Assembly: GCF_008017535.1 (NCBI RefSeq)
Contig: NZ_VRUA01000006.1
Span: 62,001-126,000, forward strand
Direction of reading: 5' to 3'
Source: Ottowia flava
GTDB lineage: Bacteria > Pseudomonadota > Gammaproteobacteria > Burkholderiales > Burkholderiaceae_C
DNA: 64,000 nucleotides
Shown here piece after piece: positions 1-64,000 of the stretch. How positions within the stretch are numbered: position 1 is the stretch's first letter; each line of letters opens with the position of its first letter. The translations under genes were made by a program, and so were the position numbers. The notes below the pieces were generated by a model that worked only from the letters and a program-made list of their open reading frames with translations, searched no databases and was not told where the DNA came from.

Positions 1-1008
1 ACCACCCAATTCGAAGTAGTCGCCCTTGATGCCCGCGATATGGTCGGTCAATGCGACGCGGCCCTCGACATGGCCGCCGCTGACCCATGCTTGGTCACCG
101 TCAGACGTCATATCCAAGCCGGGCAGCAATTGCCAAGTGGGTCCAGCAGTCGTTCGACGGCTTGCAACCTGACCGCTCTCGGTGCAGCCATAGATCTCGA
201 ACAGGGAGCTCTGAAAAAGTGATTCGGCAGCACTGGCCAACGAGGTCGAAAGTGGCGCTGTGGCGCACAGCAGAAGGTCGGACGGCGGCATGTTGTTGCC
301 GGAGTTCACCACGTTGGAGAGATGGAACGGTGTGGTGACCAGCATCCGAGGCCTAGGAGTGGCCTCAAGTGCTGCCTGGATATCGGCAGGGTAGAAAGGG
401 CGCCCACGCCACAGGCTTGAGCCTCCATGTAGCGCAAGGAGAACGCTCGACTCGAATCCGTACATGTGCTGCGCCGGTACCGTGGCGACAATCGTGTGAC
501 CCGCGGACCGCAGTCGTTGTGCTTCCGAGGCGCCGTTAATGCCCAGGCGGCCCCAGCGCTTGACGTGTGCAGTCGGTTCGCCGGTGCTTCCCGACGTGAA
601 AACAATGGCGGCAACCTGGTCAACAGGAATGCTGGGAACCTCAACACCGTGTTTGCCTGACCCAGGCGGCTCATCCACAATCTGCCAGCTCGCGATACCG
701 TCCGCCTGTTGATGCCCATCGTGCAGGCAAATGACGTCGGCGTAGTGCAACTGGATTTGCTTCAGGGTGCCCGGGGTGAAACTGGATGGCATCAAAGTTG
801 GGCGTCCATCCATCAGCGCGGCTGCCAGGCCCAGCATGAACAGATAGCGGTCCTGACAGGTGTTCAGAACATGGCGCCCAGGTGGCAGACGATCCGCCAA
901 CTGCGTCGCTTGCCGGCAGAACGTCTCGACGGTGATAGGGCCGCTTGGGCCGTACACAAGCACATCGCAGAGCGCGTGCGTGGTCAAGGGCAGACAGTCA
1001 ACGCTCAT
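1..1008 (-). CDS. Acyl-AMP ligase of an aryl-polyene-like cluster (3' end beyond window)
   Basis: Reading the minus strand from ATG 1008 gives 336 open codons that run off the window edge. The adenylate-forming P-loop is FTSGSTGEP at residues 137-145, and the A5-type motif YGCTESGQ is at 273-280. A late-core stretch ending GDYFELGG lies just before the edge, where the hinge motif should follow. The start overlaps the stop of the COG4648 gene by ATGA. The order ACP, COG4648 membrane protein, AMP-ligase is the one known from aryl polyene clusters (ApeF-ApeG-ApeH), where the ligase activates a hydroxybenzoate-type starter and loads it onto the ACP. Family membership is seen directly. The aryl polyene role is inferred from gene order, and the ketosynthases that would confirm it lie outside the window. 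Confidence 0.85.
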   Translation of the reverse strand, partial: MSVDCLPLTTHALCDVLVYGPSGPITVETFCRQATQLADRLPPGRHVLNTCQDRYLFMLGLAAALMDGRPTLMPSSFTPGTLKQIQLHYADVICLHDGHQQADGIASWQIVDEPPGSGKHGVEVPSIPVDQVAAIVFTSGSTGEPTAHVKRWGRLGINGASEAQRLRSAGHTIVATVPAQHMYGFESSVLLALHGGSSLWRGRPFYPADIQAALEATPRPRMLVTTPFHLSNVVNSGNNMPPSDLLLCATAPLSTSLASAAESLFQSSLFEIYGCTESGQVASRRTTAGPTWQLLPGLDMTSDGDQAWVSGGHVEGRVALTDHIAGIKGDYFELGG

Positions 1009-1709
1009 GGTGCGCGCTGGGGTGCCCGCGACTGGTGACGCAGGCGTGCCTGTATCGCGCGCCATGTCCCGGTCAAGCCGACGCGATCCTGGGGGGGAAG
1101 AAAGCGGCTGCGGAGCAGGTTTTCAATCAGGAACACCGCGCCCGTTAGGAGGGGCCCTATCACCGCTGAGAACCCGGTCCAGGCTTCAGGCGAGGCATAC
1201 CGGAACAGCAGCAGTGACGCAATGACCATCAATCCGAAGAACATTGCCCACCAAAAGGTCACCTGGCGCGTGTACCACAGCAACCGTGTAGACGACATGT
1301 CTTCGTGGACCCAACTGGCAAATTCGGTACACAGCGGCGTGCATCCATGTCGCAGCGTTCGCGCGAAAAGCCAGCACAAGATGGCGTGAACACCGATATG
1401 CTGAGCAAGATAAAGCAGGCGGACATTGCTCAGGAGTGGTCGCCAAGCCAGACCCAGTGCCAGCAGCGTGGCAATCAGCGGCAAGAGCCGGCCAATCCGC
1501 ACGGCTGTGGGCAAACCAGCGCGCGCTCCGCCCTTGGCGTACGCAAGAGCAAACCATACGAACGGCAAGGCAGCCAAGGCCAGTGTCAACGGAGAAGGGT
1601 GTCTGCTTGTCCAGAAAACGGCTAACGCGTACAGCGCCACACCCGCCAAAGTTGCGATCAGCGGAATGGGGATACGGTTCAATGACGCCCGATGCGGCAT
1701 TGGCTTCAC
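1005..1709 (-). CDS. COG4648-type multi-pass membrane protein (ApeG-like)
   Basis: A GTG start at 1709 overlaps the ACP stop (GTGA), and the stop at 1005 overlaps the ligase start, so all three genes are translationally coupled. The 234-residue protein has several hydrophobic segments: about 13-32, 40-56, 72-88, 100-115, 150-170 and 180-197. Its C terminus is basic. Between segments it carries ARTLRHGCTPLCTEFASW and a WYTRQVTFWWAMFF stretch, as in the COG4648 membrane proteins found beside ACPs and AMP-ligases in aryl polyene loci. These proteins are sometimes mislabelled as DNA gyrase subunit B. The molecular function is unknown. Identification rests on the hydropathy pattern, the conserved WYTRQ region and the context. 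Confidence 0.75.
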   Translation of the reverse strand: MKPMPHRASLNRIPIPLIATLAGVALYALAVFWTSRHPSPLTLALAALPFVWFALAYAKGGARAGLPTAVRIGRLLPLIATLLALGLAWRPLLSNVRLLYLAQHIGVHAILCWLFARTLRHGCTPLCTEFASWVHEDMSSTRLLWYTRQVTFWWAMFFGLMVIASLLLFRYASPEAWTGFSAVIGPLLTGAVFLIENLLRSRFLPPQDRVGLTGTWRAIQARLRHQSRAPQRAP

Positions 1710-1990
1710 GTGATTCGGTGCTTGGCGATGTGGTGCGCCAAGTTGCGCAGAGACGAATAAATGGCCTCGTTGTTCTCGTCGTCGGCGCGTAGCTGGAAGC
1801 CGTAGCGCTTCGAGACCGCGAGCGCCACTTCGAGGATGTCGATGGAGTCAAGGCCAAGGCCATCGCCATACAGCGGCGTATCGGGGGCAATGTCCTCTGG
1901 CGCCATTTCGAGATTGAGGGACGTCACCAGCAACTGGGCAACTTCGGGAATCAGTACTTCTTCGGACGCAGGCATCGCTGGGGTATTCAT
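1706..1990 (-). CDS. Acyl carrier protein (aryl-polyene-like cluster)
   Basis: The 94-residue protein has the phosphopantetheine attachment motif GLDSID with Ser49. Acidic helices flank it, as in type II carrier proteins. The ATG at 1990 is preferred because it starts just before the folded domain and has GATGAG upstream. A longer reading from a TTG at 2029 adds 13 residues of no clear value. It is the first gene of a three-gene coupled unit (ACP, membrane protein, ligase) transcribed away from rimP. In aryl polyene loci two ACPs are usual. Only this one is visible, and no second ACP lies upstream within the window. Confidence 0.9.
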   Translation of the reverse strand: MNTPAMPASEEVLIPEVAQLLVTSLNLEMAPEDIAPDTPLYGDGLGLDSIDILEVALAVSKRYGFQLRADDENNEAIYSSLRNLAHHIAKHRIT

Positions 1991-2225
1991 GAAACGCTCA
2001 TCTGACGGCAAGACAAAATTATGGCCCAAGCGTAAGCGGACGTAGTTGCCTCAGATGTCAGCAAAAAGCCTGATTGCCGCCGCATGCTTAGCATCACCGC
2101 ATATCAATGCGGACCCTTTCCGCTGGAGTCGCCGTCAGCGCCGGTGGGCCGACAGAATGGAGAAGGGCGCCGGGCACAACACCGCAGCGGCGCAGGTGAT
2201 TCGCTGCTTAAGAGTGCGATTGTGG
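1991..2225. other. Intergenic region between the ACP gene and the rimP leader
   Basis: No convincing gene is present. The stretch separates two divergent transcription units, so it should hold both promoters. Only the -10-like TAGAAT beyond its right edge was recognisable. An open frame at 2046-2228 has no ribosome-binding site and no recognisable protein features. Confidence 0.5.
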
Positions 2226-2231
2226 TAGAAT
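2226..2231 (+). promoter_or_regulatory. Candidate -10 element for the rimP operon
   Basis: TAGAAT matches the sigma-70 -10 consensus at five of six positions. It sits about 25 bp before the leader hairpin and about 95 bp before rimP. No good -35 hexamer was found 16-18 bp upstream, so this is a weak call. Confidence 0.35.
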
Positions 2232-2252
2232 AAGCACAATTCACGACCAAAC

Positions 2253-2281
2253 GGGCGGGGTTTCCACCGCCCTTTTTTTTT
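2253..2281 (+). terminator. Intrinsic terminator/attenuator in the rimP leader
   Basis: GGGCGG at 2253-2258 pairs with CCGCCC at 2267-2272 around an 8-nt loop, followed by nine T residues. It lies between the candidate promoter and rimP and in the rimP direction, so it would stop transcripts before the operon unless read through. The ACP gene is transcribed away from it, so it is not that gene's terminator. An attenuating leader is the simplest reading. Confidence 0.7.
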
Positions 2282-2323
2282 GCCTGTCGCTTCTTGAGAG
2301 ATGGGTGAGGGTGGCTTGTTGCT

Positions 2324-2893
2324 GTGTCACTTCAGCAAACGATCGACGATACCGTGCGCGGACTTGGATATGACTTGGTGGAGGTTGAGCGCTCCGCCGG
2401 TGGTCTGCTGCGCGTCACCATCGATTATCCATGGAGCCCTGGCGCGATGGCGGAAGTGCCGGTGACCGTTGAGGATTGTGAGCGTGTCACCCGTCAACTG
2501 CAGTACGTGCTGGAGGTGGACGGTGTTGACTACCGAAGGTTGGAGGTTTCTTCTCCCGGAATCGATCGCCCTCTCCGGAATGCTCTGGATTTCGAGCGCT
2601 TTGTGGGTGAGGTGGTTGACCTGACGCTCAAGGCCCCTATCGGGTCTGCAGCAGAAGGCTTGGTGAGTGCCAATCGGAAAAAGTTTCGCGGCGCCCTGCA
2701 GAGGCGGGAAGACGGTGGCTGGCAGATTGTTTGGCGCGATGAGCCGCCTGTGAAGCCGGGCCAGCGCGTCAGCGCCAAACGGGCGCCGGCGCCAGAGCAG
2801 GCGATGGGCTTTACGTTGGACGAACTGAGTTCGGCGCGCTTGGCGCCGTTGGTGGATTTCAAGGGGCGCAAGCCCGCTGAGGGCAAGTCCTAG
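2324..2893 (+). CDS. rimP: Ribosome maturation factor RimP
   Basis: The 189-residue protein is needed for 30S subunit maturation. The N-terminal domain starts with an LQQTIDDTVRGLGYDLVEVE-type stretch, and the family core VSSPGIDRPLRN is near residues 75-86. The C-terminal half is an SH3-like barrel ending in a basic tail. The start is GTG 2324, with GAGG about 13 nt upstream. No in-frame ATG precedes the conserved N terminus. It is the first gene of rimP-nusA-infB-rbfA-truB, the standard order in betaproteobacteria. It lies 77 bp before nusA, with a hairpin in that gap. Confidence 0.95.
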   Translation: MSLQQTIDDTVRGLGYDLVEVERSAGGLLRVTIDYPWSPGAMAEVPVTVEDCERVTRQLQYVLEVDGVDYRRLEVSSPGIDRPLRNALDFERFVGEVVDLTLKAPIGSAAEGLVSANRKKFRGALQRREDGGWQIVWRDEPPVKPGQRVSAKRAPAPEQAMGFTLDELSSARLAPLVDFKGRKPAEGKS

Positions 2894-2917
2894 CGCGGAT
2901 GCGGTTTGCCCCTGGTT

Positions 2918-2962
2918 GAGAGCGCGTCGAGTGCTCTCATTTCATGAGTTTCAGAACGAGTT
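2918..2962 (+). other. Hairpin plus conserved tail between rimP and nusA
   Basis: GAGAGC at 2918-2923 pairs with GCTCTC at 2933-2938. It is followed by ATTTCATGAGTTTCAGA and then CGAGTT. Almost the same tail follows the hairpin before rbfA (7408-7434), so the two gaps in this operon carry related elements. Possible roles are mRNA processing, ribosome access or repeat-family debris. Confidence 0.5.
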
Positions 2963-2970
2963 ATTGAAAT

Positions 2971-4455
2971 ATGAACCGCGAACTGTTGATGCTGGTTGAG
3001 GCGATCTCGCGCGAGAAGAACGTCGAACGCGATGTGGTCTTCGGGGCGGTCGAAGCGGCCTTGGCGCAGGCCGCCAAGAAGCTGTACGAAGGTGAGGTCG
3101 ACATGCGTGTGGCGATCGATCGCGACACGGGTGAATACGAAACATTCCGCCGCTGGCATGTGGTGCCCGATGAGGCCGGCCTGCAACTGCCGGACCAGGA
3201 AATTCTGCTGTTCGAAGCCAAGGAGCAGATTCCCGACATCGAAGTCGACGAGTACATCGAAGAGGGCGTGGAATCGGTCCCCATTGGCCGCATTGGTGCC
3301 ATGGCGGCCAAGCAGGTGATTCTTCAGAAGATCCGCGACGCCGAGCGCGAGATGCTGCTCAACGACTTCATGAGCCGCGGCGAGAAGATCTTCACCGGCA
3401 CCGTCAAGCGCATGGACAAGGGCGACATCATTGTCGAGTCCGGTCGCGTGGAAGGGCGCCTGCGCCGTGGCGAGATGATTCCCAAGGAAAACCTGCGCAG
3501 CGGCGACCGCGTGCGGGCGATGATCATGGAAGTCGACCTGACTCTGCGCGGTGCGCCGATCTTGCTGTCGCGTTCTGCGCCGGAGTTCATGATTGAATTG
3601 TTCACACAGGAAGTGCCCGAGATCGAGCAAGGCCTGCTGGAGATCAAGAGCTGTGCCCGCGACCCTGGCAGCCGAGCCAAGATTGCCGTCATCAGCCATG
3701 ACAAGCGCGTGGATCCGATCGGAACCTGCGTTGGCGTGCGAGGTACGCGGGTCAACGCGGTGACCAATGAACTGGCTGGTGAGCGCGTGGACATTGTCCT
3801 GTGGTCGGAAGATCCGGCGCAGTTCGTGATCGGCGCGCTGGCGCCAGCGAACGTCTCGTCCATCGTGGTGGACGAGGAAAAGCATGCCATGGACGTGGTT
3901 GTGGACGAGGAAAATCTTGCCATCGCCATCGGGCGTGGTGGTCAGAACGTGCGCTTGGCATCTGAGTTGACGGGCTGGAAGATCAACATCATGGACGCTG
4001 CCGAATCGGCGCAGAAGCAGGAAGAAGAGACCTCTTCCCTGCGCACGCTGTTCATGGAAAAACTGGACGTCGACGAAGAAATCGCCGGCATCCTGATCGA
4101 AGAGGGCTTCACCAGCCTCGAGGAAGTTGCCTACGTGCCGATCCAGGAGATGCTGGACATCGAGAGTTTCGATGAAGAAACCGTCAATGAGCTGCGCGCA
4201 CGTGCCAAGGACGCACTCCTGACACAGGAAATCGCCCGCGAAGAAAGCGTGGATTCGGTCTCGCAGGATTTGCGTGACCTGGAAGGGCTCACGCCCGAAC
4301 TGATTGCCAAGCTCGCCGAAGCCGGCGTGCAAACCCGTGACGACTTGGCCGATCTGGCGGTGGACGAACTCACCACCATCACAGGCCAGTCCGAGAACGA
4401 TGCCCGCGACCTGATCATGAAGGCGCGAGAGCATTGGTTCATGGACCAAGAGTAA
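2971..4455 (+). CDS. nusA: Transcription termination/antitermination factor NusA
   Basis: The 494-residue protein has full-length NusA architecture: an N-terminal RNA-polymerase-binding domain (about 1-125), an S1 domain (about 133-200), two KH domains (about 200-345, including [15 protein letters not shown] and [13 protein letters not shown]), and a C-terminal acidic region with two helix-hairpin-helix repeats (about 365-490). It controls pausing, termination and rRNA antitermination. The start ATG 2971 gives the typical [19 protein letters not shown] terminus. It lies 24 bp upstream of infB. Confidence 0.97.
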
Positions 4456-4479
4456 AGATCATGGAGACTACGGAACCCT

Positions 4480-7362
<2,883 letters not shown>

Positions 7363-7363
7363 T

Positions 7364-7424
7364 CAAACTGGGCGCCAGCGCTCGCCTGTCGGGCGCTGGC
7401 AGCTATTGATTTCATAGTTTCAGA
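7364..7424 (+). repeat. Divergent copy (R1) of the dispersed repeat, with strong hairpin
   Basis: This copy lies just after the infB stop. GCCAGCGC pairs with GCGCTGGC around an 11-nt loop. It is followed by AGCTATTGATTTCATAGTTT, related to the AGCTATCAAAA end of the family. It fills the infB-rbfA gap inside an operon. Confidence 0.55.
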
Positions 7425-7435
7425 GGCGAGTTGTC

Positions 7436-7813
7436 ATGCCCCGCAAAAGCTCCGTTCCCAACCGCGGATTTCGCGTCGCCGACCAGATCCAGCGCGATCT
7501 GGCCGAGTTGATCTCGCGCGAGGTCAAGGACCCGCGCGTGGGCATGGTCACGCTCAACGCGGTCGAGGTCACGCCCGACTACGCGCACGCCAAGGTCTTC
7601 TTCAGCCTGCTGACGGGCGACCCGGCGCAGACGGAAGAGGCGCTCAACCACGCCGCCGGCCACCTGCGCAACCTGCTGTTCAAGCGCCTGCACATCCACA
7701 CCGTGCCGACGCTGCACTTCATCTTCGACCGCACGACCGAGCGCGCGTCCGACATGAACGCCCTGATCGCCAAGGCGGTGGCCTCTCGTTCGAAGGACGA
7801 CGACGCGTCATGA
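7436..7813 (+). CDS. rbfA: Ribosome-binding factor A
   Basis: The 125-residue KH-fold protein acts in late 30S maturation and 16S rRNA 5'-end processing. The N terminus has the family pattern [18 protein letters not shown], followed by [20 protein letters not shown] and a C-terminal [20 protein letters not shown] segment. AGAGGCGAG precedes ATG 7436. The stop overlaps the truB start by ATGA, so the two genes are translationally coupled. Confidence 0.96.
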
Positions 7814-8808
7814 CCGCCACCCCTCGTGCACGGGTGCAGCGGCGCCCGGTGCATGGGGTGTTGCTGCTCGACAAACCGCTGGGCCTGTCCAGCAACCAGG
7901 CGCTGCAAAAAGCCAAGTGGCTGCTGCGCGCCGAAAAAGCGGGCCACACCGGCACGCTTGACCCGCTGGCCACGGGCGTGCTGCCCCTGTGCTTTGGCGC
8001 GGCCACCAAATTCAGCGGCCTGCACCTGGATGCCGACAAGCGCTACGAAGCCACGCTGCACCTGGGCGTGACCACCACGACGGGTGACGCCGAAGGCCAG
8101 GTCGTTGCCGAGCGCCCGGTGCCCGCCATCACGCCCGAGACGCTGGACGCCGTGCGTGCGCGCTTCACAGGCCCGATCACGCAGATCCCGCCGATGCACA
8201 GCGCGCTCAAGAAAGACGGCAAGGCGCTGTACGAGTACGCGCGCGCCGGCGTCGAGGTGGAACGGGCACCGCGCCAGATCACCATTTATGCGTTGAATCT
8301 GACGCTGGCCCTAGATGAATCTGCGCAGCCAGCTATCAAAATCGAAGTGGCGTGCAGCAAAGGCACCTACATCCGCACGCTGGGCGAAGACATTGGCGCC
8401 GCACTCGGCTGCGGCGGCCACCTGACGCGCCTGCGCCGCGTGGCCACTGGCCCGTTCACGCAAGACCAGTGCATCACGCTGGAGGCTTTCGACGCGCTGT
8501 CTGAATCGGATCGCCTGGCCGCGTTGCAGCCGGCCGACGTTCTGCTGCCCGATCACACCGCCGTCACGCTCGGCAGCGAAGATGCGGGGCGCTTTTTGTC
8601 CGGCATGCGCCGCCGTGGCGACTGGGCCGATGCCGAGCAGGTCGTTGTCTACGGCCAGGCACCGGCTGCGCTGCTGGGTGTGGGCCACGTCGCTGCGGGC
8701 GAGCTGATTCCCGATCGGCTGTTGAGCCCAGCTGAAATCGCGCAGACGCTGGCCCAAGCCACCGCCGGCCGTGGCACCGGGGAAGCGGTCAGCTGGACCA
8801 AGGCCTAG
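7810..8808 (+). CDS. truB: tRNA pseudouridine(55) synthase TruB
   Basis: The 332-residue protein makes pseudouridine 55 in the T-loop of tRNAs. The catalytic aspartate is Asp51 in [15 protein letters not shown]. The later family motif [15 protein letters not shown] starts near residue 181, and a C-terminal PUA-like region follows. Just before CSKGTYIRT, residues about 164-178 ([12 protein letters not shown]) are encoded by a copy of the dispersed repeat. The catalytic motifs are intact, so the enzyme is probably active. Confidence 0.95.
8300..8343 (+). repeat. Dispersed repeat copy R2, in frame inside truB
   Basis: It contains GGCCCTAG, then CTGCGCAGCCAGCTATCAAA, matching both halves of the family (CCCTA and CTGCGC..CAGCTATCAAAA) in forward orientation. 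It is read in frame as part of TruB. Confidence 0.65.
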
Positions 8809-9042
8809 AGAACACGCATGTCCGATCGACACCAGATTTTGCTGTGGCCGTTGAGCAGCGCACAGTTTCTGCCGGCCGCTCACACCTTGCTGGTGCGGCG
8901 ACGCAAACGGCCACCCGCCGCAGCGCGCTGACCCGGTACGTGCTGCGTCTGGCCACGTTGCCGGTTGACATCAGCACGCCACCCCCTTCGCCCAAATGGC
9001 GCCACCACGCCGCCCAGTTTCATTGAAAGCAATACAGCCCCT

Positions 9043-10872
9043 ATGACCACCCCGATTCGCAATATCGCCATCATTGCCCACGTTGACCACGGCAAAACGA
9101 CCATGGTTGACCAGTTGCTGCGCCAGTCCGGCACCTTCGCCGACCACGAAAAAGTCGTCGACACGGTGATGGACAACAACGCCATCGAGCGTGAGCGCGG
9201 CATCACCATCCTGGCCAAGAACTGCGCCGTGTCCTGGGAGGGCACGCACATCAACATCCTCGACACGCCCGGCCACGCGGACTTCGGCGGTGAGGTGGAA
9301 CGCGCGCTGTCCATGGTCGACGGCGTGGTGCTGCTGATCGACGCGCAGGAAGGCCCGATGCCCCAAACGCGCTTTGTGACCAAGAAGGCACTGGCCCTGG
9401 GCCTGCGCCCTATTGTGGTGGTCAACAAGGTCGACAAGCCCGGCGCCAACCCCGACAAGGTGATCAATGCCGCGTTCGACCTGTTCGACAAACTGGGCGC
9501 GACCGACGAGCAGCTGGACTTCCCGGTGGTGTACGCCTCGGGCATCAACGGCTGGTCGTCGCTGGAGCAGGGCGAGGCCGGCGAGCAGTGGGGCCCCGAC
9601 ATGTCGGCCCTGTTCGAGACCATCCTCAAGCACGTGCCCGAGCACAGCGGTGACGCCAACGCACCCCTGCAGCTGCAGATTTCGGCGCTCGACTTTTCCA
9701 CCTTCGTCGGCCGCATCGGCGTGGGCCGCGTCAACGCCGGAACCATCCGCCCCGCGCAGGACGTGCTGATCATGGAAGGGCCGGACGGCAAACAGTACAA
9801 GGGCCGCGTGAACCAGGTGCTGACCTTCCAGGGCCTCGACCGCGTGCAGGTGACCGAGGCTGGCCCCGGCAACATCGTGCTGGTCAACGGCATTGAAGAC
9901 CTGGGCATCGGTGTGACGCTGACCTCGCCCGACAACCCGCAGCCGCTGCCGATGCTCAAGATCGACGAGCCGACGCTGACGATGAACTTCTGCGTGAACA
10001 CCTCGCCACTGGCTGGCCGTGAAGGCAAGTTCGTCACCAGCCGCCAGATCTGGGACCGCCTGCAGCGTGAACTGCGCTCGAACGTCGCCCTGCGCGTCAA
10101 GGAAACCAGCGAAGACGGCGTGTTCGAAGTCGCCGGCCGCGGTGAACTTCACCTGACCATCCTGCTGGAAGAGATGCGCCGCGAAGGTTACGAGCTGGCC
10201 GTGTCCAAACCGCGCGTGCTGTTCCGCGACATCGACGGCGAGAAATGCGAGCCGATCGAGCTGGTGACCGCCGACATCGAAGAAGGCCACCAGGGCGGCG
10301 TGATGCAGGCGCTGGGCGAGCGCAAGGGCGAGCTGATCAACATGGATCCTGACGGCCGCGGCCGCGTGCGCCTGGAATACCGCATCCCGGCGCGTGGCCT
10401 GATCGGCTTCACCAACGAATTTTTGAACCTGACGCGCGGCTCCGGCCTGATCAGCAACATCTTCGACATCTACGAGCCGCACAAGGGTGAGATCGGCGGC
10501 CGCAAGAACGGCGTGCTGATCTCCATGGACGACGGCGAGATCTTCACCTACGCCCTGGGCAAGCTGGACGACCGCGGCCGCATGTTCGTCAAGGCCAACG
10601 ACCCGGTGTACGAAGGCATGATCGTCGGCATCCACAGCCGCGACAACGACTTGGTCGTCAACGCCACCCGCACCAAGCAGTTGACCAACTTCCGCGTCTC
10701 CGGCAAGGAAGACGCGATCAAGGTCACGCCGCCGATCCAGTTGACGCTGGAATACGGCGTCGAATTCATCGAAGACGACGAGCTGGTCGAAATCACGCCC
10801 AAGAGCATCCGCCTGCGCAAGCGCCACCTGAAAGAGCACGAGCGCAAGCGCGCGAGCCGCGACGCGGCGTAA
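9043..10872 (+). CDS. typA: Ribosome-associated GTPase TypA/BipA
   Basis: The 609-residue translational GTPase has EF-G-like architecture. It contains G1 AHVDHGKT (12-19), the switch region [25 protein letters not shown], and the typical C-terminal domain with [10 protein letters not shown] and [23 protein letters not shown]. It binds ribosomes under stress or cold. ATG 9043 is chosen because [19 protein letters not shown] is the family N terminus. The frame remains open 26 codons further upstream without homologous sequence. Confidence 0.96.
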
Positions 10873-10890
10873 GGTCTGGGTGTCGTCGAA

Positions 10891-10924
10891 TTTATACTGC
10901 ATCTATCTTGGTTTGTAGTATAAA
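10891..10924. promoter_or_regulatory. Perfect inverted repeat before the nucleotidyltransferase gene
   Basis: TTTATACT at 10891-10898 is exactly mirrored by AGTATAAA at 10917-10924, 18 bp apart and 6 bp before ATG 10931. It is a conspicuously AT-rich patch in GC-rich surroundings, and TAGTATAAAT within it could serve as a -10. The spacing places the arms about two helical turns apart, which suits a dimeric repressor. It may instead be a promoter only. Confidence 0.5.
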
Positions 10925-10930
10925 TTTGGC

Positions 10931-11965
10931 ATGCTCTACACGCCACTCCCTCTGGCCGCACAGACGGCCTACGCGCAACTGCACGAAGCTCTGCAGTCGC
11001 GCGAAATAGCACGCGGAGTGGCCGATGCGCCCGGTTCGTTCAACCGCAAACAGATTTCGGGGCGCGACTATTGGTACTACCAATTTCGCGATCTCGACGG
11101 CAAGCTGCGGCAGGCCTATCTGGGCCCCGACAGCGATCGCCTCGCCGCCTTGATCGCCGAGCGCGAGGGCGCCACACGCGACGCCGATGTGCAGATCAAG
11201 GCGCTGGCCCAAGCGGCCAGCACGCTGGGCGCCCAAACCGTAGCCGCGCCGCACCTGGTGATCATTCAGCGCTTGGCCGATGCCGGTTTTTTCCGGGCCG
11301 GCGGAGTGCTCGTCGGTACGCATGCCTTCCTGAGTGCGGGCAACCTGCTGGGTGTTCGCTGGGGCGACGCGTCCCGCACCCTGGATCTGGACTTCGCCCA
11401 TGCAGGCCGCAATCTGCAGGTGGCCCTGGCAAGCGAGGCCACGCTGGAACTGGGCGACGTGATCGATTCCCTCGGCATGGGCTTCGTGCCTGCCACCAGC
11501 CTGTCCGGCGTGCGTGGTGGCCGTTGGGTCCATCCCAAGGAACCCGGCTTTGTGCTCGACTTCCTCACGCCCATGGGGCGGGGCGAGCAGGACCTGGTCC
11601 ATGTGAAGGCCTTCAATGCGGAGTTTCAGGCCCTGCGGTTCATGGAATTTTCCTTGGAGCACATCGAGTCGGCGGCGGTTTGCACGCGTGCGCAGGCCTG
11701 CCTCGTCAACACCCCGCATCCGGCCCGCATGGCCGTGCACAAACTGATCATTGCCGGCCTGCGCAAGTCTGCCGAGCGGACCAAGTCCAACAAGGACGTG
11801 ATGCAGGCCGCGATGTTGTACCGCTGGTACCAGGACAACGCCCCCCATGAATGGGAGGAGGCCGAGGCGGATGCCAGGTCGCGCGGACCGACCTGGCGAC
11901 AGCAGTTGGACGTTGGTTTGGCCAGAATGCAGCGCGAGATCACTCGTACCGGCACCCCATCATGA
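10931..11965 (+). CDS. GSU2403-type nucleotidyltransferase-fold protein
   Basis: In this 344-residue protein, the centre carries GVLVGTHAFLSAGNLLGV followed by RTLDLDFAH. This fits a polymerase-beta-type nucleotidyltransferase G[ST]-x-D-x-D arrangement, as in the GSU2403/NTP_transf_8 family. The N terminus includes an aromatic-rich YWYYQFRDLDGK segment typical of that group. The C terminus is helical (HKLIIAGLRKSAERTKSNKDV), similar to stand-alone MNT/AbiEii-like enzymes. The substrate is unknown. The gene follows a palindromic AT-rich site and overlaps the next gene by ATGA, so it is co-translated with a DMT exporter. Confidence 0.7.
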   Translation: MLYTPLPLAAQTAYAQLHEALQSREIARGVADAPGSFNRKQISGRDYWYYQFRDLDGKLRQAYLGPDSDRLAALIAEREGATRDADVQIKALAQAASTLGAQTVAAPHLVIIQRLADAGFFRAGGVLVGTHAFLSAGNLLGVRWGDASRTLDLDFAHAGRNLQVALASEATLELGDVIDSLGMGFVPATSLSGVRGGRWVHPKEPGFVLDFLTPMGRGEQDLVHVKAFNAEFQALRFMEFSLEHIESAAVCTRAQACLVNTPHPARMAVHKLIIAGLRKSAERTKSNKDVMQAAMLYRWYQDNAPHEWEEAEADARSRGPTWRQQLDVGLARMQREITRTGTPS

Positions 11966-12909
11966 GCACCGCACCGTTCATTGCACCCATCACCCGCCCA
12001 CATTGGAGCCACGCCCGCGCCGTCTGGATGATGGTGCTGGTGGCCCTTTTGTGGTCCACCGCTGGCGTGGTCACGCGGCAGTTGCAGACGGCGCAGGGGT
12101 TTGAGGTGAATTTCTGGCGCAGCGCCTTCACCGCGCTCACGCTGCTGGTCGTTTTGCCGCTGTGGCAGGGGCCGCGGGCGCTGGCGCGCATCCCTTGGGG
12201 GCGGCCGGCGTTCTGGATCGCCGGGGTGTGCTGGTCGGTCATGTTCACCGCCTTCATGGTGGCGCTGACGATGACCGGGGTGGCGCGCGTGCTGGTGACG
12301 ATGGCGTTGGCGCCGCTGCTGACGGCGTTGCTGTCCCGCGTGGTGACGGGGCACCGGCTGCCGGCGCGCACCTGGTGGGCCATCGTGGTGGCGGGGTTGG
12401 GCATGGCCTGGATGTTTGCCGGGCAGCTGGGCGCCGGGCAGGGCGGACAGCAGGCACTCGGTGCGCTGGTGGCGCTGGGCGTGCCAATCGCGTCGGCCAT
12501 TCAGTGGTCGGTGTCGCAGCGCAGCCAGTCGCAGGGCGAGCCGATCGACCTGGTGCCGGCCGTGCTGCTGGGCGCGCTGATTTCCTGCGCGGTGACGCTG
12601 CCCTTGGCCTGGCCGCTTCAGACCAGCGCGCACGACCTGGGCTGGCTGGCGTTCCTGGGCGTGACGCAGCTAGCGCTGCCCTGTGTGCTGGCGGTGCTGG
12701 TGGCGCGCGTGCTGCCGGCGGCCGAGGTGTCGCTGCTGGCGCTGTTGGAGATCGTCTTCGGCATCGCCCTGGTGTGGCTGATCGTGGGCGAGGCGCCCCG
12801 GCCCGAGGTGCTGGCCGGTGGCTCGCTGGTGATCGGCGCCTTGTTGGCGAACGAACTGCTCGGCTGGCACCGCGCCCGGCGCGCCTTGCCGCCGATCGGG
12901 CCGGCCTGA
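11962..12909 (+). CDS. DMT-superfamily (EamA) transporter
   Basis: The 315-residue protein has about ten hydrophobic segments in two homologous halves, as in EamA exporters. The first half begins WMMVLVALLWSTAGVVTRQL, and the second includes FLGVTQLALPCVLAVLVAR and an E-V-S-L-L-A-L-L-E-I motif typical of the family's last helices. ATG 11962 overlaps the stop of the nucleotidyltransferase. Longer upstream readings contain the other gene's coding sequence in another frame and were not used. The substrate is unknown. Confidence 0.85.
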   Translation: MSTAPFIAPITRPHWSHARAVWMMVLVALLWSTAGVVTRQLQTAQGFEVNFWRSAFTALTLLVVLPLWQGPRALARIPWGRPAFWIAGVCWSVMFTAFMVALTMTGVARVLVTMALAPLLTALLSRVVTGHRLPARTWWAIVVAGLGMAWMFAGQLGAGQGGQQALGALVALGVPIASAIQWSVSQRSQSQGEPIDLVPAVLLGALISCAVTLPLAWPLQTSAHDLGWLAFLGVTQLALPCVLAVLVARVLPAAEVSLLALLEIVFGIALVWLIVGEAPRPEVLAGGSLVIGALLANELLGWHRARRALPPIGPA

Positions 12910-12954
12910 GGCCACTGACGGCTGCCGTCGCCCAGGCGACTGTTTTCAAGTGTT

Positions 12955-13000
12955 TTAGGCCGCCAGCCCTAGCTGGGTCGGCGCGGCCAGCTATCATTTT
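12955..13000 (+). repeat. Dispersed repeat copy R3
   Basis: Forward orientation. It contains AGGCCGCCAGCCCTAG and then GGCCAGCTATCATTTT, with a changed centre. It lies between the EamA gene and the hydratase-family gene. Confidence 0.65.
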
Positions 13001-13045
13001 TGATAAGATGGCTGGTCCACCTGACTACTGGACCGAACCTGCCGC

Positions 13046-14173
13046 ATGAACACCGCCGCTACCGCATCGCCTTCTGAACTCGTCCTGGCCGAACGCACGG
13101 CCGGGGGCATGGGTCTGATCACCCTCAACCGCCCCCAGGCGCTGAACGCGCTGTCGCTGGAGATGGTGCGCGCCATCACGCAAGTCATGCGCGACTGGCA
13201 GCACGACGCCAGCGTCAAGGCGGTGGCGATCCGCGGCATGGGCAAGGTCGAAGGCGGCTTTGCGCCCTTTGGCGCGTTTTGTGCGGGCGGCGATATCCGC
13301 TTTTTCCACCAGGCCGCGCTGGCCGGTGACGACGCGCTGGCCGCCTTCTTCACCGAGGAATACGCGCTCAACCACCTGATCCACACCTACGGCAAGCCCT
13401 ACATCGCCTTCATGGACGGCATCGTCATGGGCGGCGGCATGGGCCTGAGCCAGGGCGCCAGCCTGCGCGTGGTGACCGAGCGCAGCAAGATGGCCATGCC
13501 CGAAACGCGCATCGGCCTGTTCCCCGACGTGGGCGGCGGCTACTTCCTCAGCCGCCTGCCTGGCCATTTGGGCGAGTACCTGGCGCTCACGGGCCATGTG
13601 CTGAAGGGCGACGAAGCCGTGGCCGCCGGCCTGGCCGATGGCGCGGCCGACGTGGCGCGCCTGCCCGCCCTGTGGCAGCACCTGGCCGACACCGACTGGA
13701 GCGACGGCCAGGCCGTGCAACGCTGGCTGAAGGCCGAGCTGCAGCAGCCCGTGCAGGACCGGCTGGCGCACCTGGGCGAGATCAACCACTTCTTCGGCCT
13801 GCCCAGCGTGGCCGCCATCGTCAGCGCGCTGGAGGCCAGCGATTCGGCCTGGGCGCGCGAAACCGCGGCCGAGCTGCGCACGCGCTCGCCGCTGATGCTG
13901 CACGTCACCCTGGAGCAGGTGCGCCGCGCGCGCAGCATGCCGCTGGGCGACGAGCTGCGCATGGAGCGCGACCTGGTGCACCACTGCTTCCACCTGCGCG
14001 GCGCGCAGACCAGCGAGACGGTGGAAGGCATCCGCGCCCTGGCTGTCGACAAGGACCACAGCCCGCGCTGGAGCCCGGCGCGCATCGAGGACATCGGTGC
14101 CGACGAGGTGCAGGCCTACTTCGCCAGTCCCTGGGCGGCGGCACAGCACCCGCTGGCGGGTCTGGCGAACTGA
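13046..14173 (+). CDS. 3-hydroxyisobutyryl-CoA hydrolase-like crotonase
   Basis: This 375-residue crotonase-fold protein has oxyanion-hole motifs FCAGGDIRFFHQA and GIVMGGGMGLSQ. The segment MPETRIGLFPDVGGGYFLSRLPG carries the Glu and Asp expected in 3-hydroxyisobutyryl-CoA hydrolases (valine catabolism). Its length also fits that branch, since simple enoyl-CoA hydratases are about 260 residues. A C-terminal helical region of the HIBCH type is present. No other valine-pathway gene is adjacent, so the in-vivo substrate could be another 3-hydroxyacyl- or enoyl-CoA. Confidence 0.8.
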   Translation: MNTAATASPSELVLAERTAGGMGLITLNRPQALNALSLEMVRAITQVMRDWQHDASVKAVAIRGMGKVEGGFAPFGAFCAGGDIRFFHQAALAGDDALAAFFTEEYALNHLIHTYGKPYIAFMDGIVMGGGMGLSQGASLRVVTERSKMAMPETRIGLFPDVGGGYFLSRLPGHLGEYLALTGHVLKGDEAVAAGLADGAADVARLPALWQHLADTDWSDGQAVQRWLKAELQQPVQDRLAHLGEINHFFGLPSVAAIVSALEASDSAWARETAAELRTRSPLMLHVTLEQVRRARSMPLGDELRMERDLVHHCFHLRGAQTSETVEGIRALAVDKDHSPRWSPARIEDIGADEVQAYFASPWAAAQHPLAGLAN

Positions 14174-14230
14174 AGGGGGCAGGGCAGGCGCGTCTGCCCT
14201 GCCGGAGGTTCGTTTCTCCAGATTTTGAAC

Positions 14231-14278
14231 AAAATAGGCCTCCAGCCCTACAGCCACCTGCGCAAGCAGCTACTAAAA
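14231..14278 (+). repeat. Dispersed repeat copy R4
   Basis: Forward orientation and close to consensus: AAATAGGCCTCCAGCCCTAC, AGCCACCTGCGC, then AAGCAGCTACTAAAA. It lies in the gap between convergent genes. Confidence 0.8.
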
Positions 14279-14395
14279 CAGTAGCAAAAAGACCGGCTTC
14301 AAAAGCTGGCCAAGCGTCGCGCTCCGATGCCGCAGGCCGGAGCCCGACGGCCCCACCTTGCCTTCGCACCGCCCAGGTGCGGCGCGAACGCCCAC

Positions 14396-14425
14396 AAAAA
14401 AAGCCGAGGATCGCCTCGGCTTTTT
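14396..14425. terminator. Bidirectional intrinsic terminator
   Basis: GCCGAGG (14403-14409) pairs with CCTCGGC (14414-14420) around a 4-nt loop. Seven A residues lie on the left and five T residues on the right, so it can serve both the plus-strand hydrolase and the convergent lipoprotein gene. Apart from copy R4, the rest of the 300-bp gap holds nothing recognisable. Confidence 0.85.
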
Positions 14426-14473
14426 CGTGCCCAGCCAGCGCAGCGCACCGGCCGGGTTGTGGGCCTTGGCCCG

Positions 14474-14896
14474 TCAGGGCTTGGCCACGGACCACACGCC
14501 GCCCACGCCCTGGCCGGTCTTGTCACCCGGTTTGGCGTCTTTGGCGAAGTAGTACAGCGGCATGCCCTTGTACGCCCACTGCTTGCTGCCGTCGGCGCGC
14601 GTGATGATGGTGTAGTCGCCAATCGGCTTGGCCGTGGCGGCCACGCCCAGAGGCGGCCAGTTGACGGCGCACTGGTCCACACAGGCGGACTTGCCGCTGC
14701 CGCGGGCGTCACGCGCGAAGAAATACAGCGTGCGGCCATTGGGGCCGAGCAGCGTGCCGTCCTGCGCCACGGTGGGGGTGCTGGGCGCGGCGGCGCCTTG
14801 CTTGGCCATGTCGGCGTTGGTGGCCGGTTGCTGCGTGGAGCAGGCGCCCAGCAGTGCTGCGGCGGCGATGGCGGTGGCGGAAATCAGTGCCTTCAT
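14474..14896 (-). CDS. Secreted lipoprotein with Lipoprotein_15-type repeats (COG4315)
   Basis: The 140-residue protein has a lipobox LLGACS near residues 16-21. The mature part carries two copies of the short beta repeat of the COG4315 family: LLGPNGRTLYFFARDARGSG with CVDQCAVNWPPL, and WAYKGMPLYYFAKDAKPGD. The final GVGGVWSVAKP is typical. ATG 14896 gives a normal signal peptide, and the 5-codon upstream extension is not needed. The function of the family is unknown. It is a single-gene unit ending at a shared terminator. Confidence 0.85.
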   Translation of the reverse strand: MKALISATAIAAAALLGACSTQQPATNADMAKQGAAAPSTPTVAQDGTLLGPNGRTLYFFARDARGSGKSACVDQCAVNWPPLGVAATAKPIGDYTIITRADGSKQWAYKGMPLYYFAKDAKPGDKTGQGVGGVWSVAKP

Positions 14897-14999
14897 GAGT
14901 GGAGCCTCCATGTCCTAGGGAAACCTGGGAAGTGTAGTCCTGCCAGGCGACAGCCCCGTGTCGGACAAGGCGCCGGACAGTCAGCGCACCGGCAGCGCC

Positions 15000-15479
15000 T
15001 CAGCGGTGGCGCTCCTTCATCGCGCGTTCCACCTCGCGCTTGCCTTCGCGCTCCTTGATCACGTGGCGCTTGTCGTGCGTGTCCTTGCCCTTGGCCAGGG
15101 CGATTTCGCACTTCACGCGGCCGTTCTTCCAGTGCAGGTTGATCGGCACCAGGGTGTAGCCTTTTTGCTCGACCTTGCCGATCAGGCGCTGGATCTCCTC
15201 GGCGTGCAGCAGCAGCTTCTTGGTGCGCACGGCATCGGGGCGCACGTGGGTGCTGGCGGTGCCCAGCGGGTTGATCTGCGCGCCGATGACGAACAGCTCG
15301 CCGTTGCGGATCACCACGTAGCCGTCGGTCAGCTGCGCCTTGCCGGCGCGCAGCGCCTTCACTTCCCAGCCTTCCAGCACCATGCCGGCCTCGTAACGCT
15401 CTTCGAAGAAGTAGTTGAACGCGGCTTTCTTGTTCTCGGCGATGACCGGGTTGGGCGACTTGGTTTTCTTGGTGGCCAT
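15000..15479 (-). CDS. smpB: SsrA-binding protein SmpB
   Basis: The 159-residue protein binds tmRNA and is required for trans-translation. The OB-fold core contains [39 protein letters not shown] and [13 protein letters not shown]. The basic C-terminal tail [19 protein letters not shown] is the part that enters the decoding centre. ATG 15479 gives the usual MATKK start. It is divergent from ratA-rnfH, a conserved arrangement. No tmRNA gene was recognised in this window. Confidence 0.97.
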
Positions 15480-15571
15480 CTGGACAATATGGCGCGCTGG
15501 GCGCACTTTGCAAGCAGTTGCCCGCCGATGGCGCCAGGCGGCGCGCCTAGAATCGGGCAAACGCGCATTCT

Positions 15572-16024
15572 ATGAAATCTGTCCACAAGTCCGTTCTGAT
15601 CTGGTACACCGCCGAGGAGATGTTCGACCTGGTCGTCGACGTGGCGCGCTACCCCGAATTTCTGCCCTGGTGCAATTTCGCCAAGGTGCTCACGCAGGAC
15701 GAGCACGGCATGACGGCCGAAGTCGGCATCGGCTTCAAGGGCGTCAAGCAGAGCTTCACCACCCGCAACGAGCACGTGCCCGGGCGCGAAGTGCGGCTGC
15801 ACCTGGTCAACGGGCCGTTCTCCAAGCTGGAGGGCGTCTGGACCTTCACGCCCGTGGGCGACGACGGCCAGCGCGCTTGCCGGGTCGATCTGAAGATGGA
15901 CTACGGCTTTTCCAACGCGCTGCTGGCCACCCTGGTCGGCCCCGTGTTCGACAAGATCGCCAGCAGCATGGTCGACGCCTTCGTGCAGCGCGCCGAGCAG
16001 GTTTACGGCGCCAGCGCCGCATGA
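15572..16024 (+). CDS. ratA: RatA-family START/SRPBCC protein
   Basis: The 150-residue protein has a coenzyme-Q-binding COQ10/START-like fold. It starts with MKSVHKSVLIWYTAEEMFDLV and has the family stretch RYPEFLPWCNFAKV plus a C-terminal amphipathic helix KIASSMVDAFVQRAEQVYG. Homologues are described as the RatA toxin, which interferes with ribosome subunit association, and as Coq10-like quinone-binding proteins. Its stop overlaps the rnfH start by ATGA, the conserved ratA-ratB pairing. Confidence 0.92.
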   Translation: MKSVHKSVLIWYTAEEMFDLVVDVARYPEFLPWCNFAKVLTQDEHGMTAEVGIGFKGVKQSFTTRNEHVPGREVRLHLVNGPFSKLEGVWTFTPVGDDGQRACRVDLKMDYGFSNALLATLVGPVFDKIASSMVDAFVQRAEQVYGASAA

Positions 16025-16386
16025 CTGCGCCGACATCGGCCGGTGAGGGCGGCCCGCTGCACATCACCGTCGCCTACGCCCCGGCGCCGCGCCAGGTGGT
16101 CGAAGTGGCGCTGCAGCTGCCACCCGGTGCCACGCTGGCCGACGCGGTGCAGGCCAGTGGCCTGTACCAGCGCTTTCCGGACATCGACCTCGCGCACGGC
16201 AGCGTGGGCGTCTGGGGCCGCAAGGCGCCGCCCGACCAGCCACTGCGCGACGGCGACCGCGTGGAAATCTGGCGCCCCTTGAAGGTCGACCCCAAGCTCG
16301 CCCGGCGCGAGCGCTACAAGGCCCAGGGCGCGGGCCAGGCGGGCCTGTTCGCCCAGCGCCGCCCGGGTGCCAAGCAAGGCTATTGA
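16021..16386 (+). CDS. rnfH: RnfH-family ubiquitin-like protein (RatB)
   Basis: This 121-residue beta-grasp protein has LPPGATLADAVQASGLYQRFPDIDL followed by VGVWGRKAPPDQPLRDGDRVEIWRPLKVDPK. The last motif is diagnostic for RnfH. The basic, Gln/Gly-rich tail is poorly conserved. It is translationally coupled to ratA by the ATGA overlap. The molecular function is not settled. Confidence 0.92.
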   Translation: MTAPTSAGEGGPLHITVAYAPAPRQVVEVALQLPPGATLADAVQASGLYQRFPDIDLAHGSVGVWGRKAPPDQPLRDGDRVEIWRPLKVDPKLARRERYKAQGAGQAGLFAQRRPGAKQGY

Positions 16387-16450
16387 TCGGTTCTCCACGG
16401 CGCTCAGCGCCTCTGAACGCCCCCGGCAGCACCCGCCCCAGCTCGCCAAC

Positions 16451-16478
16451 GACAACGCGCCCCAAAGGGCGCGTTGTC
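16451..16478. terminator. Perfect 12-bp hairpin after rnfH
   Basis: GACAACGCGCCC (16451-16462) and GGGCGCGTTGTC (16467-16478) form a perfect 12-bp stem with loop CAAA. No T tract follows on either strand, so it is terminator-like rather than a canonical intrinsic terminator. It lies between convergent rnfH and the DUF4124 gene. Confidence 0.55.
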
Positions 16479-16504
16479 TGTCGCTGCATCAACCGTACGA
16501 TTCG

Positions 16505-16556
16505 CTATTGAATCAGTAGCTGGTCGCGCAGGTGGTTGTAGGGCCAGAGGCCAAAA
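16505..16556 (-). repeat. Dispersed repeat copy R5
   Basis: Reverse orientation and near consensus: CTATTGAATCAGTAGCTGG, then CGCGCAGGTGGTTGTAGGGC, then CAGAGGCCAAAAT. It directly abuts the stop codon of the DUF4124 gene. Confidence 0.85.
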
Positions 16557-18781
<2,225 letters not shown>

Positions 18782-18822
18782 CCGGTGCCAGCGCGCGGCA
18801 CCCCTCCCGCAAGGCCCGTGGC

Positions 18823-19140
18823 GTGACCGCCCGCCACGCACGGCCCCTGGCGCCCCCGCCCACACCAGCGCAACGCGCGCTGGCCGCTGCGGCGCTGGCC
18901 TTGCTTGGCCTGGCCGGCTGCGCCGACCTGGGCCCCACCGCCAAGTCCGGCCCCACGGTTCACCAACTGCAAGACGCCGTCCAGCACTGCCGCCAAACCG
19001 GCCAGCGCGTGCGACTCACCGGCCCGAACGCCCCTGCGGGCCAGGGCAGCTACACCAACATCCAGGATTCCAGCGGACAGCGTCAGACGGAGAGGAGTGA
19101 TCCGTCAGATGGGGGGAGTTGGTTTCGGTGTCGGCCGTAA
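18823..19140 (+). CDS. Small possible lipoprotein, unknown function
   Basis: This is a 105-residue open frame with a GTG start 41 bp after guaB. The hydrophobic segment ALAAAALALLGLAGC ends in a lipobox-like LAGC, suggesting lipidation. The rest is short and polar with two further cysteines. Codon use matches the GC-rich backbone up to about 19080, then becomes less regular near the AT-rich HEPN gene, so the 3' end may be truncated or rearranged. No family was recognised. Confidence 0.45.
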   Translation: MTARHARPLAPPPTPAQRALAAAALALLGLAGCADLGPTAKSGPTVHQLQDAVQHCRQTGQRVRLTGPNAPAGQGSYTNIQDSSGQRQTERSDPSDGGSWFRCRP

Positions 19141-19194
19141 ACAGGGTAGGGGCAGTCGGATGTTCTCGTTGATGTCAACTTACTTCCGGTGCGC

Positions 19195-19899
19195 ATGAGT
19201 CTCGACTCTGATCGCGCGGCGGAGATCTTTAAAAAGTACTTCGCTAGGAATCAAACTATTTCGAGTGTAGGGATCTTGACATTGCATGTGGGATCTCCAG
19301 AGGCTTCGAAGGAAGTGGTTGAAATAGTCAAAGAACTTAACGATCACTTGAGGCAGGAGATATCGCCTGCATTAGATGTGAATCGGTATTTTTCCAGTAC
19401 GCTTTTTATTGGTTGTATTTCTGATTTCGAGTTGTTTTTGTTGGACATGCTTAGACTGATGATTTCTTCTTATCCTAGAAAAATTTCATCTTTCAAGCTT
19501 GATCTTCACGAAGTACTAGGTAAGACGCAAGAGGAAATTATTACGAATGCGGCTGAGCGTCATTTGAATGCTCTGTCCTATGCGGCGCCAAGGGACTATT
19601 TAAAACAATTTTCTGATATCATGGGGCTTGAAAAATCGGATATCAAGAAATTTTGGCCAAATTATATTGAAGCAAAAGCTCGTCGTGACTTAGGTGTGCA
19701 TAATAATTGGATGGTGAATTCAGTTTACCTAAGGAAGGCTGCGGAGATCGGAGTTACGCCTATCGGGGTGCTTGGAGACTATGTGGCCCCAAGCCATGCG
19801 GATGTATCTAAGCTCGTGCAGGAGCTGATAGATTTTGCTAGTGCCTTGTATGAGGCGATCGATAAAATCCATTTTCGTCAAGGTGATGCGGAAGGTTAA
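19195..19899 (+). CDS. HEPN-type protein (RiboL-PSP-HEPN-like), candidate RNase
   Basis: This 234-residue, mostly helical protein has a HEPN nuclease signature. Arg164-Asp-Leu-Gly-Val-His169 fits R-x4-H within EAKARRDLGVHNNWMVN, a context resembling the RRN-x3-H-N stretch of RiboL-PSP-HEPN and MAE_28990-type proteins. The gene is clearly AT-richer than its neighbours and uses codons such as ATT, AAA and GAT freely, suggesting recent acquisition. ATG 19195 is chosen, with GTG 19189 as an alternative. One base separates its stop from the TTG of the DIP1984-family gene, so the two are probably co-translated. The nuclease role is inferred from the motif. Confidence 0.65.
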   Translation: MSLDSDRAAEIFKKYFARNQTISSVGILTLHVGSPEASKEVVEIVKELNDHLRQEISPALDVNRYFSSTLFIGCISDFELFLLDMLRLMISSYPRKISSFKLDLHEVLGKTQEEIITNAAERHLNALSYAAPRDYLKQFSDIMGLEKSDIKKFWPNYIEAKARRDLGVHNNWMVNSVYLRKAAEIGVTPIGVLGDYVAPSHADVSKLVQELIDFASALYEAIDKIHFRQGDAEG

Positions 19900-19900
19900 A

Positions 19901-20353
19901 TTGAAACTCGCCGAAGCCCTCCTGATCCGCGCCGATCAGAAAAAGAAAATCCTCTCCCTGCGCGAGCGCATCGCGCAGAACGCCCTGGCGCAGGAAGGCG
20001 ATGCGCCGCGTGAAGACGTGGCCAAGCTCATCGCCGAATGCTTTGGCGTGATTGCCGAGCAGCAGCAGCTCATCCTGCAGATCGACGCCGCTAACGCCGC
20101 TGCCAAGTTGCCGGACGGGCGAGCGCTGGCGCAGGTGCTGGCGGCGCGCGACACGCTGATGCAGCAGCACGCCACGCTGAAGCTGGCGGTGGAGTCGACG
20201 AACAAGGAGTCCGACCGCTACAGCATGCGCGAGATCAAGTGGGTGCCGCAGCTGGACGTGGCGGCCACCCAAAAGCAGATGGAAGACCTGAGCCGCCAGA
20301 TCCGTGAGCTGAACGTGCAGATTCAGGAGACCAACTGGCGCTTTGAAATCTAA
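19901..20353 (+). CDS. DIP1984-family (DUF6847, septicolysin-like) protein
   Basis: This 150-residue helical protein begins MKLAEALLIRADQKKKILSL, the typical start of DIP1984-family proteins. The family core ESTNKESDRYSMREIKWVPQLDV is followed by a C-terminal coiled coil and ends NWRFEI. TTG 19901 gives the family N terminus and has GAAGG close upstream. ATG 19886 is in frame and would overlap the HEPN gene by 14 bp. Composition is GC-rich like the backbone, unlike the preceding gene. The function of the family is unknown. Confidence 0.75.
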   Translation: MKLAEALLIRADQKKKILSLRERIAQNALAQEGDAPREDVAKLIAECFGVIAEQQQLILQIDAANAAAKLPDGRALAQVLAARDTLMQQHATLKLAVESTNKESDRYSMREIKWVPQLDVAATQKQMEDLSRQIRELNVQIQETNWRFEI

Positions 20354-20362
20354 CGCGGTGTG

Positions 20363-20423
20363 CTATGAATAAAGGAGCTGGCCGCGCAGGTGGTTGTTGC
20401 GCCAGAGGCTGATTTCATTCATA
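20363..20423 (-). repeat. Dispersed repeat copy R6
   Basis: Reverse orientation: CTATGAATAAAGGAGCTGGC, then CGCGCAGGTGGTTGTTGCG, then CCAGAGGCTGATTTCATT. It begins about 10 bp after the DIP1984-family stop. Confidence 0.8.
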
Positions 20424-20699
20424 AACCGCACACCGCACCTGTTTTGGAGCGTACCGGGCGAGCCGCCAGACCCCGGCCGGTCGCCAGGGGGTAGAAAACA
20501 TACTGGGGACCATTGGCAATGGCGCGAAGGGCAGCGCCACAAATCACCCAGTTAGCCCGACACCCCTGACCCCGTACACCGCAGACCGCACACCTCACCA
20601 CCAGGTGGCTGACGGTACGCTCCTTCTTCTTTCCGGCCCAAGCTGGCGCGGGCCGTCTGGCGCATCCTTATCGTGCTGCGGCAGGCGTTTCGAGCAGCC
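20424..20699. other. Gene-free stretch
   Basis: No coding or RNA gene was recognised. Two similar short tracts, ACCGCACACCGCAC near 20425 and ACCGCAGACCGCACACC near 20578, flank it. Open frames here have no supporting features. Confidence 0.5.
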
Positions 20700-21593
20700 T
20701 CAAGCGCTGCCGACGCGCCCCCGCACGTGCGCCGCCACCACCCCCATCAACTGGTCCAGGTGCGCCTGCAGCGGCGCAAAACCGCTGTTCGGCTGGCGCG
20801 TGGCTTCGTCCATGTAGACAGGGCGGTTGATCTCGATCTGCAGGCTGTGCCGGTTCAGCGCGGGTTGGCCGATGCGGGCGATCAGCTCGACGCCCTTGTA
20901 CGGCTCGTTGTACGCCACGCTGTAGCCGAAGCCTTTCAGCGTATCGCCGATCAGGTGAATGAATTCGGGCGCGCAGGTGGTGCCGTCGCGGTCGCCCAGG
21001 ACGAAGTCGGCCAGCGGCGGCGCGTCGGTGCGGCCCAGGCGCCGGTAGACGTCGCTGGGCATGGAGTGCAGGTTGAGGTGCCACACGGCGCCAAAGCGCT
21101 GCACGCTGGCGTCGATGGCCTGCTGCAGCGCCGCGTGGTAGGGGCGCCAGTAGCGCTCGATCCGGTGCTGGACTTGGGCGACGGTGGGTTTGTTGGCGTA
21201 CAGCTCGGTGGGCTGGCCGTCCACGATGATGCGCTGCCACACCAGGCCCAGGCCTTGCGCGGTCTTGGGGCCGGGCGTCAGCGGCGTGGGCCAGGTGCCG
21301 TCGATCTGCGCCGGGTCCAGGTCGGTCTCGCCGCGGTTCGGGTCGATGTAGGTGCGCGGAAAGGTGGCCGCGAGCAGGGTGGCGCCGTGCGCGGGTGCGC
21401 TGTGCCACAGGCGGTGGATGTGCGTGTCTTCGCCGCGGCGCAGCAGCGCAATGGGCACCTGGTGGCCGAAGTCGGCCGGGTAGGCGGTGCCGCTGTGCGG
21501 GGAGTCGCACACCAGCGGCAGCGCTTCCCCGGTGGGCGCCCAGACCTGCACCGGCATGTCGGGCAGGGGGCGCAGGTCGTCGTCCAGGCTCAT
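20700..21593 (-). CDS. N-formylglutamate amidohydrolase-family protein
   Basis: The 297-residue protein belongs to the zinc-dependent HutG2/COG3741 fold. The early motif CDSPHSGTAYP, GEDTHIHRLW, PRTYIDPNRGETDLDP and the central HLNLHSMPS carry the expected Asp/His ligands. ALNRHSLQIEINRPVYMDE near the C terminus is characteristic. The classical role is cleavage of N-formylglutamate in histidine degradation. No hut genes are adjacent, so the substrate is open. It lies 17 bp downstream of the Bug-family gene and is probably co-transcribed with it. Confidence 0.85.
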   Translation of the reverse strand: MSLDDDLRPLPDMPVQVWAPTGEALPLVCDSPHSGTAYPADFGHQVPIALLRRGEDTHIHRLWHSAPAHGATLLAATFPRTYIDPNRGETDLDPAQIDGTWPTPLTPGPKTAQGLGLVWQRIIVDGQPTELYANKPTVAQVQHRIERYWRPYHAALQQAIDASVQRFGAVWHLNLHSMPSDVYRRLGRTDAPPLADFVLGDRDGTTCAPEFIHLIGDTLKGFGYSVAYNEPYKGVELIARIGQPALNRHSLQIEINRPVYMDEATRQPNSGFAPLQAHLDQLMGVVAAHVRGRVGSA

Positions 21594-21610
21594 CCGGTGG
21601 CGCCTCTCGC

Positions 21611-22594
21611 TCAGTCCAGCTTGATGTTGGCGCGCTTGGCGACGGCGGTGTAGCGGTCGATGGCGGTCTGGATCTGCTTGGCGAACTGCTCGGGCGTGTT
21701 GCCCATCGATTCGCCCGAGATGCCTTTCTGCTTGTCCAGGTAGTCGGGCATGGCCATGGCCTTGTGGGCGGCGGCGTTCAGCTTGTCGATGATGGCCTTG
21801 GGCGTGCCGGCCGGCGCGACCAGACCGAACCAGCCACCATCGCCCATGCCGGGGTAACCCAGCTCGGTGTAGGTCGGCACGTCGGGCGCGACGTCGGCGC
21901 GCTTGTGCGCCAGCACGGCCAGCGGGCGCATCTTGCCGCTCTTGATGTGCGGCAGCATCGAGGGCAGGTTGTCCGTCATCGCGGTGACCTGGCCAGCCAG
22001 CGCGTCGTTGATCGCCTGGCCCGAGCCCTTGTAAGGCACGTGCAGCAGCTGGATGCCCGCCAGGTTCATGAAGTTCTCGATGTTGGCGTGGCCCAGCGAG
22101 CCGGTGCCGGGCGAGGCGAAGGTGTACTTGTTGGGGTTGGCCTTGGCCAGCGCGATGAATTCCTTCATCGTCTTGGCGGGCACACTGGGGTGCACCACGA
22201 AGACGCTGGGCACGCTCATCACGTTGGTGATGGGGGCGAAATCCTTCACCGCGTCGTAGGGCAGCTTGCTGAAGATGGCCGGGTTGGCGCCGTGCGTGCT
22301 GACGGTGGCCATGCCGATGGTGTAGCCGTCGGGTGCGGCCTTGGCGATGGCGTCGGCGCCCAGCGATCCGCCCGCGCCGCCCTTGTTGTCGACCACCACG
22401 GCCTTGCCCAGCACCTGGGTCATCTTGTCGGCCAGCATGCGCGCGACCATGTCGGTCGACCCGCCCGGGGCGAACGGCACGATCAGCTTGATCGGACGGG
22501 CCGGGTAATCGGCCTGGGCCAGCGCCTGCGGGGCGAAGGCGGCAGCGGCCGCGCAGGCGGCGAGGGTGCTCAGAACGTTGCGGCGCAGTGCCAT
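21611..22594 (-). CDS. Bug-family periplasmic solute-binding protein (TctC type)
   Basis: The 327-residue protein has a signal peptide ending PQALAQA. The first family motif, YPARPIKLIVPFAPGGSTDMVAR, follows, then VDNKGGAGGSLG, FASPGTGSLGHANIE, LLHVPYKGSGQA and VPTYTELGYPGM. Bug proteins bind small carboxylates and are greatly expanded in Burkholderiales. Many are orphans without TctAB permeases, as here. ATG 22594 is supported by GAGGAG upstream. It is divergent from a LysR regulator and followed by the amidohydrolase, which suggests a shared carboxylate or acyl-amino-acid substrate. Confidence 0.92.
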   Translation of the reverse strand: MALRRNVLSTLAACAAAAAFAPQALAQADYPARPIKLIVPFAPGGSTDMVARMLADKMTQVLGKAVVVDNKGGAGGSLGADAIAKAAPDGYTIGMATVSTHGANPAIFSKLPYDAVKDFAPITNVMSVPSVFVVHPSVPAKTMKEFIALAKANPNKYTFASPGTGSLGHANIENFMNLAGIQLLHVPYKGSGQAINDALAGQVTAMTDNLPSMLPHIKSGKMRPLAVLAHKRADVAPDVPTYTELGYPGMGDGGWFGLVAPAGTPKAIIDKLNAAAHKAMAMPDYLDKQKGISGESMGNTPEQFAKQIQTAIDRYTAVAKRANIKLD

Positions 22595-22729
22595 GGTGGG
22601 GCTCCTCTTAGTGCTTGTCAGGGAATCGAAAGGCTCGGCCGCATTCTTGGCGAGCGCTGCGGGTGTGAAAAGCGACAATGCGGCCTGCAAGTATTACCAA
22701 CGCTCATACATTGGGCCCCGCCTCACGCC

Positions 22730-23629
22730 ATGCGCATCCAGTCGCCTTCGCTGTCCGAATTGCACGCTTTCGCCGTGGCCGCGCGTGTCGGCAGCTATTC
22801 GCGCGCGGCGGACGAGCTGGCGGTCACGCAGGGCGCCATCAGCCGCGCCATCGCCCGGCTGGAGGAGCACCTGGGCCAGACCCTGTTCGCGCGCGAGGGC
22901 CGGCGCAGCGTGCTGACGCCCGCCGGGGCCGACTACCTGGCCGCCATCGCCCCGGCCATCGGCGCCATTGAAGCGGCCAGCGTCGCCGTGCGCAGCCGGC
23001 GCCCGGCCCAGGGGCTGCGCGTGTCGGTCGCGCCCACGCTGTTCAGCCACTGGCTGATCCCGCGCCTGCCGGACTTTCGCGCCCGGCACCCTGAAGTCAC
23101 CCTGTCTTTCGCCCCCTACCAGCGTGACGACGCGCTGACCGCGCCCGACATCGACGCCTGGATCCGCGTCGGTCAGCCCGAATGGCCGCCCGGCATCGCC
23201 GCCGATTACCTGGTCGGGCGCGACGTGGTCCCGGTCTGCCGCCCGGCCGATCTGGACGGCCCGCAGGCCATCCGCACCCCGGCCGACCTGTTGGCCCACC
23301 CGCTGCTGTGCCACACGCATTACCCCGACAACTGGCAGCGCTGGCTGGCCGGCGTGGGCTGCGCGCATGGCCCGCTGCGCCCCGCGGCCGACCTGGAAAC
23401 CGTGGCTCTGCTGCTGCAAGCCGTTGCCGCCGGCCTGGGCGTGGCCGTGCTGCAGCGCAGCCTGCTGGCCCCCGACATCGCCGCCGGCCGCGTCGCCATC
23501 GCCATCGACCAGCCGGTGTCGCTCAACCGCGGCTACTTTCTGTGCCAGCCCAGCGCCCGCCCGCCAAACCCGGCGCTGCGGGTGTGGCGGGCGTGGGTGT
23601 TGGGGCAGGCGGTGGCGACGGAGGGGTAA
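22730..23629 (+). CDS. LysR-family transcriptional regulator
   Basis: The 299-residue protein has an N-terminal winged helix-turn-helix: LHAFAVAARVGSYSRAADEL, then VTQGAISRAIARLEEHLG. A LysR substrate domain with GcvA-like features follows. ATG 22730 is chosen because it sits directly before the HTH. The frame stays open more than 400 codons upstream, but that part is antisense to the Bug and amidohydrolase genes. Divergent placement next to the Bug gene suggests it regulates that unit. No operator was identified by eye. Confidence 0.92.
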   Translation: MRIQSPSLSELHAFAVAARVGSYSRAADELAVTQGAISRAIARLEEHLGQTLFAREGRRSVLTPAGADYLAAIAPAIGAIEAASVAVRSRRPAQGLRVSVAPTLFSHWLIPRLPDFRARHPEVTLSFAPYQRDDALTAPDIDAWIRVGQPEWPPGIAADYLVGRDVVPVCRPADLDGPQAIRTPADLLAHPLLCHTHYPDNWQRWLAGVGCAHGPLRPAADLETVALLLQAVAAGLGVAVLQRSLLAPDIAAGRVAIAIDQPVSLNRGYFLCQPSARPPNPALRVWRAWVLGQAVATEG

Positions 23630-23716
23630 GGCCGCTGGCTGGCGCAGGTGCGGCGTTGCCTGCAGCTGGGACCACAAGGAGCGACCGACGACCGGGCACC
23701 TCGCATCAGCAGATTT

Positions 23717-23764
23717 TTGCTATGAATGATGTAGCTGTCTGCGCAGGTGGTTGTAGGGCTGAGG
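23717..23764 (-). repeat. Dispersed repeat copy R7
   Basis: Reverse orientation: CTATGAATGATGTAGCTG, then TCTGCGCAGGTGGTTGTAGG, then GCTGAGG. It lies between convergent genes and ends 11 bp before the stop of the next minus-strand gene. Confidence 0.8.
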
Positions 23765-23775
23765 GTCGCCCCGTT

Positions 23776-24348
23776 TCACTGCGACCGGTTTGCCACCGGT
23801 GGCCCCGGTCGCGGCCACACCCATTCGCCCGCTTGCTCGGCCCCCGGCGCGGCGACCAGCGCCGTGGCCCCCGGCGTGACCGGGCTGCCGTCCAGCGCCC
23901 AGCGCAGGCGGGTGGCGAATTCGAAGCCGGGGCGCGCCTGGCGGCAGCCGATGTCGCGGGTGCGGAAGTCGGGGGCGAAGTCGTCGCAGGGGACGCCAGG
24001 GCTCAAGGGGCTGCTGCCGGCGGGGACGGTGGCCAGGCCGTCGGCGGCGGGCAGGTAGAAGGCGCGGGCGGTGCCGGCGGCGTCGCGCAGGACCAGCAGC
24101 TTGTAGCGGGCGCCGTCTTCGGGCCGCACGCCGGGCGGGGGCACGGGCGCGTCGGACCATTTGAACCGCTCGGGTGCCAGGTCGCCGATGGGCAGGCTGG
24201 GCGGGCGCTCGTCCTTGGGCGCACCGCCGATGAAACCCCAGAGCACCCAGAGCGCGACCAGCGCGGCGGCGACGGCCATGCCGCGCAGCGCCTGGGTGAG
24301 GGCAACGCGCGCAACGTCGCTGCGGGGTGTATCGGTGGGGGTGGTCAT
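23776..24348 (-). CDS. Membrane-anchored protein of unknown function
   Basis: The 190-residue protein has one transmembrane segment near residues 24-43 (MAVAAALVALWVLWGFIGG), followed by a soluble, probably periplasmic domain rich in Pro and Gly. Two cysteines occur in CDDFAPDFRTRDIGCRQARP. The family was not recognised. It is a single gene on the minus strand between two repeat copies, R7 and R8. Confidence 0.7.
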   Translation of the reverse strand: MTTPTDTPRSDVARVALTQALRGMAVAAALVALWVLWGFIGGAPKDERPPSLPIGDLAPERFKWSDAPVPPPGVRPEDGARYKLLVLRDAAGTARAFYLPAADGLATVPAGSSPLSPGVPCDDFAPDFRTRDIGCRQARPGFEFATRLRWALDGSPVTPGATALVAAPGAEQAGEWVWPRPGPPVANRSQ

Positions 24349-24390
24349 TGGCGGCGGACGGCGTGAACTAGGACAAGGCGGGTTTCAAGA

Positions 24391-24450
24391 GAAATGAGGC
24401 GATAGCCCTACAGCCATCTGCGCGGGCAGCTACGGATAGTATAGCTATCG
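24391..24450 (+). repeat. Dispersed repeat copy R8
   Basis: Forward orientation: GAAATGAGGCGATAGCCCTAC, CAGCCATCTGCGC, then GGGCAGCTACGGATAG, followed by a local TAGCTATCG. It lies between glnD and the membrane protein gene. Confidence 0.75.
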
Positions 24451-24633
24451 CGGATGGGCAGCGACGCCGTTTCCTGCCGTGGCGGGGTGCGCGCGAGCTG
24501 CGCCAAGGGGTGGAAAAGCGGATACGGACCTGGCCAAGCGCGGGCGCACCGTTTTGCCGTGGCGCTGTTTCGCCTCTTCGCCGTCGCGCCGTGGCACCTC
24601 CTGGTGCGCCGACCCGCGCCGCCCGTGCAGCGC

Positions 24634-27387
24634 TCAGGCCGGCTCCAGCACGTCCAGCAGTTCCTGCTCGATCGCCAGCTGCGTCTTGTTGTGCTGCAGT
24701 TGTGCGCCTTGCAACAGGAACATGTCTTCGACCCGCTCGCCCAGGGTGGTGACCTTGGCCAGCTCCAGGTTGATCTGGTGCGCGGCCAGCACGTGGGCGA
24801 TGCTGTACAGCAGGCCGACGCGGTCGCTGGCGGTGACCGTGAGCAGCCAGTGCTGCGCCTTGTCGTCGGGGCGCAGGTCGATGCGCGGGGTGACGGGGAA
24901 GCTCTTGACCCGGCGTGACACGCGGCCCAGGCGCGGGGCGGGCAGGGGGTCGGTGCTGGCGATGGCCTTGGGCATGTCGGCCTCGACCATGTGGATGAAT
25001 TCGCGGTAATGCTCGGTCTCGATGGCGCTGACGATCTGGAAGGTGTCCAGCGCGTAGCCGTTGCGCGTGGTGTGGATCTTGGCGTCCAGGATGGAGAAGC
25101 CCGCGCGGTCGAAGTAGCCGCAGATGCGCGCGAACAGGTCGGGCCGGTCGCTGGCGTAGACCAGCACCTGCAGGCCTTCGCCCACGGGCGAGAGGCGGGC
25201 GCGCACGATGGTCAAGGGCTTGGGTTCGGTGCCAAATCGGCCTTCCGCCGTAGAACCATCTGCGCGGGCAGCTACCGAATGCGTAGCGTTTTCGGCGCTG
25301 TGAGCGGTCGGAGCCGTGCGCACGTGGCGCGCCAGCTGGCGCGTGTGCCAGGCGATGTCGCCGGCGTCGTGGCGCATGAAGTAGCTGACGTCCAGCGTGT
25401 CCCACAGCGGCTTGTGGCTTTCATGCCGCTCGGACGCCAGGGCCAGTTGCACCAGCGCGGCGCGCTTGCGCGACTCGATCAGCGCGCCGGGGTCGGGCGC
25501 GCGCCCGCCCAGGGTGCGCACCGTCAGCTTGTACAAATCTTCTAGCAGCTTGCCCTTCCAGGCGTTCCAGACCTTGGGGCTGGTGCCGCGCACGTCGGCC
25601 ACCGTCAGCAGGTAAAGCGCCGTCAAATACCGTTCGTTGCCCACCCGCTGGGCAAAGGCGCGGATGACATCCGGGTCGCTCAGGTCTTCCTTTTGCGCGA
25701 TGCGGCTCATCGACAGGTGTTCGCTGACCAGGAATTCGATCAGCCTGGCGTCGCCCTGGGCGATGCCGTGCTGCTGGCAGAAGCGCCGCACTTCCTGCGC
25801 GCCCAGCTCCGAATGGTCGCCACCGCGGCCCTTGGCGATGTCGTGGAACAGCGCGGCCACGTACAGGATCCAGGGCTTGTCCCAGCCCGCGGCCAGCTGC
25901 GAACAGAACGGGTATTCGTGCGCGTGCTCGGCCATGAAGAAGCGCCGCACGTTGCGCAGCACCATCAGGATGTGCTGGTCCACGGTGTAGACGTGGAACA
26001 GGTCGTGCTGCATCTGCCCGACGATGCGGCGGAACACCCACAGGTAGCGCCCCAGCACGCTGGTCTGGTTCATCAGCCGGAAGGCGTGGGTGATGCCCTG
26101 CGGCTGCTGCAGGATGGCCAGGAAGGTCTTGCGGTTGACCGGGTCGTTGCGGAAGCTGTGGTCCATCACCGTGCGCGCGTTGTAGAGCGCGCGCAGCGTG
26201 CGCGCCGACAGGCCCTTCAGCCCCGGCGTCTTGGCGTACAGCAAAAACGTTTCAAGAATGGCGTGCGGGTCGCGCTGGTACAGGTCGTCGCTGGCGACTT
26301 CGATCAGGCCGCTCTTGTCGAAAAAGCGCTCGTTGACGCGCTGCAACTCGGGCGCCGGCTCGCCGTGGCGCATGCGCAGGTTTTCTTCCAGGCCCTGCAG
26401 CAGGATCTGGTTGAGCTGGGTCACCGCCTTGGCCGCCCAGTAATAGCGGCGCATCAGCACCTCGCTGGCGCGCAGGGTGATGCGGCCGTTCTCGGCCGCG
26501 CGGTGCGCCATGCCGAAGGATTCGGCCACGGCGTTCTGCAGGTCGAACACCAGCCGGTCTTCGCGCCGGTTGGCGATCAGGTGCAGGCGGGTGCGGATCA
26601 TGGCCAGCAGCGCCTCGTTGTGGCGCAGCTGGCGCACTTCGTGCGCGGTGGCCAGCCCGGCGCGCGCCAGGTCTTCCCAGCGGTCGCCCAGACCGGCGGC
26701 GCGCGCCGTCCACAGGATGATCTGCAGATCGCGCAGGCCACCGGGCGATTCCTTGATGTTCGGCTCCAGCGCGTAGGGCGTGTCCTCGTACTTGGCGTGG
26801 CGCTGGCGCATCTCCAGCCGCTTGGCCGAAAAGAAGTCGAGCGAATCCATGTGCGCGGCAAAGTGCTGCTGGAATTCGCGGAACAGCTTGCGGCTGCCGG
26901 TGACCAGGCGCGCTTCCAGCAGCGCGGTCTGCACCGTCAGGTCCTGGTCGGCCATGGCCACGCAGTCGCCCACGCTGCGCACGCTGGAGCCGATGTCCAG
27001 CCCCGCGTCCCAGCAACTGCTGATGAAGCGCTCGATGCCCTCGCGCAGCGGTGTGTCGGCCGCCGGGTCGACGCCGGGCGGCAGCAGCACCAGCACGTCG
27101 ACGTCGGAAAACGGAAACAGCTCGCCGCGCCCATAGCCGCCCACGGCGGCCAGCGCGAGGCGGCCGTCCAGCCCGGCTTCGGCCCACAGCGAGCGCAGCG
27201 CCTCGTCGGCCAGGTGCGCCAGCCGCAGCAGCGCGGTGCGCACGCCGCGCACGCCGGGCGGCGCGTGGCGCATGGCGTCCAGCACGGCGGTCTTGCGCTG
27301 GCGGTACAGCTCGCCCGCGGTCGGCGGCGGCAGGTCCAGCGGAGTGGTGAGGGCGTCGGGCGGCATGGCGGCGGCGCGCCGCGGCAT
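24634..27387 (-). CDS. glnD: Bifunctional uridylyltransferase/uridylyl-removing enzyme GlnD
   Basis: The 917-residue PII sensor adds or removes UMP on PII according to glutamine. The nucleotidyltransferase motif GGYGRGEL is at 83-90 with SDVD at 94-97. A GlnD-specific region follows, then an HD domain with [17 protein letters not shown] near 510-527 and two C-terminal ACT domains. Residues about 698-719 ([16 protein letters not shown] region), between the HD and first ACT domain, are encoded by a copy of the dispersed repeat. ATG 27387 is the first plausible start after map. ATG 27366 is seven codons inside, and neither has a clear ribosome-binding site. The gene follows map by 35 bp. Confidence 0.95.
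25231..25292 (+). repeat. Dispersed repeat copy R9, in frame inside glnD
   Basis: Plus-strand reading: CCAAATCGGCCTTCCGCCGTAG, AACCATCTGCGC, then GGGCAGCTACCGAATGC, close to the forward consensus. glnD reads it in the reverse orientation without a stop, giving residues about 698-719. Confidence 0.85.
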
Positions 27388-27422
27388 GGCGCGCGAGGGA
27401 AAGGCGGGAAGGCCGGCGCGCC

Positions 27423-28247
27423 TCAGGCCGGCACGGCGCGCGGCATGCCCTGCACGAAGTCGGGGATCGGCGGGCTGCCTTCGGACAGGGTCAGCACGTC
27501 GTAGCCGGTGGGGGTGACCAGGATGGTGTGTTCCCACTGGGCGGACAGCGACCGGTCCTTGGTGACGATGGTCCAGCCGTCGGGCATTTCCTTGATGTCG
27601 CGCCGGCCGATGTTGACCATGGGCTCGATGGTGAAGGTCATGCCCGGAACCAGCTCTTCGCCCGTGCCGGGGCGGCCGTAGTGCAGCACCTGTGGGTCTT
27701 CGTGGAATTTCTGGCCGATGCCGTGGCCACAGAACTCGCGCACCACTGACAGGCCGTGCCCTTCGATGAACTTCTGGATGGCGTGGCCGATGTCGCCCAG
27801 GCGCGCGCCGGGTTTGACCTGCTCGATGCCCAGCCACATGGATTCAAACGTCAGCGCGTTCAGCCGCTTGGCGGCGATCGACACCTCGCCGATCTCGAAC
27901 ATGCGGCTGTTGTCGCCGTACCAGCCGTCCTGGGTGATCACGGTCACGTCCACGTTGACCACGTCGCCCTTTTTCAGCGCCTTGTCGGCCGGGATGCCGT
28001 GGCAGACCACGTGGTTGACTGAGGTGCACACGTGACCAGGGTAGGGCGGGTAGCCTGGCGGCTGGTAGCCGATGGTGGCCGAACGCGTGTTGTGGCGCGC
28101 CATGCTTTCGGCGCTGAGGCGGTCGATGTCCAGCGTGGTGATGCCCGGGCGGATGTGCGGCGTGATCTCGTCCAGCACTTGCGAGGCGATGCGGCAGGCC
28201 TCGCGCATGCCTGCAATGCCGGCCTCGTCTTTGATGGTGATGCTCAT
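27423..28247 (-). CDS. map: Type I methionine aminopeptidase
   Basis: The 274-residue enzyme removes the initiator methionine. It has the pita-bread fold motifs: [33 protein letters not shown] with the two metal-binding aspartates, [15 protein letters not shown] with the metal histidine, and TIEPM and WEHTILVT with the glutamates. It is divergent from purL and lies upstream of glnD on the same strand. The frequent partner rpsB is not in the window. Confidence 0.96.
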
Positions 28248-28445
28248 GGGGCCAAATTATCCCATCCGGCGGCGCCGGGCGCAGGGCGGCTGCGCGGGCG
28301 ACCCGCGGGGCGCCAGGGGCGCTTGGCCGGCCGTGGCGCCCGAGGGCGGCGGGCTAAAATCCAAGGCTTTGCGCCATGCCCCATTCAGCGGCAGGGCGCC
28401 CGCCCGAAACCGGCCCCCACGCGCCCTCCGACACAGGCCCTCGAC

Positions 28446-31400
28446 GTGACCCAGCACATCCACTTTTTCGACGGCGGCAACGCCCTGAGCGACTTCCGCG
28501 CCCGCCAACTGCTGCCGCGCCTGCAGGCTATCCATCCGGGCATCGAATCGATCGGCGCGCGTTTCGTGCACCTGGCCTCGTTTGACGGCCAACCCAGCCC
28601 CGACGCGCTGGCCCAGCTGGCCGCGCTGCTGACCTATGGCGAGCCGGCCAGCACCGCCCCCGCGGCGGATGCCACCGTCGTGGTCGCGCCGCGCCTGGGC
28701 ACCGTGTCGCCCTGGGCCAGCAAGGCGACCGACATCGCGCGCAACTGCGGCATGGGGGCGGGTGGCGCCAGCACCGCGCCGCTGCACCGCGTGGAACGCA
28801 TTGTTGAGTACCAAATTGGCCTCAAGCGCAAGCTGGTCGGGCGCCACCAGCTATCACAAGAAGAGCAATCTGCAGTCGCCGCGCTGCTGCACGACCGCAT
28901 GACCGAAAGCGTGCTGCCCACGCGCGACGCGGCGCGCGGCCTGTTCACCGAACTCACGCCCGAGCCGCTGGCGCATGTCGACGTGCTGGGTGGCGGCAAG
29001 GCGGCGCTGGAGAAGGCCAACATCGATTGGGGCCTGGCGCTGGCGGCCGACGAGATCGACTACCTGGTTGACGCCTTCGCCAAGCTGGGCCGCAACCCCA
29101 CCGACGTCGAGCTGATGATGTTCGCGCAGGCCAACAGCGAGCATTGCCGCCACAAGATCTTCAACGCCGATTTCACCATCGACGGCGCGCCGCAGGCCAA
29201 GAGCCTGTTCGGCATGATCCGCCACACCGAGGCGATGAACCCGCAGCACACGGTGATCGCCTACGCCGACAACGCGTCGGTGATGGAGGGCCACCAGGTC
29301 GAGGTGTTTGATGCCAAATCGCCCGTCATCCCAGGCGGGACGGGCGCGGCCAGCTACCAGAAAGAGAGTGCGCTGCGCCATGTGCTGATGAAGGTGGAGA
29401 CGCACAACCACCCCACGGCGATCTCGCCCTTCCCGGGCGCATCGACCGGCGCGGGCGGCGAGATCCGCGACGAAGGCGCGACCGGGCGCGGCTCGCGCCC
29501 CAAGGCGGGCCTCACGGGCTTCACCGTGTCCAAGCTGTGGCCGGGCGAAGGCGACGTCGGCAAGCCCGAGCACATCGCCAGCGCGCTGCAGATCATGACC
29601 GAGGGGCCGCTGGGCGGCGCGGCGTTCAACAACGAATTCGGCCGTCCCAACCTGCTGGGCTACTTCCGCGAGTACGAATTGCCGGTGGGCGAGGGTGATG
29701 ACGCGCTGCTGCGCGGCTACCACAAGCCGATCATGATCGCGGGCGGTCTGGGCAACATCGACGCGCGGCTGACCAAGAAGATCGAATTTGGCCCCGGCGC
29801 GCTGCTCATCCAGCTGGGCGGCCCGGGCATGCGCATCGGCATGGGCGGCGGCGCGGCCTCGTCGCTGGCCAGCGGCGCCAACGCCGCGCACCTGGACTTT
29901 GATTCCGTGCAGCGCGGCAACCCCGAGATCGAACGCCGCGCGCAGGAGGTCATCACCGCCTGCCAGGCGATGGGCACGGACAACCCGATCCTGGCCATCC
30001 ACGACGTGGGCGCGGGCGGTTTGTCGAACGCCTTCCCCGAATTGACCAACGACGCCGGCCGCGGCGCGCGCTTCGACTTGCGCGCCGTGCCGCTGGAAGA
30101 ATCGGGCCTGGCGCCCAAGGAAATCTGGAGCAACGAAAGCCAGGAACGCTACGTGATGGCGATCGCACCCGAATCGCTGCCGCTGTTTGAAGCGATTTGC
30201 GCGCGCGAACGCTGCCCGTTTGCGGTGGTCGGCCACGCGACGGAAGAGCGTGAACTGATCGTCGCCGACGCGGAGGCGCCGGCGGACGCGCAGCCGGTCA
30301 ACATGCCGATGGACGTCCTGCTCGGCAAGCCCCCCAAGATGCAGCGCGACGTCAAAACCGTGCAGCGCGCATTCAAGCCGCTGCAGCTGGAAGGCGTGAG
30401 CCTGCAGGACGCGGTGATCCAGGTGCTGAGCCACCCCACGGTGGCCAGCAAGCGCTTCTTGATCACCATCGGCGACCGCACCGTGGGCGGGCTGACGCAC
30501 CGCGACCAGATGGTCGGCCCCTGGCAGGTGCCTGCGGCCGATTGCGCGGTGACGCTGGCCGACTTCAGCGGTTTTGCCGGTGAAGCCATGAGCATGGGCG
30601 AGCGCACGCCGCTGGCCGCGCTAGATGCCCCCGCATCCGGCCGCATGGCCGTGGCCGAAGCCATCACCAACCTGCTGGCCGCGCCCATCGCGTTGGACAA
30701 GGTCAAGCTGTCCGCCAACTGGATGGCGGCCTGCGGCGAGCCGGGTGAAGACGCCGACCTGTACGCCACGGTGAAGGCCGTGGGCATGGAGCTGTGCCCG
30801 GCGCTGGGCGTGTCGATCCCGGTCGGCAAGGACAGCCTGTCGATGCGCACGCAGTGGACGGACGCCGGCGGCGCCGCGCGCAAGGTCGTGTCGCCCGTCA
30901 GCCTGATCGTCAGCGCGTTTGCGTCCATCGACGACGTGCGGCCCACGCTCACGCCGCAGCTCACGCGCGAAGGCGACACCACGCTGGTGCTGGTCGACCT
31001 GGGCCGTGGCCGCCACCGCCTAGCGGGCAGCGTGCTGGCGCAGGCGCTGGGCCAGTCCGGCAGCCCGACGGTGGACGGCGTGCCCGATCTGCACGACCCG
31101 CAGGATTTGAAGGCGCTGGTCGCCGCTGTGAACCAGCTGCGCGCAGAGGGCAAATTGCTGGCCTACCACGACCGCAGCGACGGTGGCCTGATCGCCGCCG
31201 CGGCCGAAATGGCCTTCGCCGGCCAGGTCGGCGTGGCGCTGAACGTCGATCTGCTGGTGACCGAAGGCGACGGCATCAGCGACAGCCGCGCCGAGTACGG
31301 CGACGCCAAGAACTGGGCGTCGCAGATCAGCGCCCGCCGCGAAGAGCTGACCCTGCGCGCCCTGTTTGCCGAAGAGCTGGGCGTGCTGCTGCAGGTGCGC

Positions 31401-32537
31401 ACGGCCGAGCGCGACGCCGTCATGCAAGTGCTGCGCGCGCACGGCTTGTCTAAGTGGAGCCACTATGTTGGCAAGACGCGCCCGGCCGCCGACACCATCG
31501 ACAAGGGCAAGGGCCAACTCAGCGTTTGGCGCGACACCAAGGAAATCTTTGCCGCCAGCCTGCAGGACCTGCAGCAGGTGTGGGACAGCGTCAGCTGGAA
31601 GATCGCCCGCGAGCGCGACAACCCCGCCTGCGCCGACGCCGAACACGCGTCGGTGGGCGACCCGGCCGACCCGGGCCTGTTCATTTCGTTGTCCGACGAT
31701 TTGAAGAAAAACATGGCGGCGGCCCTACAACCACCTGCGCAAGCAGCTAGCAATAATGTAGTGGTGGGCGGCGCGCGGCCCAAGGTCGCCATCCTGCGCG
31801 AGCAGGGCGTCAACTCGCACGTCGAGATGGCCTACGCCTTCCACGAAGCCGGCTTTGACGCCGTCGACGTGCACATGACCGACCTGCAAACCGGCCGCGT
31901 GCAACTGGGCGGCTACAAGGGCCTGGTGGCCTGCGGCGGCTTCAGCTATGGCGACACGCTGGGCGCGGGCATCGGCTGGGCGCGCTCGATCACCTTCAAC
32001 CCGCAGCTGGCCGCGCAGTTCGCCGAATTCTTCGGCCGCGGCGACAGCTTCGCGCTGGGCGTGTGCAACGGCTGCCAGATGTTCGCCGAGCTGGCCGACA
32101 TCATCCCCGGCGCCCAGGCCTGGCCGCGCTTCACCACCAACGTCAGCGAACGCTTTGAAGCGCGCCTGTCGCTGGTCGAAGTGGTCGAATCGCCCAGCCT
32201 GTTCTTCCAGGGCATGGCCGGCAGCCGCCTGCCGATCGCGGTGGCGCACGGCGAGGGCTACGCCAACTTCCGCGCCCGCGGCGACCAAGCCAGCGTCATC
32301 GCCAGCATGCGCTACGTCGACCACCACGGCGCGCCGACCGAGGCCTACCCCTTCAACCCCAACGGCAGCCCCGCTGGCCTGACGGCGGTGACCACCGCCG
32401 ACGGCCGCTTCACGGCCATGATGCCGCACCCCGAACGCGTGTTCCGCAACATCCAGATGAGCTGGACCGACGGGCCCAAGAGCGATTTCAGCCCCTGGAT
32501 GCAGATCTGGCGCAACGCGCGGCGCTGGGTGGGGTGA
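28446..32537 (+). CDS. purL: Phosphoribosylformylglycinamidine synthase
   Basis: The 1363-residue large-type FGAM synthase makes FGAM from FGAR, ATP and glutamine. It has an N-terminal domain, two AIRS-like halves ([18 protein letters not shown] near 320; [22 protein letters not shown]) and a C-terminal class I glutaminase domain with nucleophile Cys1207 in GVCNGCQM and [13 protein letters not shown] 28446 gives the usual [16 protein letters not shown] terminus. The open frame further upstream overlaps the divergent map region. Two repeat-derived segments lie within it, at residues about 122-139 and 1091-1106. The second is a linker just before the glutaminase domain. Confidence 0.96.
28810..28862 (+). 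repeat. Possible dispersed repeat copy R10, in frame inside purL
   Basis: It has CCAAATTGGCCTCAAGCG, a divergent centre with TCGGGCGC, and CACCAGCTATCACAAG, in forward orientation. It is less like the consensus than the others and could be partly ordinary coding sequence. Confidence 0.5.
31717..31762 (+). repeat. Dispersed repeat copy R11, in frame inside purL
   Basis: Nearly perfect forward core: GGCCCTACAACCACCTGCGC followed by AAGCAGCTAGCAATAATG. It is translated as [12 protein letters not shown] in the linker between the synthase and glutaminase domains. Confidence 0.9.
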
Positions 32538-32590
32538 GCGGCCGACCGACCACCCAGCAGAATCCATAACGACGGTCCAGGGAGGGCTGT

Positions 32591-33613
32591 ATGAAGCGGG
32601 AGAAAGACAAGGTGCGCCAGGCGCCGTTGGGCTGGCGCGCCACGCTGGCCTTGACGGCGGCGCTGGTGCTGGTGGGCTGCGCCACTGGCCCGCAGGACAG
32701 TGGCGCGCCCGCGCCGTCGTCCGACAGCCCGGCGGTGGCCAGCGGGCCCCAGCCGCCGCAGGTGGTGAATCGCTCCACCTTGCCGAACCTGACGCTCACG
32801 GGGGTAGACGGCTACGGCGAGTACACCTCGCTGGCACTGAAGATCAGCTACGACATCGACGCCCGGGGCGTGTGGCAGCCTGCCGCGGACCAGGAGCCGA
32901 TGCTGAACGAAGGCCATGACCTGGCCAACGACTTCCGTTGCATGGCCCATGGCGCCGGTTACAACCAACGCACCGTGTGGTTCCCCGACACCGGCATCTT
33001 CGTGCGCGGCGCGCAACTGCGCTCGCTGGCCGACGCCAGGGGCGCGGATCGGCCGCTGGTGGTGCTGTCGGAGGGCGACAACGGGTCGCTGTCCGTCGCC
33101 GGGCCGAAAGCGCGTGAACTGGAGTACGGCTACGTGCCGTGCGTGGGCCGCCAGCGCGTCGACGTCGGCCACCGTGCCAGCGGCTACGTGAAGCCGGGTG
33201 ATCGCCTCCAGTTGCGTCCGGCCGGGCGCAACGCCCGACCGGTCACCCTGACGGTGCCACGCACGATGCGCCCGTACGTGATCCTGGACTTTGCCGGCCG
33301 CCCCGCGCGTGCCCTGGTGCCTGCGAACATGGTACTGCTGTCGATCGACTGGCCGAACCGGCGCGCCGTGGCGCAGTACCAGGTGACGGTGGCCATGCAG
33401 CCGCAGGTCGCGCGCGCCGCCTGGATGATCACGCTGCCCGATCCGGGCGCGGTCCAGGACCGCAGTGCGGTCGACATCAACCGCGAGGTCGAACGCTACC
33501 TGGACACCTGCCCCTCGGCCAGCAAGCCGATGGACCCGTGTGCCAACCCGCACGGCCAGTTGCCACCGCTGTTGCGGCCTGCGCCGGCCAGTCGGTCGGT
33601 CAAGGACGTGTGA
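32591..33613 (+). CDS. Secreted lipoprotein, paralogue 1 of 3, unknown function
   Basis: The 340-residue protein has a signal peptide with lipobox LVGC (Cys30), then a Pro/Ser-rich spacer. A conserved domain follows: NRSTLPNLTL, LALKISYDIDARG, DFRCMAHGAGYNQRTVWFPD, YVPCVGRQRV, IDWPNRRAVAQYQVT and a C-terminal YLDTCPSASKPMDPC. Four cysteines (DFRC, PCVG, DTCP, MDPC) recur in the two downstream paralogues. AGGGAGG lies upstream of ATG 32591. No characterised family was recognised. The cysteines suggest an oxidised extracytoplasmic domain. Confidence 0.8.
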   Translation: MKREKDKVRQAPLGWRATLALTAALVLVGCATGPQDSGAPAPSSDSPAVASGPQPPQVVNRSTLPNLTLTGVDGYGEYTSLALKISYDIDARGVWQPAADQEPMLNEGHDLANDFRCMAHGAGYNQRTVWFPDTGIFVRGAQLRSLADARGADRPLVVLSEGDNGSLSVAGPKARELEYGYVPCVGRQRVDVGHRASGYVKPGDRLQLRPAGRNARPVTLTVPRTMRPYVILDFAGRPARALVPANMVLLSIDWPNRRAVAQYQVTVAMQPQVARAAWMITLPDPGAVQDRSAVDINREVERYLDTCPSASKPMDPCANPHGQLPPLLRPAPASRSVKDV

Positions 33614-33863
33614 TCTGCCGTTGCGCCGTGTTGGCGAGGCGTCTTGGCGGCTTTTCGCAAGGTAGATTGACACGAAGCGGGGCGATACTGGCGTCGACCG
33701 GCTGCGCGACACCGGCGCCGTCAGGCCCAGGATCCTCTGCACGCAGCCGCCCATGAGGGCGGTGGCCTGCTCCGCCAGGAGGAGCCATCGCTACGCATGC
33801 GCCGCAGGACGTCCCAACAGGACAGCGACAACAACAGGGAGAAGCAGACTGAACACATCCACC

Positions 33864-34907
33864 ATGAACCGGGGCGGTCTGCGCGCGGGTTGTCGGCGGC
33901 TGTCGGCATCTGCTGCGGTGGCCGCAACCGCGCTGGGCAGCGCCTGCGCGGCACCGGGCAAGGCACCCGCCGATTCGCCCGCAGGCATTCCGTCTGACCG
34001 TGCGGGCGCCACCAGCGCCTCCGCGGCGACCGCGGCATCGGCCGATGCGCCCGCACCCCGTCAGCACCCTCCGGCGGTGGAAAACAGAACGCCGTTCCCC
34101 GACCTCAGCATGGCCGACGCCGACGACCCGGTCTACGGCACTTACGACGCTTTCCGCCTGAAGATCAGCTACGTCATTGACGCCCACGGCCACCTCGGCA
34201 TCGGCGCGGCCGATCCCGAGCCGATGCTGACCGGGGCCGACGACCCTGCCCAGGACCTACGGTGCACCGCTCATGGCGCCGGCTTCAACCAGCGCACCGT
34301 CTGGTACCCGGACACAGACATCTTTGTGGCTGGCGCGCGTCTGGTTGCTGCGCAGTCGGGCGACGGCTCGCCACGGCCGCTGCTGCGCATGGGCTCGCAA
34401 GCGCAGGGCATTGTCACCGCCACCGGCCCGCGCGCGCGCCAGGCCGAATACGGTTACGCCCCCTGCGTCGGCAGCCAGCGTGTGCGCGGCGGCGCGCGTG
34501 CCGAGCGCTACCTGAACGGTGGCGACCGCCTCAGCCTGCGCCCGGACGGCGGCAAGGGCGGTGTGCAGACGATCGTGCTGCCCCAGGACCCCCGGCCGTT
34601 TGCCATGCTGATGTACGAAGGGCGGGCAGAGCGCGCCTTCGTGCCGGCCCAGCTGGTGCTGCTGACGATCGACTGGCCACGTCGCCGCGCCGTCGGCCTC
34701 TACCAGATCACCGTGCCCATCCAGCCGGTGGTGGCCAGCGTGCACTGGAGCACCACACTGCCGCCGTTCACCATCGCCCAGATGCCGCAGATGCAGGCTT
34801 TCAACCGTGCCGTGTCCAGCTACATCGCCACCTGCCCGGTGCCGATGAAGCCCATGGATCCGTGTGCCAACCCGAACCGCCCCTTGCCCGAGATCCTGAC
34901 GCGCTAA
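33864..34907 (+). CDS. Secreted lipoprotein, paralogue 2 of 3, unknown function
   Basis: The 347-residue protein has a cleavable N terminus ending ALGSAC (Cys28), a weaker lipobox than in the other two copies, followed by a long Ala-rich spacer. The domain repeats the family pattern: NRTPFPDLSM, FRLKISYVIDAHG, DLRCTAHGAGFNQRTVWYPD, YAPCVGSQRV, IDWPRRRAVGLYQITVPIQP and ATCPVPMKPMDPC. It is separated from paralogue 1 by 250 bp with no recognisable gene, and from paralogue 3 by 72 bp. ATG 33864 is preferred, and the longer upstream reading lacks a signal sequence. Confidence 0.8.
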   Translation: MNRGGLRAGCRRLSASAAVAATALGSACAAPGKAPADSPAGIPSDRAGATSASAATAASADAPAPRQHPPAVENRTPFPDLSMADADDPVYGTYDAFRLKISYVIDAHGHLGIGAADPEPMLTGADDPAQDLRCTAHGAGFNQRTVWYPDTDIFVAGARLVAAQSGDGSPRPLLRMGSQAQGIVTATGPRARQAEYGYAPCVGSQRVRGGARAERYLNGGDRLSLRPDGGKGGVQTIVLPQDPRPFAMLMYEGRAERAFVPAQLVLLTIDWPRRRAVGLYQITVPIQPVVASVHWSTTLPPFTIAQMPQMQAFNRAVSSYIATCPVPMKPMDPCANPNRPLPEILTR

Positions 34908-34979
34908 CGCAGGACACCTGTGGCCCGTGTGCGCACCCACGCCCGATTTCAATCCCACCAACCTAGGAAGACACCCCCA

Positions 34980-35987
34980 ATGAAGCAGCCAACCCTGCGC
35001 CCCGTCATCACCCTGGGCCTGGCCCTGTGCGCCAGCGCCTGGCTGGCCGGATGTGTCAACGGTCCGAACGCCCATGGCACCACCGGCGGCAGCGCCCCCG
35101 GTCAGGCGCCCAACACCGGCGCTGCCGCGCCGGCCCCGTTCACGCCACCCCAGGTCCACAACACCACACCGTTTCCGGACCTGGGACTCACCAACGACGA
35201 CGCCACCGAATACGTGTCGCTGGGCCTGAAGATCACCTACCAGATCGACGGCCAGAACCGCCTGCGCTACCTGCTCGAAGGGCAGGAGAAGATGATCGGG
35301 ACGGCGCACGACGTCGCCAACGACCTGCGCTGCACCGACATCGGCGGCGGCTTCAACCAGCGCACCACCTTCTTCCCCGACACCGGCATCTTCACCCACG
35401 GCGCCGCGCTGACCGGCGTGCGTTCCGCCCGCGGCCAGGCGCGCCCGCTGCAGCGCCTGCGCGCCGTGGAAGACGGCACCATGGCCGTCACCGGCAAGCC
35501 GGCGCGCGACGTCGAATACGCCTACATGCCCTGCGTCGGCAGCACCCAGGTGCGCGCCGGCGTGCGCACCGACGGCTACCTGCAGCCGGGCGACCAGCTC
35601 ACGCTCAAGCCACCGGGCAAGAACAGCAAGCCGGTGCAGCTCACCCTGCGCCCGGACGTGCGCCCCTTCGTCGTGCTGGCCTACGCCGACGGCACCTCCC
35701 GCGCCTTCGTGCCCGCACGCCCCGTGCTGATGACCGTGGACTGGCCGCGCCGCCGCGCCGTGGTGCAGTACCAGGCCACCTTCCCGATCGCGCCGCAGGT
35801 CGCGCAGGCCATCTGGAGCGGCACCGTGGCGCCCGGCACCGCAGCCGACCCGCACCGGAACGCTTTCAACGACGCGATGCTCCAGTACCTGGACACTTGC
35901 CCGGCACCCACGCAGCCGATGGACGCCTGCGGCATGCCCGGCCGCCCCATGCCCCAGATCCTGCGCGACGAGCCACTGTCGCAGTGA
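34980..35987 (+). CDS. Secreted lipoprotein, paralogue 3 of 3, unknown function
   Basis: The 335-residue protein has a clear signal peptide and lipobox LAGC (Cys25). The domain has NTTPFPDLGL, LGLKITYQIDGQN, DLRCTDIGGGFNQRTTFFPD, YMPCVGSTQVRAG, VDWPRRRAVVQYQATFPIAP and DTCPAPTQPMDAC. By eye, copies 2 and 3 share more with each other in the DWPRRRAV region than with copy 1. TAGGAAG lies upstream of ATG 34980. Its function is unknown. The tandem arrangement points to local duplication. Confidence 0.8.
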   Translation: MKQPTLRPVITLGLALCASAWLAGCVNGPNAHGTTGGSAPGQAPNTGAAAPAPFTPPQVHNTTPFPDLGLTNDDATEYVSLGLKITYQIDGQNRLRYLLEGQEKMIGTAHDVANDLRCTDIGGGFNQRTTFFPDTGIFTHGAALTGVRSARGQARPLQRLRAVEDGTMAVTGKPARDVEYAYMPCVGSTQVRAGVRTDGYLQPGDQLTLKPPGKNSKPVQLTLRPDVRPFVVLAYADGTSRAFVPARPVLMTVDWPRRRAVVQYQATFPIAPQVAQAIWSGTVAPGTAADPHRNAFNDAMLQYLDTCPAPTQPMDACGMPGRPMPQILRDEPLSQ

Positions 35988-36029
35988 CCGGCGTTGCCCC
36001 TGTGACTTCCGTTGTCGCCCCGCGTCCCC

Positions 36030-36647
36030 ATGTCCGCTGACCCGTCCGCGCTGCACCTCGGCCCCATCGCCCACGCCCACCTGGCCGGCGTCATGGCCGT
36101 GCAGGCGCTGGCCTATGGCGACGCGCTGCTGGAATCGCCCGAGGTTCTGGGCAGCAAGCTGCGCATGCCCGGCGACACCTGCTGGGGCGCGTTTGCCGGG
36201 GCAGGTGGCTCGCTGGCCGCTGGTGCAACGTCGGGCGGCGCGCTGCACGTTGGCGCGGTGGGTGAGGGCGCTGGTCCGCACGCTCACCTGCACCAAGGGG
36301 CGGCCGACACCCTCAACCTGTGCGCCTACGCCATTGCCCACACCGTGCCCGATGGCGCGCCGCTGGTGCTGAACAAGCCCGCGACCCCCGCCACGCCGCA
36401 ACCGGGCGACTGGCTGTACGTCCACGACATCGCCGTCGACCCCGCCTGGGCCGGCCACGGGCTGGCCGCGCGCCTGCTGGCCGAAGTGCTGGACGCGGGG
36501 CGCCGGCTGTCCTTGTCCCGCGCGATGTTGGTGGCGGTGCAGGGGGCAGACGCGTACTGGGCGCGGCATGGTTTTGTGGCCCAGGCGGCGCCGATGGCGG
36601 TGCTGGGGTTTGGGGAGGGGGCGGTGTGGATGGTGCGGGATTTGTAA
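36030..36647 (+). CDS. GNAT-family N-acetyltransferase
   Basis: The 205-residue protein has the GNAT core LYVHDIAVDPAWAGHGLAARLLAEVLD, in which the acetyl-CoA-binding motif A appears as A-G-H-G-L-A. It is followed by YWARHGF. A Gly/Ala/His-rich stretch (about 65-95) interrupts the first half and is unusual for the fold. ATG 36030 is chosen, with a TTG at 36012 as an alternative. It lies 42 bp after lipoprotein 3 and may be co-transcribed. The substrate is unknown. Confidence 0.8.
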   Translation: MSADPSALHLGPIAHAHLAGVMAVQALAYGDALLESPEVLGSKLRMPGDTCWGAFAGAGGSLAAGATSGGALHVGAVGEGAGPHAHLHQGAADTLNLCAYAIAHTVPDGAPLVLNKPATPATPQPGDWLYVHDIAVDPAWAGHGLAARLLAEVLDAGRRLSLSRAMLVAVQGADAYWARHGFVAQAAPMAVLGFGEGAVWMVRDL

Positions 36648-36706
36648 GTGAAATCGGCTGTTGGCTTTGCAGCTGTCCGCGCGAGCAGCTATTGGAGTTG
36701 TAGCAC
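36648..36706 (+). repeat. Dispersed repeat copy R12
   Basis: Forward orientation, divergent: GTGAAATCGGCTGTTGGC, then TCCGCGCGAGCAGCTATTGG. It starts directly after the TAA of the acetyltransferase gene. Confidence 0.65.
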
Positions 36707-36751
36707 TTCGTTCGTCGCGCACTCGTTGGGTGGCGGTGCTTGAACGGGGTT

Positions 36752-37394
36752 GGGAGGCCGGGTCTCGGCCCGGCGGCCGACCCACTTTCTTTTGCTTCGC
36801 CAAAAGAAAGTAGGCAAAGAAAAGGCGACCCCACGTCTGCGACCCCTGCGCTGCGCGCAGGGGCAAACCTGCGTCACGCTTCTGGCGTGGTGGGCCGCAG
36901 AACTCACTTCGCTGCTTTGCAGCTCCGTTCAAACAACCGCGGCCAGTCGGTTCACGAAGCGGCTGCATCCTCCGGTGCAGCCGCCACCCCGCCAGAACCG
37001 CGCCGCAGGCGCAGTCTCAAGGGGAGTTGAACAGCCACACGGGCCATCGCTGCGCTCGGCCCCAACACGCGAGCGCTACGCGCCGCGGACCCAGGGCCGA
37101 GCGAAGCGATGGCCCGTCTCGCCACCCCTCTGGACGTGCCGAGAAGCGCAGAGCGGGCGGTGGGCGTGGGCACCGAAGGATGCCCACGCTTCGTGCTCTG
37201 ACTCGCTGCAGCTGTCTGAGCGGAGCGCTGCAAGCGCAAAGCGAGTTCTGCAGCGCCACCGCCCGATCGAGCATCGCAGGTTGCCCCGCAGCATCGCTGC
37301 GGGGACACGTCCAGTGGGGTCGCCTTCTTTTGCCTTCTTTTCTTGGCGAGACAAGAAAAGAAGGTGCGCCGCCGGGCGCATGTCCCGGCCTTCC
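36752..37394. repeat. ~640-bp nested imperfect inverted repeat, non-coding
   Basis: The outer arms (36752-36832 and 37316-37394) are imperfect reverse complements over about 80 bp. The left ends AAAGAAAAGGCGACCCC and the right begins GGGGTCGCCTTCTTTTG. Each arm also holds its own CT/AG-rich hairpin. Second arms (about 36897-36940 and 37200-37250) share GCAGAACTC/GAGTTCTGC and TTGCAGC/GCTGCAA. A near-perfect inner 22-bp pair lies at 37041-37062 (GGGCCATCGCTGCGCTCGGC..) and 37094-37115. Open frames across it follow the palindromes and look spurious. Together with copies R12 and R13 it accounts for most of the gene-free kilobase 36648-37647. Confidence 0.8.
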
Positions 37395-37474
37395 ACCTCA
37401 AACCCGTCACCGAATAAAAAAAGCACGCGGCACTCGTACAAGCGGCTCCGATTCGTGCGGCACCAAACTACCAA

Positions 37475-37525
37475 TTCCATAGCTGCCCGCGCAAGCAGCC
37501 CCTGGGCCAGAAGCTCAATTCATTC
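37475..37525 (-). repeat. Dispersed repeat copy R13
   Basis: Reverse orientation: AATTCCATAGCTGCCCGCGC, a changed centre, then GGGCCAGAAGCTCAATTCATT. It lies between the large inverted repeat and the universal stress protein gene. Confidence 0.7.
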
Positions 37526-37647
37526 AAAACCTGAGAGTGCTAAGCCGTCACCGCAAGACCGCATGCCCGGCCGCGCCGCGGCAGTTGCACCGGCGCCGGC
37601 ACCACGCTGAGAAAGGCCGCGCAGCGCGGCGCCGCCTGCGCGCAGCT

Positions 37648-38094
37648 TCACCCCTCATCCACCACCGGCGGCGGCACCAGCAGTACCGGCACGGGCGAGC
37701 TTTGCACCAGCCGCTGCGACACCGAGCCGCCTTCCAGCCAGCGGCGAATCGGGCCCAGCGCGCGCGAGCCCATCACCACCATGTCGCAGTGGTGCTCTTC
37801 GATCAGCTCCACCATCGCCTGCGCAGGGTCGCCCTGGACCACGGCGGTTTCGTAGGCCACGCCTGCATCGGCCAGCAGGCGGGCGGACGGGGCCATCAGG
37901 TCTTCGCCCGCCTCCAGCGCGGCGCCTTCGATCAGCTCGGGGCTGTCCGCCGTCACCATCTCGTAGAAACTCGCCGGCTCCTGCACGTTCACCAGCACGA
38001 AGCTGCCCTTGAGGCCCTCGCGCAGCAGTTGCAGGGCAAAACGGGTTTCGTGCAGAGACAGCTCGGTGCCGTCAACGGGAAGCAGGATTTTCAT
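37648..38094 (-). CDS. Universal stress protein UspA family
   Basis: The 148-residue single-domain Usp starts MKILLPVDGTELS. The nucleotide-binding loop is VVMGSRALGPIRRWLEGGSVSQRLVQ followed by PVPVLLV. This matches G-2x-G-9x-G-S, as in ATP-binding UspA/MJ0577-type proteins. It is a single gene flanked by repeat copies R13 and R14. Its role is a general stress response, with no specific partner visible. Confidence 0.92.
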   Translation of the reverse strand: MKILLPVDGTELSLHETRFALQLLREGLKGSFVLVNVQEPASFYEMVTADSPELIEGAALEAGEDLMAPSARLLADAGVAYETAVVQGDPAQAMVELIEEHHCDMVVMGSRALGPIRRWLEGGSVSQRLVQSSPVPVLLVPPPVVDEG

Positions 38095-38110
38095 GGTCTT
38101 GGTCTCAGAT

Positions 38111-38164
38111 AACTATCAAATCAGGAGCTTGTCGCGCCCGCCTGGAGGGCGTTGGCGCCCAATC
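38111..38164 (-). repeat. Dispersed repeat copy R14
   Basis: Reverse orientation, divergent centre: CTATCAAATCAGGAGCTTG, CGCGCCCGCCTGGAGGGC, then GCGCCCAATCTC. It fills the 70-bp gap between rlhA and the stress protein gene. Confidence 0.7.
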
Positions 38165-40159
38165 TCATTCGTGGAACTGCGCCGGCACGGGCTGGGCGCG
38201 GTAGAAGGTCAGGGCGTGCTCGGCGGCTTCGCGTTCGCCCTGGGCAAGGACGCCGCGCTTGATCTTACCGACGACGTGCATCTCGCAGGGCTTGCAGTCA
38301 AAGCGCAGGGTGAGCTTTTCCTTGCCGTTGATGAGCTGCAGCGGCTCGGCTTTGACGGTGCCTTTGACGCCGATGACGCCTTTGGCTTGTTTGGGGCACA
38401 GGCTCAAGGAAAAGCGCACGCAGTGCTTGGTGATCATCAGGCTGACTTCGCCTTCTTCCTGCTGGCTTTCGTAGGCGGCGTCGATGACCTTGACGCCGTG
38501 TTTGGCGTAGAAGTCGCGCGCCTTGTGGTTGAAGACGTTGGCCAGGTAGGTCAGCGAATCTTCGGGGTAGGGCGCGGGTGGCTGCACGGGATTAGCGCGC
38601 GGCAGGCGCTGCCAGGCGGCGGCGCGAGCGGCATCGAGCGCTTGCATCGCGTCGCGCCGCAGCGCGTTGGCGACGCTGGCGGGGACGAACCAGGGCGCGC
38701 TCAGGTCGATGGCGATGTCGATGGGCTGGTACAGCGTTTCACCCAGCTTGGCCAGGGCTTCGCGCAGCTTCTGCTCGGCCTGTGCTGCGTCTTTGGGAGC
38801 TTGCTGCGCAAGCTCGGCGCGGGCTGTGGCCGAATTTCCTTCTTCATCGGTGGCCGTCAGTTGCAAACCGCCTGCGGGCGACTCGGCGAGCTTGAGCCAC
38901 ACGCCGATGCGGCGGTCGGCCGATTTTTTCTCCAGCGTGCGGACCCAGTCCATGCTGCGGTTGCGGTTGATGACGGTGCCGCGGCGCAGGTCGTGCAGGC
39001 TGGCCATGGCGTCTTTGGGGAAGACGCGCCAGGCGCCGTCACCCAATGCATCGATGCGGTTGGCTTGGGCGCCGACCAGTTCTTTTTGCGCGTCCCAGTA
39101 GCACAGGCCGTCGCCGTTGGCCAGTTGCAGGTCGGCGCTGTCGGCCATCAGATCGAAGTGGTCGGCCGCGACGCGGGTGACGAAACCGATGGGCTGGCCG
39201 GGGTTCTTGGGCGTGTCGAAGGCGCCGATGTCGGTCTGGCGGCCGTTGACGAAGTAGTCGGTGAACTCGCGGTTGAAGTTCTGGTCCGGGTCGGGCGTGA
39301 AGGTGAAGCGCGTGCTGCCGCTGCTGGCGCGGGCCAGCTCGGGGCGCTGCTCCAGCAACTGATCGATGAGGCGGCGGTAGTGGGCGGTGATGTTCTTCAC
39401 GTAGCCCATGTCCTTGTAGCGCCCTTCAATCTTGAAGCTGCGCACGCCAGCGTCGATGAGGGGGCCGAGGTTCAGGCTCTGGTTGTTGTCCTTCATGCTC
39501 AGCACATGGGCGTTGTGCGCGACGAAACGGCCTTGCGCGTCGACCACCTGGTAGGGCAGGCGGCAGGCCTGCGAGCAGTCGCCGCGGTTGGCGCTGCGGC
39601 CGGTGTGGGCGTGGCTGATGTAGCACTGGCCGCTGTAGGCAACGCACAGCGCGCCGTGGATGAAGAATTCGATGCTGCAGCGGGACGGGTCGAGGGCGTC
39701 GCGCACGGCGGCGATCTGGTCCAGATCCAATTCGCGCGCCAGCACGATCTGCGACAGGCCGGCGTCTTGCAGAAAGCGCGCTTTTTCAGGCGTGCGGATG
39801 TCGGTCTGGGTGCTGGCGTGCAGCTGGATGGGCGGCAGGTCGATTTCGAGCAGGCCCATGTCCTGGATGATCAGCGCGTCGGCGCCGGCGTCGTACAGCT
39901 GGTGGACCAGGCGGCGCGCGGGCTCCAGCTCGTCGTCGCGCAGGATGGTGTTGAGCGTGACGAACACGCGTGCGTTGAAGCGGTGCGCGTGCGCGGCCAG
40001 GCGGGCGATGTCGGCGATGCTGTTGCCGGCGCTGGCGCGCGCGCCAAAGCCGGGGCCGCCGATGTAGATGGCGTCGGCGCCGTGGTTCACGGCTTCGATG
40101 CCGATGTCGGCGTCGCGCGCGGGGGAAAGCAGCTCAAGGTGGTGGGGGCCGGAAGACAT
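38165..40159 (-). CDS. rlhA: Peptidase U32-family 23S rRNA hydroxylation protein (RlhA-like)
   Basis: The 664-residue U32 protein starts HHLELLSPARDADIGIEAVNHGADAIYIGGPGFGAR. The U32 signature is IEFFIHGALCVAYSGQCYIS, followed by NRGDCSQACRLPYQ; these cysteines probably bind an Fe-S cluster. A long C-terminal extension includes a collagenase-like insert and CVRFSLSLCPKQAKG..DCKPCEM. In E. coli the long form (RlhA/YdcP) is needed for hydroxylation of C2501 in 23S rRNA. The first ATG of the domain, 40159, is used, and the open frame upstream is not homologous. Confidence 0.85.
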   Translation of the reverse strand: MSSGPHHLELLSPARDADIGIEAVNHGADAIYIGGPGFGARASAGNSIADIARLAAHAHRFNARVFVTLNTILRDDELEPARRLVHQLYDAGADALIIQDMGLLEIDLPPIQLHASTQTDIRTPEKARFLQDAGLSQIVLARELDLDQIAAVRDALDPSRCSIEFFIHGALCVAYSGQCYISHAHTGRSANRGDCSQACRLPYQVVDAQGRFVAHNAHVLSMKDNNQSLNLGPLIDAGVRSFKIEGRYKDMGYVKNITAHYRRLIDQLLEQRPELARASSGSTRFTFTPDPDQNFNREFTDYFVNGRQTDIGAFDTPKNPGQPIGFVTRVAADHFDLMADSADLQLANGDGLCYWDAQKELVGAQANRIDALGDGAWRVFPKDAMASLHDLRRGTVINRNRSMDWVRTLEKKSADRRIGVWLKLAESPAGGLQLTATDEEGNSATARAELAQQAPKDAAQAEQKLREALAKLGETLYQPIDIAIDLSAPWFVPASVANALRRDAMQALDAARAAAWQRLPRANPVQPPAPYPEDSLTYLANVFNHKARDFYAKHGVKVIDAAYESQQEEGEVSLMITKHCVRFSLSLCPKQAKGVIGVKGTVKAEPLQLINGKEKLTLRFDCKPCEMHVVGKIKRGVLAQGEREAAEHALTFYRAQPVPAQFHE

Positions 40160-40220
40160 TCGGCGATTATCCCAGCGGGGTCGCGCCCGTGGTGGTGCGC
40201 GGGCGCGGGTGAGCGCCACC

Positions 40221-42377
40221 TCAGCGTGCGCCGCCCGAGAATTCACCCGCGGCGGGCATGGCCGGGGCGCTGGGGCGCGTGGCCGGGGCGGCGGCCGACG
40301 CGGCGGCGCTGCCGGGCGCAGCGACCGACGTGGGCCGGCCGGCCTTGGGCGCTTTGCTGCCTTGGGCCAGCAGCGGGGCGCAGCTTTCGTCGTCCTCGGC
40401 GCCGGGCACGGTGATGGGCACCAGCGCCAGCGCCCCGGGCGCAACCGCCAGCGCGGCCACAGCGGCGGCGGCGCGCACGATCAGCGGCCCGGCCTTGACG
40501 CCGACGTGTGGCTTGGCGAACGGGCCCTTGACCTCCAGGGGCGTGCGCAGCGAGAACAGTTTCAGCTCGTACGCCTTGGGGTTGACGTCGATGTCGAGCA
40601 TCTCGTCGCGCAGGTTGGCGGTGCCGGTCAAGTCGATCAGCGCGTCGTCGGTGTTGATCTTGACGTTGCGCAGATGAGCCACGCCGTCGCGCACCGGCAC
40701 GTCGGCAATTGCGCAGCGCAGGCGCACTTCCTTGTCGGTGCCGAACAGCTTGGCGACCACCACGCTGCCCAGGTTCAGCCCGGCCAGGTCGAGCAACTGC
40801 TGGCTCATCACGCCGTCGCGCACGTACAGGCGCGCCTCGCCATTGGCCGTGGCGGCCATGCGGGCGATGGATTCGCCGCGCGCGTCGAAAGCGATGCCGC
40901 CGTCCACGCGGCCCAGGCTCTTCTTCATCAGCTCGACCTTGGGGAACAGGGCCGACAGCTTCAGCCCCTGCACGTCGCCGCGCAGGGACACGGCCATGGG
41001 CTTGGTGCCCGGGTTCATCTGCACCTGCGTCTTGAAGCGACCGCCGGCCACGCCGAAGTCCAGCGGCGCGAGCTTGAGCTGGCCGCCATCCAGCAGCGCG
41101 TGCACGTTGAGGCTGTTGATCGGCACGGCTTCGGGGCGCTCGACGCGCTGGCCGGTGTAGACCAGGTCCAGGTCCATCTTGTCCCAGCGGGTGGTGTCGA
41201 ACGGGTCGTCGGGCAGCACCTTCCCGGCGCGCTTGGGTCGGTCGGGGTTGTTGGATTTGGCGCCGACCACCGGGCCCAGATCGGCCAGGCGCAGCAGCCT
41301 GGAATGCAGCTTGCCCTTGAGGCGCGGGCGCGGCTCGGCGGAGGTGTAGGTGACGTCGCCGGCAATGTCGCTGTGGCCGATGGTGCCGGTGAACTTCTGG
41401 TAGTCCCACACCGCCGCGCCCTGCTTGAGCGTGCCGACCAGATGCCCTTGCGTGGCGAATTCGGGTGTGTCGGGCAACACGATGCCTGTGAGCGGGTACA
41501 GGTCGGCCAGGCTACCGCCGCGCAGGTTGACCTTGAAGTCCACGCCCGACAGCTGGCGCGGGTTGGCGATGATGCCTTCGGCCTTGGCCGCCACGCGCCC
41601 GGCGCGCGCGTCCAGCTGCAGCGGGAAGTCCAGCTGCTCATCCTTCAATGACAGCAGTTGCCCGGCCTTGCCGCTGCCACGGATCTGCGCCTTGCCCTGC
41701 CAGCCGGTGAATTCAAACCCCACGCCGTAGCGCCCGTCCTGGCTGTCTTCCGGCTTGAGCGTGTCCAGCGAGCCGGCCACGCTGAGTTGGCGCGGCGCGT
41801 CGTCGTAGCCGAGGCGACCCTTGCTCAGCACCACCTGGCCGATATCGACGCTCCAGCGCGGGCGGTCGGCGTCGGCTTCGGGCAGCTGAAGGGTCCAGTT
41901 GTTGTGGCCGTCCTTCTGGCGCTCCAGGCGCACGTCGGGTTCGGTCAGCGCCACGCGGCGGATCTCGATGCGGCGCGCCAGCAGTGGCAGCAGCGCCAGA
42001 TCGGCCGTCACGCCGCCGATGTGGGCGAAGTGCGGCGCGCGGGCGTTGAAATCGGGCGGGTTGCCGATCAGCACGTCGTGGGCGTGCACGGTGGGTCCGG
42101 GGATCCAGCGGCGCCAGCCCGTGCCGCGCTGCTGCGGCCATTCCCAGTCCAGATCGAGCGGTCCGCGGATGGCGAAGGGCCGGCCCAGCGCCTGCGACAC
42201 CTCTTCGGACACCCAGGCACGCGAGCGGTTCCAGTCGTTCCAGGTCAGCCAGGCCAGGGCCATCGCGGCGACCGCAGCCAGCGCGATCAGGAGGGTGACG
42301 ACCCAGCGCAGCACCGAGGTGCGCGCCGGCACGGGCGAAGCAGAGACTTGGGGGCGGTAAACGGGTTCCGGAGACAT
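40221..42377 (-). CDS. AsmA-family envelope protein
   Basis: The 718-residue protein has one N-terminal transmembrane helix (about 24-46), then the AsmA/YhjG-type opening RPFAIRGPLDLDWEWP with IGNPPDFNARAPHFAHIGGVTADLALLPLLARRIEIRRVAL. The rest is long and beta-rich, and a typical C-terminal AsmA_2 region includes LFGTDKEVRLRCAIADVPVRDGVAHLRNVKINT. AsmA-like proteins bridge the periplasm and affect phospholipid transport and outer-membrane assembly. A second hydrophobic segment near the end (VRAAAAVAALAVAPGALALVP) may insert in the membrane. It is a single-gene unit. Confidence 0.88.
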   Translation of the reverse strand: MSPEPVYRPQVSASPVPARTSVLRWVVTLLIALAAVAAMALAWLTWNDWNRSRAWVSEEVSQALGRPFAIRGPLDLDWEWPQQRGTGWRRWIPGPTVHAHDVLIGNPPDFNARAPHFAHIGGVTADLALLPLLARRIEIRRVALTEPDVRLERQKDGHNNWTLQLPEADADRPRWSVDIGQVVLSKGRLGYDDAPRQLSVAGSLDTLKPEDSQDGRYGVGFEFTGWQGKAQIRGSGKAGQLLSLKDEQLDFPLQLDARAGRVAAKAEGIIANPRQLSGVDFKVNLRGGSLADLYPLTGIVLPDTPEFATQGHLVGTLKQGAAVWDYQKFTGTIGHSDIAGDVTYTSAEPRPRLKGKLHSRLLRLADLGPVVGAKSNNPDRPKRAGKVLPDDPFDTTRWDKMDLDLVYTGQRVERPEAVPINSLNVHALLDGGQLKLAPLDFGVAGGRFKTQVQMNPGTKPMAVSLRGDVQGLKLSALFPKVELMKKSLGRVDGGIAFDARGESIARMAATANGEARLYVRDGVMSQQLLDLAGLNLGSVVVAKLFGTDKEVRLRCAIADVPVRDGVAHLRNVKINTDDALIDLTGTANLRDEMLDIDVNPKAYELKLFSLRTPLEVKGPFAKPHVGVKAGPLIVRAAAAVAALAVAPGALALVPITVPGAEDDESCAPLLAQGSKAPKAGRPTSVAAPGSAAASAAAPATRPSAPAMPAAGEFSGGAR

Positions 42378-42580
42378 GCTGTTGGCAGGTCGGCGCGCCC
42401 TGGGCGTACGCGGCCTGCTCCGACGACAATAGCAACAATGCCCCGATGCTAGGCCCGATCAGGCCCGTCGGGCCGCTAAGATGGCGGCTTGAGGCGATCT
42501 CCTACACCGGCTTGCGCGGGCCGAGCACATGGCTTGCAGCGCGCACCGACAGACCCGCGCGCCACCCCGTTTTTTTTGCC

Positions 42581-43381
42581 ATGGCACCTGTTCCGCGACC
42601 CGATTCCCGCCGCGCCCGCCCGCTCGGGCGGCTGGCGCGCGTGGACGCCTTGCGCGGGCTGGCGATGGTGTGGATGACGGTCTACCACTTCGTCTTCGAC
42701 CTCAACCACTTCCATCTGGTCCGTCCGCAGGACTTCTATTTCGACCCGTTCTGGATCTGGCAGCGCACCGGCATCGTCAGCCTGTTTCTGTTCACCGCCG
42801 GCATCGGCCAGGCCCTGGCCGTGCAGGCGGGGCAAAGCTGGCCGCGTTTCTGGCGGCGCTGGGCGCAGGTGGCGGGCTGCGCCCTGTTGGTCACGGCGGG
42901 TTCGTGGTGGATGTTTCCGCAAAGCTGGATCAGCTTTGGCGTGCTGCATGGCATGGCGGTGATGCTGCTGATCACGCGCTGGGCGCTGCTGCGCGGCCTG
43001 CGCGGTGCGTGGCCGTGGGTGCTGGGCGCGCTGCTGATCGCCGCCGGGCCGCTGGGCAGCGCCTGGCTGCAGGCCCAGCCGCCGGGCCCGCTGGCGGCGG
43101 CGCTGGACAGCCGCTGGCTGAATTGGCTGGGTTTTGTCACGCACAAGCCGCCGACCGAGGACTTCGTGCCGCTGTTGCCCTGGCTGGGCGTGGTGTGGTG
43201 GGGCGTGGGCGCCGCGCAGTGGCTGCAGGCGCGCGCGCCGGGCGGCCTGGCGCGGCCGGCCGGGCCACTGGGCGCGGCGCTGGGTTGGCTGGGCCGATGG
43301 AGCCTAAGCTACTACATGCTGCACCAGCCGGTGCTGATCGGTGCGCTGACGGCGTGGACCTGGCTGGTCGGGCGGGCTTGA
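42581..43381 (+). CDS. DUF1624 / heparan-alpha-glucosaminide N-acetyltransferase-like membrane protein
   Basis: The 266-residue protein has about seven hydrophobic segments and the family start RVDALRGLAMVWMTVYHFVFDLNHF. The conserved FRWTAGIGQ-like stretch here reads FLFTAGIGQAL, and SWWMFPQSWISFGVLHGMA and a terminal LSYYMLHQPVLIG follow. Homologues are predicted membrane acyltransferases, and the bacterial substrate is unknown. ATG 42581 is used, although only a T tract, not a ribosome-binding site, precedes it. The frame stays open 45 codons upstream. Confidence 0.8.
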   Translation: MAPVPRPDSRRARPLGRLARVDALRGLAMVWMTVYHFVFDLNHFHLVRPQDFYFDPFWIWQRTGIVSLFLFTAGIGQALAVQAGQSWPRFWRRWAQVAGCALLVTAGSWWMFPQSWISFGVLHGMAVMLLITRWALLRGLRGAWPWVLGALLIAAGPLGSAWLQAQPPGPLAAALDSRWLNWLGFVTHKPPTEDFVPLLPWLGVVWWGVGAAQWLQARAPGGLARPAGPLGAALGWLGRWSLSYYMLHQPVLIGALTAWTWLVGRA

Positions 43382-43405
43382 GCGGGTAGCGCGGTGTTTG
43401 TGAGG

Positions 43406-43456
43406 GAAATAGGTCTCCAGCCCTACAACCACCTGCGCGAAAAGCTATCAAAAGCA
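43406..43456 (+). repeat. Dispersed repeat copy R15
   Basis: Forward orientation and near consensus: GGAAATAGGTCTCCAGCCC, TACAACCACCTGCGC, then GAAAAGCTATCAAAA. It lies between convergent genes. Confidence 0.9.
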
Positions 43457-43546
43457 GAGTAAAAAGCGCCAAGAAAAGGGCAGGGTCTTCAACGGAGCCT
43501 GCCCTGCTGCGGCGCTCAAACGCGGCGCGCTGCGCCGCTGCCCGCC

Positions 43547-44365
43547 TTATTCGATCTTAGCCTTGCCGCGCAGATCTTCCTGAAATTTGGCCAGCTTCTG
43601 CTGTTCCATCTGCTGCTTGACCTGGGCCTTCACGTCTTCAAATTTCGGTGGTTCAGGCGCCTTGGCGTCGCGCGTGTCGTCCACGCGGATGATGTGGTAG
43701 CCGAACTGCGTCTTGACCGGCGCGTCGGTCATTTCGCCCTTCTTCAACTTCGACATGGCTTCGGCGAACTCGGGCACGTAGCTGCTCGGGTTGGACCAGC
43801 CCAGATCGCCGCCTTGCGCGCCGGAGCCTGGGTCCTTGGAAGCTTTCTTGGCCAGGTCTTCAAACTTGGCGCCTTTCTTGATCTGGGCGATCAGGTCCTT
43901 GGCTTCGGATTCTTTTTCGACCAGGATGTGGCGCGCCTTGATTTCCTTGGTGCCGGCGGCCGGGGCCTGGGCGGCGACCAGACGGTCGTACTCGGCCTTG
44001 GCTTCGGCGTCGGTCACTTCGTTCTTGGCCTTGAAGTCCTCGAACAGGGCGTTGATCATCACGCTCTGGCGCGCCAGTTCCATGTTCTTGCGGTAGGCGT
44101 CCGAGCCCTGGATGCCGCGGCGCTCGGCTTCTTGCATGAAGACTTCGCGGGCGATGACCTCGTCGCGCAGCTGTTGCGTGACTTCGGGCGGCACGGGTTG
44201 GCCGGTGCGGGCGGCCTGGGCCTTGACCTGGGCTTCCAGCGCTTCCAGGCGGGCCTTGGGCACGGGCTTGCCGTTGACGATGGCGACGTTCTGCGCCACG
44301 GCGGGCAGCGCCAGGGTGCCGGCCAGCAGGGCGGCCACGGAGACAGACAGCAGGTGTTTTTTCAT
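43547..44365 (-). CDS. Periplasmic parvulin-type peptidyl-prolyl isomerase
   Basis: The 272-residue protein has a signal peptide ending LPAVAQ and a SurA/PrsA-like N-terminal helical part. The parvulin PPIase domain is at about 140-232: KARHILVEKESEAKDL, FEDLAKKASKDPGSGAQGGDLGW, FGYHIIRVDDTR. It catalyses proline isomerisation and chaperones outer-membrane proteins. A Gln/Lys-rich tail follows. It is the last gene of the minus-strand run selO-msrB-yciB-bolA-ppiC, 66 bp after bolA. Confidence 0.92.
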   Translation of the reverse strand: MKKHLLSVSVAALLAGTLALPAVAQNVAIVNGKPVPKARLEALEAQVKAQAARTGQPVPPEVTQQLRDEVIAREVFMQEAERRGIQGSDAYRKNMELARQSVMINALFEDFKAKNEVTDAEAKAEYDRLVAAQAPAAGTKEIKARHILVEKESEAKDLIAQIKKGAKFEDLAKKASKDPGSGAQGGDLGWSNPSSYVPEFAEAMSKLKKGEMTDAPVKTQFGYHIIRVDDTRDAKAPEPPKFEDVKAQVKQQMEQQKLAKFQEDLRGKAKIE

Positions 44366-44431
44366 GGGTTGCGGGGAAGGTGGTCGGATGACCGGAAGCC
44401 CCGGCCAGCGCGGCCGGGCAGAAAAACGGGA

Positions 44432-44704
44432 TTATCGCGTCTCGATCGCCAGGGCATGGACGCCATCGCGGTCGATGAAGTCTTGCAGCGCTTCGTACAC
44501 CAAACGATGGCGCACCACGCGGCTTTGGCCTTCGAAACGCGGCGAGGCGATGCGCACCCGAAAGTGCGTGCCGAAACCGGTGCCGTTGGCGCCGGCGTGG
44601 CCGGCGTGCTGCCAGCTTTCGTCGAGGACTTCGAGCTCGGTTGGCGCCAGGGCGCTGCGCAGGGTGTCGGCCATGCGGTCGGCAAGAGACGGTTCGGTGC
44701 TCAT
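44432..44704 (-). CDS. BolA-family protein
   Basis: The 90-residue protein has the BolA class II KH-like fold: [49 protein letters not shown] and [10 protein letters not shown]. BolA proteins act with monothiol glutaredoxins in Fe-S trafficking and regulation of shape and envelope genes. Its ATG overlaps the yciB stop (ATGA), so the two are translationally coupled. This yciB-bolA-PPIase order is common in Burkholderiales. Confidence 0.92.
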
Positions 44705-45267
44705 CCTTGGCTCTCGGAAGGTGGGGTGTCGGACGCGGCGGGCTCGTCCTGCAAATGCCGGGCCACGTAAAAGCCCTGGCCGATGATGAAGGCGACCGGG
44801 AAGACGTAGCCCCACAGCTTGAAGTTGGCCCAGGCGTCGGTGGTCCAGAAGGCGGCCACGTAGCCGTTGATGGCGGCCATGAACAGGCAGTAGATCATCC
44901 AGGCCACCGTGAGGCGGTTCCACACCGGGTCGGGCAGGTTGAGCTGGCTGCCCAGCATGATCTTCAGGAAGTTCTTGCGGTAGACCCACAGCGCCACCGC
45001 CAAGGCCACGGCCATGGCGGCGTACAGCACGGTGGGCTTCCACTTGATGAAGCGGTCGTCCTGCAGCACCAGGGTGAGCGTGCCGAAGACCAGGATCAAG
45101 GCCAGCGTGGCCTTGTGCATGGTGGTCAGCTTCTTGTCGATGGCGTAGATGATGGCCATCTGCGCCGCGGTGGCCGCCATCAGCACGCCGGTGGCGGGGT
45201 AGATGCCCCACAGCTTGTAGGCACCGAAAAACAGCAGGATGGGCAGGAAGTCGAGCAGGGCTTTCAT
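44701..45267 (-). CDS. yciB: Inner-membrane septation protein YciB
   Basis: The 188-residue protein has about five transmembrane segments and the family opening [47 protein letters not shown] and [33 protein letters not shown] are also typical. YciB (formerly IspZ) contributes to septation and envelope synthesis. It lies 13 bp after msrB and overlaps bolA by ATGA. Confidence 0.95.
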
Positions 45268-45280
45268 CTGGCCGCGCAGT

Positions 45281-45688
45281 TTACCGGGGCTCGAAATCCA
45301 GGGCGGCCGAGTTCATGCAGTAGCGCAGGCCGGTCTCGGTCGGCCCGTCGGGGAAGACGTGGCCCAGGTGGGCGCCGCAGTTGGCGCACACGGTTTCGAC
45401 GCGCACCATGCCGTGGCTGACGTCGCGCCGCTCTTCGATGGCGCCGGGGAGGGCCAGCGAGAAGCTGGGCCAGCCGCAGCCGGCGTCGAACTTGGTGCCC
45501 GATTCGAACAGCTTGGCGCCGCAACACATGCAGTGGTAGCTGCCGTCGGCCCAGTGCTGCTCGTACTTGCCGGTGAAGGGCCGCTCGGTCGCGGCGTGGC
45601 GGGTGACCTGGTAGGCGCCGGGTTCGGCCTGCTTGTCGGCCAGCAGTTGGCGCCATTCGGCATCGGTTTTCTGGACAGGGTGGGTCAT
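45281..45688 (-). CDS. msrB: Peptide methionine-(R)-S-oxide reductase MsrB
   Basis: The 135-residue enzyme repairs methionine-R-sulfoxide. The two zinc CxxC pairs are in [11 protein letters not shown] and [13 protein letters not shown]. The catalytic cysteine is in the [12 protein letters not shown] motif, with GCGWPSF in between. There is no signal peptide, so it is cytoplasmic. ATG 45688 overlaps the selO stop by ATGA, indicating coupled translation with selO. Confidence 0.96.
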
Positions 45689-47169
45689 GATGAGCAGCTG
45701 ATCTGGATGTGGTCGGCCCATTCCGGCGGGAAACCGGCCCAGGCGGCGTGTGCGGGGTGCTCGTCAAACGGGCGCTCCAGCACGGTGAGCAGGTCTTGGA
45801 CCATGGAAAAGTCTTTTTGTTTCGCCAGCGCGATGGCTTGTTCGCCCAGGTAGTTGCGCAGGATGAAGGCTGGGTTGGATTTAAGTGCCAAATCGGCATC
45901 CGGCCTTACACCCACTTGCGCGGGCAGCTCCTGCAATTGTAGCAAGATGCGGTCAATGGCGGCCCGGTCGTGGAACAGCGCCTGCACCGTGTCGGCTGGC
46001 GCGCCGGCCAGGTGGCGCGCCAGCGTGCGCCAGGCGATGGTGAAGTCGGTGCGCTCGGCCGCCATCAGCTGGAGCAGTGCATTCACCACGGCGTTGACCG
46101 GTGCGCTGGCCTGCGCAAAGCCCAGCTTGGCGGCAAAGCGCGCGTCCAGCTCGGCGGGCAGGGCGGTTTTGTAGGGCTCCAGCGCGGCCATGGCGGTGTC
46201 GTGGTCGCCGATCAGCGGCAGCAGCGCCTGGCCCAGGGCAAACAAATTCCAGTGCGCGATCTGCGGCTGGCGCGCGTAGGTGTAGCGCCCTTGGTGGTCG
46301 GAATGGTTGCCGATGTGGTTGGGGTCGAACCCGTCCAGAAACTGGAACGGGCCGTAGTCCACCGTCAATCCCAGAATGCTCATGTTGTCGGTGTTCATCA
46401 CCCCGTGCGTGAACCCCACCGCCTGCCACTGCGCCACCATGGCGGCGGTGCGGCGCGTCACCGCTTCCAGCAGCGCGGCGTAGGGGTTGGCGGCGCTGCG
46501 CGCGTCGGGGTAGAAGTGGTCGATGACGAAGTCGGCCAGCTGGCGCAGCGCGTCGTGGTCGCCGCCGTGGCTGAAGTGCTCGAAATGGCCGAAGCGGATG
46601 AAGCTGGGCGCGGTGCGGGTGACGATGGCGGCTGTTTCGATCTCCTCGCGCCGCACCGGCTGGTCGGAGCCGACCACGCACAGCGCGCGCGTGGTCGGGA
46701 TACCCAGACCGTGCATCGCTTCGCTGCACAGAAATTCGCGCACCGAGGAACGCAGCACGGCGCGCCCGTCGCCCATGCGGGAATAGGGCGTGAGGCCCGC
46801 GCCTTTGAGCTGCACTTCCAGCGACGCGCCCGAGGGCGTTTGCACCTCGCCCAGCAGCAGCGCGCGCCCGTCGCCCAACTGCCCGGCCCACACGCCAAAC
46901 TGGTGGCCGCTGTAGACGCTGGCCAGCGGCACGCTGCCCGGCAGCACGGTGTTGCCGGCCAGGGCCTGCAGGGCCTCGGGCGTGGCCCAGTCGGCCGGCA
47001 GACCGAGGTCACGCGCCAGGGCGTCGCTGCGCGCGACCCAGTACGGGTCGCGCAGCGGCGCGGCGGCGACGTGGCTGTAAAAGGTGGGGCCCAGACCGGC
47101 AAAGCGGTTGAGCCAAAGCCGCTCCGGGGCAGGCCCGGGCGCCAAAAAAGTGTCTGTGGACAACAACAT
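45685..47169 (-). CDS. selO: Protein adenylyltransferase SelO
   Basis: The 494-residue pseudokinase AMPylates Ser/Thr/Tyr. The family core is complete: [67 protein letters not shown] and [22 protein letters not shown]. It ends in SCSS, the redox-sensitive C-terminal cysteine region. Residues about 409-428 ([17 protein letters not shown] region) are encoded by a copy of the dispersed repeat, just before the conserved [15 protein letters not shown]. The stop overlaps the msrB start by 4 bp. Confidence 0.95.
45886..45945 (+). repeat. Dispersed repeat copy R16, in frame inside selO
   Basis: Plus-strand reading is forward: GCCAAATCGGCATCCGGCC, TTACACCCACTTGCGC, then GGGCAGCTCCTGCAATTG. selO reads it from the other strand, in a different frame from glnD, without a stop. 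Confidence 0.85.
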
Positions 47170-47314
47170 AGGGCGATTGTCCTGCGTTCACGCCAGCTGC
47201 CGCGGGCCCGTGGCGGACAGCCCTATGCAAAGTCGGTCTTGGCGCGTGGCACCGTGCAGGGCGCCGCGAAAGTCCGGTGCCGCAGGCCCGCTGGCGCCCT
47301 GCGTCACCCCCATG

Positions 47315-47336
47315 AAAAAAGGGTGCCGAAGCACCC
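47315..47336 (-). terminator. Intrinsic terminator after the orphan binding-protein gene
   Basis: On the minus strand GGGTGC-TTCG-GCACCC is followed by six T residues (47320-47315). The UUCG tetraloop and T tract make it a strong terminator for the minus-strand gene 47422-48573, separating it from selO. Confidence 0.85.
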
Positions 47337-47347
47337 ATTTATTCCTG

Positions 47348-47400
47348 ATTTGATAGCTGCCAGCGCAAGTGGTTGTAGGGTCAGAGGCGAATTTCTATAG
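47348..47400 (-). repeat. Dispersed repeat copy R17
   Basis: Reverse orientation and near consensus: TTTGATAGCTGCCAGCGC, AAGTGGTTGTAGGGTC, then AGAGGCGAATTTC. It lies 21 bp after the stop of the binding-protein gene and before its terminator. Confidence 0.85.
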
Positions 47401-47421
47401 GAATCGGCGCGTGCTGGTCGG

Positions 47422-48573
47422 TCAGGCGATCAACTGGCCGCGCGCGCCCAGGGTGGCGATGTCGACGAACGAGCAACCCTCGCGGTTGGTGCGGCCGAAG
47501 GTGAACTGCATGCCGCCGACGTCGTAGTTGTCCAGCCCGGCCAGGCCGTTGATGACGGCGGCGCGGCTGGGCGCGGGGCCGGCGCGGCGCAGGCCTTCGG
47601 CCAGCACCATCGCGTTGACGTAGCCTTCCAGGCTGGTGGTGGACGTTTCCTGGGACTTGCCTACGGCGGCCATGTCGGTTTGGTAGCGGCGCACCAGCGC
47701 GTGGCGCGGCGAATTGGGCGTGGGCACGATGACCGAAAAGGCCAGGCCGCGCCCTTCGGGCCCCATGGTGGCGAAGGAGCCTGAGGCGATCGACAGCCCG
47801 TAGATCGACGCCGCCGAGCCGGCCTTGCGCAGCGCGCGCACCGTGGCCGGCGCCGTGCCGGCCAGGCCGAGGATCACCATCTGCGGCTTGGCGGCGGCGA
47901 CCTGCTGGGCAGCGCCTTCCACTTCCATGCTGTTGGTGCTGGGGGTGACGCCGATCACCGCCGGCTCCAGCTTGGCCTTGCCCAGCGCCAGCTTGTAGCC
48001 GGCCAGCAGGGCCTGGCCGAGCGGGTCGTTGGAGTGGATGAGGCCAATGCGGTTGATGCCCAGCACGGCCGCCTGGGAGATCAGGCGGTCCATCTCCTGG
48101 TCGAAATTGGCGCGCACCCAGAAGGTGTTGGGCGAGGGCTTCTTGCGCAGGCTGACGTTGCCGGTGTTGGGGCCGACCAGGGCCATGGTGGTGACGGCGT
48201 CCATCATGGCCGCCGACTGGCGCGTGCCCTGCGGGTGCAGGATGGCCAGCACGGACGAGTCGGCCACGTACTTGAGGGCGTTGGCCTTGGCCTGTTCAGG
48301 GGTGAACTTGTCGTCGGCCACCTGCAGCTCGACCTGGGCGCCATGGATGCCGCCAGCGCGGTTGAGCGCGGTGAAGTACGCCAGCGCGCCCTGGTGCAGG
48401 GCCAAACCGTTGATTTTTTCGACCCCGCTGGTGTCGACACTGCTGCCGATACGTAACACATTTGACTGCGCGCGGGCGATCTGACCAAAGGGGGCAATCG
48501 CAGCAGCCATTCCATAGCAAATCAAGGCTCTTCGGCTGGAGGCAAGGGTTTGTGGGGCCAAATCGGAGTGCAT
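47422..48573 (-). CDS. LivK-type periplasmic ligand-binding protein (orphan)
   Basis: The 383-residue protein has an N-terminal export sequence ending GQIARAQ. The type I periplasmic-binding fold (Peripla_BP_6) follows: VLRIGSSVDTSG, GGIHGAQVELQVADDKFTPEQAKANALKYV and LVGPNTGNVSL. It binds a small ligand, usually an amino acid or aromatic acid, for an ABC importer. It is divergent from the acyl-CoA ligase and livHMGF region, whose own binding protein is at 50588. It may feed the same permease with another ligand or act in sensing. Confidence 0.85.
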   Translation of the reverse strand: MHSDLAPQTLASSRRALICYGMAAAIAPFGQIARAQSNVLRIGSSVDTSGVEKINGLALHQGALAYFTALNRAGGIHGAQVELQVADDKFTPEQAKANALKYVADSSVLAILHPQGTRQSAAMMDAVTTMALVGPNTGNVSLRKKPSPNTFWVRANFDQEMDRLISQAAVLGINRIGLIHSNDPLGQALLAGYKLALGKAKLEPAVIGVTPSTNSMEVEGAAQQVAAAKPQMVILGLAGTAPATVRALRKAGSAASIYGLSIASGSFATMGPEGRGLAFSVIVPTPNSPRHALVRRYQTDMAAVGKSQETSTTSLEGYVNAMVLAEGLRRAGPAPSRAAVINGLAGLDNYDVGGMQFTFGRTNREGCSFVDIATLGARGQLIA

Positions 48574-48836
48574 ACAAAACGTCTCCTAAGGATGAATTGC
48601 GTCACACAATGCAACATTAGTAAGTTAGCGCCAATTTAGCGGAATGTCCTTTTGGCATGTGAGTTCTGCGCAGTTTGAGGCGCAAAACATACACATTGGG
48701 GTGTATGTATTCGGTCACAGCCGCCCTGGCCCAGGTGTCGCGCAGGTGGCGCGCTTGGCGTTTGCCCTGCGTCAGCTTCATGAAGCCGTCGACTAGGATC
48801 ATGGCGACAACCATTTCACAGCCCAACGGAGAACCC

Positions 48837-50465
48837 ATGCTCGGCCTGATGCAGCAACACCCGCTCTTGATTTCCAGCCTCATCGACTTTGCTGCGCGCC
48901 ACCACGGCGACGGTCAGGTCGTTTCGCGCCGGGTCGAGGGAGACATTCACCGCTACACCTGGGCCGACGTGCAGCGACGCTCCAAGCAACTGGCGAAGGC
49001 GCTCGACGACGAAGGGCTGAAAGCTGGCGAGCGCGTCGGCACGCTGGCCTGGAACGGCTACCGCCACCTGGAGCTGTATTTCGGCGTGAGCGGCTCCGAG
49101 CGCGTGCTGCACACCATCAATCCGCGCCTGCTGCCGGAACAGATCGCCTGGATCGCCAACCACGCCGAAGACCAGATCATCTGCTTCGACACGACCTTCC
49201 TGCCCATCATTCAGGGCATCCATGCACACTGCAAGACCGTCAAACGCTGGGTGGCGCTGTGCGACGCTGACAAGCTGCCACAGGACACCGGCATTCCGAA
49301 CCTGGTCAGCTACGAAGCCTGGATCGGCGCGCAGTCGCCCGATTACACCTGGCCCGTGTTCGACGAAAACACCGCCTCGAGCCTGTGCTACACCAGCGGC
49401 ACGACCGGCAACCCCAAGGGCGCGCTGTACAGCCATCGCTCGACGGTGCTGCACGCCTATGCTTCGGCCCTGCCGGACGTGATGGGCCTGAGTGCCAGTG
49501 ATTCGGCGCTGCCGGTGGTGCCGATGTTCCACGTCAACGCGTGGGGCATGCCGTATTCGGCTGCGATGGTGGGCTGCAAGCTGGTGTTCCCTGGTCCAGC
49601 GCTGGATGGCAAGTCGGTGTACGAACTGATCGAGGGGGAGAAGGTCACATTCGCTGCCGGCGTGCCCACGGTGTGGCAGATGCTGCTGGGTTATGTGGGC
49701 CAGAACAAGCTCAAGTTCTCGACGCTCAAGCGAACCGTGATCGGTGGCTCTGCTTGCCCGCCAGCCATGATCACGGCGTTCCGCGACCAGTATGGCGTGG
49801 ACGTCCTGCACGCCTGGGGCATGACCGAGATGAGCCCGCTGGGCACGCTGTGCAGCCTGAAGGAAAAGCACCGCGATCTGCCCGAAGCCGACAAGATGAA
49901 GCTGCGGCTCAAGCAGGGTCGGGCGATCTTCGGGGTCGACATGAAGATTGTGGGCGCCGACGGTCAGGATCAGCCTTGGGACGGCACGACCTACGGTGAC
50001 CTTTACGTCAAGGGTCCGTGGATCCTGGGCCGCTATTTCAAGGATGAGGGCGGCGACCCGTTGGAGGACGGCTGGTTCCCGACCGGCGACGTGGCCACCA
50101 TCGATGCCGACGGCTTCATGCAGATCACCGACCGCAGCAAGGACGTGATCAAGTCCGGCGGCGAGTGGATCAGCTCGATCGACGTGGAAAACACCGCCAT
50201 GGCCCATCCGGCGGTGGCCATGGCCGCCTGCATTGGCATGCCGCACCCGAAGTGGGACGAGCGCCCGATCGTAGCGGTGGCGCTCAAGCCTGGCGCGCAG
50301 GTCACGCGCGAGGAACTGCTGCAGTTCTTTGAGGGCAAGATGGCCAAGTGGCAGATCCCCGACGACGTGGTGTTTGTTGACGCGATCCCGCTTGGCGCCA
50401 CCGGCAAGATGCTCAAGACCAAGCTGCGCGAGCAGTTGAAGGACTACAAGCTGCCCTCGCTTTGA
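48837..50465 (+). CDS. Fatty-acyl/3-methylmercaptopropionyl-CoA ligase-like AMP-binding enzyme
   Basis: The 542-residue acyl-CoA synthetase has A3 motif [43 protein letters not shown], and hinge/A10 motifs [17 protein letters not shown] and [11 protein letters not shown]. The N terminus [20 protein letters not shown] is characteristic of a medium-chain/DmdB-like branch. ATG 48837 is chosen, with GGAG about 8 nt upstream. The frame is open 54 codons further but without homology. It lies 122 bp before a LivK gene and livHMGF, suggesting that an imported acid is activated to its CoA thioester. Confidence 0.9.
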
Positions 50466-50587
50466 CGTCGTCAAATTTTTGGGGTTGACGCGTCGGCGAC
50501 ACCCCCTCGGGAAAGCCCGGCTGTGTTTCGTTGGCTGCGCACTTACTCTGCGGATTGTTCGTGATCGACAACCCAGGAGACCAGACG

Positions 50588-51820
50588 ATGAAGTTCGCAG
50601 TGAAGGTGCTGGCCGGTGCGGCCATGGTGGCGGCCCTGACCGCAGCCCATGCGCAAAAAGGTGAAACCGTCAAGATCGCGCTGATTGACCCCCAAACCGG
50701 TCTGATGGGCCCGCTGGGCACCAACCAGATGCACAGTTGGCAGTATTTTGCCGACGAGTTCAGCAAGAACAACCCGGCGGGCGTCAAGTTCCAGATCGTC
50801 GCGTTCGACAACAAGCTGAGCCCCGCCGAAAGCGCCAACGCGCTGAAAGCCGCCATCGACCAGGGTGTGCGCTACGTCGCGCAGGGCAATGGTTCGTCGG
50901 TGGCCGCAGCGCTGATCGACGGCATCACCAAGCACAACGAGCGCAACCCCGGCAAGGAGATGATGTATCTCAACTACGCGGCGGTCGATCCGGACTTCAC
51001 CAACAGCAAGTGCAACTACTGGCACTTCCGTTTCGACGCCGACACCTCCATGAAGATCGAGGCGATGACGACCTTCATGAAGGACCAGAAGGACGTTCAC
51101 AAGGTCTACCTGCTGAACCAGAACTACTCGCACGGCCAGCAGGTTGCCAAGTTCGCCAAGGAAGCCCTGAAGCGCAAGCGGCCCGACGTCCAGATCGTCG
51201 GCGAAGATCTGCACCCACTGGCCCAGGTGCGCGACTTCGCGCCCTACATCGCCAAGATCAAGGCCGCGGGCGCAGACACCGTCATCACGGGCAACTGGGG
51301 GTCGGACCTGGCGCTGCTGATCAAGGCGGCGAAGGAAGGCGGCTACGACGGCAAGTTCTTCACCTACTACACCGGCGTGACCGGCACGCCCACGGCGCTC
51401 GGCAGCACGGGTGAGGGGAAGGTGTTCCAGGTCGCCTACTCGCACTACAACATGGGCGGCCAGATGGGCAAGTGGATGGAAGGGTTCAAGGCGCGCTTCA
51501 AGGACGACATGTTCACGGGTGCCATCCCCGCTGCCTTCATCGGCCTGACACAGGCCATGGCCAACGCCAAGTCGACGGATCCGGTCAAGGTGGCCAAGGC
51601 GCTCGAAGGGCTCAAGTACAAGAGCTACAACGGCGACGTCGAGATGCGCAAGACCGACCATCAGCTGCAGCAGCCGCTCTACATCACGATGTGGCAGAAA
51701 GCCGGTGGCAAGTACCCCTACAGCCCCGAGAACACCGGCATGACGCTGGTGCCGGTGGCGGAGTACCCCTCGTACGTCTCCAGCACGCCGACCAGCTGCG
51801 CAATGAAGCGCCCGTCCTGA
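50588..51820 (+). CDS. LivK-type periplasmic branched-chain amino acid/aromatic binding protein
   Basis: The 410-residue protein has a signal peptide ending ALTAAHAQ. The Peripla_BP_6 fold follows: ETVKIALIDPQTGLMGPLG, VKFQIVAFDNKLSPAESANALKAAIDQGVRYV, VYLLNQNYSHGQQVAKF and ADTVITGNWGSDLALLIKAA. It is the cognate binding protein of the downstream permease. A perfect 10-bp terminator hairpin follows it, which should give it more mRNA than livHMGF. Confidence 0.93.
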   Translation: MKFAVKVLAGAAMVAALTAAHAQKGETVKIALIDPQTGLMGPLGTNQMHSWQYFADEFSKNNPAGVKFQIVAFDNKLSPAESANALKAAIDQGVRYVAQGNGSSVAAALIDGITKHNERNPGKEMMYLNYAAVDPDFTNSKCNYWHFRFDADTSMKIEAMTTFMKDQKDVHKVYLLNQNYSHGQQVAKFAKEALKRKRPDVQIVGEDLHPLAQVRDFAPYIAKIKAAGADTVITGNWGSDLALLIKAAKEGGYDGKFFTYYTGVTGTPTALGSTGEGKVFQVAYSHYNMGGQMGKWMEGFKARFKDDMFTGAIPAAFIGLTQAMANAKSTDPVKVAKALEGLKYKSYNGDVEMRKTDHQLQQPLYITMWQKAGGKYPYSPENTGMTLVPVAEYPSYVSSTPTSCAMKRPS

Positions 51821-51834
51821 GGCCGTGGCGCCCA

Positions 51835-51865
51835 CTGGCGTTGCTTTGGCAACGCCAGATTTTTT
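51835..51865 (+). terminator. Intrinsic terminator between the binding protein and livH
   Basis: CTGGCGTTGC (51835-51844) and GCAACGCCAG (51849-51858) pair perfectly around TTTG. An A and six T residues follow. Because livHMGF continues on the same strand 106 bp later, it probably acts as a partial terminator setting a high binding-protein to permease ratio. A separate promoter in the gap is possible. Confidence 0.88.
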
Positions 51866-51971
51866 GCATGCGCGTCCTGCGCGTGCGTTCTGCAGCTAGC
51901 ATGAGACAGCGCGCCCAGAGCCGATGCGGCGAGGGCGTGCGGCGGTGCCGCATTCGAGAAGGGTTTTCCGG

Positions 51972-53006
51972 ATGGAGTTTTTCATCATCTCCATGCTCAA
52001 TGGCTTGAGCTATGGGTTGTTGCTGTTCATGCTCAGCTCGGGGCTCACGCTCATTTTCAGCATGATGGGCGTGCTCAATTTCGCCCACGCCAGCTTCTAC
52101 ATGCTGGGCGCCTACATCGGCTACACCTTGTCGGGGATCGTCGGCTTCTGGCCGGCGCTGATCATCGCGCCGCTGGTGGTGGGGTTGCTGGGCGCGATGT
52201 TCGAGCGCTACAGCCTGCGCAAGGTGCACAAGTTCGGCCACGTGCCAGAACTGCTGGTGACCTTCGGTCTCTCGTACATCATCCTCGAGGTCGTGCAGCT
52301 GATCTGGGGTCGCCCGGCGGTGGAGTTCCGGCCGCCGTCGATCCTGCAGGGCCCAGCCTTCACCCTGATCAACAGTTCTGTTGACGGCATGCGTTTCGTC
52401 TGGGGTGCGGCCCCTGACGGCGCTTGCCGCGCGGCCGATGCCGCGGTGCGCATCGTCTGCTCGCCGTTCCCCGCCACGCGGGCGCTGATGATGCTGGTGG
52501 CGGTGCTGATGCTGCTCGGCATCTGGCTGCTGCTGACGCGCACGCGCATCGGCTACGTGATCCAGGCGGCGCTGACGCACCCGGACATGGTCGAGGCACT
52601 GGGCCACAACGTGCCGCGCGTGTTCATGCTGGTGTTTGGTGCGGGCACGGCACTGGCCGGTCTGGCCGGCGTGATCGGCGGCAGTACCTTCGTGACCGAG
52701 CCGGCGATGGCCGCCACGGTCGGCTCGATCATCTTCGTGGTCGTCGTCGTGGGGGGCATGGGATCGCTGGCGGGGGCGTTCGTGGCCTCGCTGCTGATCG
52801 GTGTGATCCAGACCTTTGCCGTGGCCATCGACTATTCGTTCCTGACCTTTGCCGATCAGGTGGGGCTGCAGCTCAGCGACGCGCTGCGCGACAAGTCGGT
52901 GTTCAAGCTGACGTTGTCCCAGGTGGCCCCCATCCTGCCGTATCTGTTTCTGGTGCTGATCCTGATCTTCCGCCCCCGCGGACTCTTGGGCGCGAGGGAG
53001 AGCTGA
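51972..53006 (+). CDS. livH: Branched-chain amino acid-type ABC permease LivH
   Basis: The 344-residue permease has eight or so hydrophobic segments. It starts MEFFIISMLNGLSYGLLLFMLSSGLTLIFSMMGVLNFAHASFYMLGAY, the LivH hallmark, and later has GGMGSLAGAFVASLLIGVIQT. The periplasmic stretch near 118-170 (PPSILQGPAF through CRAADAAVRIVCSPFP, two Cys) is longer than in classical LivH. It lies 4 bp before livM. The substrate class is inferred from the family, and the CoA ligase and beta-oxidation context favours a carboxylate. Confidence 0.93.
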   Translation: MEFFIISMLNGLSYGLLLFMLSSGLTLIFSMMGVLNFAHASFYMLGAYIGYTLSGIVGFWPALIIAPLVVGLLGAMFERYSLRKVHKFGHVPELLVTFGLSYIILEVVQLIWGRPAVEFRPPSILQGPAFTLINSSVDGMRFVWGAAPDGACRAADAAVRIVCSPFPATRALMMLVAVLMLLGIWLLLTRTRIGYVIQAALTHPDMVEALGHNVPRVFMLVFGAGTALAGLAGVIGGSTFVTEPAMAATVGSIIFVVVVVGGMGSLAGAFVASLLIGVIQTFAVAIDYSFLTFADQVGLQLSDALRDKSVFKLTLSQVAPILPYLFLVLILIFRPRGLLGARES

Positions 53007-53010
53007 GCGC

Positions 53011-54315
53011 ATGACCACCGCAGTTCAACCCACCGCGCCCGCGCGCTTCACCACGCGCCGCGCGCTCATCTGGGGCGGCTTTGCCCTCGTGCTGATCGTG
53101 GCGCCGCTGATTTTCTCCAGCAACCTGGGCGTGACCATGCTCGCGCAGATGGGCATCGCCATCATCGCCTGCCTGTCCTACAACATCCTGTTGGGGCAGG
53201 GCGGCATGCTGAGCTTTGGCCACGCCGTCTATACCGGCCTGGGTTCGTACGCCGCCATCCACGTGCTGAACGCCGTGTCTGCCGGGCGCTGGCACCTGCC
53301 GGTCAGCCTGATTCCGCTGGTGGGCGCCGTGGCAGGCGTTTTCTTTGCGTCGCTGCTGGGCTACGTCACCACCAAAAAGTCCGGCACCACCTTCGCCATG
53401 ATCACCTTGGGCATCGCCGAGCTGGTGTTCGCCATGTCGCTGATGATTCCCGAGTTCTTTGGGGGCGAGGCAGGTGTGTCCGGCAACCGCGTGGTCGGTG
53501 AACCGGTTCTGGGCATCACGTTCGGCCCGGCGCGCCAGCTGTACTACCTGATTGCGCTCTACACCTTGGTGTGCGTGGCGGCCATGTACGCATTCACGCA
53601 AACGCCGCTCGGGCGCATGCTGAACGCCGTGCGCGACAACCCGGAACGGGTGGAGTTCATCGGGTACAGCAGCCAGCGGGTGCGCTACTTTTCCTTCATC
53701 GTCGCGGGCTTTTTTGCCGGTATCGCGGGCGGGCTGGGCGCACTGCAGTTCGAGCTGGTGACGGCCGAGGTGGTGGGGCCGGTGCGCTCGGGCGGCTACC
53801 TGCTGTTCACCTTCCTGGGCGGCGCCACGGTGTTCTTCGGGCCCATCATCGGCGGCGTGCTGATGATTCTGGCTTCGGTCCTGCTGTCCGAGTTGACCAA
53901 GGCCTGGCTGCTGTACCTGGGCCTGATCTTCGTCTTCATGGTGATGTACGCGCCGGGCGGTATCGCCAGCCTGATCATGATGAACGTGCGTGTCGCGGCG
54001 CACGGCAAGTTCGGACGCGTGCTGCCCAGCCTGCTGGCCATGCTGGCCGCTGGCCTGGTGATGCTGGCAGGGGCCGGTGCGCTGATCGAGATGATCTACC
54101 ACCTGCAGCTCAACAGCGCGATGGGCGACGAGCTGCGCTACCTGGGCCTGAGCTTGCACGCGCGCAGCGCGGCGTCCTGGCTCGGTGCCGCGGCGGTGTT
54201 CGGCGTGGGCGTGGTTCTGCTGGAGCTGGCCCGCCGCCGGTATGCGGCGCACTGGGGCCAGGTGCAGTCAGAGATCGAGAACGCCGCACGCGCCGGGGAA
54301 GGAGCGCCCGCATGA
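53011..54315 (+). CDS. livM: Branched-chain amino acid-type ABC permease LivM with C-terminal extension
   Basis: The 434-residue protein has the LivM core: LSYNILLGQGGMLSFGHAVYTGLGSYA, TKKSGTTFAMITLGIAELV and TPLGRMLNAVRDNPERVEFIGY, ending around MYAPGGIASLIM (about residue 325). About 105 further residues follow, with two extra hydrophobic segments (LLAMLAAGLVMLAGAGALI and SWLGAAAVFGVGVVLLEL). Ordinary LivM proteins are nearer 320-350 residues. The stop overlaps livG by ATGA. Confidence 0.93.
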   Translation: MTTAVQPTAPARFTTRRALIWGGFALVLIVAPLIFSSNLGVTMLAQMGIAIIACLSYNILLGQGGMLSFGHAVYTGLGSYAAIHVLNAVSAGRWHLPVSLIPLVGAVAGVFFASLLGYVTTKKSGTTFAMITLGIAELVFAMSLMIPEFFGGEAGVSGNRVVGEPVLGITFGPARQLYYLIALYTLVCVAAMYAFTQTPLGRMLNAVRDNPERVEFIGYSSQRVRYFSFIVAGFFAGIAGGLGALQFELVTAEVVGPVRSGGYLLFTFLGGATVFFGPIIGGVLMILASVLLSELTKAWLLYLGLIFVFMVMYAPGGIASLIMMNVRVAAHGKFGRVLPSLLAMLAAGLVMLAGAGALIEMIYHLQLNSAMGDELRYLGLSLHARSAASWLGAAAVFGVGVVLLELARRRYAAHWGQVQSEIENAARAGEGAPA

Positions 54316-55106
54316 GCGAGTCCACCCACCACTCGGCCCCCTGTGCCATCGAACTCAAAGACCTGCACAAGAGCTTTGGCAAGACGCAGATCATCCGCGG
54401 CGCCAACCTGGCGGTGCGCCCGGGCGAGCGCGTGGCCATCATCGGCCCCAACGGCGCTGGCAAGTCCACGCTGTTCAATCTGATCAGCGGGCGCCTGGTG
54501 CCCACCAGCGGCGAAGTGCTGCTGAACGGCCAGCGCATCGACGGCAAGAAGCCGTACGAGATCAACCGCATGGGGCTGTCGCGCAGTTTCCAGATCACCA
54601 ACATCTTCCCCAAGCTCAGCGTGTTCGAGAACCTGCGCTGCGCCGTGCTGTGGAAGCTGGGCTACCGCTACACCTTCCTGCGCTTTCTCTCGCGCATGCA
54701 CGATGCCAACGCACGCACCGAAGAGCTGCTGCGCATGATTCAGCTGGAACATAAGCGCGACGTGCTGGCCACCAACCTGCCGTACGCCGAGCAGCGCGCG
54801 CTGGAGATCGGCGTGACCATCGCCGGCGGCGCCGACGTGATCCTGCTTGACGAACCGACCGCCGGCATGAGCAAGAGCGAGACGCGCCACTTCATCGAGC
54901 TGATCCGCCAGGTCACACAGGGCAAGACGCTGCTGACGGTGGAGCACGACATGGGCGTGGTCTTCGGCCTGGCCGACAAGATCGCGGTGGTCGTCTACGG
55001 CGAGGTGATCGCCTTCGACACGCCCGAAGCCGTGCGCGCCAACGCGCGCGTGCAGGAGGCGTACCTCGGGTCGTCCATCGCGGACGCGCAGGCACAGGGG
55101 CATTGA
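54312..55106 (+). CDS. livG: ABC transporter ATP-binding protein LivG
   Basis: The 264-residue ATPase has Walker A GPNGAGKST, a LivG-type signature region NLPYAEQRALEIG, and Walker B VILLDEPTAGMS followed by VEHDMGVVFGLADKIAVV. The LPY-x-x-QR form of the signature is normal for LivG. It starts within the livM stop (ATGA) and ends 2 bp before the livF ATG. It energises the LivHM permease together with LivF. Confidence 0.95.
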   Translation: MSESTHHSAPCAIELKDLHKSFGKTQIIRGANLAVRPGERVAIIGPNGAGKSTLFNLISGRLVPTSGEVLLNGQRIDGKKPYEINRMGLSRSFQITNIFPKLSVFENLRCAVLWKLGYRYTFLRFLSRMHDANARTEELLRMIQLEHKRDVLATNLPYAEQRALEIGVTIAGGADVILLDEPTAGMSKSETRHFIELIRQVTQGKTLLTVEHDMGVVFGLADKIAVVVYGEVIAFDTPEAVRANARVQEAYLGSSIADAQAQGH

Positions 55107-55108
55107 GC

Positions 55109-55804
55109 ATGTTGAAAGTCCAGGACCTGCACGCCTACTACGGCAAGAGCCATGTGCTGCACGGCGTCAACTTCGACGTGCAGCCGGGCGAGATCGTGGC
55201 GCTCCTCGGGCGCAACGGCTCGGGCCGTTCCACCACCGCCAAGGCCATCATGGGCCTGGTGCACGCCGAAGGCACGATCGACTGGAACGGCCAGTCGCTG
55301 CTCAAGCGCAAGGCCTATGAGATCGCCAAGCTCGGCCTGGGCTACGTGCCCGAGTCGCGCGACATCTTCCCGCGCCTCACGGTGCACCAGAACCTGATGC
55401 TGGGCGAGAAGGGCGGCAAGAAGGCCAGCCGCTGGACCTACGACGACATGTACGCCATGTTTCCGCGCCTTCAGGAGCGGCAGAACACCGAGGCGGGCGT
55501 GATGTCGGGCGGTGAGCAACAGATGCTCACGCTGTGCCGTACGCTGATGGGCGACCCCGACCTCATCATCATCGACGAGCCGACCGAAGGCCTGGCGCCC
55601 AAGATCGTCGAACTGGTGGGCGAGTACCTGAAAAAGCTGAAGGACCGCGGCATCTCGGTGCTGCTGATCGAGCAGAAGCTCACGATCGCCATGCACATCT
55701 CCGACCGCACCCTGGTCATGGGGCACGGCAGCATCGTCTTTGACGGCACGCCCGACCAGCTGCGCGCCGACGCGGCCACGCGCAAGGAGTGGCTGGAGGT
55801 CTGA
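55109..55804 (+). CDS. livF: ABC transporter ATP-binding protein LivF with Walker A Lys-to-Arg
   Basis: The 231-residue ATPase has signature MSGGEQQMLTLCRTL, Walker B LIIIDEPTEGLAP and the switch region LLIEQKLTIAMHISDR. The Walker A reads GRNGSGRSTT, so the invariant lysine is Arg40 (codon CGT). ATG 55109 is chosen over TTG 55103. It is the last gene of livHMGF. The substitution could weaken or abolish ATP hydrolysis at its site, leaving LivG to drive transport. Confidence 0.93.
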   Translation: MLKVQDLHAYYGKSHVLHGVNFDVQPGEIVALLGRNGSGRSTTAKAIMGLVHAEGTIDWNGQSLLKRKAYEIAKLGLGYVPESRDIFPRLTVHQNLMLGEKGGKKASRWTYDDMYAMFPRLQERQNTEAGVMSGGEQQMLTLCRTLMGDPDLIIIDEPTEGLAPKIVELVGEYLKKLKDRGISVLLIEQKLTIAMHISDRTLVMGHGSIVFDGTPDQLRADAATRKEWLEV

Positions 55805-55869
55805 TCTGCCATGCCCGCCTCGGCGGTCGGTGCTCAGGCCTGTGCGGGGGGAGCAGCGTGGTAGCGGTT

Positions 55870-55926
55870 TTTGCTATCAATAGACTAGCTGACCGCGCGG
55901 GTGGCAGTAGGGCCAGAGGCCAAATA
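55870..55926 (-). repeat. Dispersed repeat copy R18
   Basis: Reverse orientation: TTTGCTATCAATAGACTAGC, GACCGCGCGGGTGGCAGTAG, then GGCCAGAGGCCAAATAG. It lies between livF and the multifunctional beta-oxidation gene, in a 292-bp gap with no other clear feature. Confidence 0.8.
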
Positions 55927-56096
55927 GTCTGGTATTTGTAACGAGCGGCAATTCCTCTGCCGCGGTACTTGTCCCTGCGGCGACATTCGCCGTTGCGGGG
56001 CCTCGGCGCATCTTCCACAATCGACGGTTGATCCCGGATACGGCGCCCGGCGTTGTATCGTTCGCTTCGTTGCACAACCCAGAGGAATTCGCATCC

Positions 56097-58211
56097 ATGA
56101 CCGCTGAGTACAAAGTCCAAGGAGACGTGGCCGTCATCACCCTGAACAACCCGCCGGTCAACGGCCTGGGTTACGACACACGGGTGGGCATCACCGACGC
56201 CCTGGAAAAGGCCAACAACGACCCGGCCGTCAAGGCCATCGTGCTGACCGGCGCGGGCAAGGCGTTTTCAGGTGGCGCGGACATCCGCGAGTTCAACGAC
56301 ATCACCAAAGCCATGCGCGAGCCGATCCTGTTGTCGGTCATCCTCGCGGTCGAAAATTCGCGCAAGCCCGTGGTGGCTGCTGTGCATTCGGTCGTCATGG
56401 GCGGCGGGCTGGAATTGGCGCTCGGCGCGCACTACCGCATCGCCGCGCCGGGCACCAAGGTCGCGCTGCCGGAAGTCAAGCTGGGCCTGATCCCCGGCGC
56501 GGGCGGCACGCAGCGCCTGCCGCGCGTGCTGGGCGTGGAAACCGCGCTGAACATGATCGTCAGCGGCGAGCCCGTCAACAGCGACGTGCTGGCCGGCCTG
56601 CCGGGCCAGAAGCTGTTCGACCAGCTCAGCGCCACGCCCGAATCGCTGATGGACGAAGCCATCGCGCTGGCGCAGAAGGTGGCTGCCCAGCATGCCGACG
56701 GCAGCGCGCTGCCGCTGGTGCGCAACCTGCCGTGCAAGCACCCGCAGGGCGACGCGTACTTCCAGTTTGCGCGCAACATGGTCAAGGGCATGGCCAAGAA
56801 CTTCCCCGCGCCCGTCAAGTGCGTGGACGCGGTCGAGATCGCCACCAAGTACAAGTTCGACGAAGGCCTGGCGCGCGAACGCGAAATCTTCACCAACCTG
56901 ATGCAGACGCCCGAGTGCAAGGCGCTGCGCCACATCTTCGCGGCTGAGCGTGCCGCGTCCAAGATTCCCGACGTGGGCAGCGACGTCAAGCCGCGCGACG
57001 TGAAGACCGTGGGCGTGATCGGCGCCGGCACCATGGGTGGCGGCATCGCCATGAACTTCCTGAACGCTGGCATCCCCGTCACGATGCTCGAGACCAAGCA
57101 GGAGGCGCTGGACCGCGGCGTTGCCACGATCAAGAAGAACTACGAAGCCCAGGTCAAGAAGGGCAAGCTGAAGGCAGACAAGTACGAGCAGCGCATGGCC
57201 CTGCTCAAGACCACGCTGGACTACGCCGACCTGAAAGACGCCGACCTCATCATCGAAGCGGTGTTTGAAGAGCTGGGCGTGAAGGAACAGGTCTTCAAGA
57301 AGCTGGACGAAGTGGCCAAGCCCGGCGCCATCTTGGCGTCCAACACCTCGACGCTGGACGTGGACAAGATCGCCGCGTTCACGAAGCGCCCGCAGGACGT
57401 GGTCGGCATGCACTTCTTCAGCCCGGCCAACGTGATGAAGCTGCTGGAAGTGGTGCGCGGCCAAGCCACGGCCAAGGACGTGCTGGCCACGGTGATGGGC
57501 ATCGCCAAGAAGATCAAGAAGACGGCCGTGGTGTCGGGCGTGTGCGACGGCTTCATCGGCAACCGCATGATCGAGCAGTACAGCCGCCAGGCCGGCTTCA
57601 TGCTGGACGAGGGCGCCACGCCCCAGCAGGTCGACAAGGCGATCGAGAAGTTCGGTTTTGCCATGGGCCCGTTCCGCATGGGCGATCTGGCGGGCAACGA
57701 TATTGGCTGGGCGATCCGCAAGCGCCGCGCCGTCGAGCGCGCCGACATGAAGTACAGCGCCACCGCCGACAAGCTGTGCGAGCTGGGCCGCTTCGGACAG
57801 AAAACCGGCGCCGGCTGGTACGACTATCAGCCCGGCAAGCGCGACGCCATCCCGAGCGAGCTGGTGAACAAGATGATCGAAGAGCACCGCGCGTCGCTGG
57901 GCATCAAGCCGCGCAAGATCAGCGACCAGGAAATCGTCGAGCGGCTGGTGTATTCGCTGGTCAACGAAGCCGCACACATCCTCGAAGACGGCATTGCCAG
58001 CAAGGCGAGCGACATCGACATGGTGTACCTGACCGGCTACGGCTTCCCGATCTGGCGCGGCGGCCCGATGCGCTACGCCGACCAGGTGGGCCTGTTCAAC
58101 GTGGCCGAGAGCATGAAGCGCTTTGCGCGCAATCCGAACGACGACGCCAGCTTCTGGGAGCCAGCGCCGCTGCTCAAGAAGCTCGTGGCCGAAGGCAAGA
58201 ATTTCAACTGA
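56097..58211 (+). CDS. FadB/FadJ-like enoyl-CoA hydratase/3-hydroxyacyl-CoA dehydrogenase
   Basis: This 704-residue fusion has an N-terminal crotonase domain (about 1-190) with GKAFSGGADIREF, GGGLELALGAHYRIA and LPEVKLGLIPGAGGTQRLPR, which contain both catalytic glutamates. The Rossmann dehydrogenase domain follows, with GVIGAGTMGGGIAMNFLNAG (about 309-328), SNTSTLDV, GMHFFSPANVMKLLEVV and CDGFIGNRM, and then C-terminal 3HCDH repeats. It hydrates enoyl-CoA and oxidises the 3-hydroxyacyl-CoA. ATG 56097 gives the domain start. It is 58 bp before the thiolase gene, with repeat copy R19 between them. Confidence 0.95.
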   Translation: MTAEYKVQGDVAVITLNNPPVNGLGYDTRVGITDALEKANNDPAVKAIVLTGAGKAFSGGADIREFNDITKAMREPILLSVILAVENSRKPVVAAVHSVVMGGGLELALGAHYRIAAPGTKVALPEVKLGLIPGAGGTQRLPRVLGVETALNMIVSGEPVNSDVLAGLPGQKLFDQLSATPESLMDEAIALAQKVAAQHADGSALPLVRNLPCKHPQGDAYFQFARNMVKGMAKNFPAPVKCVDAVEIATKYKFDEGLAREREIFTNLMQTPECKALRHIFAAERAASKIPDVGSDVKPRDVKTVGVIGAGTMGGGIAMNFLNAGIPVTMLETKQEALDRGVATIKKNYEAQVKKGKLKADKYEQRMALLKTTLDYADLKDADLIIEAVFEELGVKEQVFKKLDEVAKPGAILASNTSTLDVDKIAAFTKRPQDVVGMHFFSPANVMKLLEVVRGQATAKDVLATVMGIAKKIKKTAVVSGVCDGFIGNRMIEQYSRQAGFMLDEGATPQQVDKAIEKFGFAMGPFRMGDLAGNDIGWAIRKRRAVERADMKYSATADKLCELGRFGQKTGAGWYDYQPGKRDAIPSELVNKMIEEHRASLGIKPRKISDQEIVERLVYSLVNEAAHILEDGIASKASDIDMVYLTGYGFPIWRGGPMRYADQVGLFNVAESMKRFARNPNDDASFWEPAPLLKKLVAEGKNFN

Positions 58212-58262
58212 AATTGGCTTCTAGCCCTTACCAGAAAAGCGCAACCAGCTATCAATTCAGGA
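58212..58262 (+). repeat. Dispersed repeat copy R19
   Basis: Forward orientation, divergent centre: AATTGGCTTCTAGCCCTTAC, AGCGCAACCAGCTATCAATT. It abuts the stop of the upstream gene and ends at the AGGAG ribosome-binding site of the thiolase gene, so it fills the whole intra-operon gap. Confidence 0.75.
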
Positions 58263-58269
58263 GTATTCA

Positions 58270-59445
58270 ATGACATCGGCCGTTATCGTTTCCACCGCCC
58301 GCACCCCGCTGACCAAGAGCTGGAAGGGTGCTTTCAACATGACCCACGGCGCCACCCTGGGCGGCCACGCTGTGCAGCACGCGATTGCGCGCGCCGGCAT
58401 CGACGCGGGTGAAGTCGAAGACGTGATCATGGGCTGCGCCAACCCCGAAGGCGCGACCGGCGCCAACATCGGCCGCCAGATCGCGCTGATGGCCGGCTGC
58501 CCGGTCACGGTCTCGGGCATGACCGTCAACCGCTTCTGCTCGTCCGGCCTGCAGACTATCGCGCTGGCCGCGCAACGCATCATCGCGGGCGAGGGCACGA
58601 CCTACGTCGCCGGCGGCGTCGAAAGCATCTCCTGCGTGCAGCAGGAAATGAACCTGCACATGATGAAAGACCCGGCCCTTGAAGCCAAGGTGCCCGCCAT
58701 CTACTGGAGCATGCTGCAGACCGCCGAGCAGGTCGCCAAGCGCTACAACATCGGCCGCGACGCCATGGACGAGTACGGCGCCGCCAGCCAGCAGAGGGCC
58801 GCCGCCGCGCGCGCCGCGGGCAAGTTCGACGACGAGATCGCCCCCATCACCGTGCTGGCCGGCGTGGCCGACCCGGTCATGGGCCTGCGCACCAAGGAAG
58901 TGACGGTGTCGCAGGACGAAGGCATCCGCGAAGGCACGACCAAGGAAGGCATCAGCGGCATCCGCCCGGCACTGCCCGGCGGCGTAATCACCGCCGGCAA
59001 CGCCAGCCAGTTCTCGGACGGCGCTGGCGCCTGTGTGGTGATGGACGAGGCAGAGGCGTCGCGCAAGGGTCTGAAGCCCCTGGGTCGTTTCCTCGGCTTT
59101 GCCGTGGCCGGCTGCGAGCCCGACGAAATGGGCATCGGCCCGGTCTTCGCCGTGCCCAAGGTGCTCAGCCGCCTGGGCCTGAAGGTCAGCGACATCGACC
59201 TGTGGGAGTTGAACGAAGCCTTCGCCGTGCAGGTGCTGTACTGCCGCGACAAGCTGGGCATCCCGGCCGACCGCCTGAACGTCAACGGCGGCGCCATCGC
59301 CGTGGGCCACCCGTATGGCGTGTCTGGCCAGCGCCTGACGGGTCACGCACTGATCGAGGGCAAGCGTCGCGGCGCCAAGCGCGTGGCGGTGACCATGTGC
59401 ATCGGCGGCGGCATGGGCGCGGCCGGCATCTTCGAAGTGCTCTGA
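58270..59445 (+). CDS. Acetyl-CoA C-acyltransferase (thiolase)
   Basis: This 391-residue thiolase has nucleophile Cys90 in [13 protein letters not shown], the GGVESIS motif, [21 protein letters not shown] with the catalytic His, and [14 protein letters not shown] with the second Cys. It cleaves 3-ketoacyl-CoA in the last beta-oxidation step. TCAGGAG lies just upstream of ATG 58270. It pairs with the upstream hydratase/dehydrogenase as a FadB/FadA-like couple. Confidence 0.96.
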
Positions 59446-59465
59446 GCACCGCGCGCGAGAGCACG

Positions 59466-59912
59466 GTGCCGTCGACGATCGACCTGGACACCCTGCGCCG
59501 GTTCTTTCGCATGGCGCCCTTCATGGTCGACCTGGGCATCGAGCCGGTCGCCCTGGAGGGCGGGCGCCTGCGCACGCGCCTTGAACTGCAGCCGCGCCAT
59601 TTGCAGCACACCGGCGTCGTGCACGCCGGCGTAATGGCGTCGATGGCCGACCACAGCATGGGCGCGGTCGCGCAGACGAAGGCGCCCGAAGGCCACTGGG
59701 TGCTGACGGCCGAGTTCAAGACCAGCCTGCTGCGTGGCGCGCGCGGCGTGGCGCTGGAGTGCGAAGCCTGGGTCGTCAAACCCGGGCGGCAACTGAGCTT
59801 CGCCGAGGCCGAGGTCTACACCGTGGCGGCCGACGGCCAACGCACCTTGGTGGTCAAGGCCAACGGCACGATGGCGCTGACGCGGGCCGAGGCGCCCGCC
59901 CCAGCGGCTTGA
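59466..59912 (+). CDS. PaaI-family hotdog thioesterase
   Basis: This 148-residue hotdog-fold protein has RMAPFMVDLGIEPVALEGGRL, the family stretch HTGVVHAGVMASMADHSMGAVA and then WVLTAEFKTSLLRGARG. It hydrolyses acyl-CoA, possibly clearing stalled intermediates. The proposed start is GTG 59466, 20 bp after the thiolase stop. An ATG at 59511 is in frame but would remove part of the first helix. Confidence 0.85.
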   Translation: MPSTIDLDTLRRFFRMAPFMVDLGIEPVALEGGRLRTRLELQPRHLQHTGVVHAGVMASMADHSMGAVAQTKAPEGHWVLTAEFKTSLLRGARGVALECEAWVVKPGRQLSFAEAEVYTVAADGQRTLVVKANGTMALTRAEAPAPAA

Positions 59913-60019
59913 GCGCACTCCGCCTTCTTGCTTGCAGGCGTGGCAGTCATCACCGGGTGGCCGGCTTTGGGCCGGGTCGCGCGGCGCTGATGCAGCAGCG
60001 GGGAAGCAGTCCCGCTTCA

Positions 60020-60085
60020 TCGAAATCGCTAGCTTTTGTATAGCTGCTCGCGCAAGTGGGTGTAGGGCGGAGCGGCTATTTGGCT
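60020..60085 (-). repeat. Dispersed repeat copy R20
   Basis: Reverse orientation: TATAGCTGCTCGCGCAAGTG, GGTGTAGGGCGGAGCGGC, then TATTTGG. It lies between the thioesterase gene and the convergent VOC gene, 7 bp from the latter's stop. Confidence 0.85.
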
Positions 60086-60092
60086 CGAAGAC

Positions 60093-60506
60093 CTATTCCG
60101 CCATGTGGCACACGGCTTCGATGTTGTTGCCTTCCGGGTCGATGACGAAGGCGCCGTAGTAGTTGGGGTGGTAGTCGGGCCGCAGGCCGGGCGCGCCATT
60201 GTCGCGGCCGCCGGCGGCGATGGCGGCTTTGTAGAAGGCGTCGACCTGCGCGCGGCTGGTGGCGCGCCAGGCGAGGTGGCAGCCCGACGTGGCGGGTGGG
60301 CCACCAAAGGGCGAGGGCCCGTCGATGAACCACACGTCGGTCTTTTTGCCGTCCGGTTCGGTGGGGTCGGGGTGGGCGAAGCCGAGGATGTTGGCGCCGT
60401 AGTTGGCTTCCATTGCCACGCTGTAGCCCAGCGGGGCGAGGGCGGCGCTGTAAAACGCCTTGGCGCGGGCGATGTCGGTCACCCGAAATGTCATGTGGTC
60501 GATCAT
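60093..60506 (-). CDS. VOC-family (glyoxalase/dioxygenase-fold) protein
   Basis: The 137-residue protein has one VOC module pair: MIDHMTFRVTDIARAKAFYSAALAPLGY, CHLAWRATSRAQVDAFYKAAIAAGG and NYYGAFVIDPEGNNIEAVCH. The terminal Glu and His positions fit metal ligands. The closest pattern is the YCR/glyoxalase-like small proteins of unknown substrate. GGAGCGCTTCCC lies upstream of ATG 60506. It is a single-gene unit, divergent from the acyl-CoA dehydrogenase. Confidence 0.88.
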   Translation of the reverse strand: MIDHMTFRVTDIARAKAFYSAALAPLGYSVAMEANYGANILGFAHPDPTEPDGKKTDVWFIDGPSPFGGPPATSGCHLAWRATSRAQVDAFYKAAIAAGGRDNGAPGLRPDYHPNYYGAFVIDPEGNNIEAVCHMAE

Positions 60507-60661
60507 GGGAAGCGCTCCTGTTGGGGTGTGTCGGGCTGGCAGCGTAGCATGAAAACTGTATAAAAGCACAGTCAAAAGGGGCGTATCGCGCGCACTGGTC
60601 CACCCACCCGCGTCACGCATCGGACACGCGCCGCCCGCCACTCGCTTCGATAATTTGGCGC

Positions 60662-62497
60662 ATGACGACACCGCTGCGCTCCACGCTCGACTTTTTGCTG
60701 CACGACTGGCTGGATGCCTCCGCGTTGACGCAGCGACCGCGCTTTGCCGACCACTCCCGCGAGACGTTCGACGCGGTGTTGGACACCTGCGAGCGCATCG
60801 CCCGCGAGAAGTACGCGCCGTTCAACCGGCTGGTGGATACCGAAGAGCCGCGCACCGAACAGAACGCCGACGGCAGCTTGCGCGTGGTGCTGCCGCGCGC
60901 CACGTACGAAGCGCGCGAAGCCTATGCCGAATCTGGCATGCTGGCCGCAGCGCAGGACTACGAGCACGGCGGCATGCAATTGCCGTATCTGGTGGAGGCG
61001 GCGGCCAATGCGTTCTTTGGCAAGGCGTCGATCAGCATTTCGTCGAGCCTGCTCACCGTCGGCAATGCCAACCTGCTCATGGCGCACGGTACCGAAGCCC
61101 AGAAGCGCGTCTTCGCCGCCAACGAGTTCAACGGCCGCTGGACCGGCACGATGTGCCTGAGCGAGCCGCAGGCTGGTTCGTCGCTGAGCGATGTGGCCAC
61201 GCGCGCGGTGCTGGAAGACGCGGGCGACCCGCTCGGCCCGCGCTACCGGTTGCGTGGCAACAAGATGTGGATTTCGGCGGGCGAGCACGAGCTGGCCGAC
61301 AACATCGTGCATTTGGTGCTGGCCAAGATTCCGGGCGCCGACGGCAAGCTGGTGCCCGGCGTCAAGGGCATTTCGCTGTTCGTCGTGCCCAAGAAGCTGG
61401 TCGATGCCGACGGGCAACTGACCGGGGTGCGCAACGACGTGTCGCTGGCGGGCTTGAACCACAAGCTGGGCTGGCGCGGCACGACCAACACGCTGCTGAA
61501 CTTCGGGGAAGGGCAGTTCAAGGTGGACGGCCAACCGGGTGCCGTCGGCTACCTGGTCGGCCAGCCGGGCGAGGGGCTGCGCTGCATGTTCCACATGATG
61601 AACGAGGCGCGCATTGCCATCGGCATGGCGGCGACCATGCTCGGCCTGGCAGGCTACGAGGCTTCGCTCGACTATGCCAAGACGCGCACGCAGGGCCGCC
61701 CCGTGGGCCCGGCAGGCAAGGACCCGTCGGCGCCGCCTGTGCGCCTGATCGAGCACGCCGACATTCGCCGCATGCTGCTGGCGCAAAAGAGCTATTGCGA
61801 GGGTGCGCTGGCGCTGCTGCTGTACTGCGCCAAGCTGGTGGACGAGCAGCACACCGGCGACGCCGCGCAGGCCGATGAAGCGCGCCTGTTGCTGGAGGTG
61901 CTGACGCCCATCGCCAAGAGCTGGCCCAGCGAGAACTGCCTGGAAGCCAACAGCCTGGCCATCCAGATCCACGGCGGCTACGGCTACACGCGCGACTTTC
62001 CGGTCGAACAGTACTGGCGCGACAACCGCCTGAACATGATCCACGAGGGAACGCACGGCATCCAGGCCATGGACCTGCTGGGCCGCAAGGTGCTGATGGA
62101 AGGCGGGCGCGGGCTGCAACTGCTGGCTGGGCGCATCAACGCGACCATCGAGCAGGCGATGCAGCGCCCGGCGCTTGCCGCCCACGCCAACGCGCTGGCG
62201 CAGACCCTGGCGCGCGTGGGCGCCGTGACCAAGGCGGCGTGGGCGACCGGCGATGCGGGCGAGGCGCTGGCCAACGCCGTGCCTTACATGCAGGCCTTCG
62301 GCCACATGGTGCTGGCCTGGGTCTGGCTGGACCTGTTACTGGTCTCGGATGCTGCAAAAAATGCAGCTGCCCGCGTAGGTGCAGAGGGCGCTGCGGCCTA
62401 TTTCTTTGCCTATGAGCTGCCCAAGACCGAAGCCTGGTTGCAGGTGGTCGAGCAGCGCAACATGACCTGCGCGCAGCTGCCCGAAGAGGCGTTTTGA
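60662..62497 (+). CDS. Acyl-CoA dehydrogenase (long form)
   Basis: The 611-residue FAD enzyme belongs to the long acyl-CoA dehydrogenase branch with a C-terminal helical domain. It has MCLSEPQAGSSLSDV and YRLRGNKMWISAGEHEL for FAD/substrate contacts. IQIHGGYGYTRDFPVEQYWRDNRLNMIHEGTHGIQAMDL contains the base Glu expected for this branch. It introduces the first double bond in beta-oxidation. Residues about 563-582 (KNAAARVGAEGAAAY region) are encoded by a copy of the dispersed repeat in the C-terminal domain. Confidence 0.93.
   Translation: MTTPLRSTLDFLLHDWLDASALTQRPRFADHSRETFDAVLDTCERIAREKYAPFNRLVDTEEPRTEQNADGSLRVVLPRATYEAREAYAESGMLAAAQDYEHGGMQLPYLVEAAANAFFGKASISISSSLLTVGNANLLMAHGTEAQKRVFAANEFNGRWTGTMCLSEPQAGSSLSDVATRAVLEDAGDPLGPRYRLRGNKMWISAGEHELADNIVHLVLAKIPGADGKLVPGVKGISLFVVPKKLVDADGQLTGVRNDVSLAGLNHKLGWRGTTNTLLNFGEGQFKVDGQPGAVGYLVGQPGEGLRCMFHMMNEARIAIGMAATMLGLAGYEASLDYAKTRTQGRPVGPAGKDPSAPPVRLIEHADIRRMLLAQKSYCEGALALLLYCAKLVDEQHTGDAAQADEARLLLEVLTPIAKSWPSENCLEANSLAIQIHGGYGYTRDFPVEQYWRDNRLNMIHEGTHGIQAMDLLGRKVLMEGGRGLQLLAGRINATIEQAMQRPALAAHANALAQTLARVGAVTKAAWATGDAGEALANAVPYMQAFGHMVLAWVWLDLLLVSDAAKNAAARVGAEGAAAYFFAYELPKTEAWLQVVEQRNMTCAQLPEEAF
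62350..62408 (-). repeat. Dispersed repeat copy R21, in frame inside the acyl-CoA dehydrogenase gene
   Basis: Reverse orientation: AATGCAGCTGCCCGCGTAG, GTGCAGAGGGCGCTGCGGCC, then TATTTC. It is translated in the same frame as the glnD copy read on the glnD strand (A-A-R followed by Val/Ala and Gly/Asp). Confidence 0.7.
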
Positions 62498-62792
62498 GCC
62501 GGCCCAGCCCGCTGGCCATGCGGTGGCGCAGCGCCTGCGCTAGACTGCGCGCATGGCATCCCTGCTCATCCATGTTCTGACCGCGCGGCCCGCGCGTGGC
62601 CGGCGCGTGGGCATGGGTCCACTGCCACCTCCCATCCTCCGTGCGGCATCGGTCTGCACGGCGGGCGTTTGCCCGCCGCCGCCGGTCGCCGACGCGGGCT
62701 GACGTTCGTCGGCCCGTTTCTCGCTTTCTCCTTGTGCGCTGGGGCCGATCGGCCCGGGCGTCGGTCTGGTTTTGCGATGGATGGGAATTTCC
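62498..62792. other. Gene-free stretch before the EamA gene
   Basis: No convincing gene or RNA was seen. A minus-strand open frame (62540-62881) overlaps the start of the transporter gene and has a low-complexity sequence, so it was not accepted. Confidence 0.5.
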
Positions 62793-63668
62793 ATGACTTC
62801 TTCTTTTCGGGCGCGCCCCTGGGCTACCTGGGGTGCCATGTCCTTGTTCGTGCTGCTGTGGGGCAGCGCGGCGATCTTCACGCGCTGGGGGCTGGACCAC
62901 GGCTCTGCCTCGGCGCTCCTGCTGGTGCGCTACGGCGTTGCTCTGATGGCGCTGGGCTTGCTGGTGCCACTGACGCGCGGCCCGTGGCTGCCCGAGCGCG
63001 GCACGCGCCGCACCGTGGCCTTCGCAGGGCTGCTGATGGTGGCGTGCTATTCGGTCTGCTATTTCCAGGCCATGGCGCACGGCATCACCCCCGGGCTGAT
63101 CGCCACCTTGCTCGGCGTGCAGCCGATTCTGACGCTGCTGCTGGTGGAGCGGCGCTTCAGCGCGGCGCGCCTGCGCGGCTTGCTGCTGGCGCTGGCCGGG
63201 CTGGCATTGGTGGTCCGCCAGAGCCTTCAGGCCACGGGGTTTGACACCACCGGGCTGGCCTATGCACTGGCAGCGCTGGCCTGCGTCACCTTGGGTGCCA
63301 TCGTGCAAAAGCGCGTGAAGCAGGCGCCGCTGCAGGTGCTGCCCTTGCAGTACGCCGTCACGCTGTTGGTGTGCCTGGGGTTTGCGGCCCTGCAGCCGCT
63401 GCGCTGGGACGGCAGCCTGGGGTTCTGGGCCCCGGCGCTCATGCTGGGCCTGGTGATCTCGGTGCTGGCGCAGTGGCTGCTGTACCGGCTGATCCAGCGA
63501 GGCAACCTGGTCAACGTGACCAGCCTGTTCTACCTGGTGCCGGCCGTCACGGCGCTGCTCGACTGGGCGGTGCTGGGCAACGTGCTGGGCGGATGGGCCG
63601 TGCTCGGCATGGGGTGCATCCTGGTGGGCGTGGTGTTGGTGCACCAGCAGGGCGCGGTGGTGCGCTGA
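62793..63668 (+). CDS. DMT-superfamily (EamA) transporter
   Basis: The 291-residue protein has about ten hydrophobic segments in two EamA repeats. The first begins GAMSLFVLLWGSAAIFTRWGLDHGSA, and the second contains WLLYRLIQRGNLVNVTSLFYLVPAVTALLDW, typical of RhaT/YdcZ-like exporters. ATG 62793 is preferred, with GGATGGGA close upstream. ATG 62781 and TTG 62772 are in-frame alternatives. The substrate is unknown. It differs clearly from the other EamA protein at 11962. Confidence 0.85.
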   Translation: MTSSFRARPWATWGAMSLFVLLWGSAAIFTRWGLDHGSASALLLVRYGVALMALGLLVPLTRGPWLPERGTRRTVAFAGLLMVACYSVCYFQAMAHGITPGLIATLLGVQPILTLLLVERRFSAARLRGLLLALAGLALVVRQSLQATGFDTTGLAYALAALACVTLGAIVQKRVKQAPLQVLPLQYAVTLLVCLGFAALQPLRWDGSLGFWAPALMLGLVISVLAQWLLYRLIQRGNLVNVTSLFYLVPAVTALLDWAVLGNVLGGWAVLGMGCILVGVVLVHQQGAVVR

Positions 63669-63775
63669 CGGGCGAAGCCGGTGGCCTGTGCGGTCCAATC
63701 GCACAGGAGACAGCGGCGTTTTCACCGTCTGCGCACAATACGCGTTTGCCAACCACCGACACTGGAGACCTTGCC

Positions 63776-64000
63776 GTGACCCGAACCGTTCAACAACTCT
63801 TCGACCTCAAGGGCAAGACTGCACTGGTGACGGGCGGCTCGCGCGGGCTGGGCCTGCAGATGGCGCAGGCGCTGGGCGAGGCGGGCGCGCGCGTGATGAT
63901 CAGCGCGCGCAAGGCGGACGAGCTGGAAAGCGCCGTGGCCGATCTGCAGGCCGCCGGCATCGACGCGCGCTGGATCGCCGCCGACGCCGCGCAGGAAGCC
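63776..64000 (+). CDS. Short-chain dehydrogenase/reductase, 5' part only
   Basis: A GTG start at 63776 is followed by 75 open codons to the window edge. The Rossmann nucleotide-binding motif LVTGGSRGLG is at residues 18-27, with ISARKADELESA at the end of the second beta strand. The Arg residues there suggest NADP(H). GGAGA lies about 8 nt upstream. The catalytic YxxxK is outside the window, so the substrate cannot be suggested. Confidence 0.88.
   Translation, partial: MTRTVQQLFDLKGKTALVTGGSRGLGLQMAQALGEAGARVMISARKADELESAVADLQAAGIDARWIAADAAQEA

Follow-up and report, generated by a model that had tools for sequence, protein, structure and literature searches.

Results and Discussion

Architecture of the palindrome

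The window analysed here is a 64,000-nucleotide stretch of an Ottowia flava contig (NZ_VRUA01000006.1), in which a palindrome occupies positions 36752-37394 downstream of UspA. Three successive genes upstream of the palindrome (32591-35987) look by eye like paralogues. An inverted-repeat search of the window revealed nested inverted pairs on one centre, running from 36768/37377 in to 37034-37062/37094-37122, with the midpoints of pairs I5, I3, I6, I1 and I2 at 37073-37078. The innermost pair (37034-37062/37094-37122) is 29 nt long and 90% complementary, and each outer arm carries a separate hairpin (I9, 36781-36814; I10, 37333-37364). A sequence-only reading of this DNA had described nested arms around a shared centre and a hairpin in each outer arm, and both were located where it placed them; however, its arm lengths of 80, 45 and 22 bp are only approximate and the symmetry reaches further out than it claimed, as far as a short repeat whose two inverted copies lie at 36687-36703 and 37468-37484. 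The same reading had proposed to fold both strands against dinucleotide shuffles. With 20 shuffles per strand, the minimum free energy was -419 kcal/mol on the plus strand (shuffle mean -292, z -16.5) and -448 kcal/mol on the minus strand (shuffle mean -308, z -18.7), and no shuffle reached the energy of the palindrome on either strand (0/20 each). The palindrome exists far beyond chance.

The arms 36756-37062 and 37091-37390 align with each other on opposite strands over almost their full length (71%). Therefore, the palindrome is not a single hairpin but an inverted pair of half-elements, two copies of one unit of about 300 bp. Long open frames of up to 286 amino acids are present; nevertheless, Pfam searches of five open frames gave no family near the cut-off (best E 0.018, 15.6 bits against 27), and on this basis a protein-coding gene in the palindrome was rejected, in agreement with the lack of coding potential reported earlier. 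Neither the window nor seven other loci reached the gathering score of any Rfam family (weak matches went no lower than E 0.074), so no known RNA family was recognised in the unit. The features of the locus, with the evidence in brackets, are as follows.

36687..36703, plus strand: left short flanking repeat AGCTATTGGAGTTGTAG, found alone elsewhere too (repeat search)
36756..37062, plus strand: left half-element (A type), written outer to inner; its complement appears to be the strand that folds (aligns with 59 other halves; 10 pair copies in the own genome)
36756..36781, plus strand: outer GC-rich hairpin region H1 of the left half (sequence; conserved in the alignment of halves)
36785..36794, plus strand: left module, pyrimidine strand of the A/T-rich hairpin, CTTTCTTTTG (sequence, module comparison)
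36795..36800, plus strand: left module, hairpin loop CTTCGC, which with the next base pairs to the box (TCGCC against GGCGA)
36801..36810, plus strand: left module, purine strand, CAAAAGAAAG (sequence, module comparison)
36815..36823, plus strand: left module, putative third strand, CAAAGAAAA, mirroring the purine strand (sequence, mirror test)
36824..36828, plus strand: left module, box GGCGA pairing with the hairpin loop (module comparison)
36829..37024, plus strand: left half, multibranched covarying domain, limits approximate (helices 2-9 of the consensus fold)
37041..37062, plus strand: left half, inner hairpin GGGCCATCGCTGCGCTCGGCCC, almost invariant (alignment of halves)
37063..37090, no strand: central spacer of the pair (own copies; about 6-400 bp elsewhere)
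37091..37390, minus strand: right half-element (B type), inverted copy of the 300-bp unit (genome matches, alignment)
37320..37364, minus strand: right module with box, third strand and hairpin, the same apparent pseudoknot on the opposite strand (module comparison, row L001:1852-2151:-)
37468..37484, minus strand: right short flanking repeat, inverted copy (repeat search)

Copies, age and gene context

A search for further genomic copies, also proposed by the sequence-only reading, found the 640-bp stretch 10 times in the own genome (a 4.1-Mb draft of 53 contigs), each copy matching on both strands (20 rows). The other nine copies, one of them truncated, are 83-88% identical to the window copy, and every pair consists of one A-type and one B-type arm. 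Relatives carry the unit either singly, as halves of about 300 bp, or in inverted pairs whose spacers measure about 6-400 bp, indicating that the repeating unit is the 300-bp half. Among the genomes searched as relatives, 31 of 60 had a match to the unit, and so did 143 of 300 genomes of the family, which we take to be the GTDB Burkholderiaceae, in 70 of 115 genera (own genome included both times); the family figure is an undercount because only two candidates per genome were scored. The first 21 bases of the inner hairpin (37041..37062), used as a query, gave matches that include, among those listed, Acidovorax, Giesbergeria, Simplicispira, Ottowia, Pseudorhodoferax, Variovorax, Ramlibacter and Comamonas. 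The feature is an inverted pair of a dispersed non-coding repeat of the Comamonadaceae and their family. Copy number within the genus is uneven: genome G012 has 41 matches, and 10 of the 28 other genus genomes searched, several of them incomplete, have none.

The repeat is multi-copy, intergenic where neighbours were called, and old at many loci. Judged by flanking genes, many loci are common to genomes G003, G014 and G023, whose neighbouring proteins are mostly about 72-95% identical, and some of these loci also occur in G010, G019 and G022; turnover of the unit is therefore slow. In 10 comparisons of orthologous loci the arms were 83-92% identical and the aligned flanks 33-81%. The idea that orthologous arms would be much closer than paralogous ones was dropped, as they are only slightly closer and sometimes less close. 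At the window locus itself, nine relatives have 700 bp or more to compare downstream of UspA, and the element is missing there from every one of them. In a tenth relative, G015, an interrupted single half lies on the opposite side of UspA. A clean empty site could not be defined, since the sequence downstream of UspA varies between relatives. No target-site duplication was seen by eye in the flanks of the 10 own copies, whose outer limits are blurred by the independently occurring short repeat.

Interrupted halves were found near position 60-69 of the unit at L265:4446-5903, L255:952-1299, L277:3577-3920 and L247:9359-9705; one interruption is about 1.2 kb long and the other three are about 50 bp at almost the same point. 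In several Ottowia genomes and another genus, two neighbouring efflux genes, assigned by eye to the RND type, have a pair at the same place between them (L263, L229, L021, L026, L030, L034); its central spacer varies and in some genomes contains other REP-like repeats.

For 82 single halves, with genes called by our own script, the neighbours were convergent in 41 cases, tandem in 35 and divergent in six; this count leaves out singles below 130 bp, those less than 1.5 kb from the end of a stretch and those with no called gene on one side, and it includes some singles orthologous to one another. The gene on the inner side points at the unit in 60 of the 82 and the gene on the outer side in 57.

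A conserved single-strand fold

From 118 arms, 107 of them distinct, 60 halves less than 90% identical were aligned, and a consensus structure with 66 shared pairs was predicted on both strands. Paired cells made up 93.3% of the alignment, against 34.7-46.9% when the partners were slid by one to three columns. The structure was derived from the same 60 halves, which inflates the paired percentage but hardly accounts for the double changes to this degree: 48 of the 66 pairs changed on both sides, covariation was 0.437 against 0.047-0.096 for slid partners, and double-change cells numbered 725 against 59-98. Near-invariant unpaired boxes lie between the helices. The single-strand fold of the half-element is conserved by compensatory change, which answers the covariation test that the sequence-only reading had suggested and confirms the compensating differences that it had noticed between the arms. 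Its further claim, that pairing was selected rather than left by recent duplication, fits the 48 doubly changed pairs; however, DNA template switching can copy one hairpin arm onto the other and so give compensatory change (PMC8794818). Since complementary arms can be rebuilt in this way, pairing alone is no proof of selection.

Folded individually, 13 halves gave z values of -1.6 to -7.9, moderately below shuffles, with no clear strand preference, and the consensus fold derived from 35 aligned arms of a single clade was much weaker. A second pseudoknot, ACTCGC/GCGAGT, was looked for by eye in the alignment and abandoned, since the complement is not conserved in A-type arms.

The strand that folds was sought in the wobble cells of the first alignment of the 60 halves, over 78 shared pairs. 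Cells that would be wobbles on the inner-to-outer strand (AC on the other) numbered 106, against 23 of the opposite kind (GT), with 232 other mismatches; any AC occurred in 34 of the 78 pairs and any GT in 13. Counted per sequence, 40 of the 60 halves had more AC, 15 were equal and five had more GT. The A/T-rich hairpin lacked the asymmetry (nine AC, 12 GT). The same count on RNase P RNAs of the family gave 65 GT against 11 AC in favour of the true strand; this control kept 28 RNAs, one empty and one shortened, probably at a contig end, left out sequences of at least 380 nt (2/30), and had its strand checked for four. The bias is about as strong as in the control, so the inner-to-outer strand seems to be the folding one. 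Watson-Crick cells are also similarly frequent by this count, 92.1% in the half-element and 94.0% in RNase P. However, double changes relative to wobbles stand at 762:129 in the half-element and 247:76 in RNase P; wobble intermediates are thus scarcer, leaving room for DNA copying between hairpin arms. The unit has the covarying helices and strand-specific wobble of a structured RNA, features also compatible with folding at the DNA level. Because G.T wobble is tolerated in single-stranded DNA too, the strand asymmetry does not separate the two. We favour the view that the unit is a structured nucleic acid, more likely RNA; the earlier suggestion of a large structured RNA is mildly favoured by the wobble asymmetry.

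The outer module

The loop of the A/T-rich hairpin is complementary to a box directly before the CCCC of the main stem. Both vary together among the halves, as TCGCC/GGCGA, CCGCC/GGCGG, CGCAC/GTGCG, TCGGC/GCCGA, GCGCG/CGCGC and others, and a complement of at least 4 bp was found in 148 of 154 distinct modules, a threshold that admits some chance matches. The purine linker between hairpin and box is a mirror of the purine strand of the hairpin. The commonest module stems are of the CTTTCTTTTG and CTTTTCTTTG types. Of 39 modules with the core AAAAGAAA, 36 have the linker AAAAGAAA (in backward reading), and the mirror linker matches the cores AAAGAAAA, AAGAGAAA and GAAAGAAA in 18/19, 12/13 and 9/9 modules, respectively; the core AAGAAAAG is accompanied by the linker AAGAAAAC in 15/18. 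At one register, 1017 of 1164 positions mirror each other (87.4%, 148 modules), against 48-57% at registers one or two steps off and a shuffle maximum of 853 (n=2000). When each distinct combination was counted once, 177 of 264 positions matched (shuffle mean 151, maximum 168). The test left out 46 of 337 arms without a perfect hairpin.

A mirror register is not made by ordinary complementarity but is made by a third strand, and together with the loop-box helix it is the signature of an intrastrand triple-helix pseudoknot. On sequence grounds, the outer module has the make-up expected of an intrastrand triple helix that a pseudoknot closes. The sequence-only reading had overlooked the 300-bp half as the repeating unit, and also the place of the outer hairpin in this apparent triple-strand pseudoknot. 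Telomerase RNA contains a triple helix within an H-type pseudoknot, and a U-rich third strand running parallel to a purine strand forms U.A-U and C+.G-C triples in the major groove. Read from inner to outer, the module has a U-rich linker that would run alongside the purine strand in parallel, and this linker may form such triples as in telomerase-type pseudoknots. In principle, the mirror pattern would let either strand form a triplex.

As an independent check, patterns naming the hairpin alone were run over viral contigs. In the class CAAAGAAAAG, the linker CAAAAGAAA was found in 8/8 loci, and in the class CAAAAGAAAG the linker CAAAGAAAA was found in 3/3 new loci, a fourth (L389) being previously known; several of these loci look like near-duplicates and two share one contig. 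The core of a third class, with three loci, reads the same both ways and is hence uninformative on the mirror. Loop-box pairing of at least 4 bp occurred in 8 of 14 viral loci, against a mean of 2.0 and a maximum of 6 in 1000 permutations, and the remaining six had 2 or 3 bp.

A strict pattern of two stem classes matched 9 of 398 Pseudomonadota genomes: the own genome and five others in its family, two that belong to the order but to different families, and one sharing only the class. By eye, both order-level genomes carry a shorter version of the whole half with the same boxes. The module with altered loop and box was found in a Pasteurella multocida record, one of three matched, where two inverted triplex-like modules lie between a DUF484 protein gene and dapF (L392:1400-1950), and in plasmid pILYOP01 of Ilyobacter polytropus (Fusobacteriota), one of six places examined. 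Neither E. coli genomes nor GenBank phages were matched by a 71-bp query or by the other queries tried.

Orientation and replication

The position of dnaA was taken as the origin. Relative to it, single halves are oriented with the fork, their outer end leading, in 14/14 cases in G003, 8/8 in G014 and 9/10 in G023; after orthologous loci were merged by hand, 22 of 23 loci of this clade do so. In 12 tandem gene contexts, the orientation follows replication in 11 and gene direction in four, so gene direction does not explain it. An RNA gene on the folding strand would run head-on to replication at the 22 of 23 loci. G011 showed two of four units with the fork. In G012, whose replichore was judged by local GC skew alone (a proxy that agrees in 26/32 clade windows of clear polarity), 20 of 43 arms agreed with replication, or 16 of 34 where the skew exceeded 0.02, and oppositely oriented singles lie on one 44-kb contig. 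Five further drafts gave agreement in 12 of 20 cases, some at loci orthologous to those of the clade. A universal replication polarity was tested in G012, G008, G010, G015, G019 and G022 and was not upheld outside one clade; we treat it as lineage-specific.

Comparison with known systems

Among the literature matches listed, none describes this 300-bp repeat, and exact sequence strings of the unit were found in none of the papers searched; subscription papers lay mostly outside this coverage. The nearest described system is the G/C-rich intrastrand-triplex repeat PIT/TM (TMECO), a dispersed intergenic repeat of Proteobacteria that sometimes occurs as inverted A/B pairs (PMC4666352). TM is about 34-37 nt long, G/C-rich and of fixed consensus; it forms a triplex as single strands in vitro, footprinting showed no triplex in vivo, and it had no known function in 2015 (PMC4666352). 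As in PIT/TM, our unit has a pyrimidine strand, a purine strand and a mirrored third purine strand within one strand, as well as inverted A/B pairs; the Y-R-R or Y-Y-R order with short loops and a mirror register that defines PIT/TM is present, at 87.4% in register 0. However, the unit lacks the G/C-rich consensus CCCTCNCCC..GGGNGAGGG..GGGNGAGGG. It differs from TM in that its putative triplex is A/T-rich, is closed by a loop-box helix that covaries, and makes up one end of a fold of 300 nt; the passages of PMC4666352 compared contain no loop-box pairing for TM. A G/C-rich TM/PIT-like motif, CCCTCTCCC..GGGAGAGGGTTGGGGTGAGGG, occurs separately beside many of the single halves printed (L228-L263, L285-L299). 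In one clade it lies chiefly on their inner side, and in G012 it often flanks them on both sides.

REP and REPIN elements are often paired in inverted orientation, and ERIC, NEMIS, Correia elements and MITEs are likewise non-coding, dispersed and structured. The unit resembles REP/REPIN in being multi-copy, extragenic and hairpin-bearing and in forming inverted pairs. However, REPs are palindromes of 20-40 bp with a tetranucleotide tag (length from PMC3733652) and the unit is about ten times longer, so that the REP resemblance is confined to the short flanking repeat. This repeat of about 50 bp, AAATCGGCCTCTGGCCCTAC...AGCTATTGAATTTGTAG, is inverted outside the palindrome at the outer ends of most own-genome copies and stands alone elsewhere (window 36687-36703 and 37468-37484; L056, L058, L060-L069, L071, L073-L075, L078). 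Reversed, it reads GTAG and then GGCC..GGCC, like a tagged REP. It has 32 matches at no more than two mismatches, and 17 of the 30 loci returned have no half-element. The only Y1_Tnp match (PF01797) of the own genome is a RAYT-like gene (L080:1462-2160), closely followed by one short repeat of this family; its 3.3-kb locus contains no half-element, ruling out a RAYT-mobilised REPIN as far as the own genome goes. The 300-bp inverted arms of the pairs would serve as the terminal inverted repeats of a MITE, though single arms occur, and the conserved fold of the unit is more elaborate than in MITEs, ERIC, NEMIS or Correia elements. The Betaproteobacterial repeat element BRE, about 90 bp long, often tandem and mostly intergenic, is known from Bordetella and Comamonadaceae, with most copies in Polaromonas (PMC3110155); the unit of about 300 bp is set apart from it by this description, and some sequence overlap is possible. 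The SAM-V (PMC6061858) and guanidine-III (PMC5696562) riboswitches contain H-type pseudoknots with a triple helix. Unlike the unit, these and telomerase RNA are not dispersed repeats, and a comparison of sequence through Rfam alone gave no match.

Proposed function and alternatives

Taken as a whole, the explanation that we consider best, a pair of dispersed repeats with a conserved fold, a triplex pseudoknot and a function as transcript segment, stands about an even chance of being right. The odds are much the same for its core, a structured transcript segment that spreads as a repeat. We propose that the unit may act as a structured segment of transcripts made by read-through from the gene on the inner side, that the triple helix would cap the outer (3') end against exonucleases, and that an inverted pair could serve both genes of a convergent couple. 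The best counter-argument is that the neighbours show no clear preference for reading the unit in the folding sense: if the triple helix were a 3' cap, inner genes should point at the unit more frequently than outer ones, which is hardly the case (60 against 57 of 82), and a 3'-UTR function judged by gene direction was set aside for this lack of asymmetry. More tentatively, and with somewhat less than an even chance, the unit would represent a class of structured RNAs not named before, whose 3' end carries a covarying U.A-U triple helix like that of telomerase RNA, present in several to tens of copies from Burkholderiales to Pasteurellaceae, Fusobacteriota and viral contigs, with inverted pairs in many lineages putting the functional fold on both strands.

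The unit could instead be a selfish non-autonomous repeat, moved by an enzyme not yet named, its pairing kept by hairpin recognition or template switching with no host benefit. We find this possible but doubtful. The uneven copy number in the genus (41 in G012, none in 10/28 others searched), the absence of the element at the window locus in 9/9 relatives with UspA and at least 700 bp downstream, and the Y1/RAYT-like gene in the own genome would all fit it, and template switching can yield compensatory change (PMC8794818). It is harder to reconcile with the many loci common to species whose flanking proteins are mostly about 72-95% identical. Moreover, the Y1 gene has the short repeat but no half-element within its 3.3-kb locus, the flanks of the 10 own copies show no target-site duplication by eye, and template switching does not obviously predict the covariation of loop and box or of the mirrored linker. 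The non-autonomous transposon suggested by the sequence-only reading shares this balance, right about dispersal but at odds with old loci common to several species and with single arms. A plainer possibility, that the units are ordinary bidirectional terminators or REP-like stabilisers of mRNA 3' ends with no special tertiary fold, draws on the bias of singles to convergent genes and 3' ends. It seems improbable to us, since a multibranched fold of 300 nt, near-invariant unpaired boxes and a mirrored linker exceed the needs of a terminator, and the flanks printed have no U tract after the outer hairpin.

Action as DNA, of the same kind as PIT/TM, would mean that a strand exposed at the fork folds and affects replication, recombination or repair. 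The order of pyrimidine strand, loop, purine strand, short loop and third purine strand is that of TM class II (PMC4666352), TM-like motifs adjoin many of the single halves printed, and pairing is near-strictly Watson-Crick (92.1% of cells; RNase P 94.0%). Orientation tracks replication in G003 (14/14), G014 (8/8), G023 (9/10) and the tandem contexts (11/12). Against this, G012 gives no such signal (20/43; 16/34), nor do the five drafts (12/20) or G011 (2/4), and for TM itself footprinting found no triplex in vivo (PMC4666352). We consider a role as DNA unlikely on balance; the nucleoid or recombination site of the sequence-only reading gains from the 31 of 32 singles that follow replication in one clade and loses by the 20 of 43 arms of G012 by local skew. 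Neither a DNA-level role nor plain selfishness would conflict with the transcript-segment reading.

Should the fold prove real, sequence alone would have brought to light a triple-helix pseudoknot that recurs in many bacteria and whose three strands all have compensatory variants in nature, an unusually rich data set for the rules of triplex formation. It would also give a handle on the purpose of intrastrand-triplex repeats such as PIT/TM. As RNA, the unit would be a bacterial counterpart to triple-helix 3'-end elements; as DNA, it would be a testable element for fork-linked folding.
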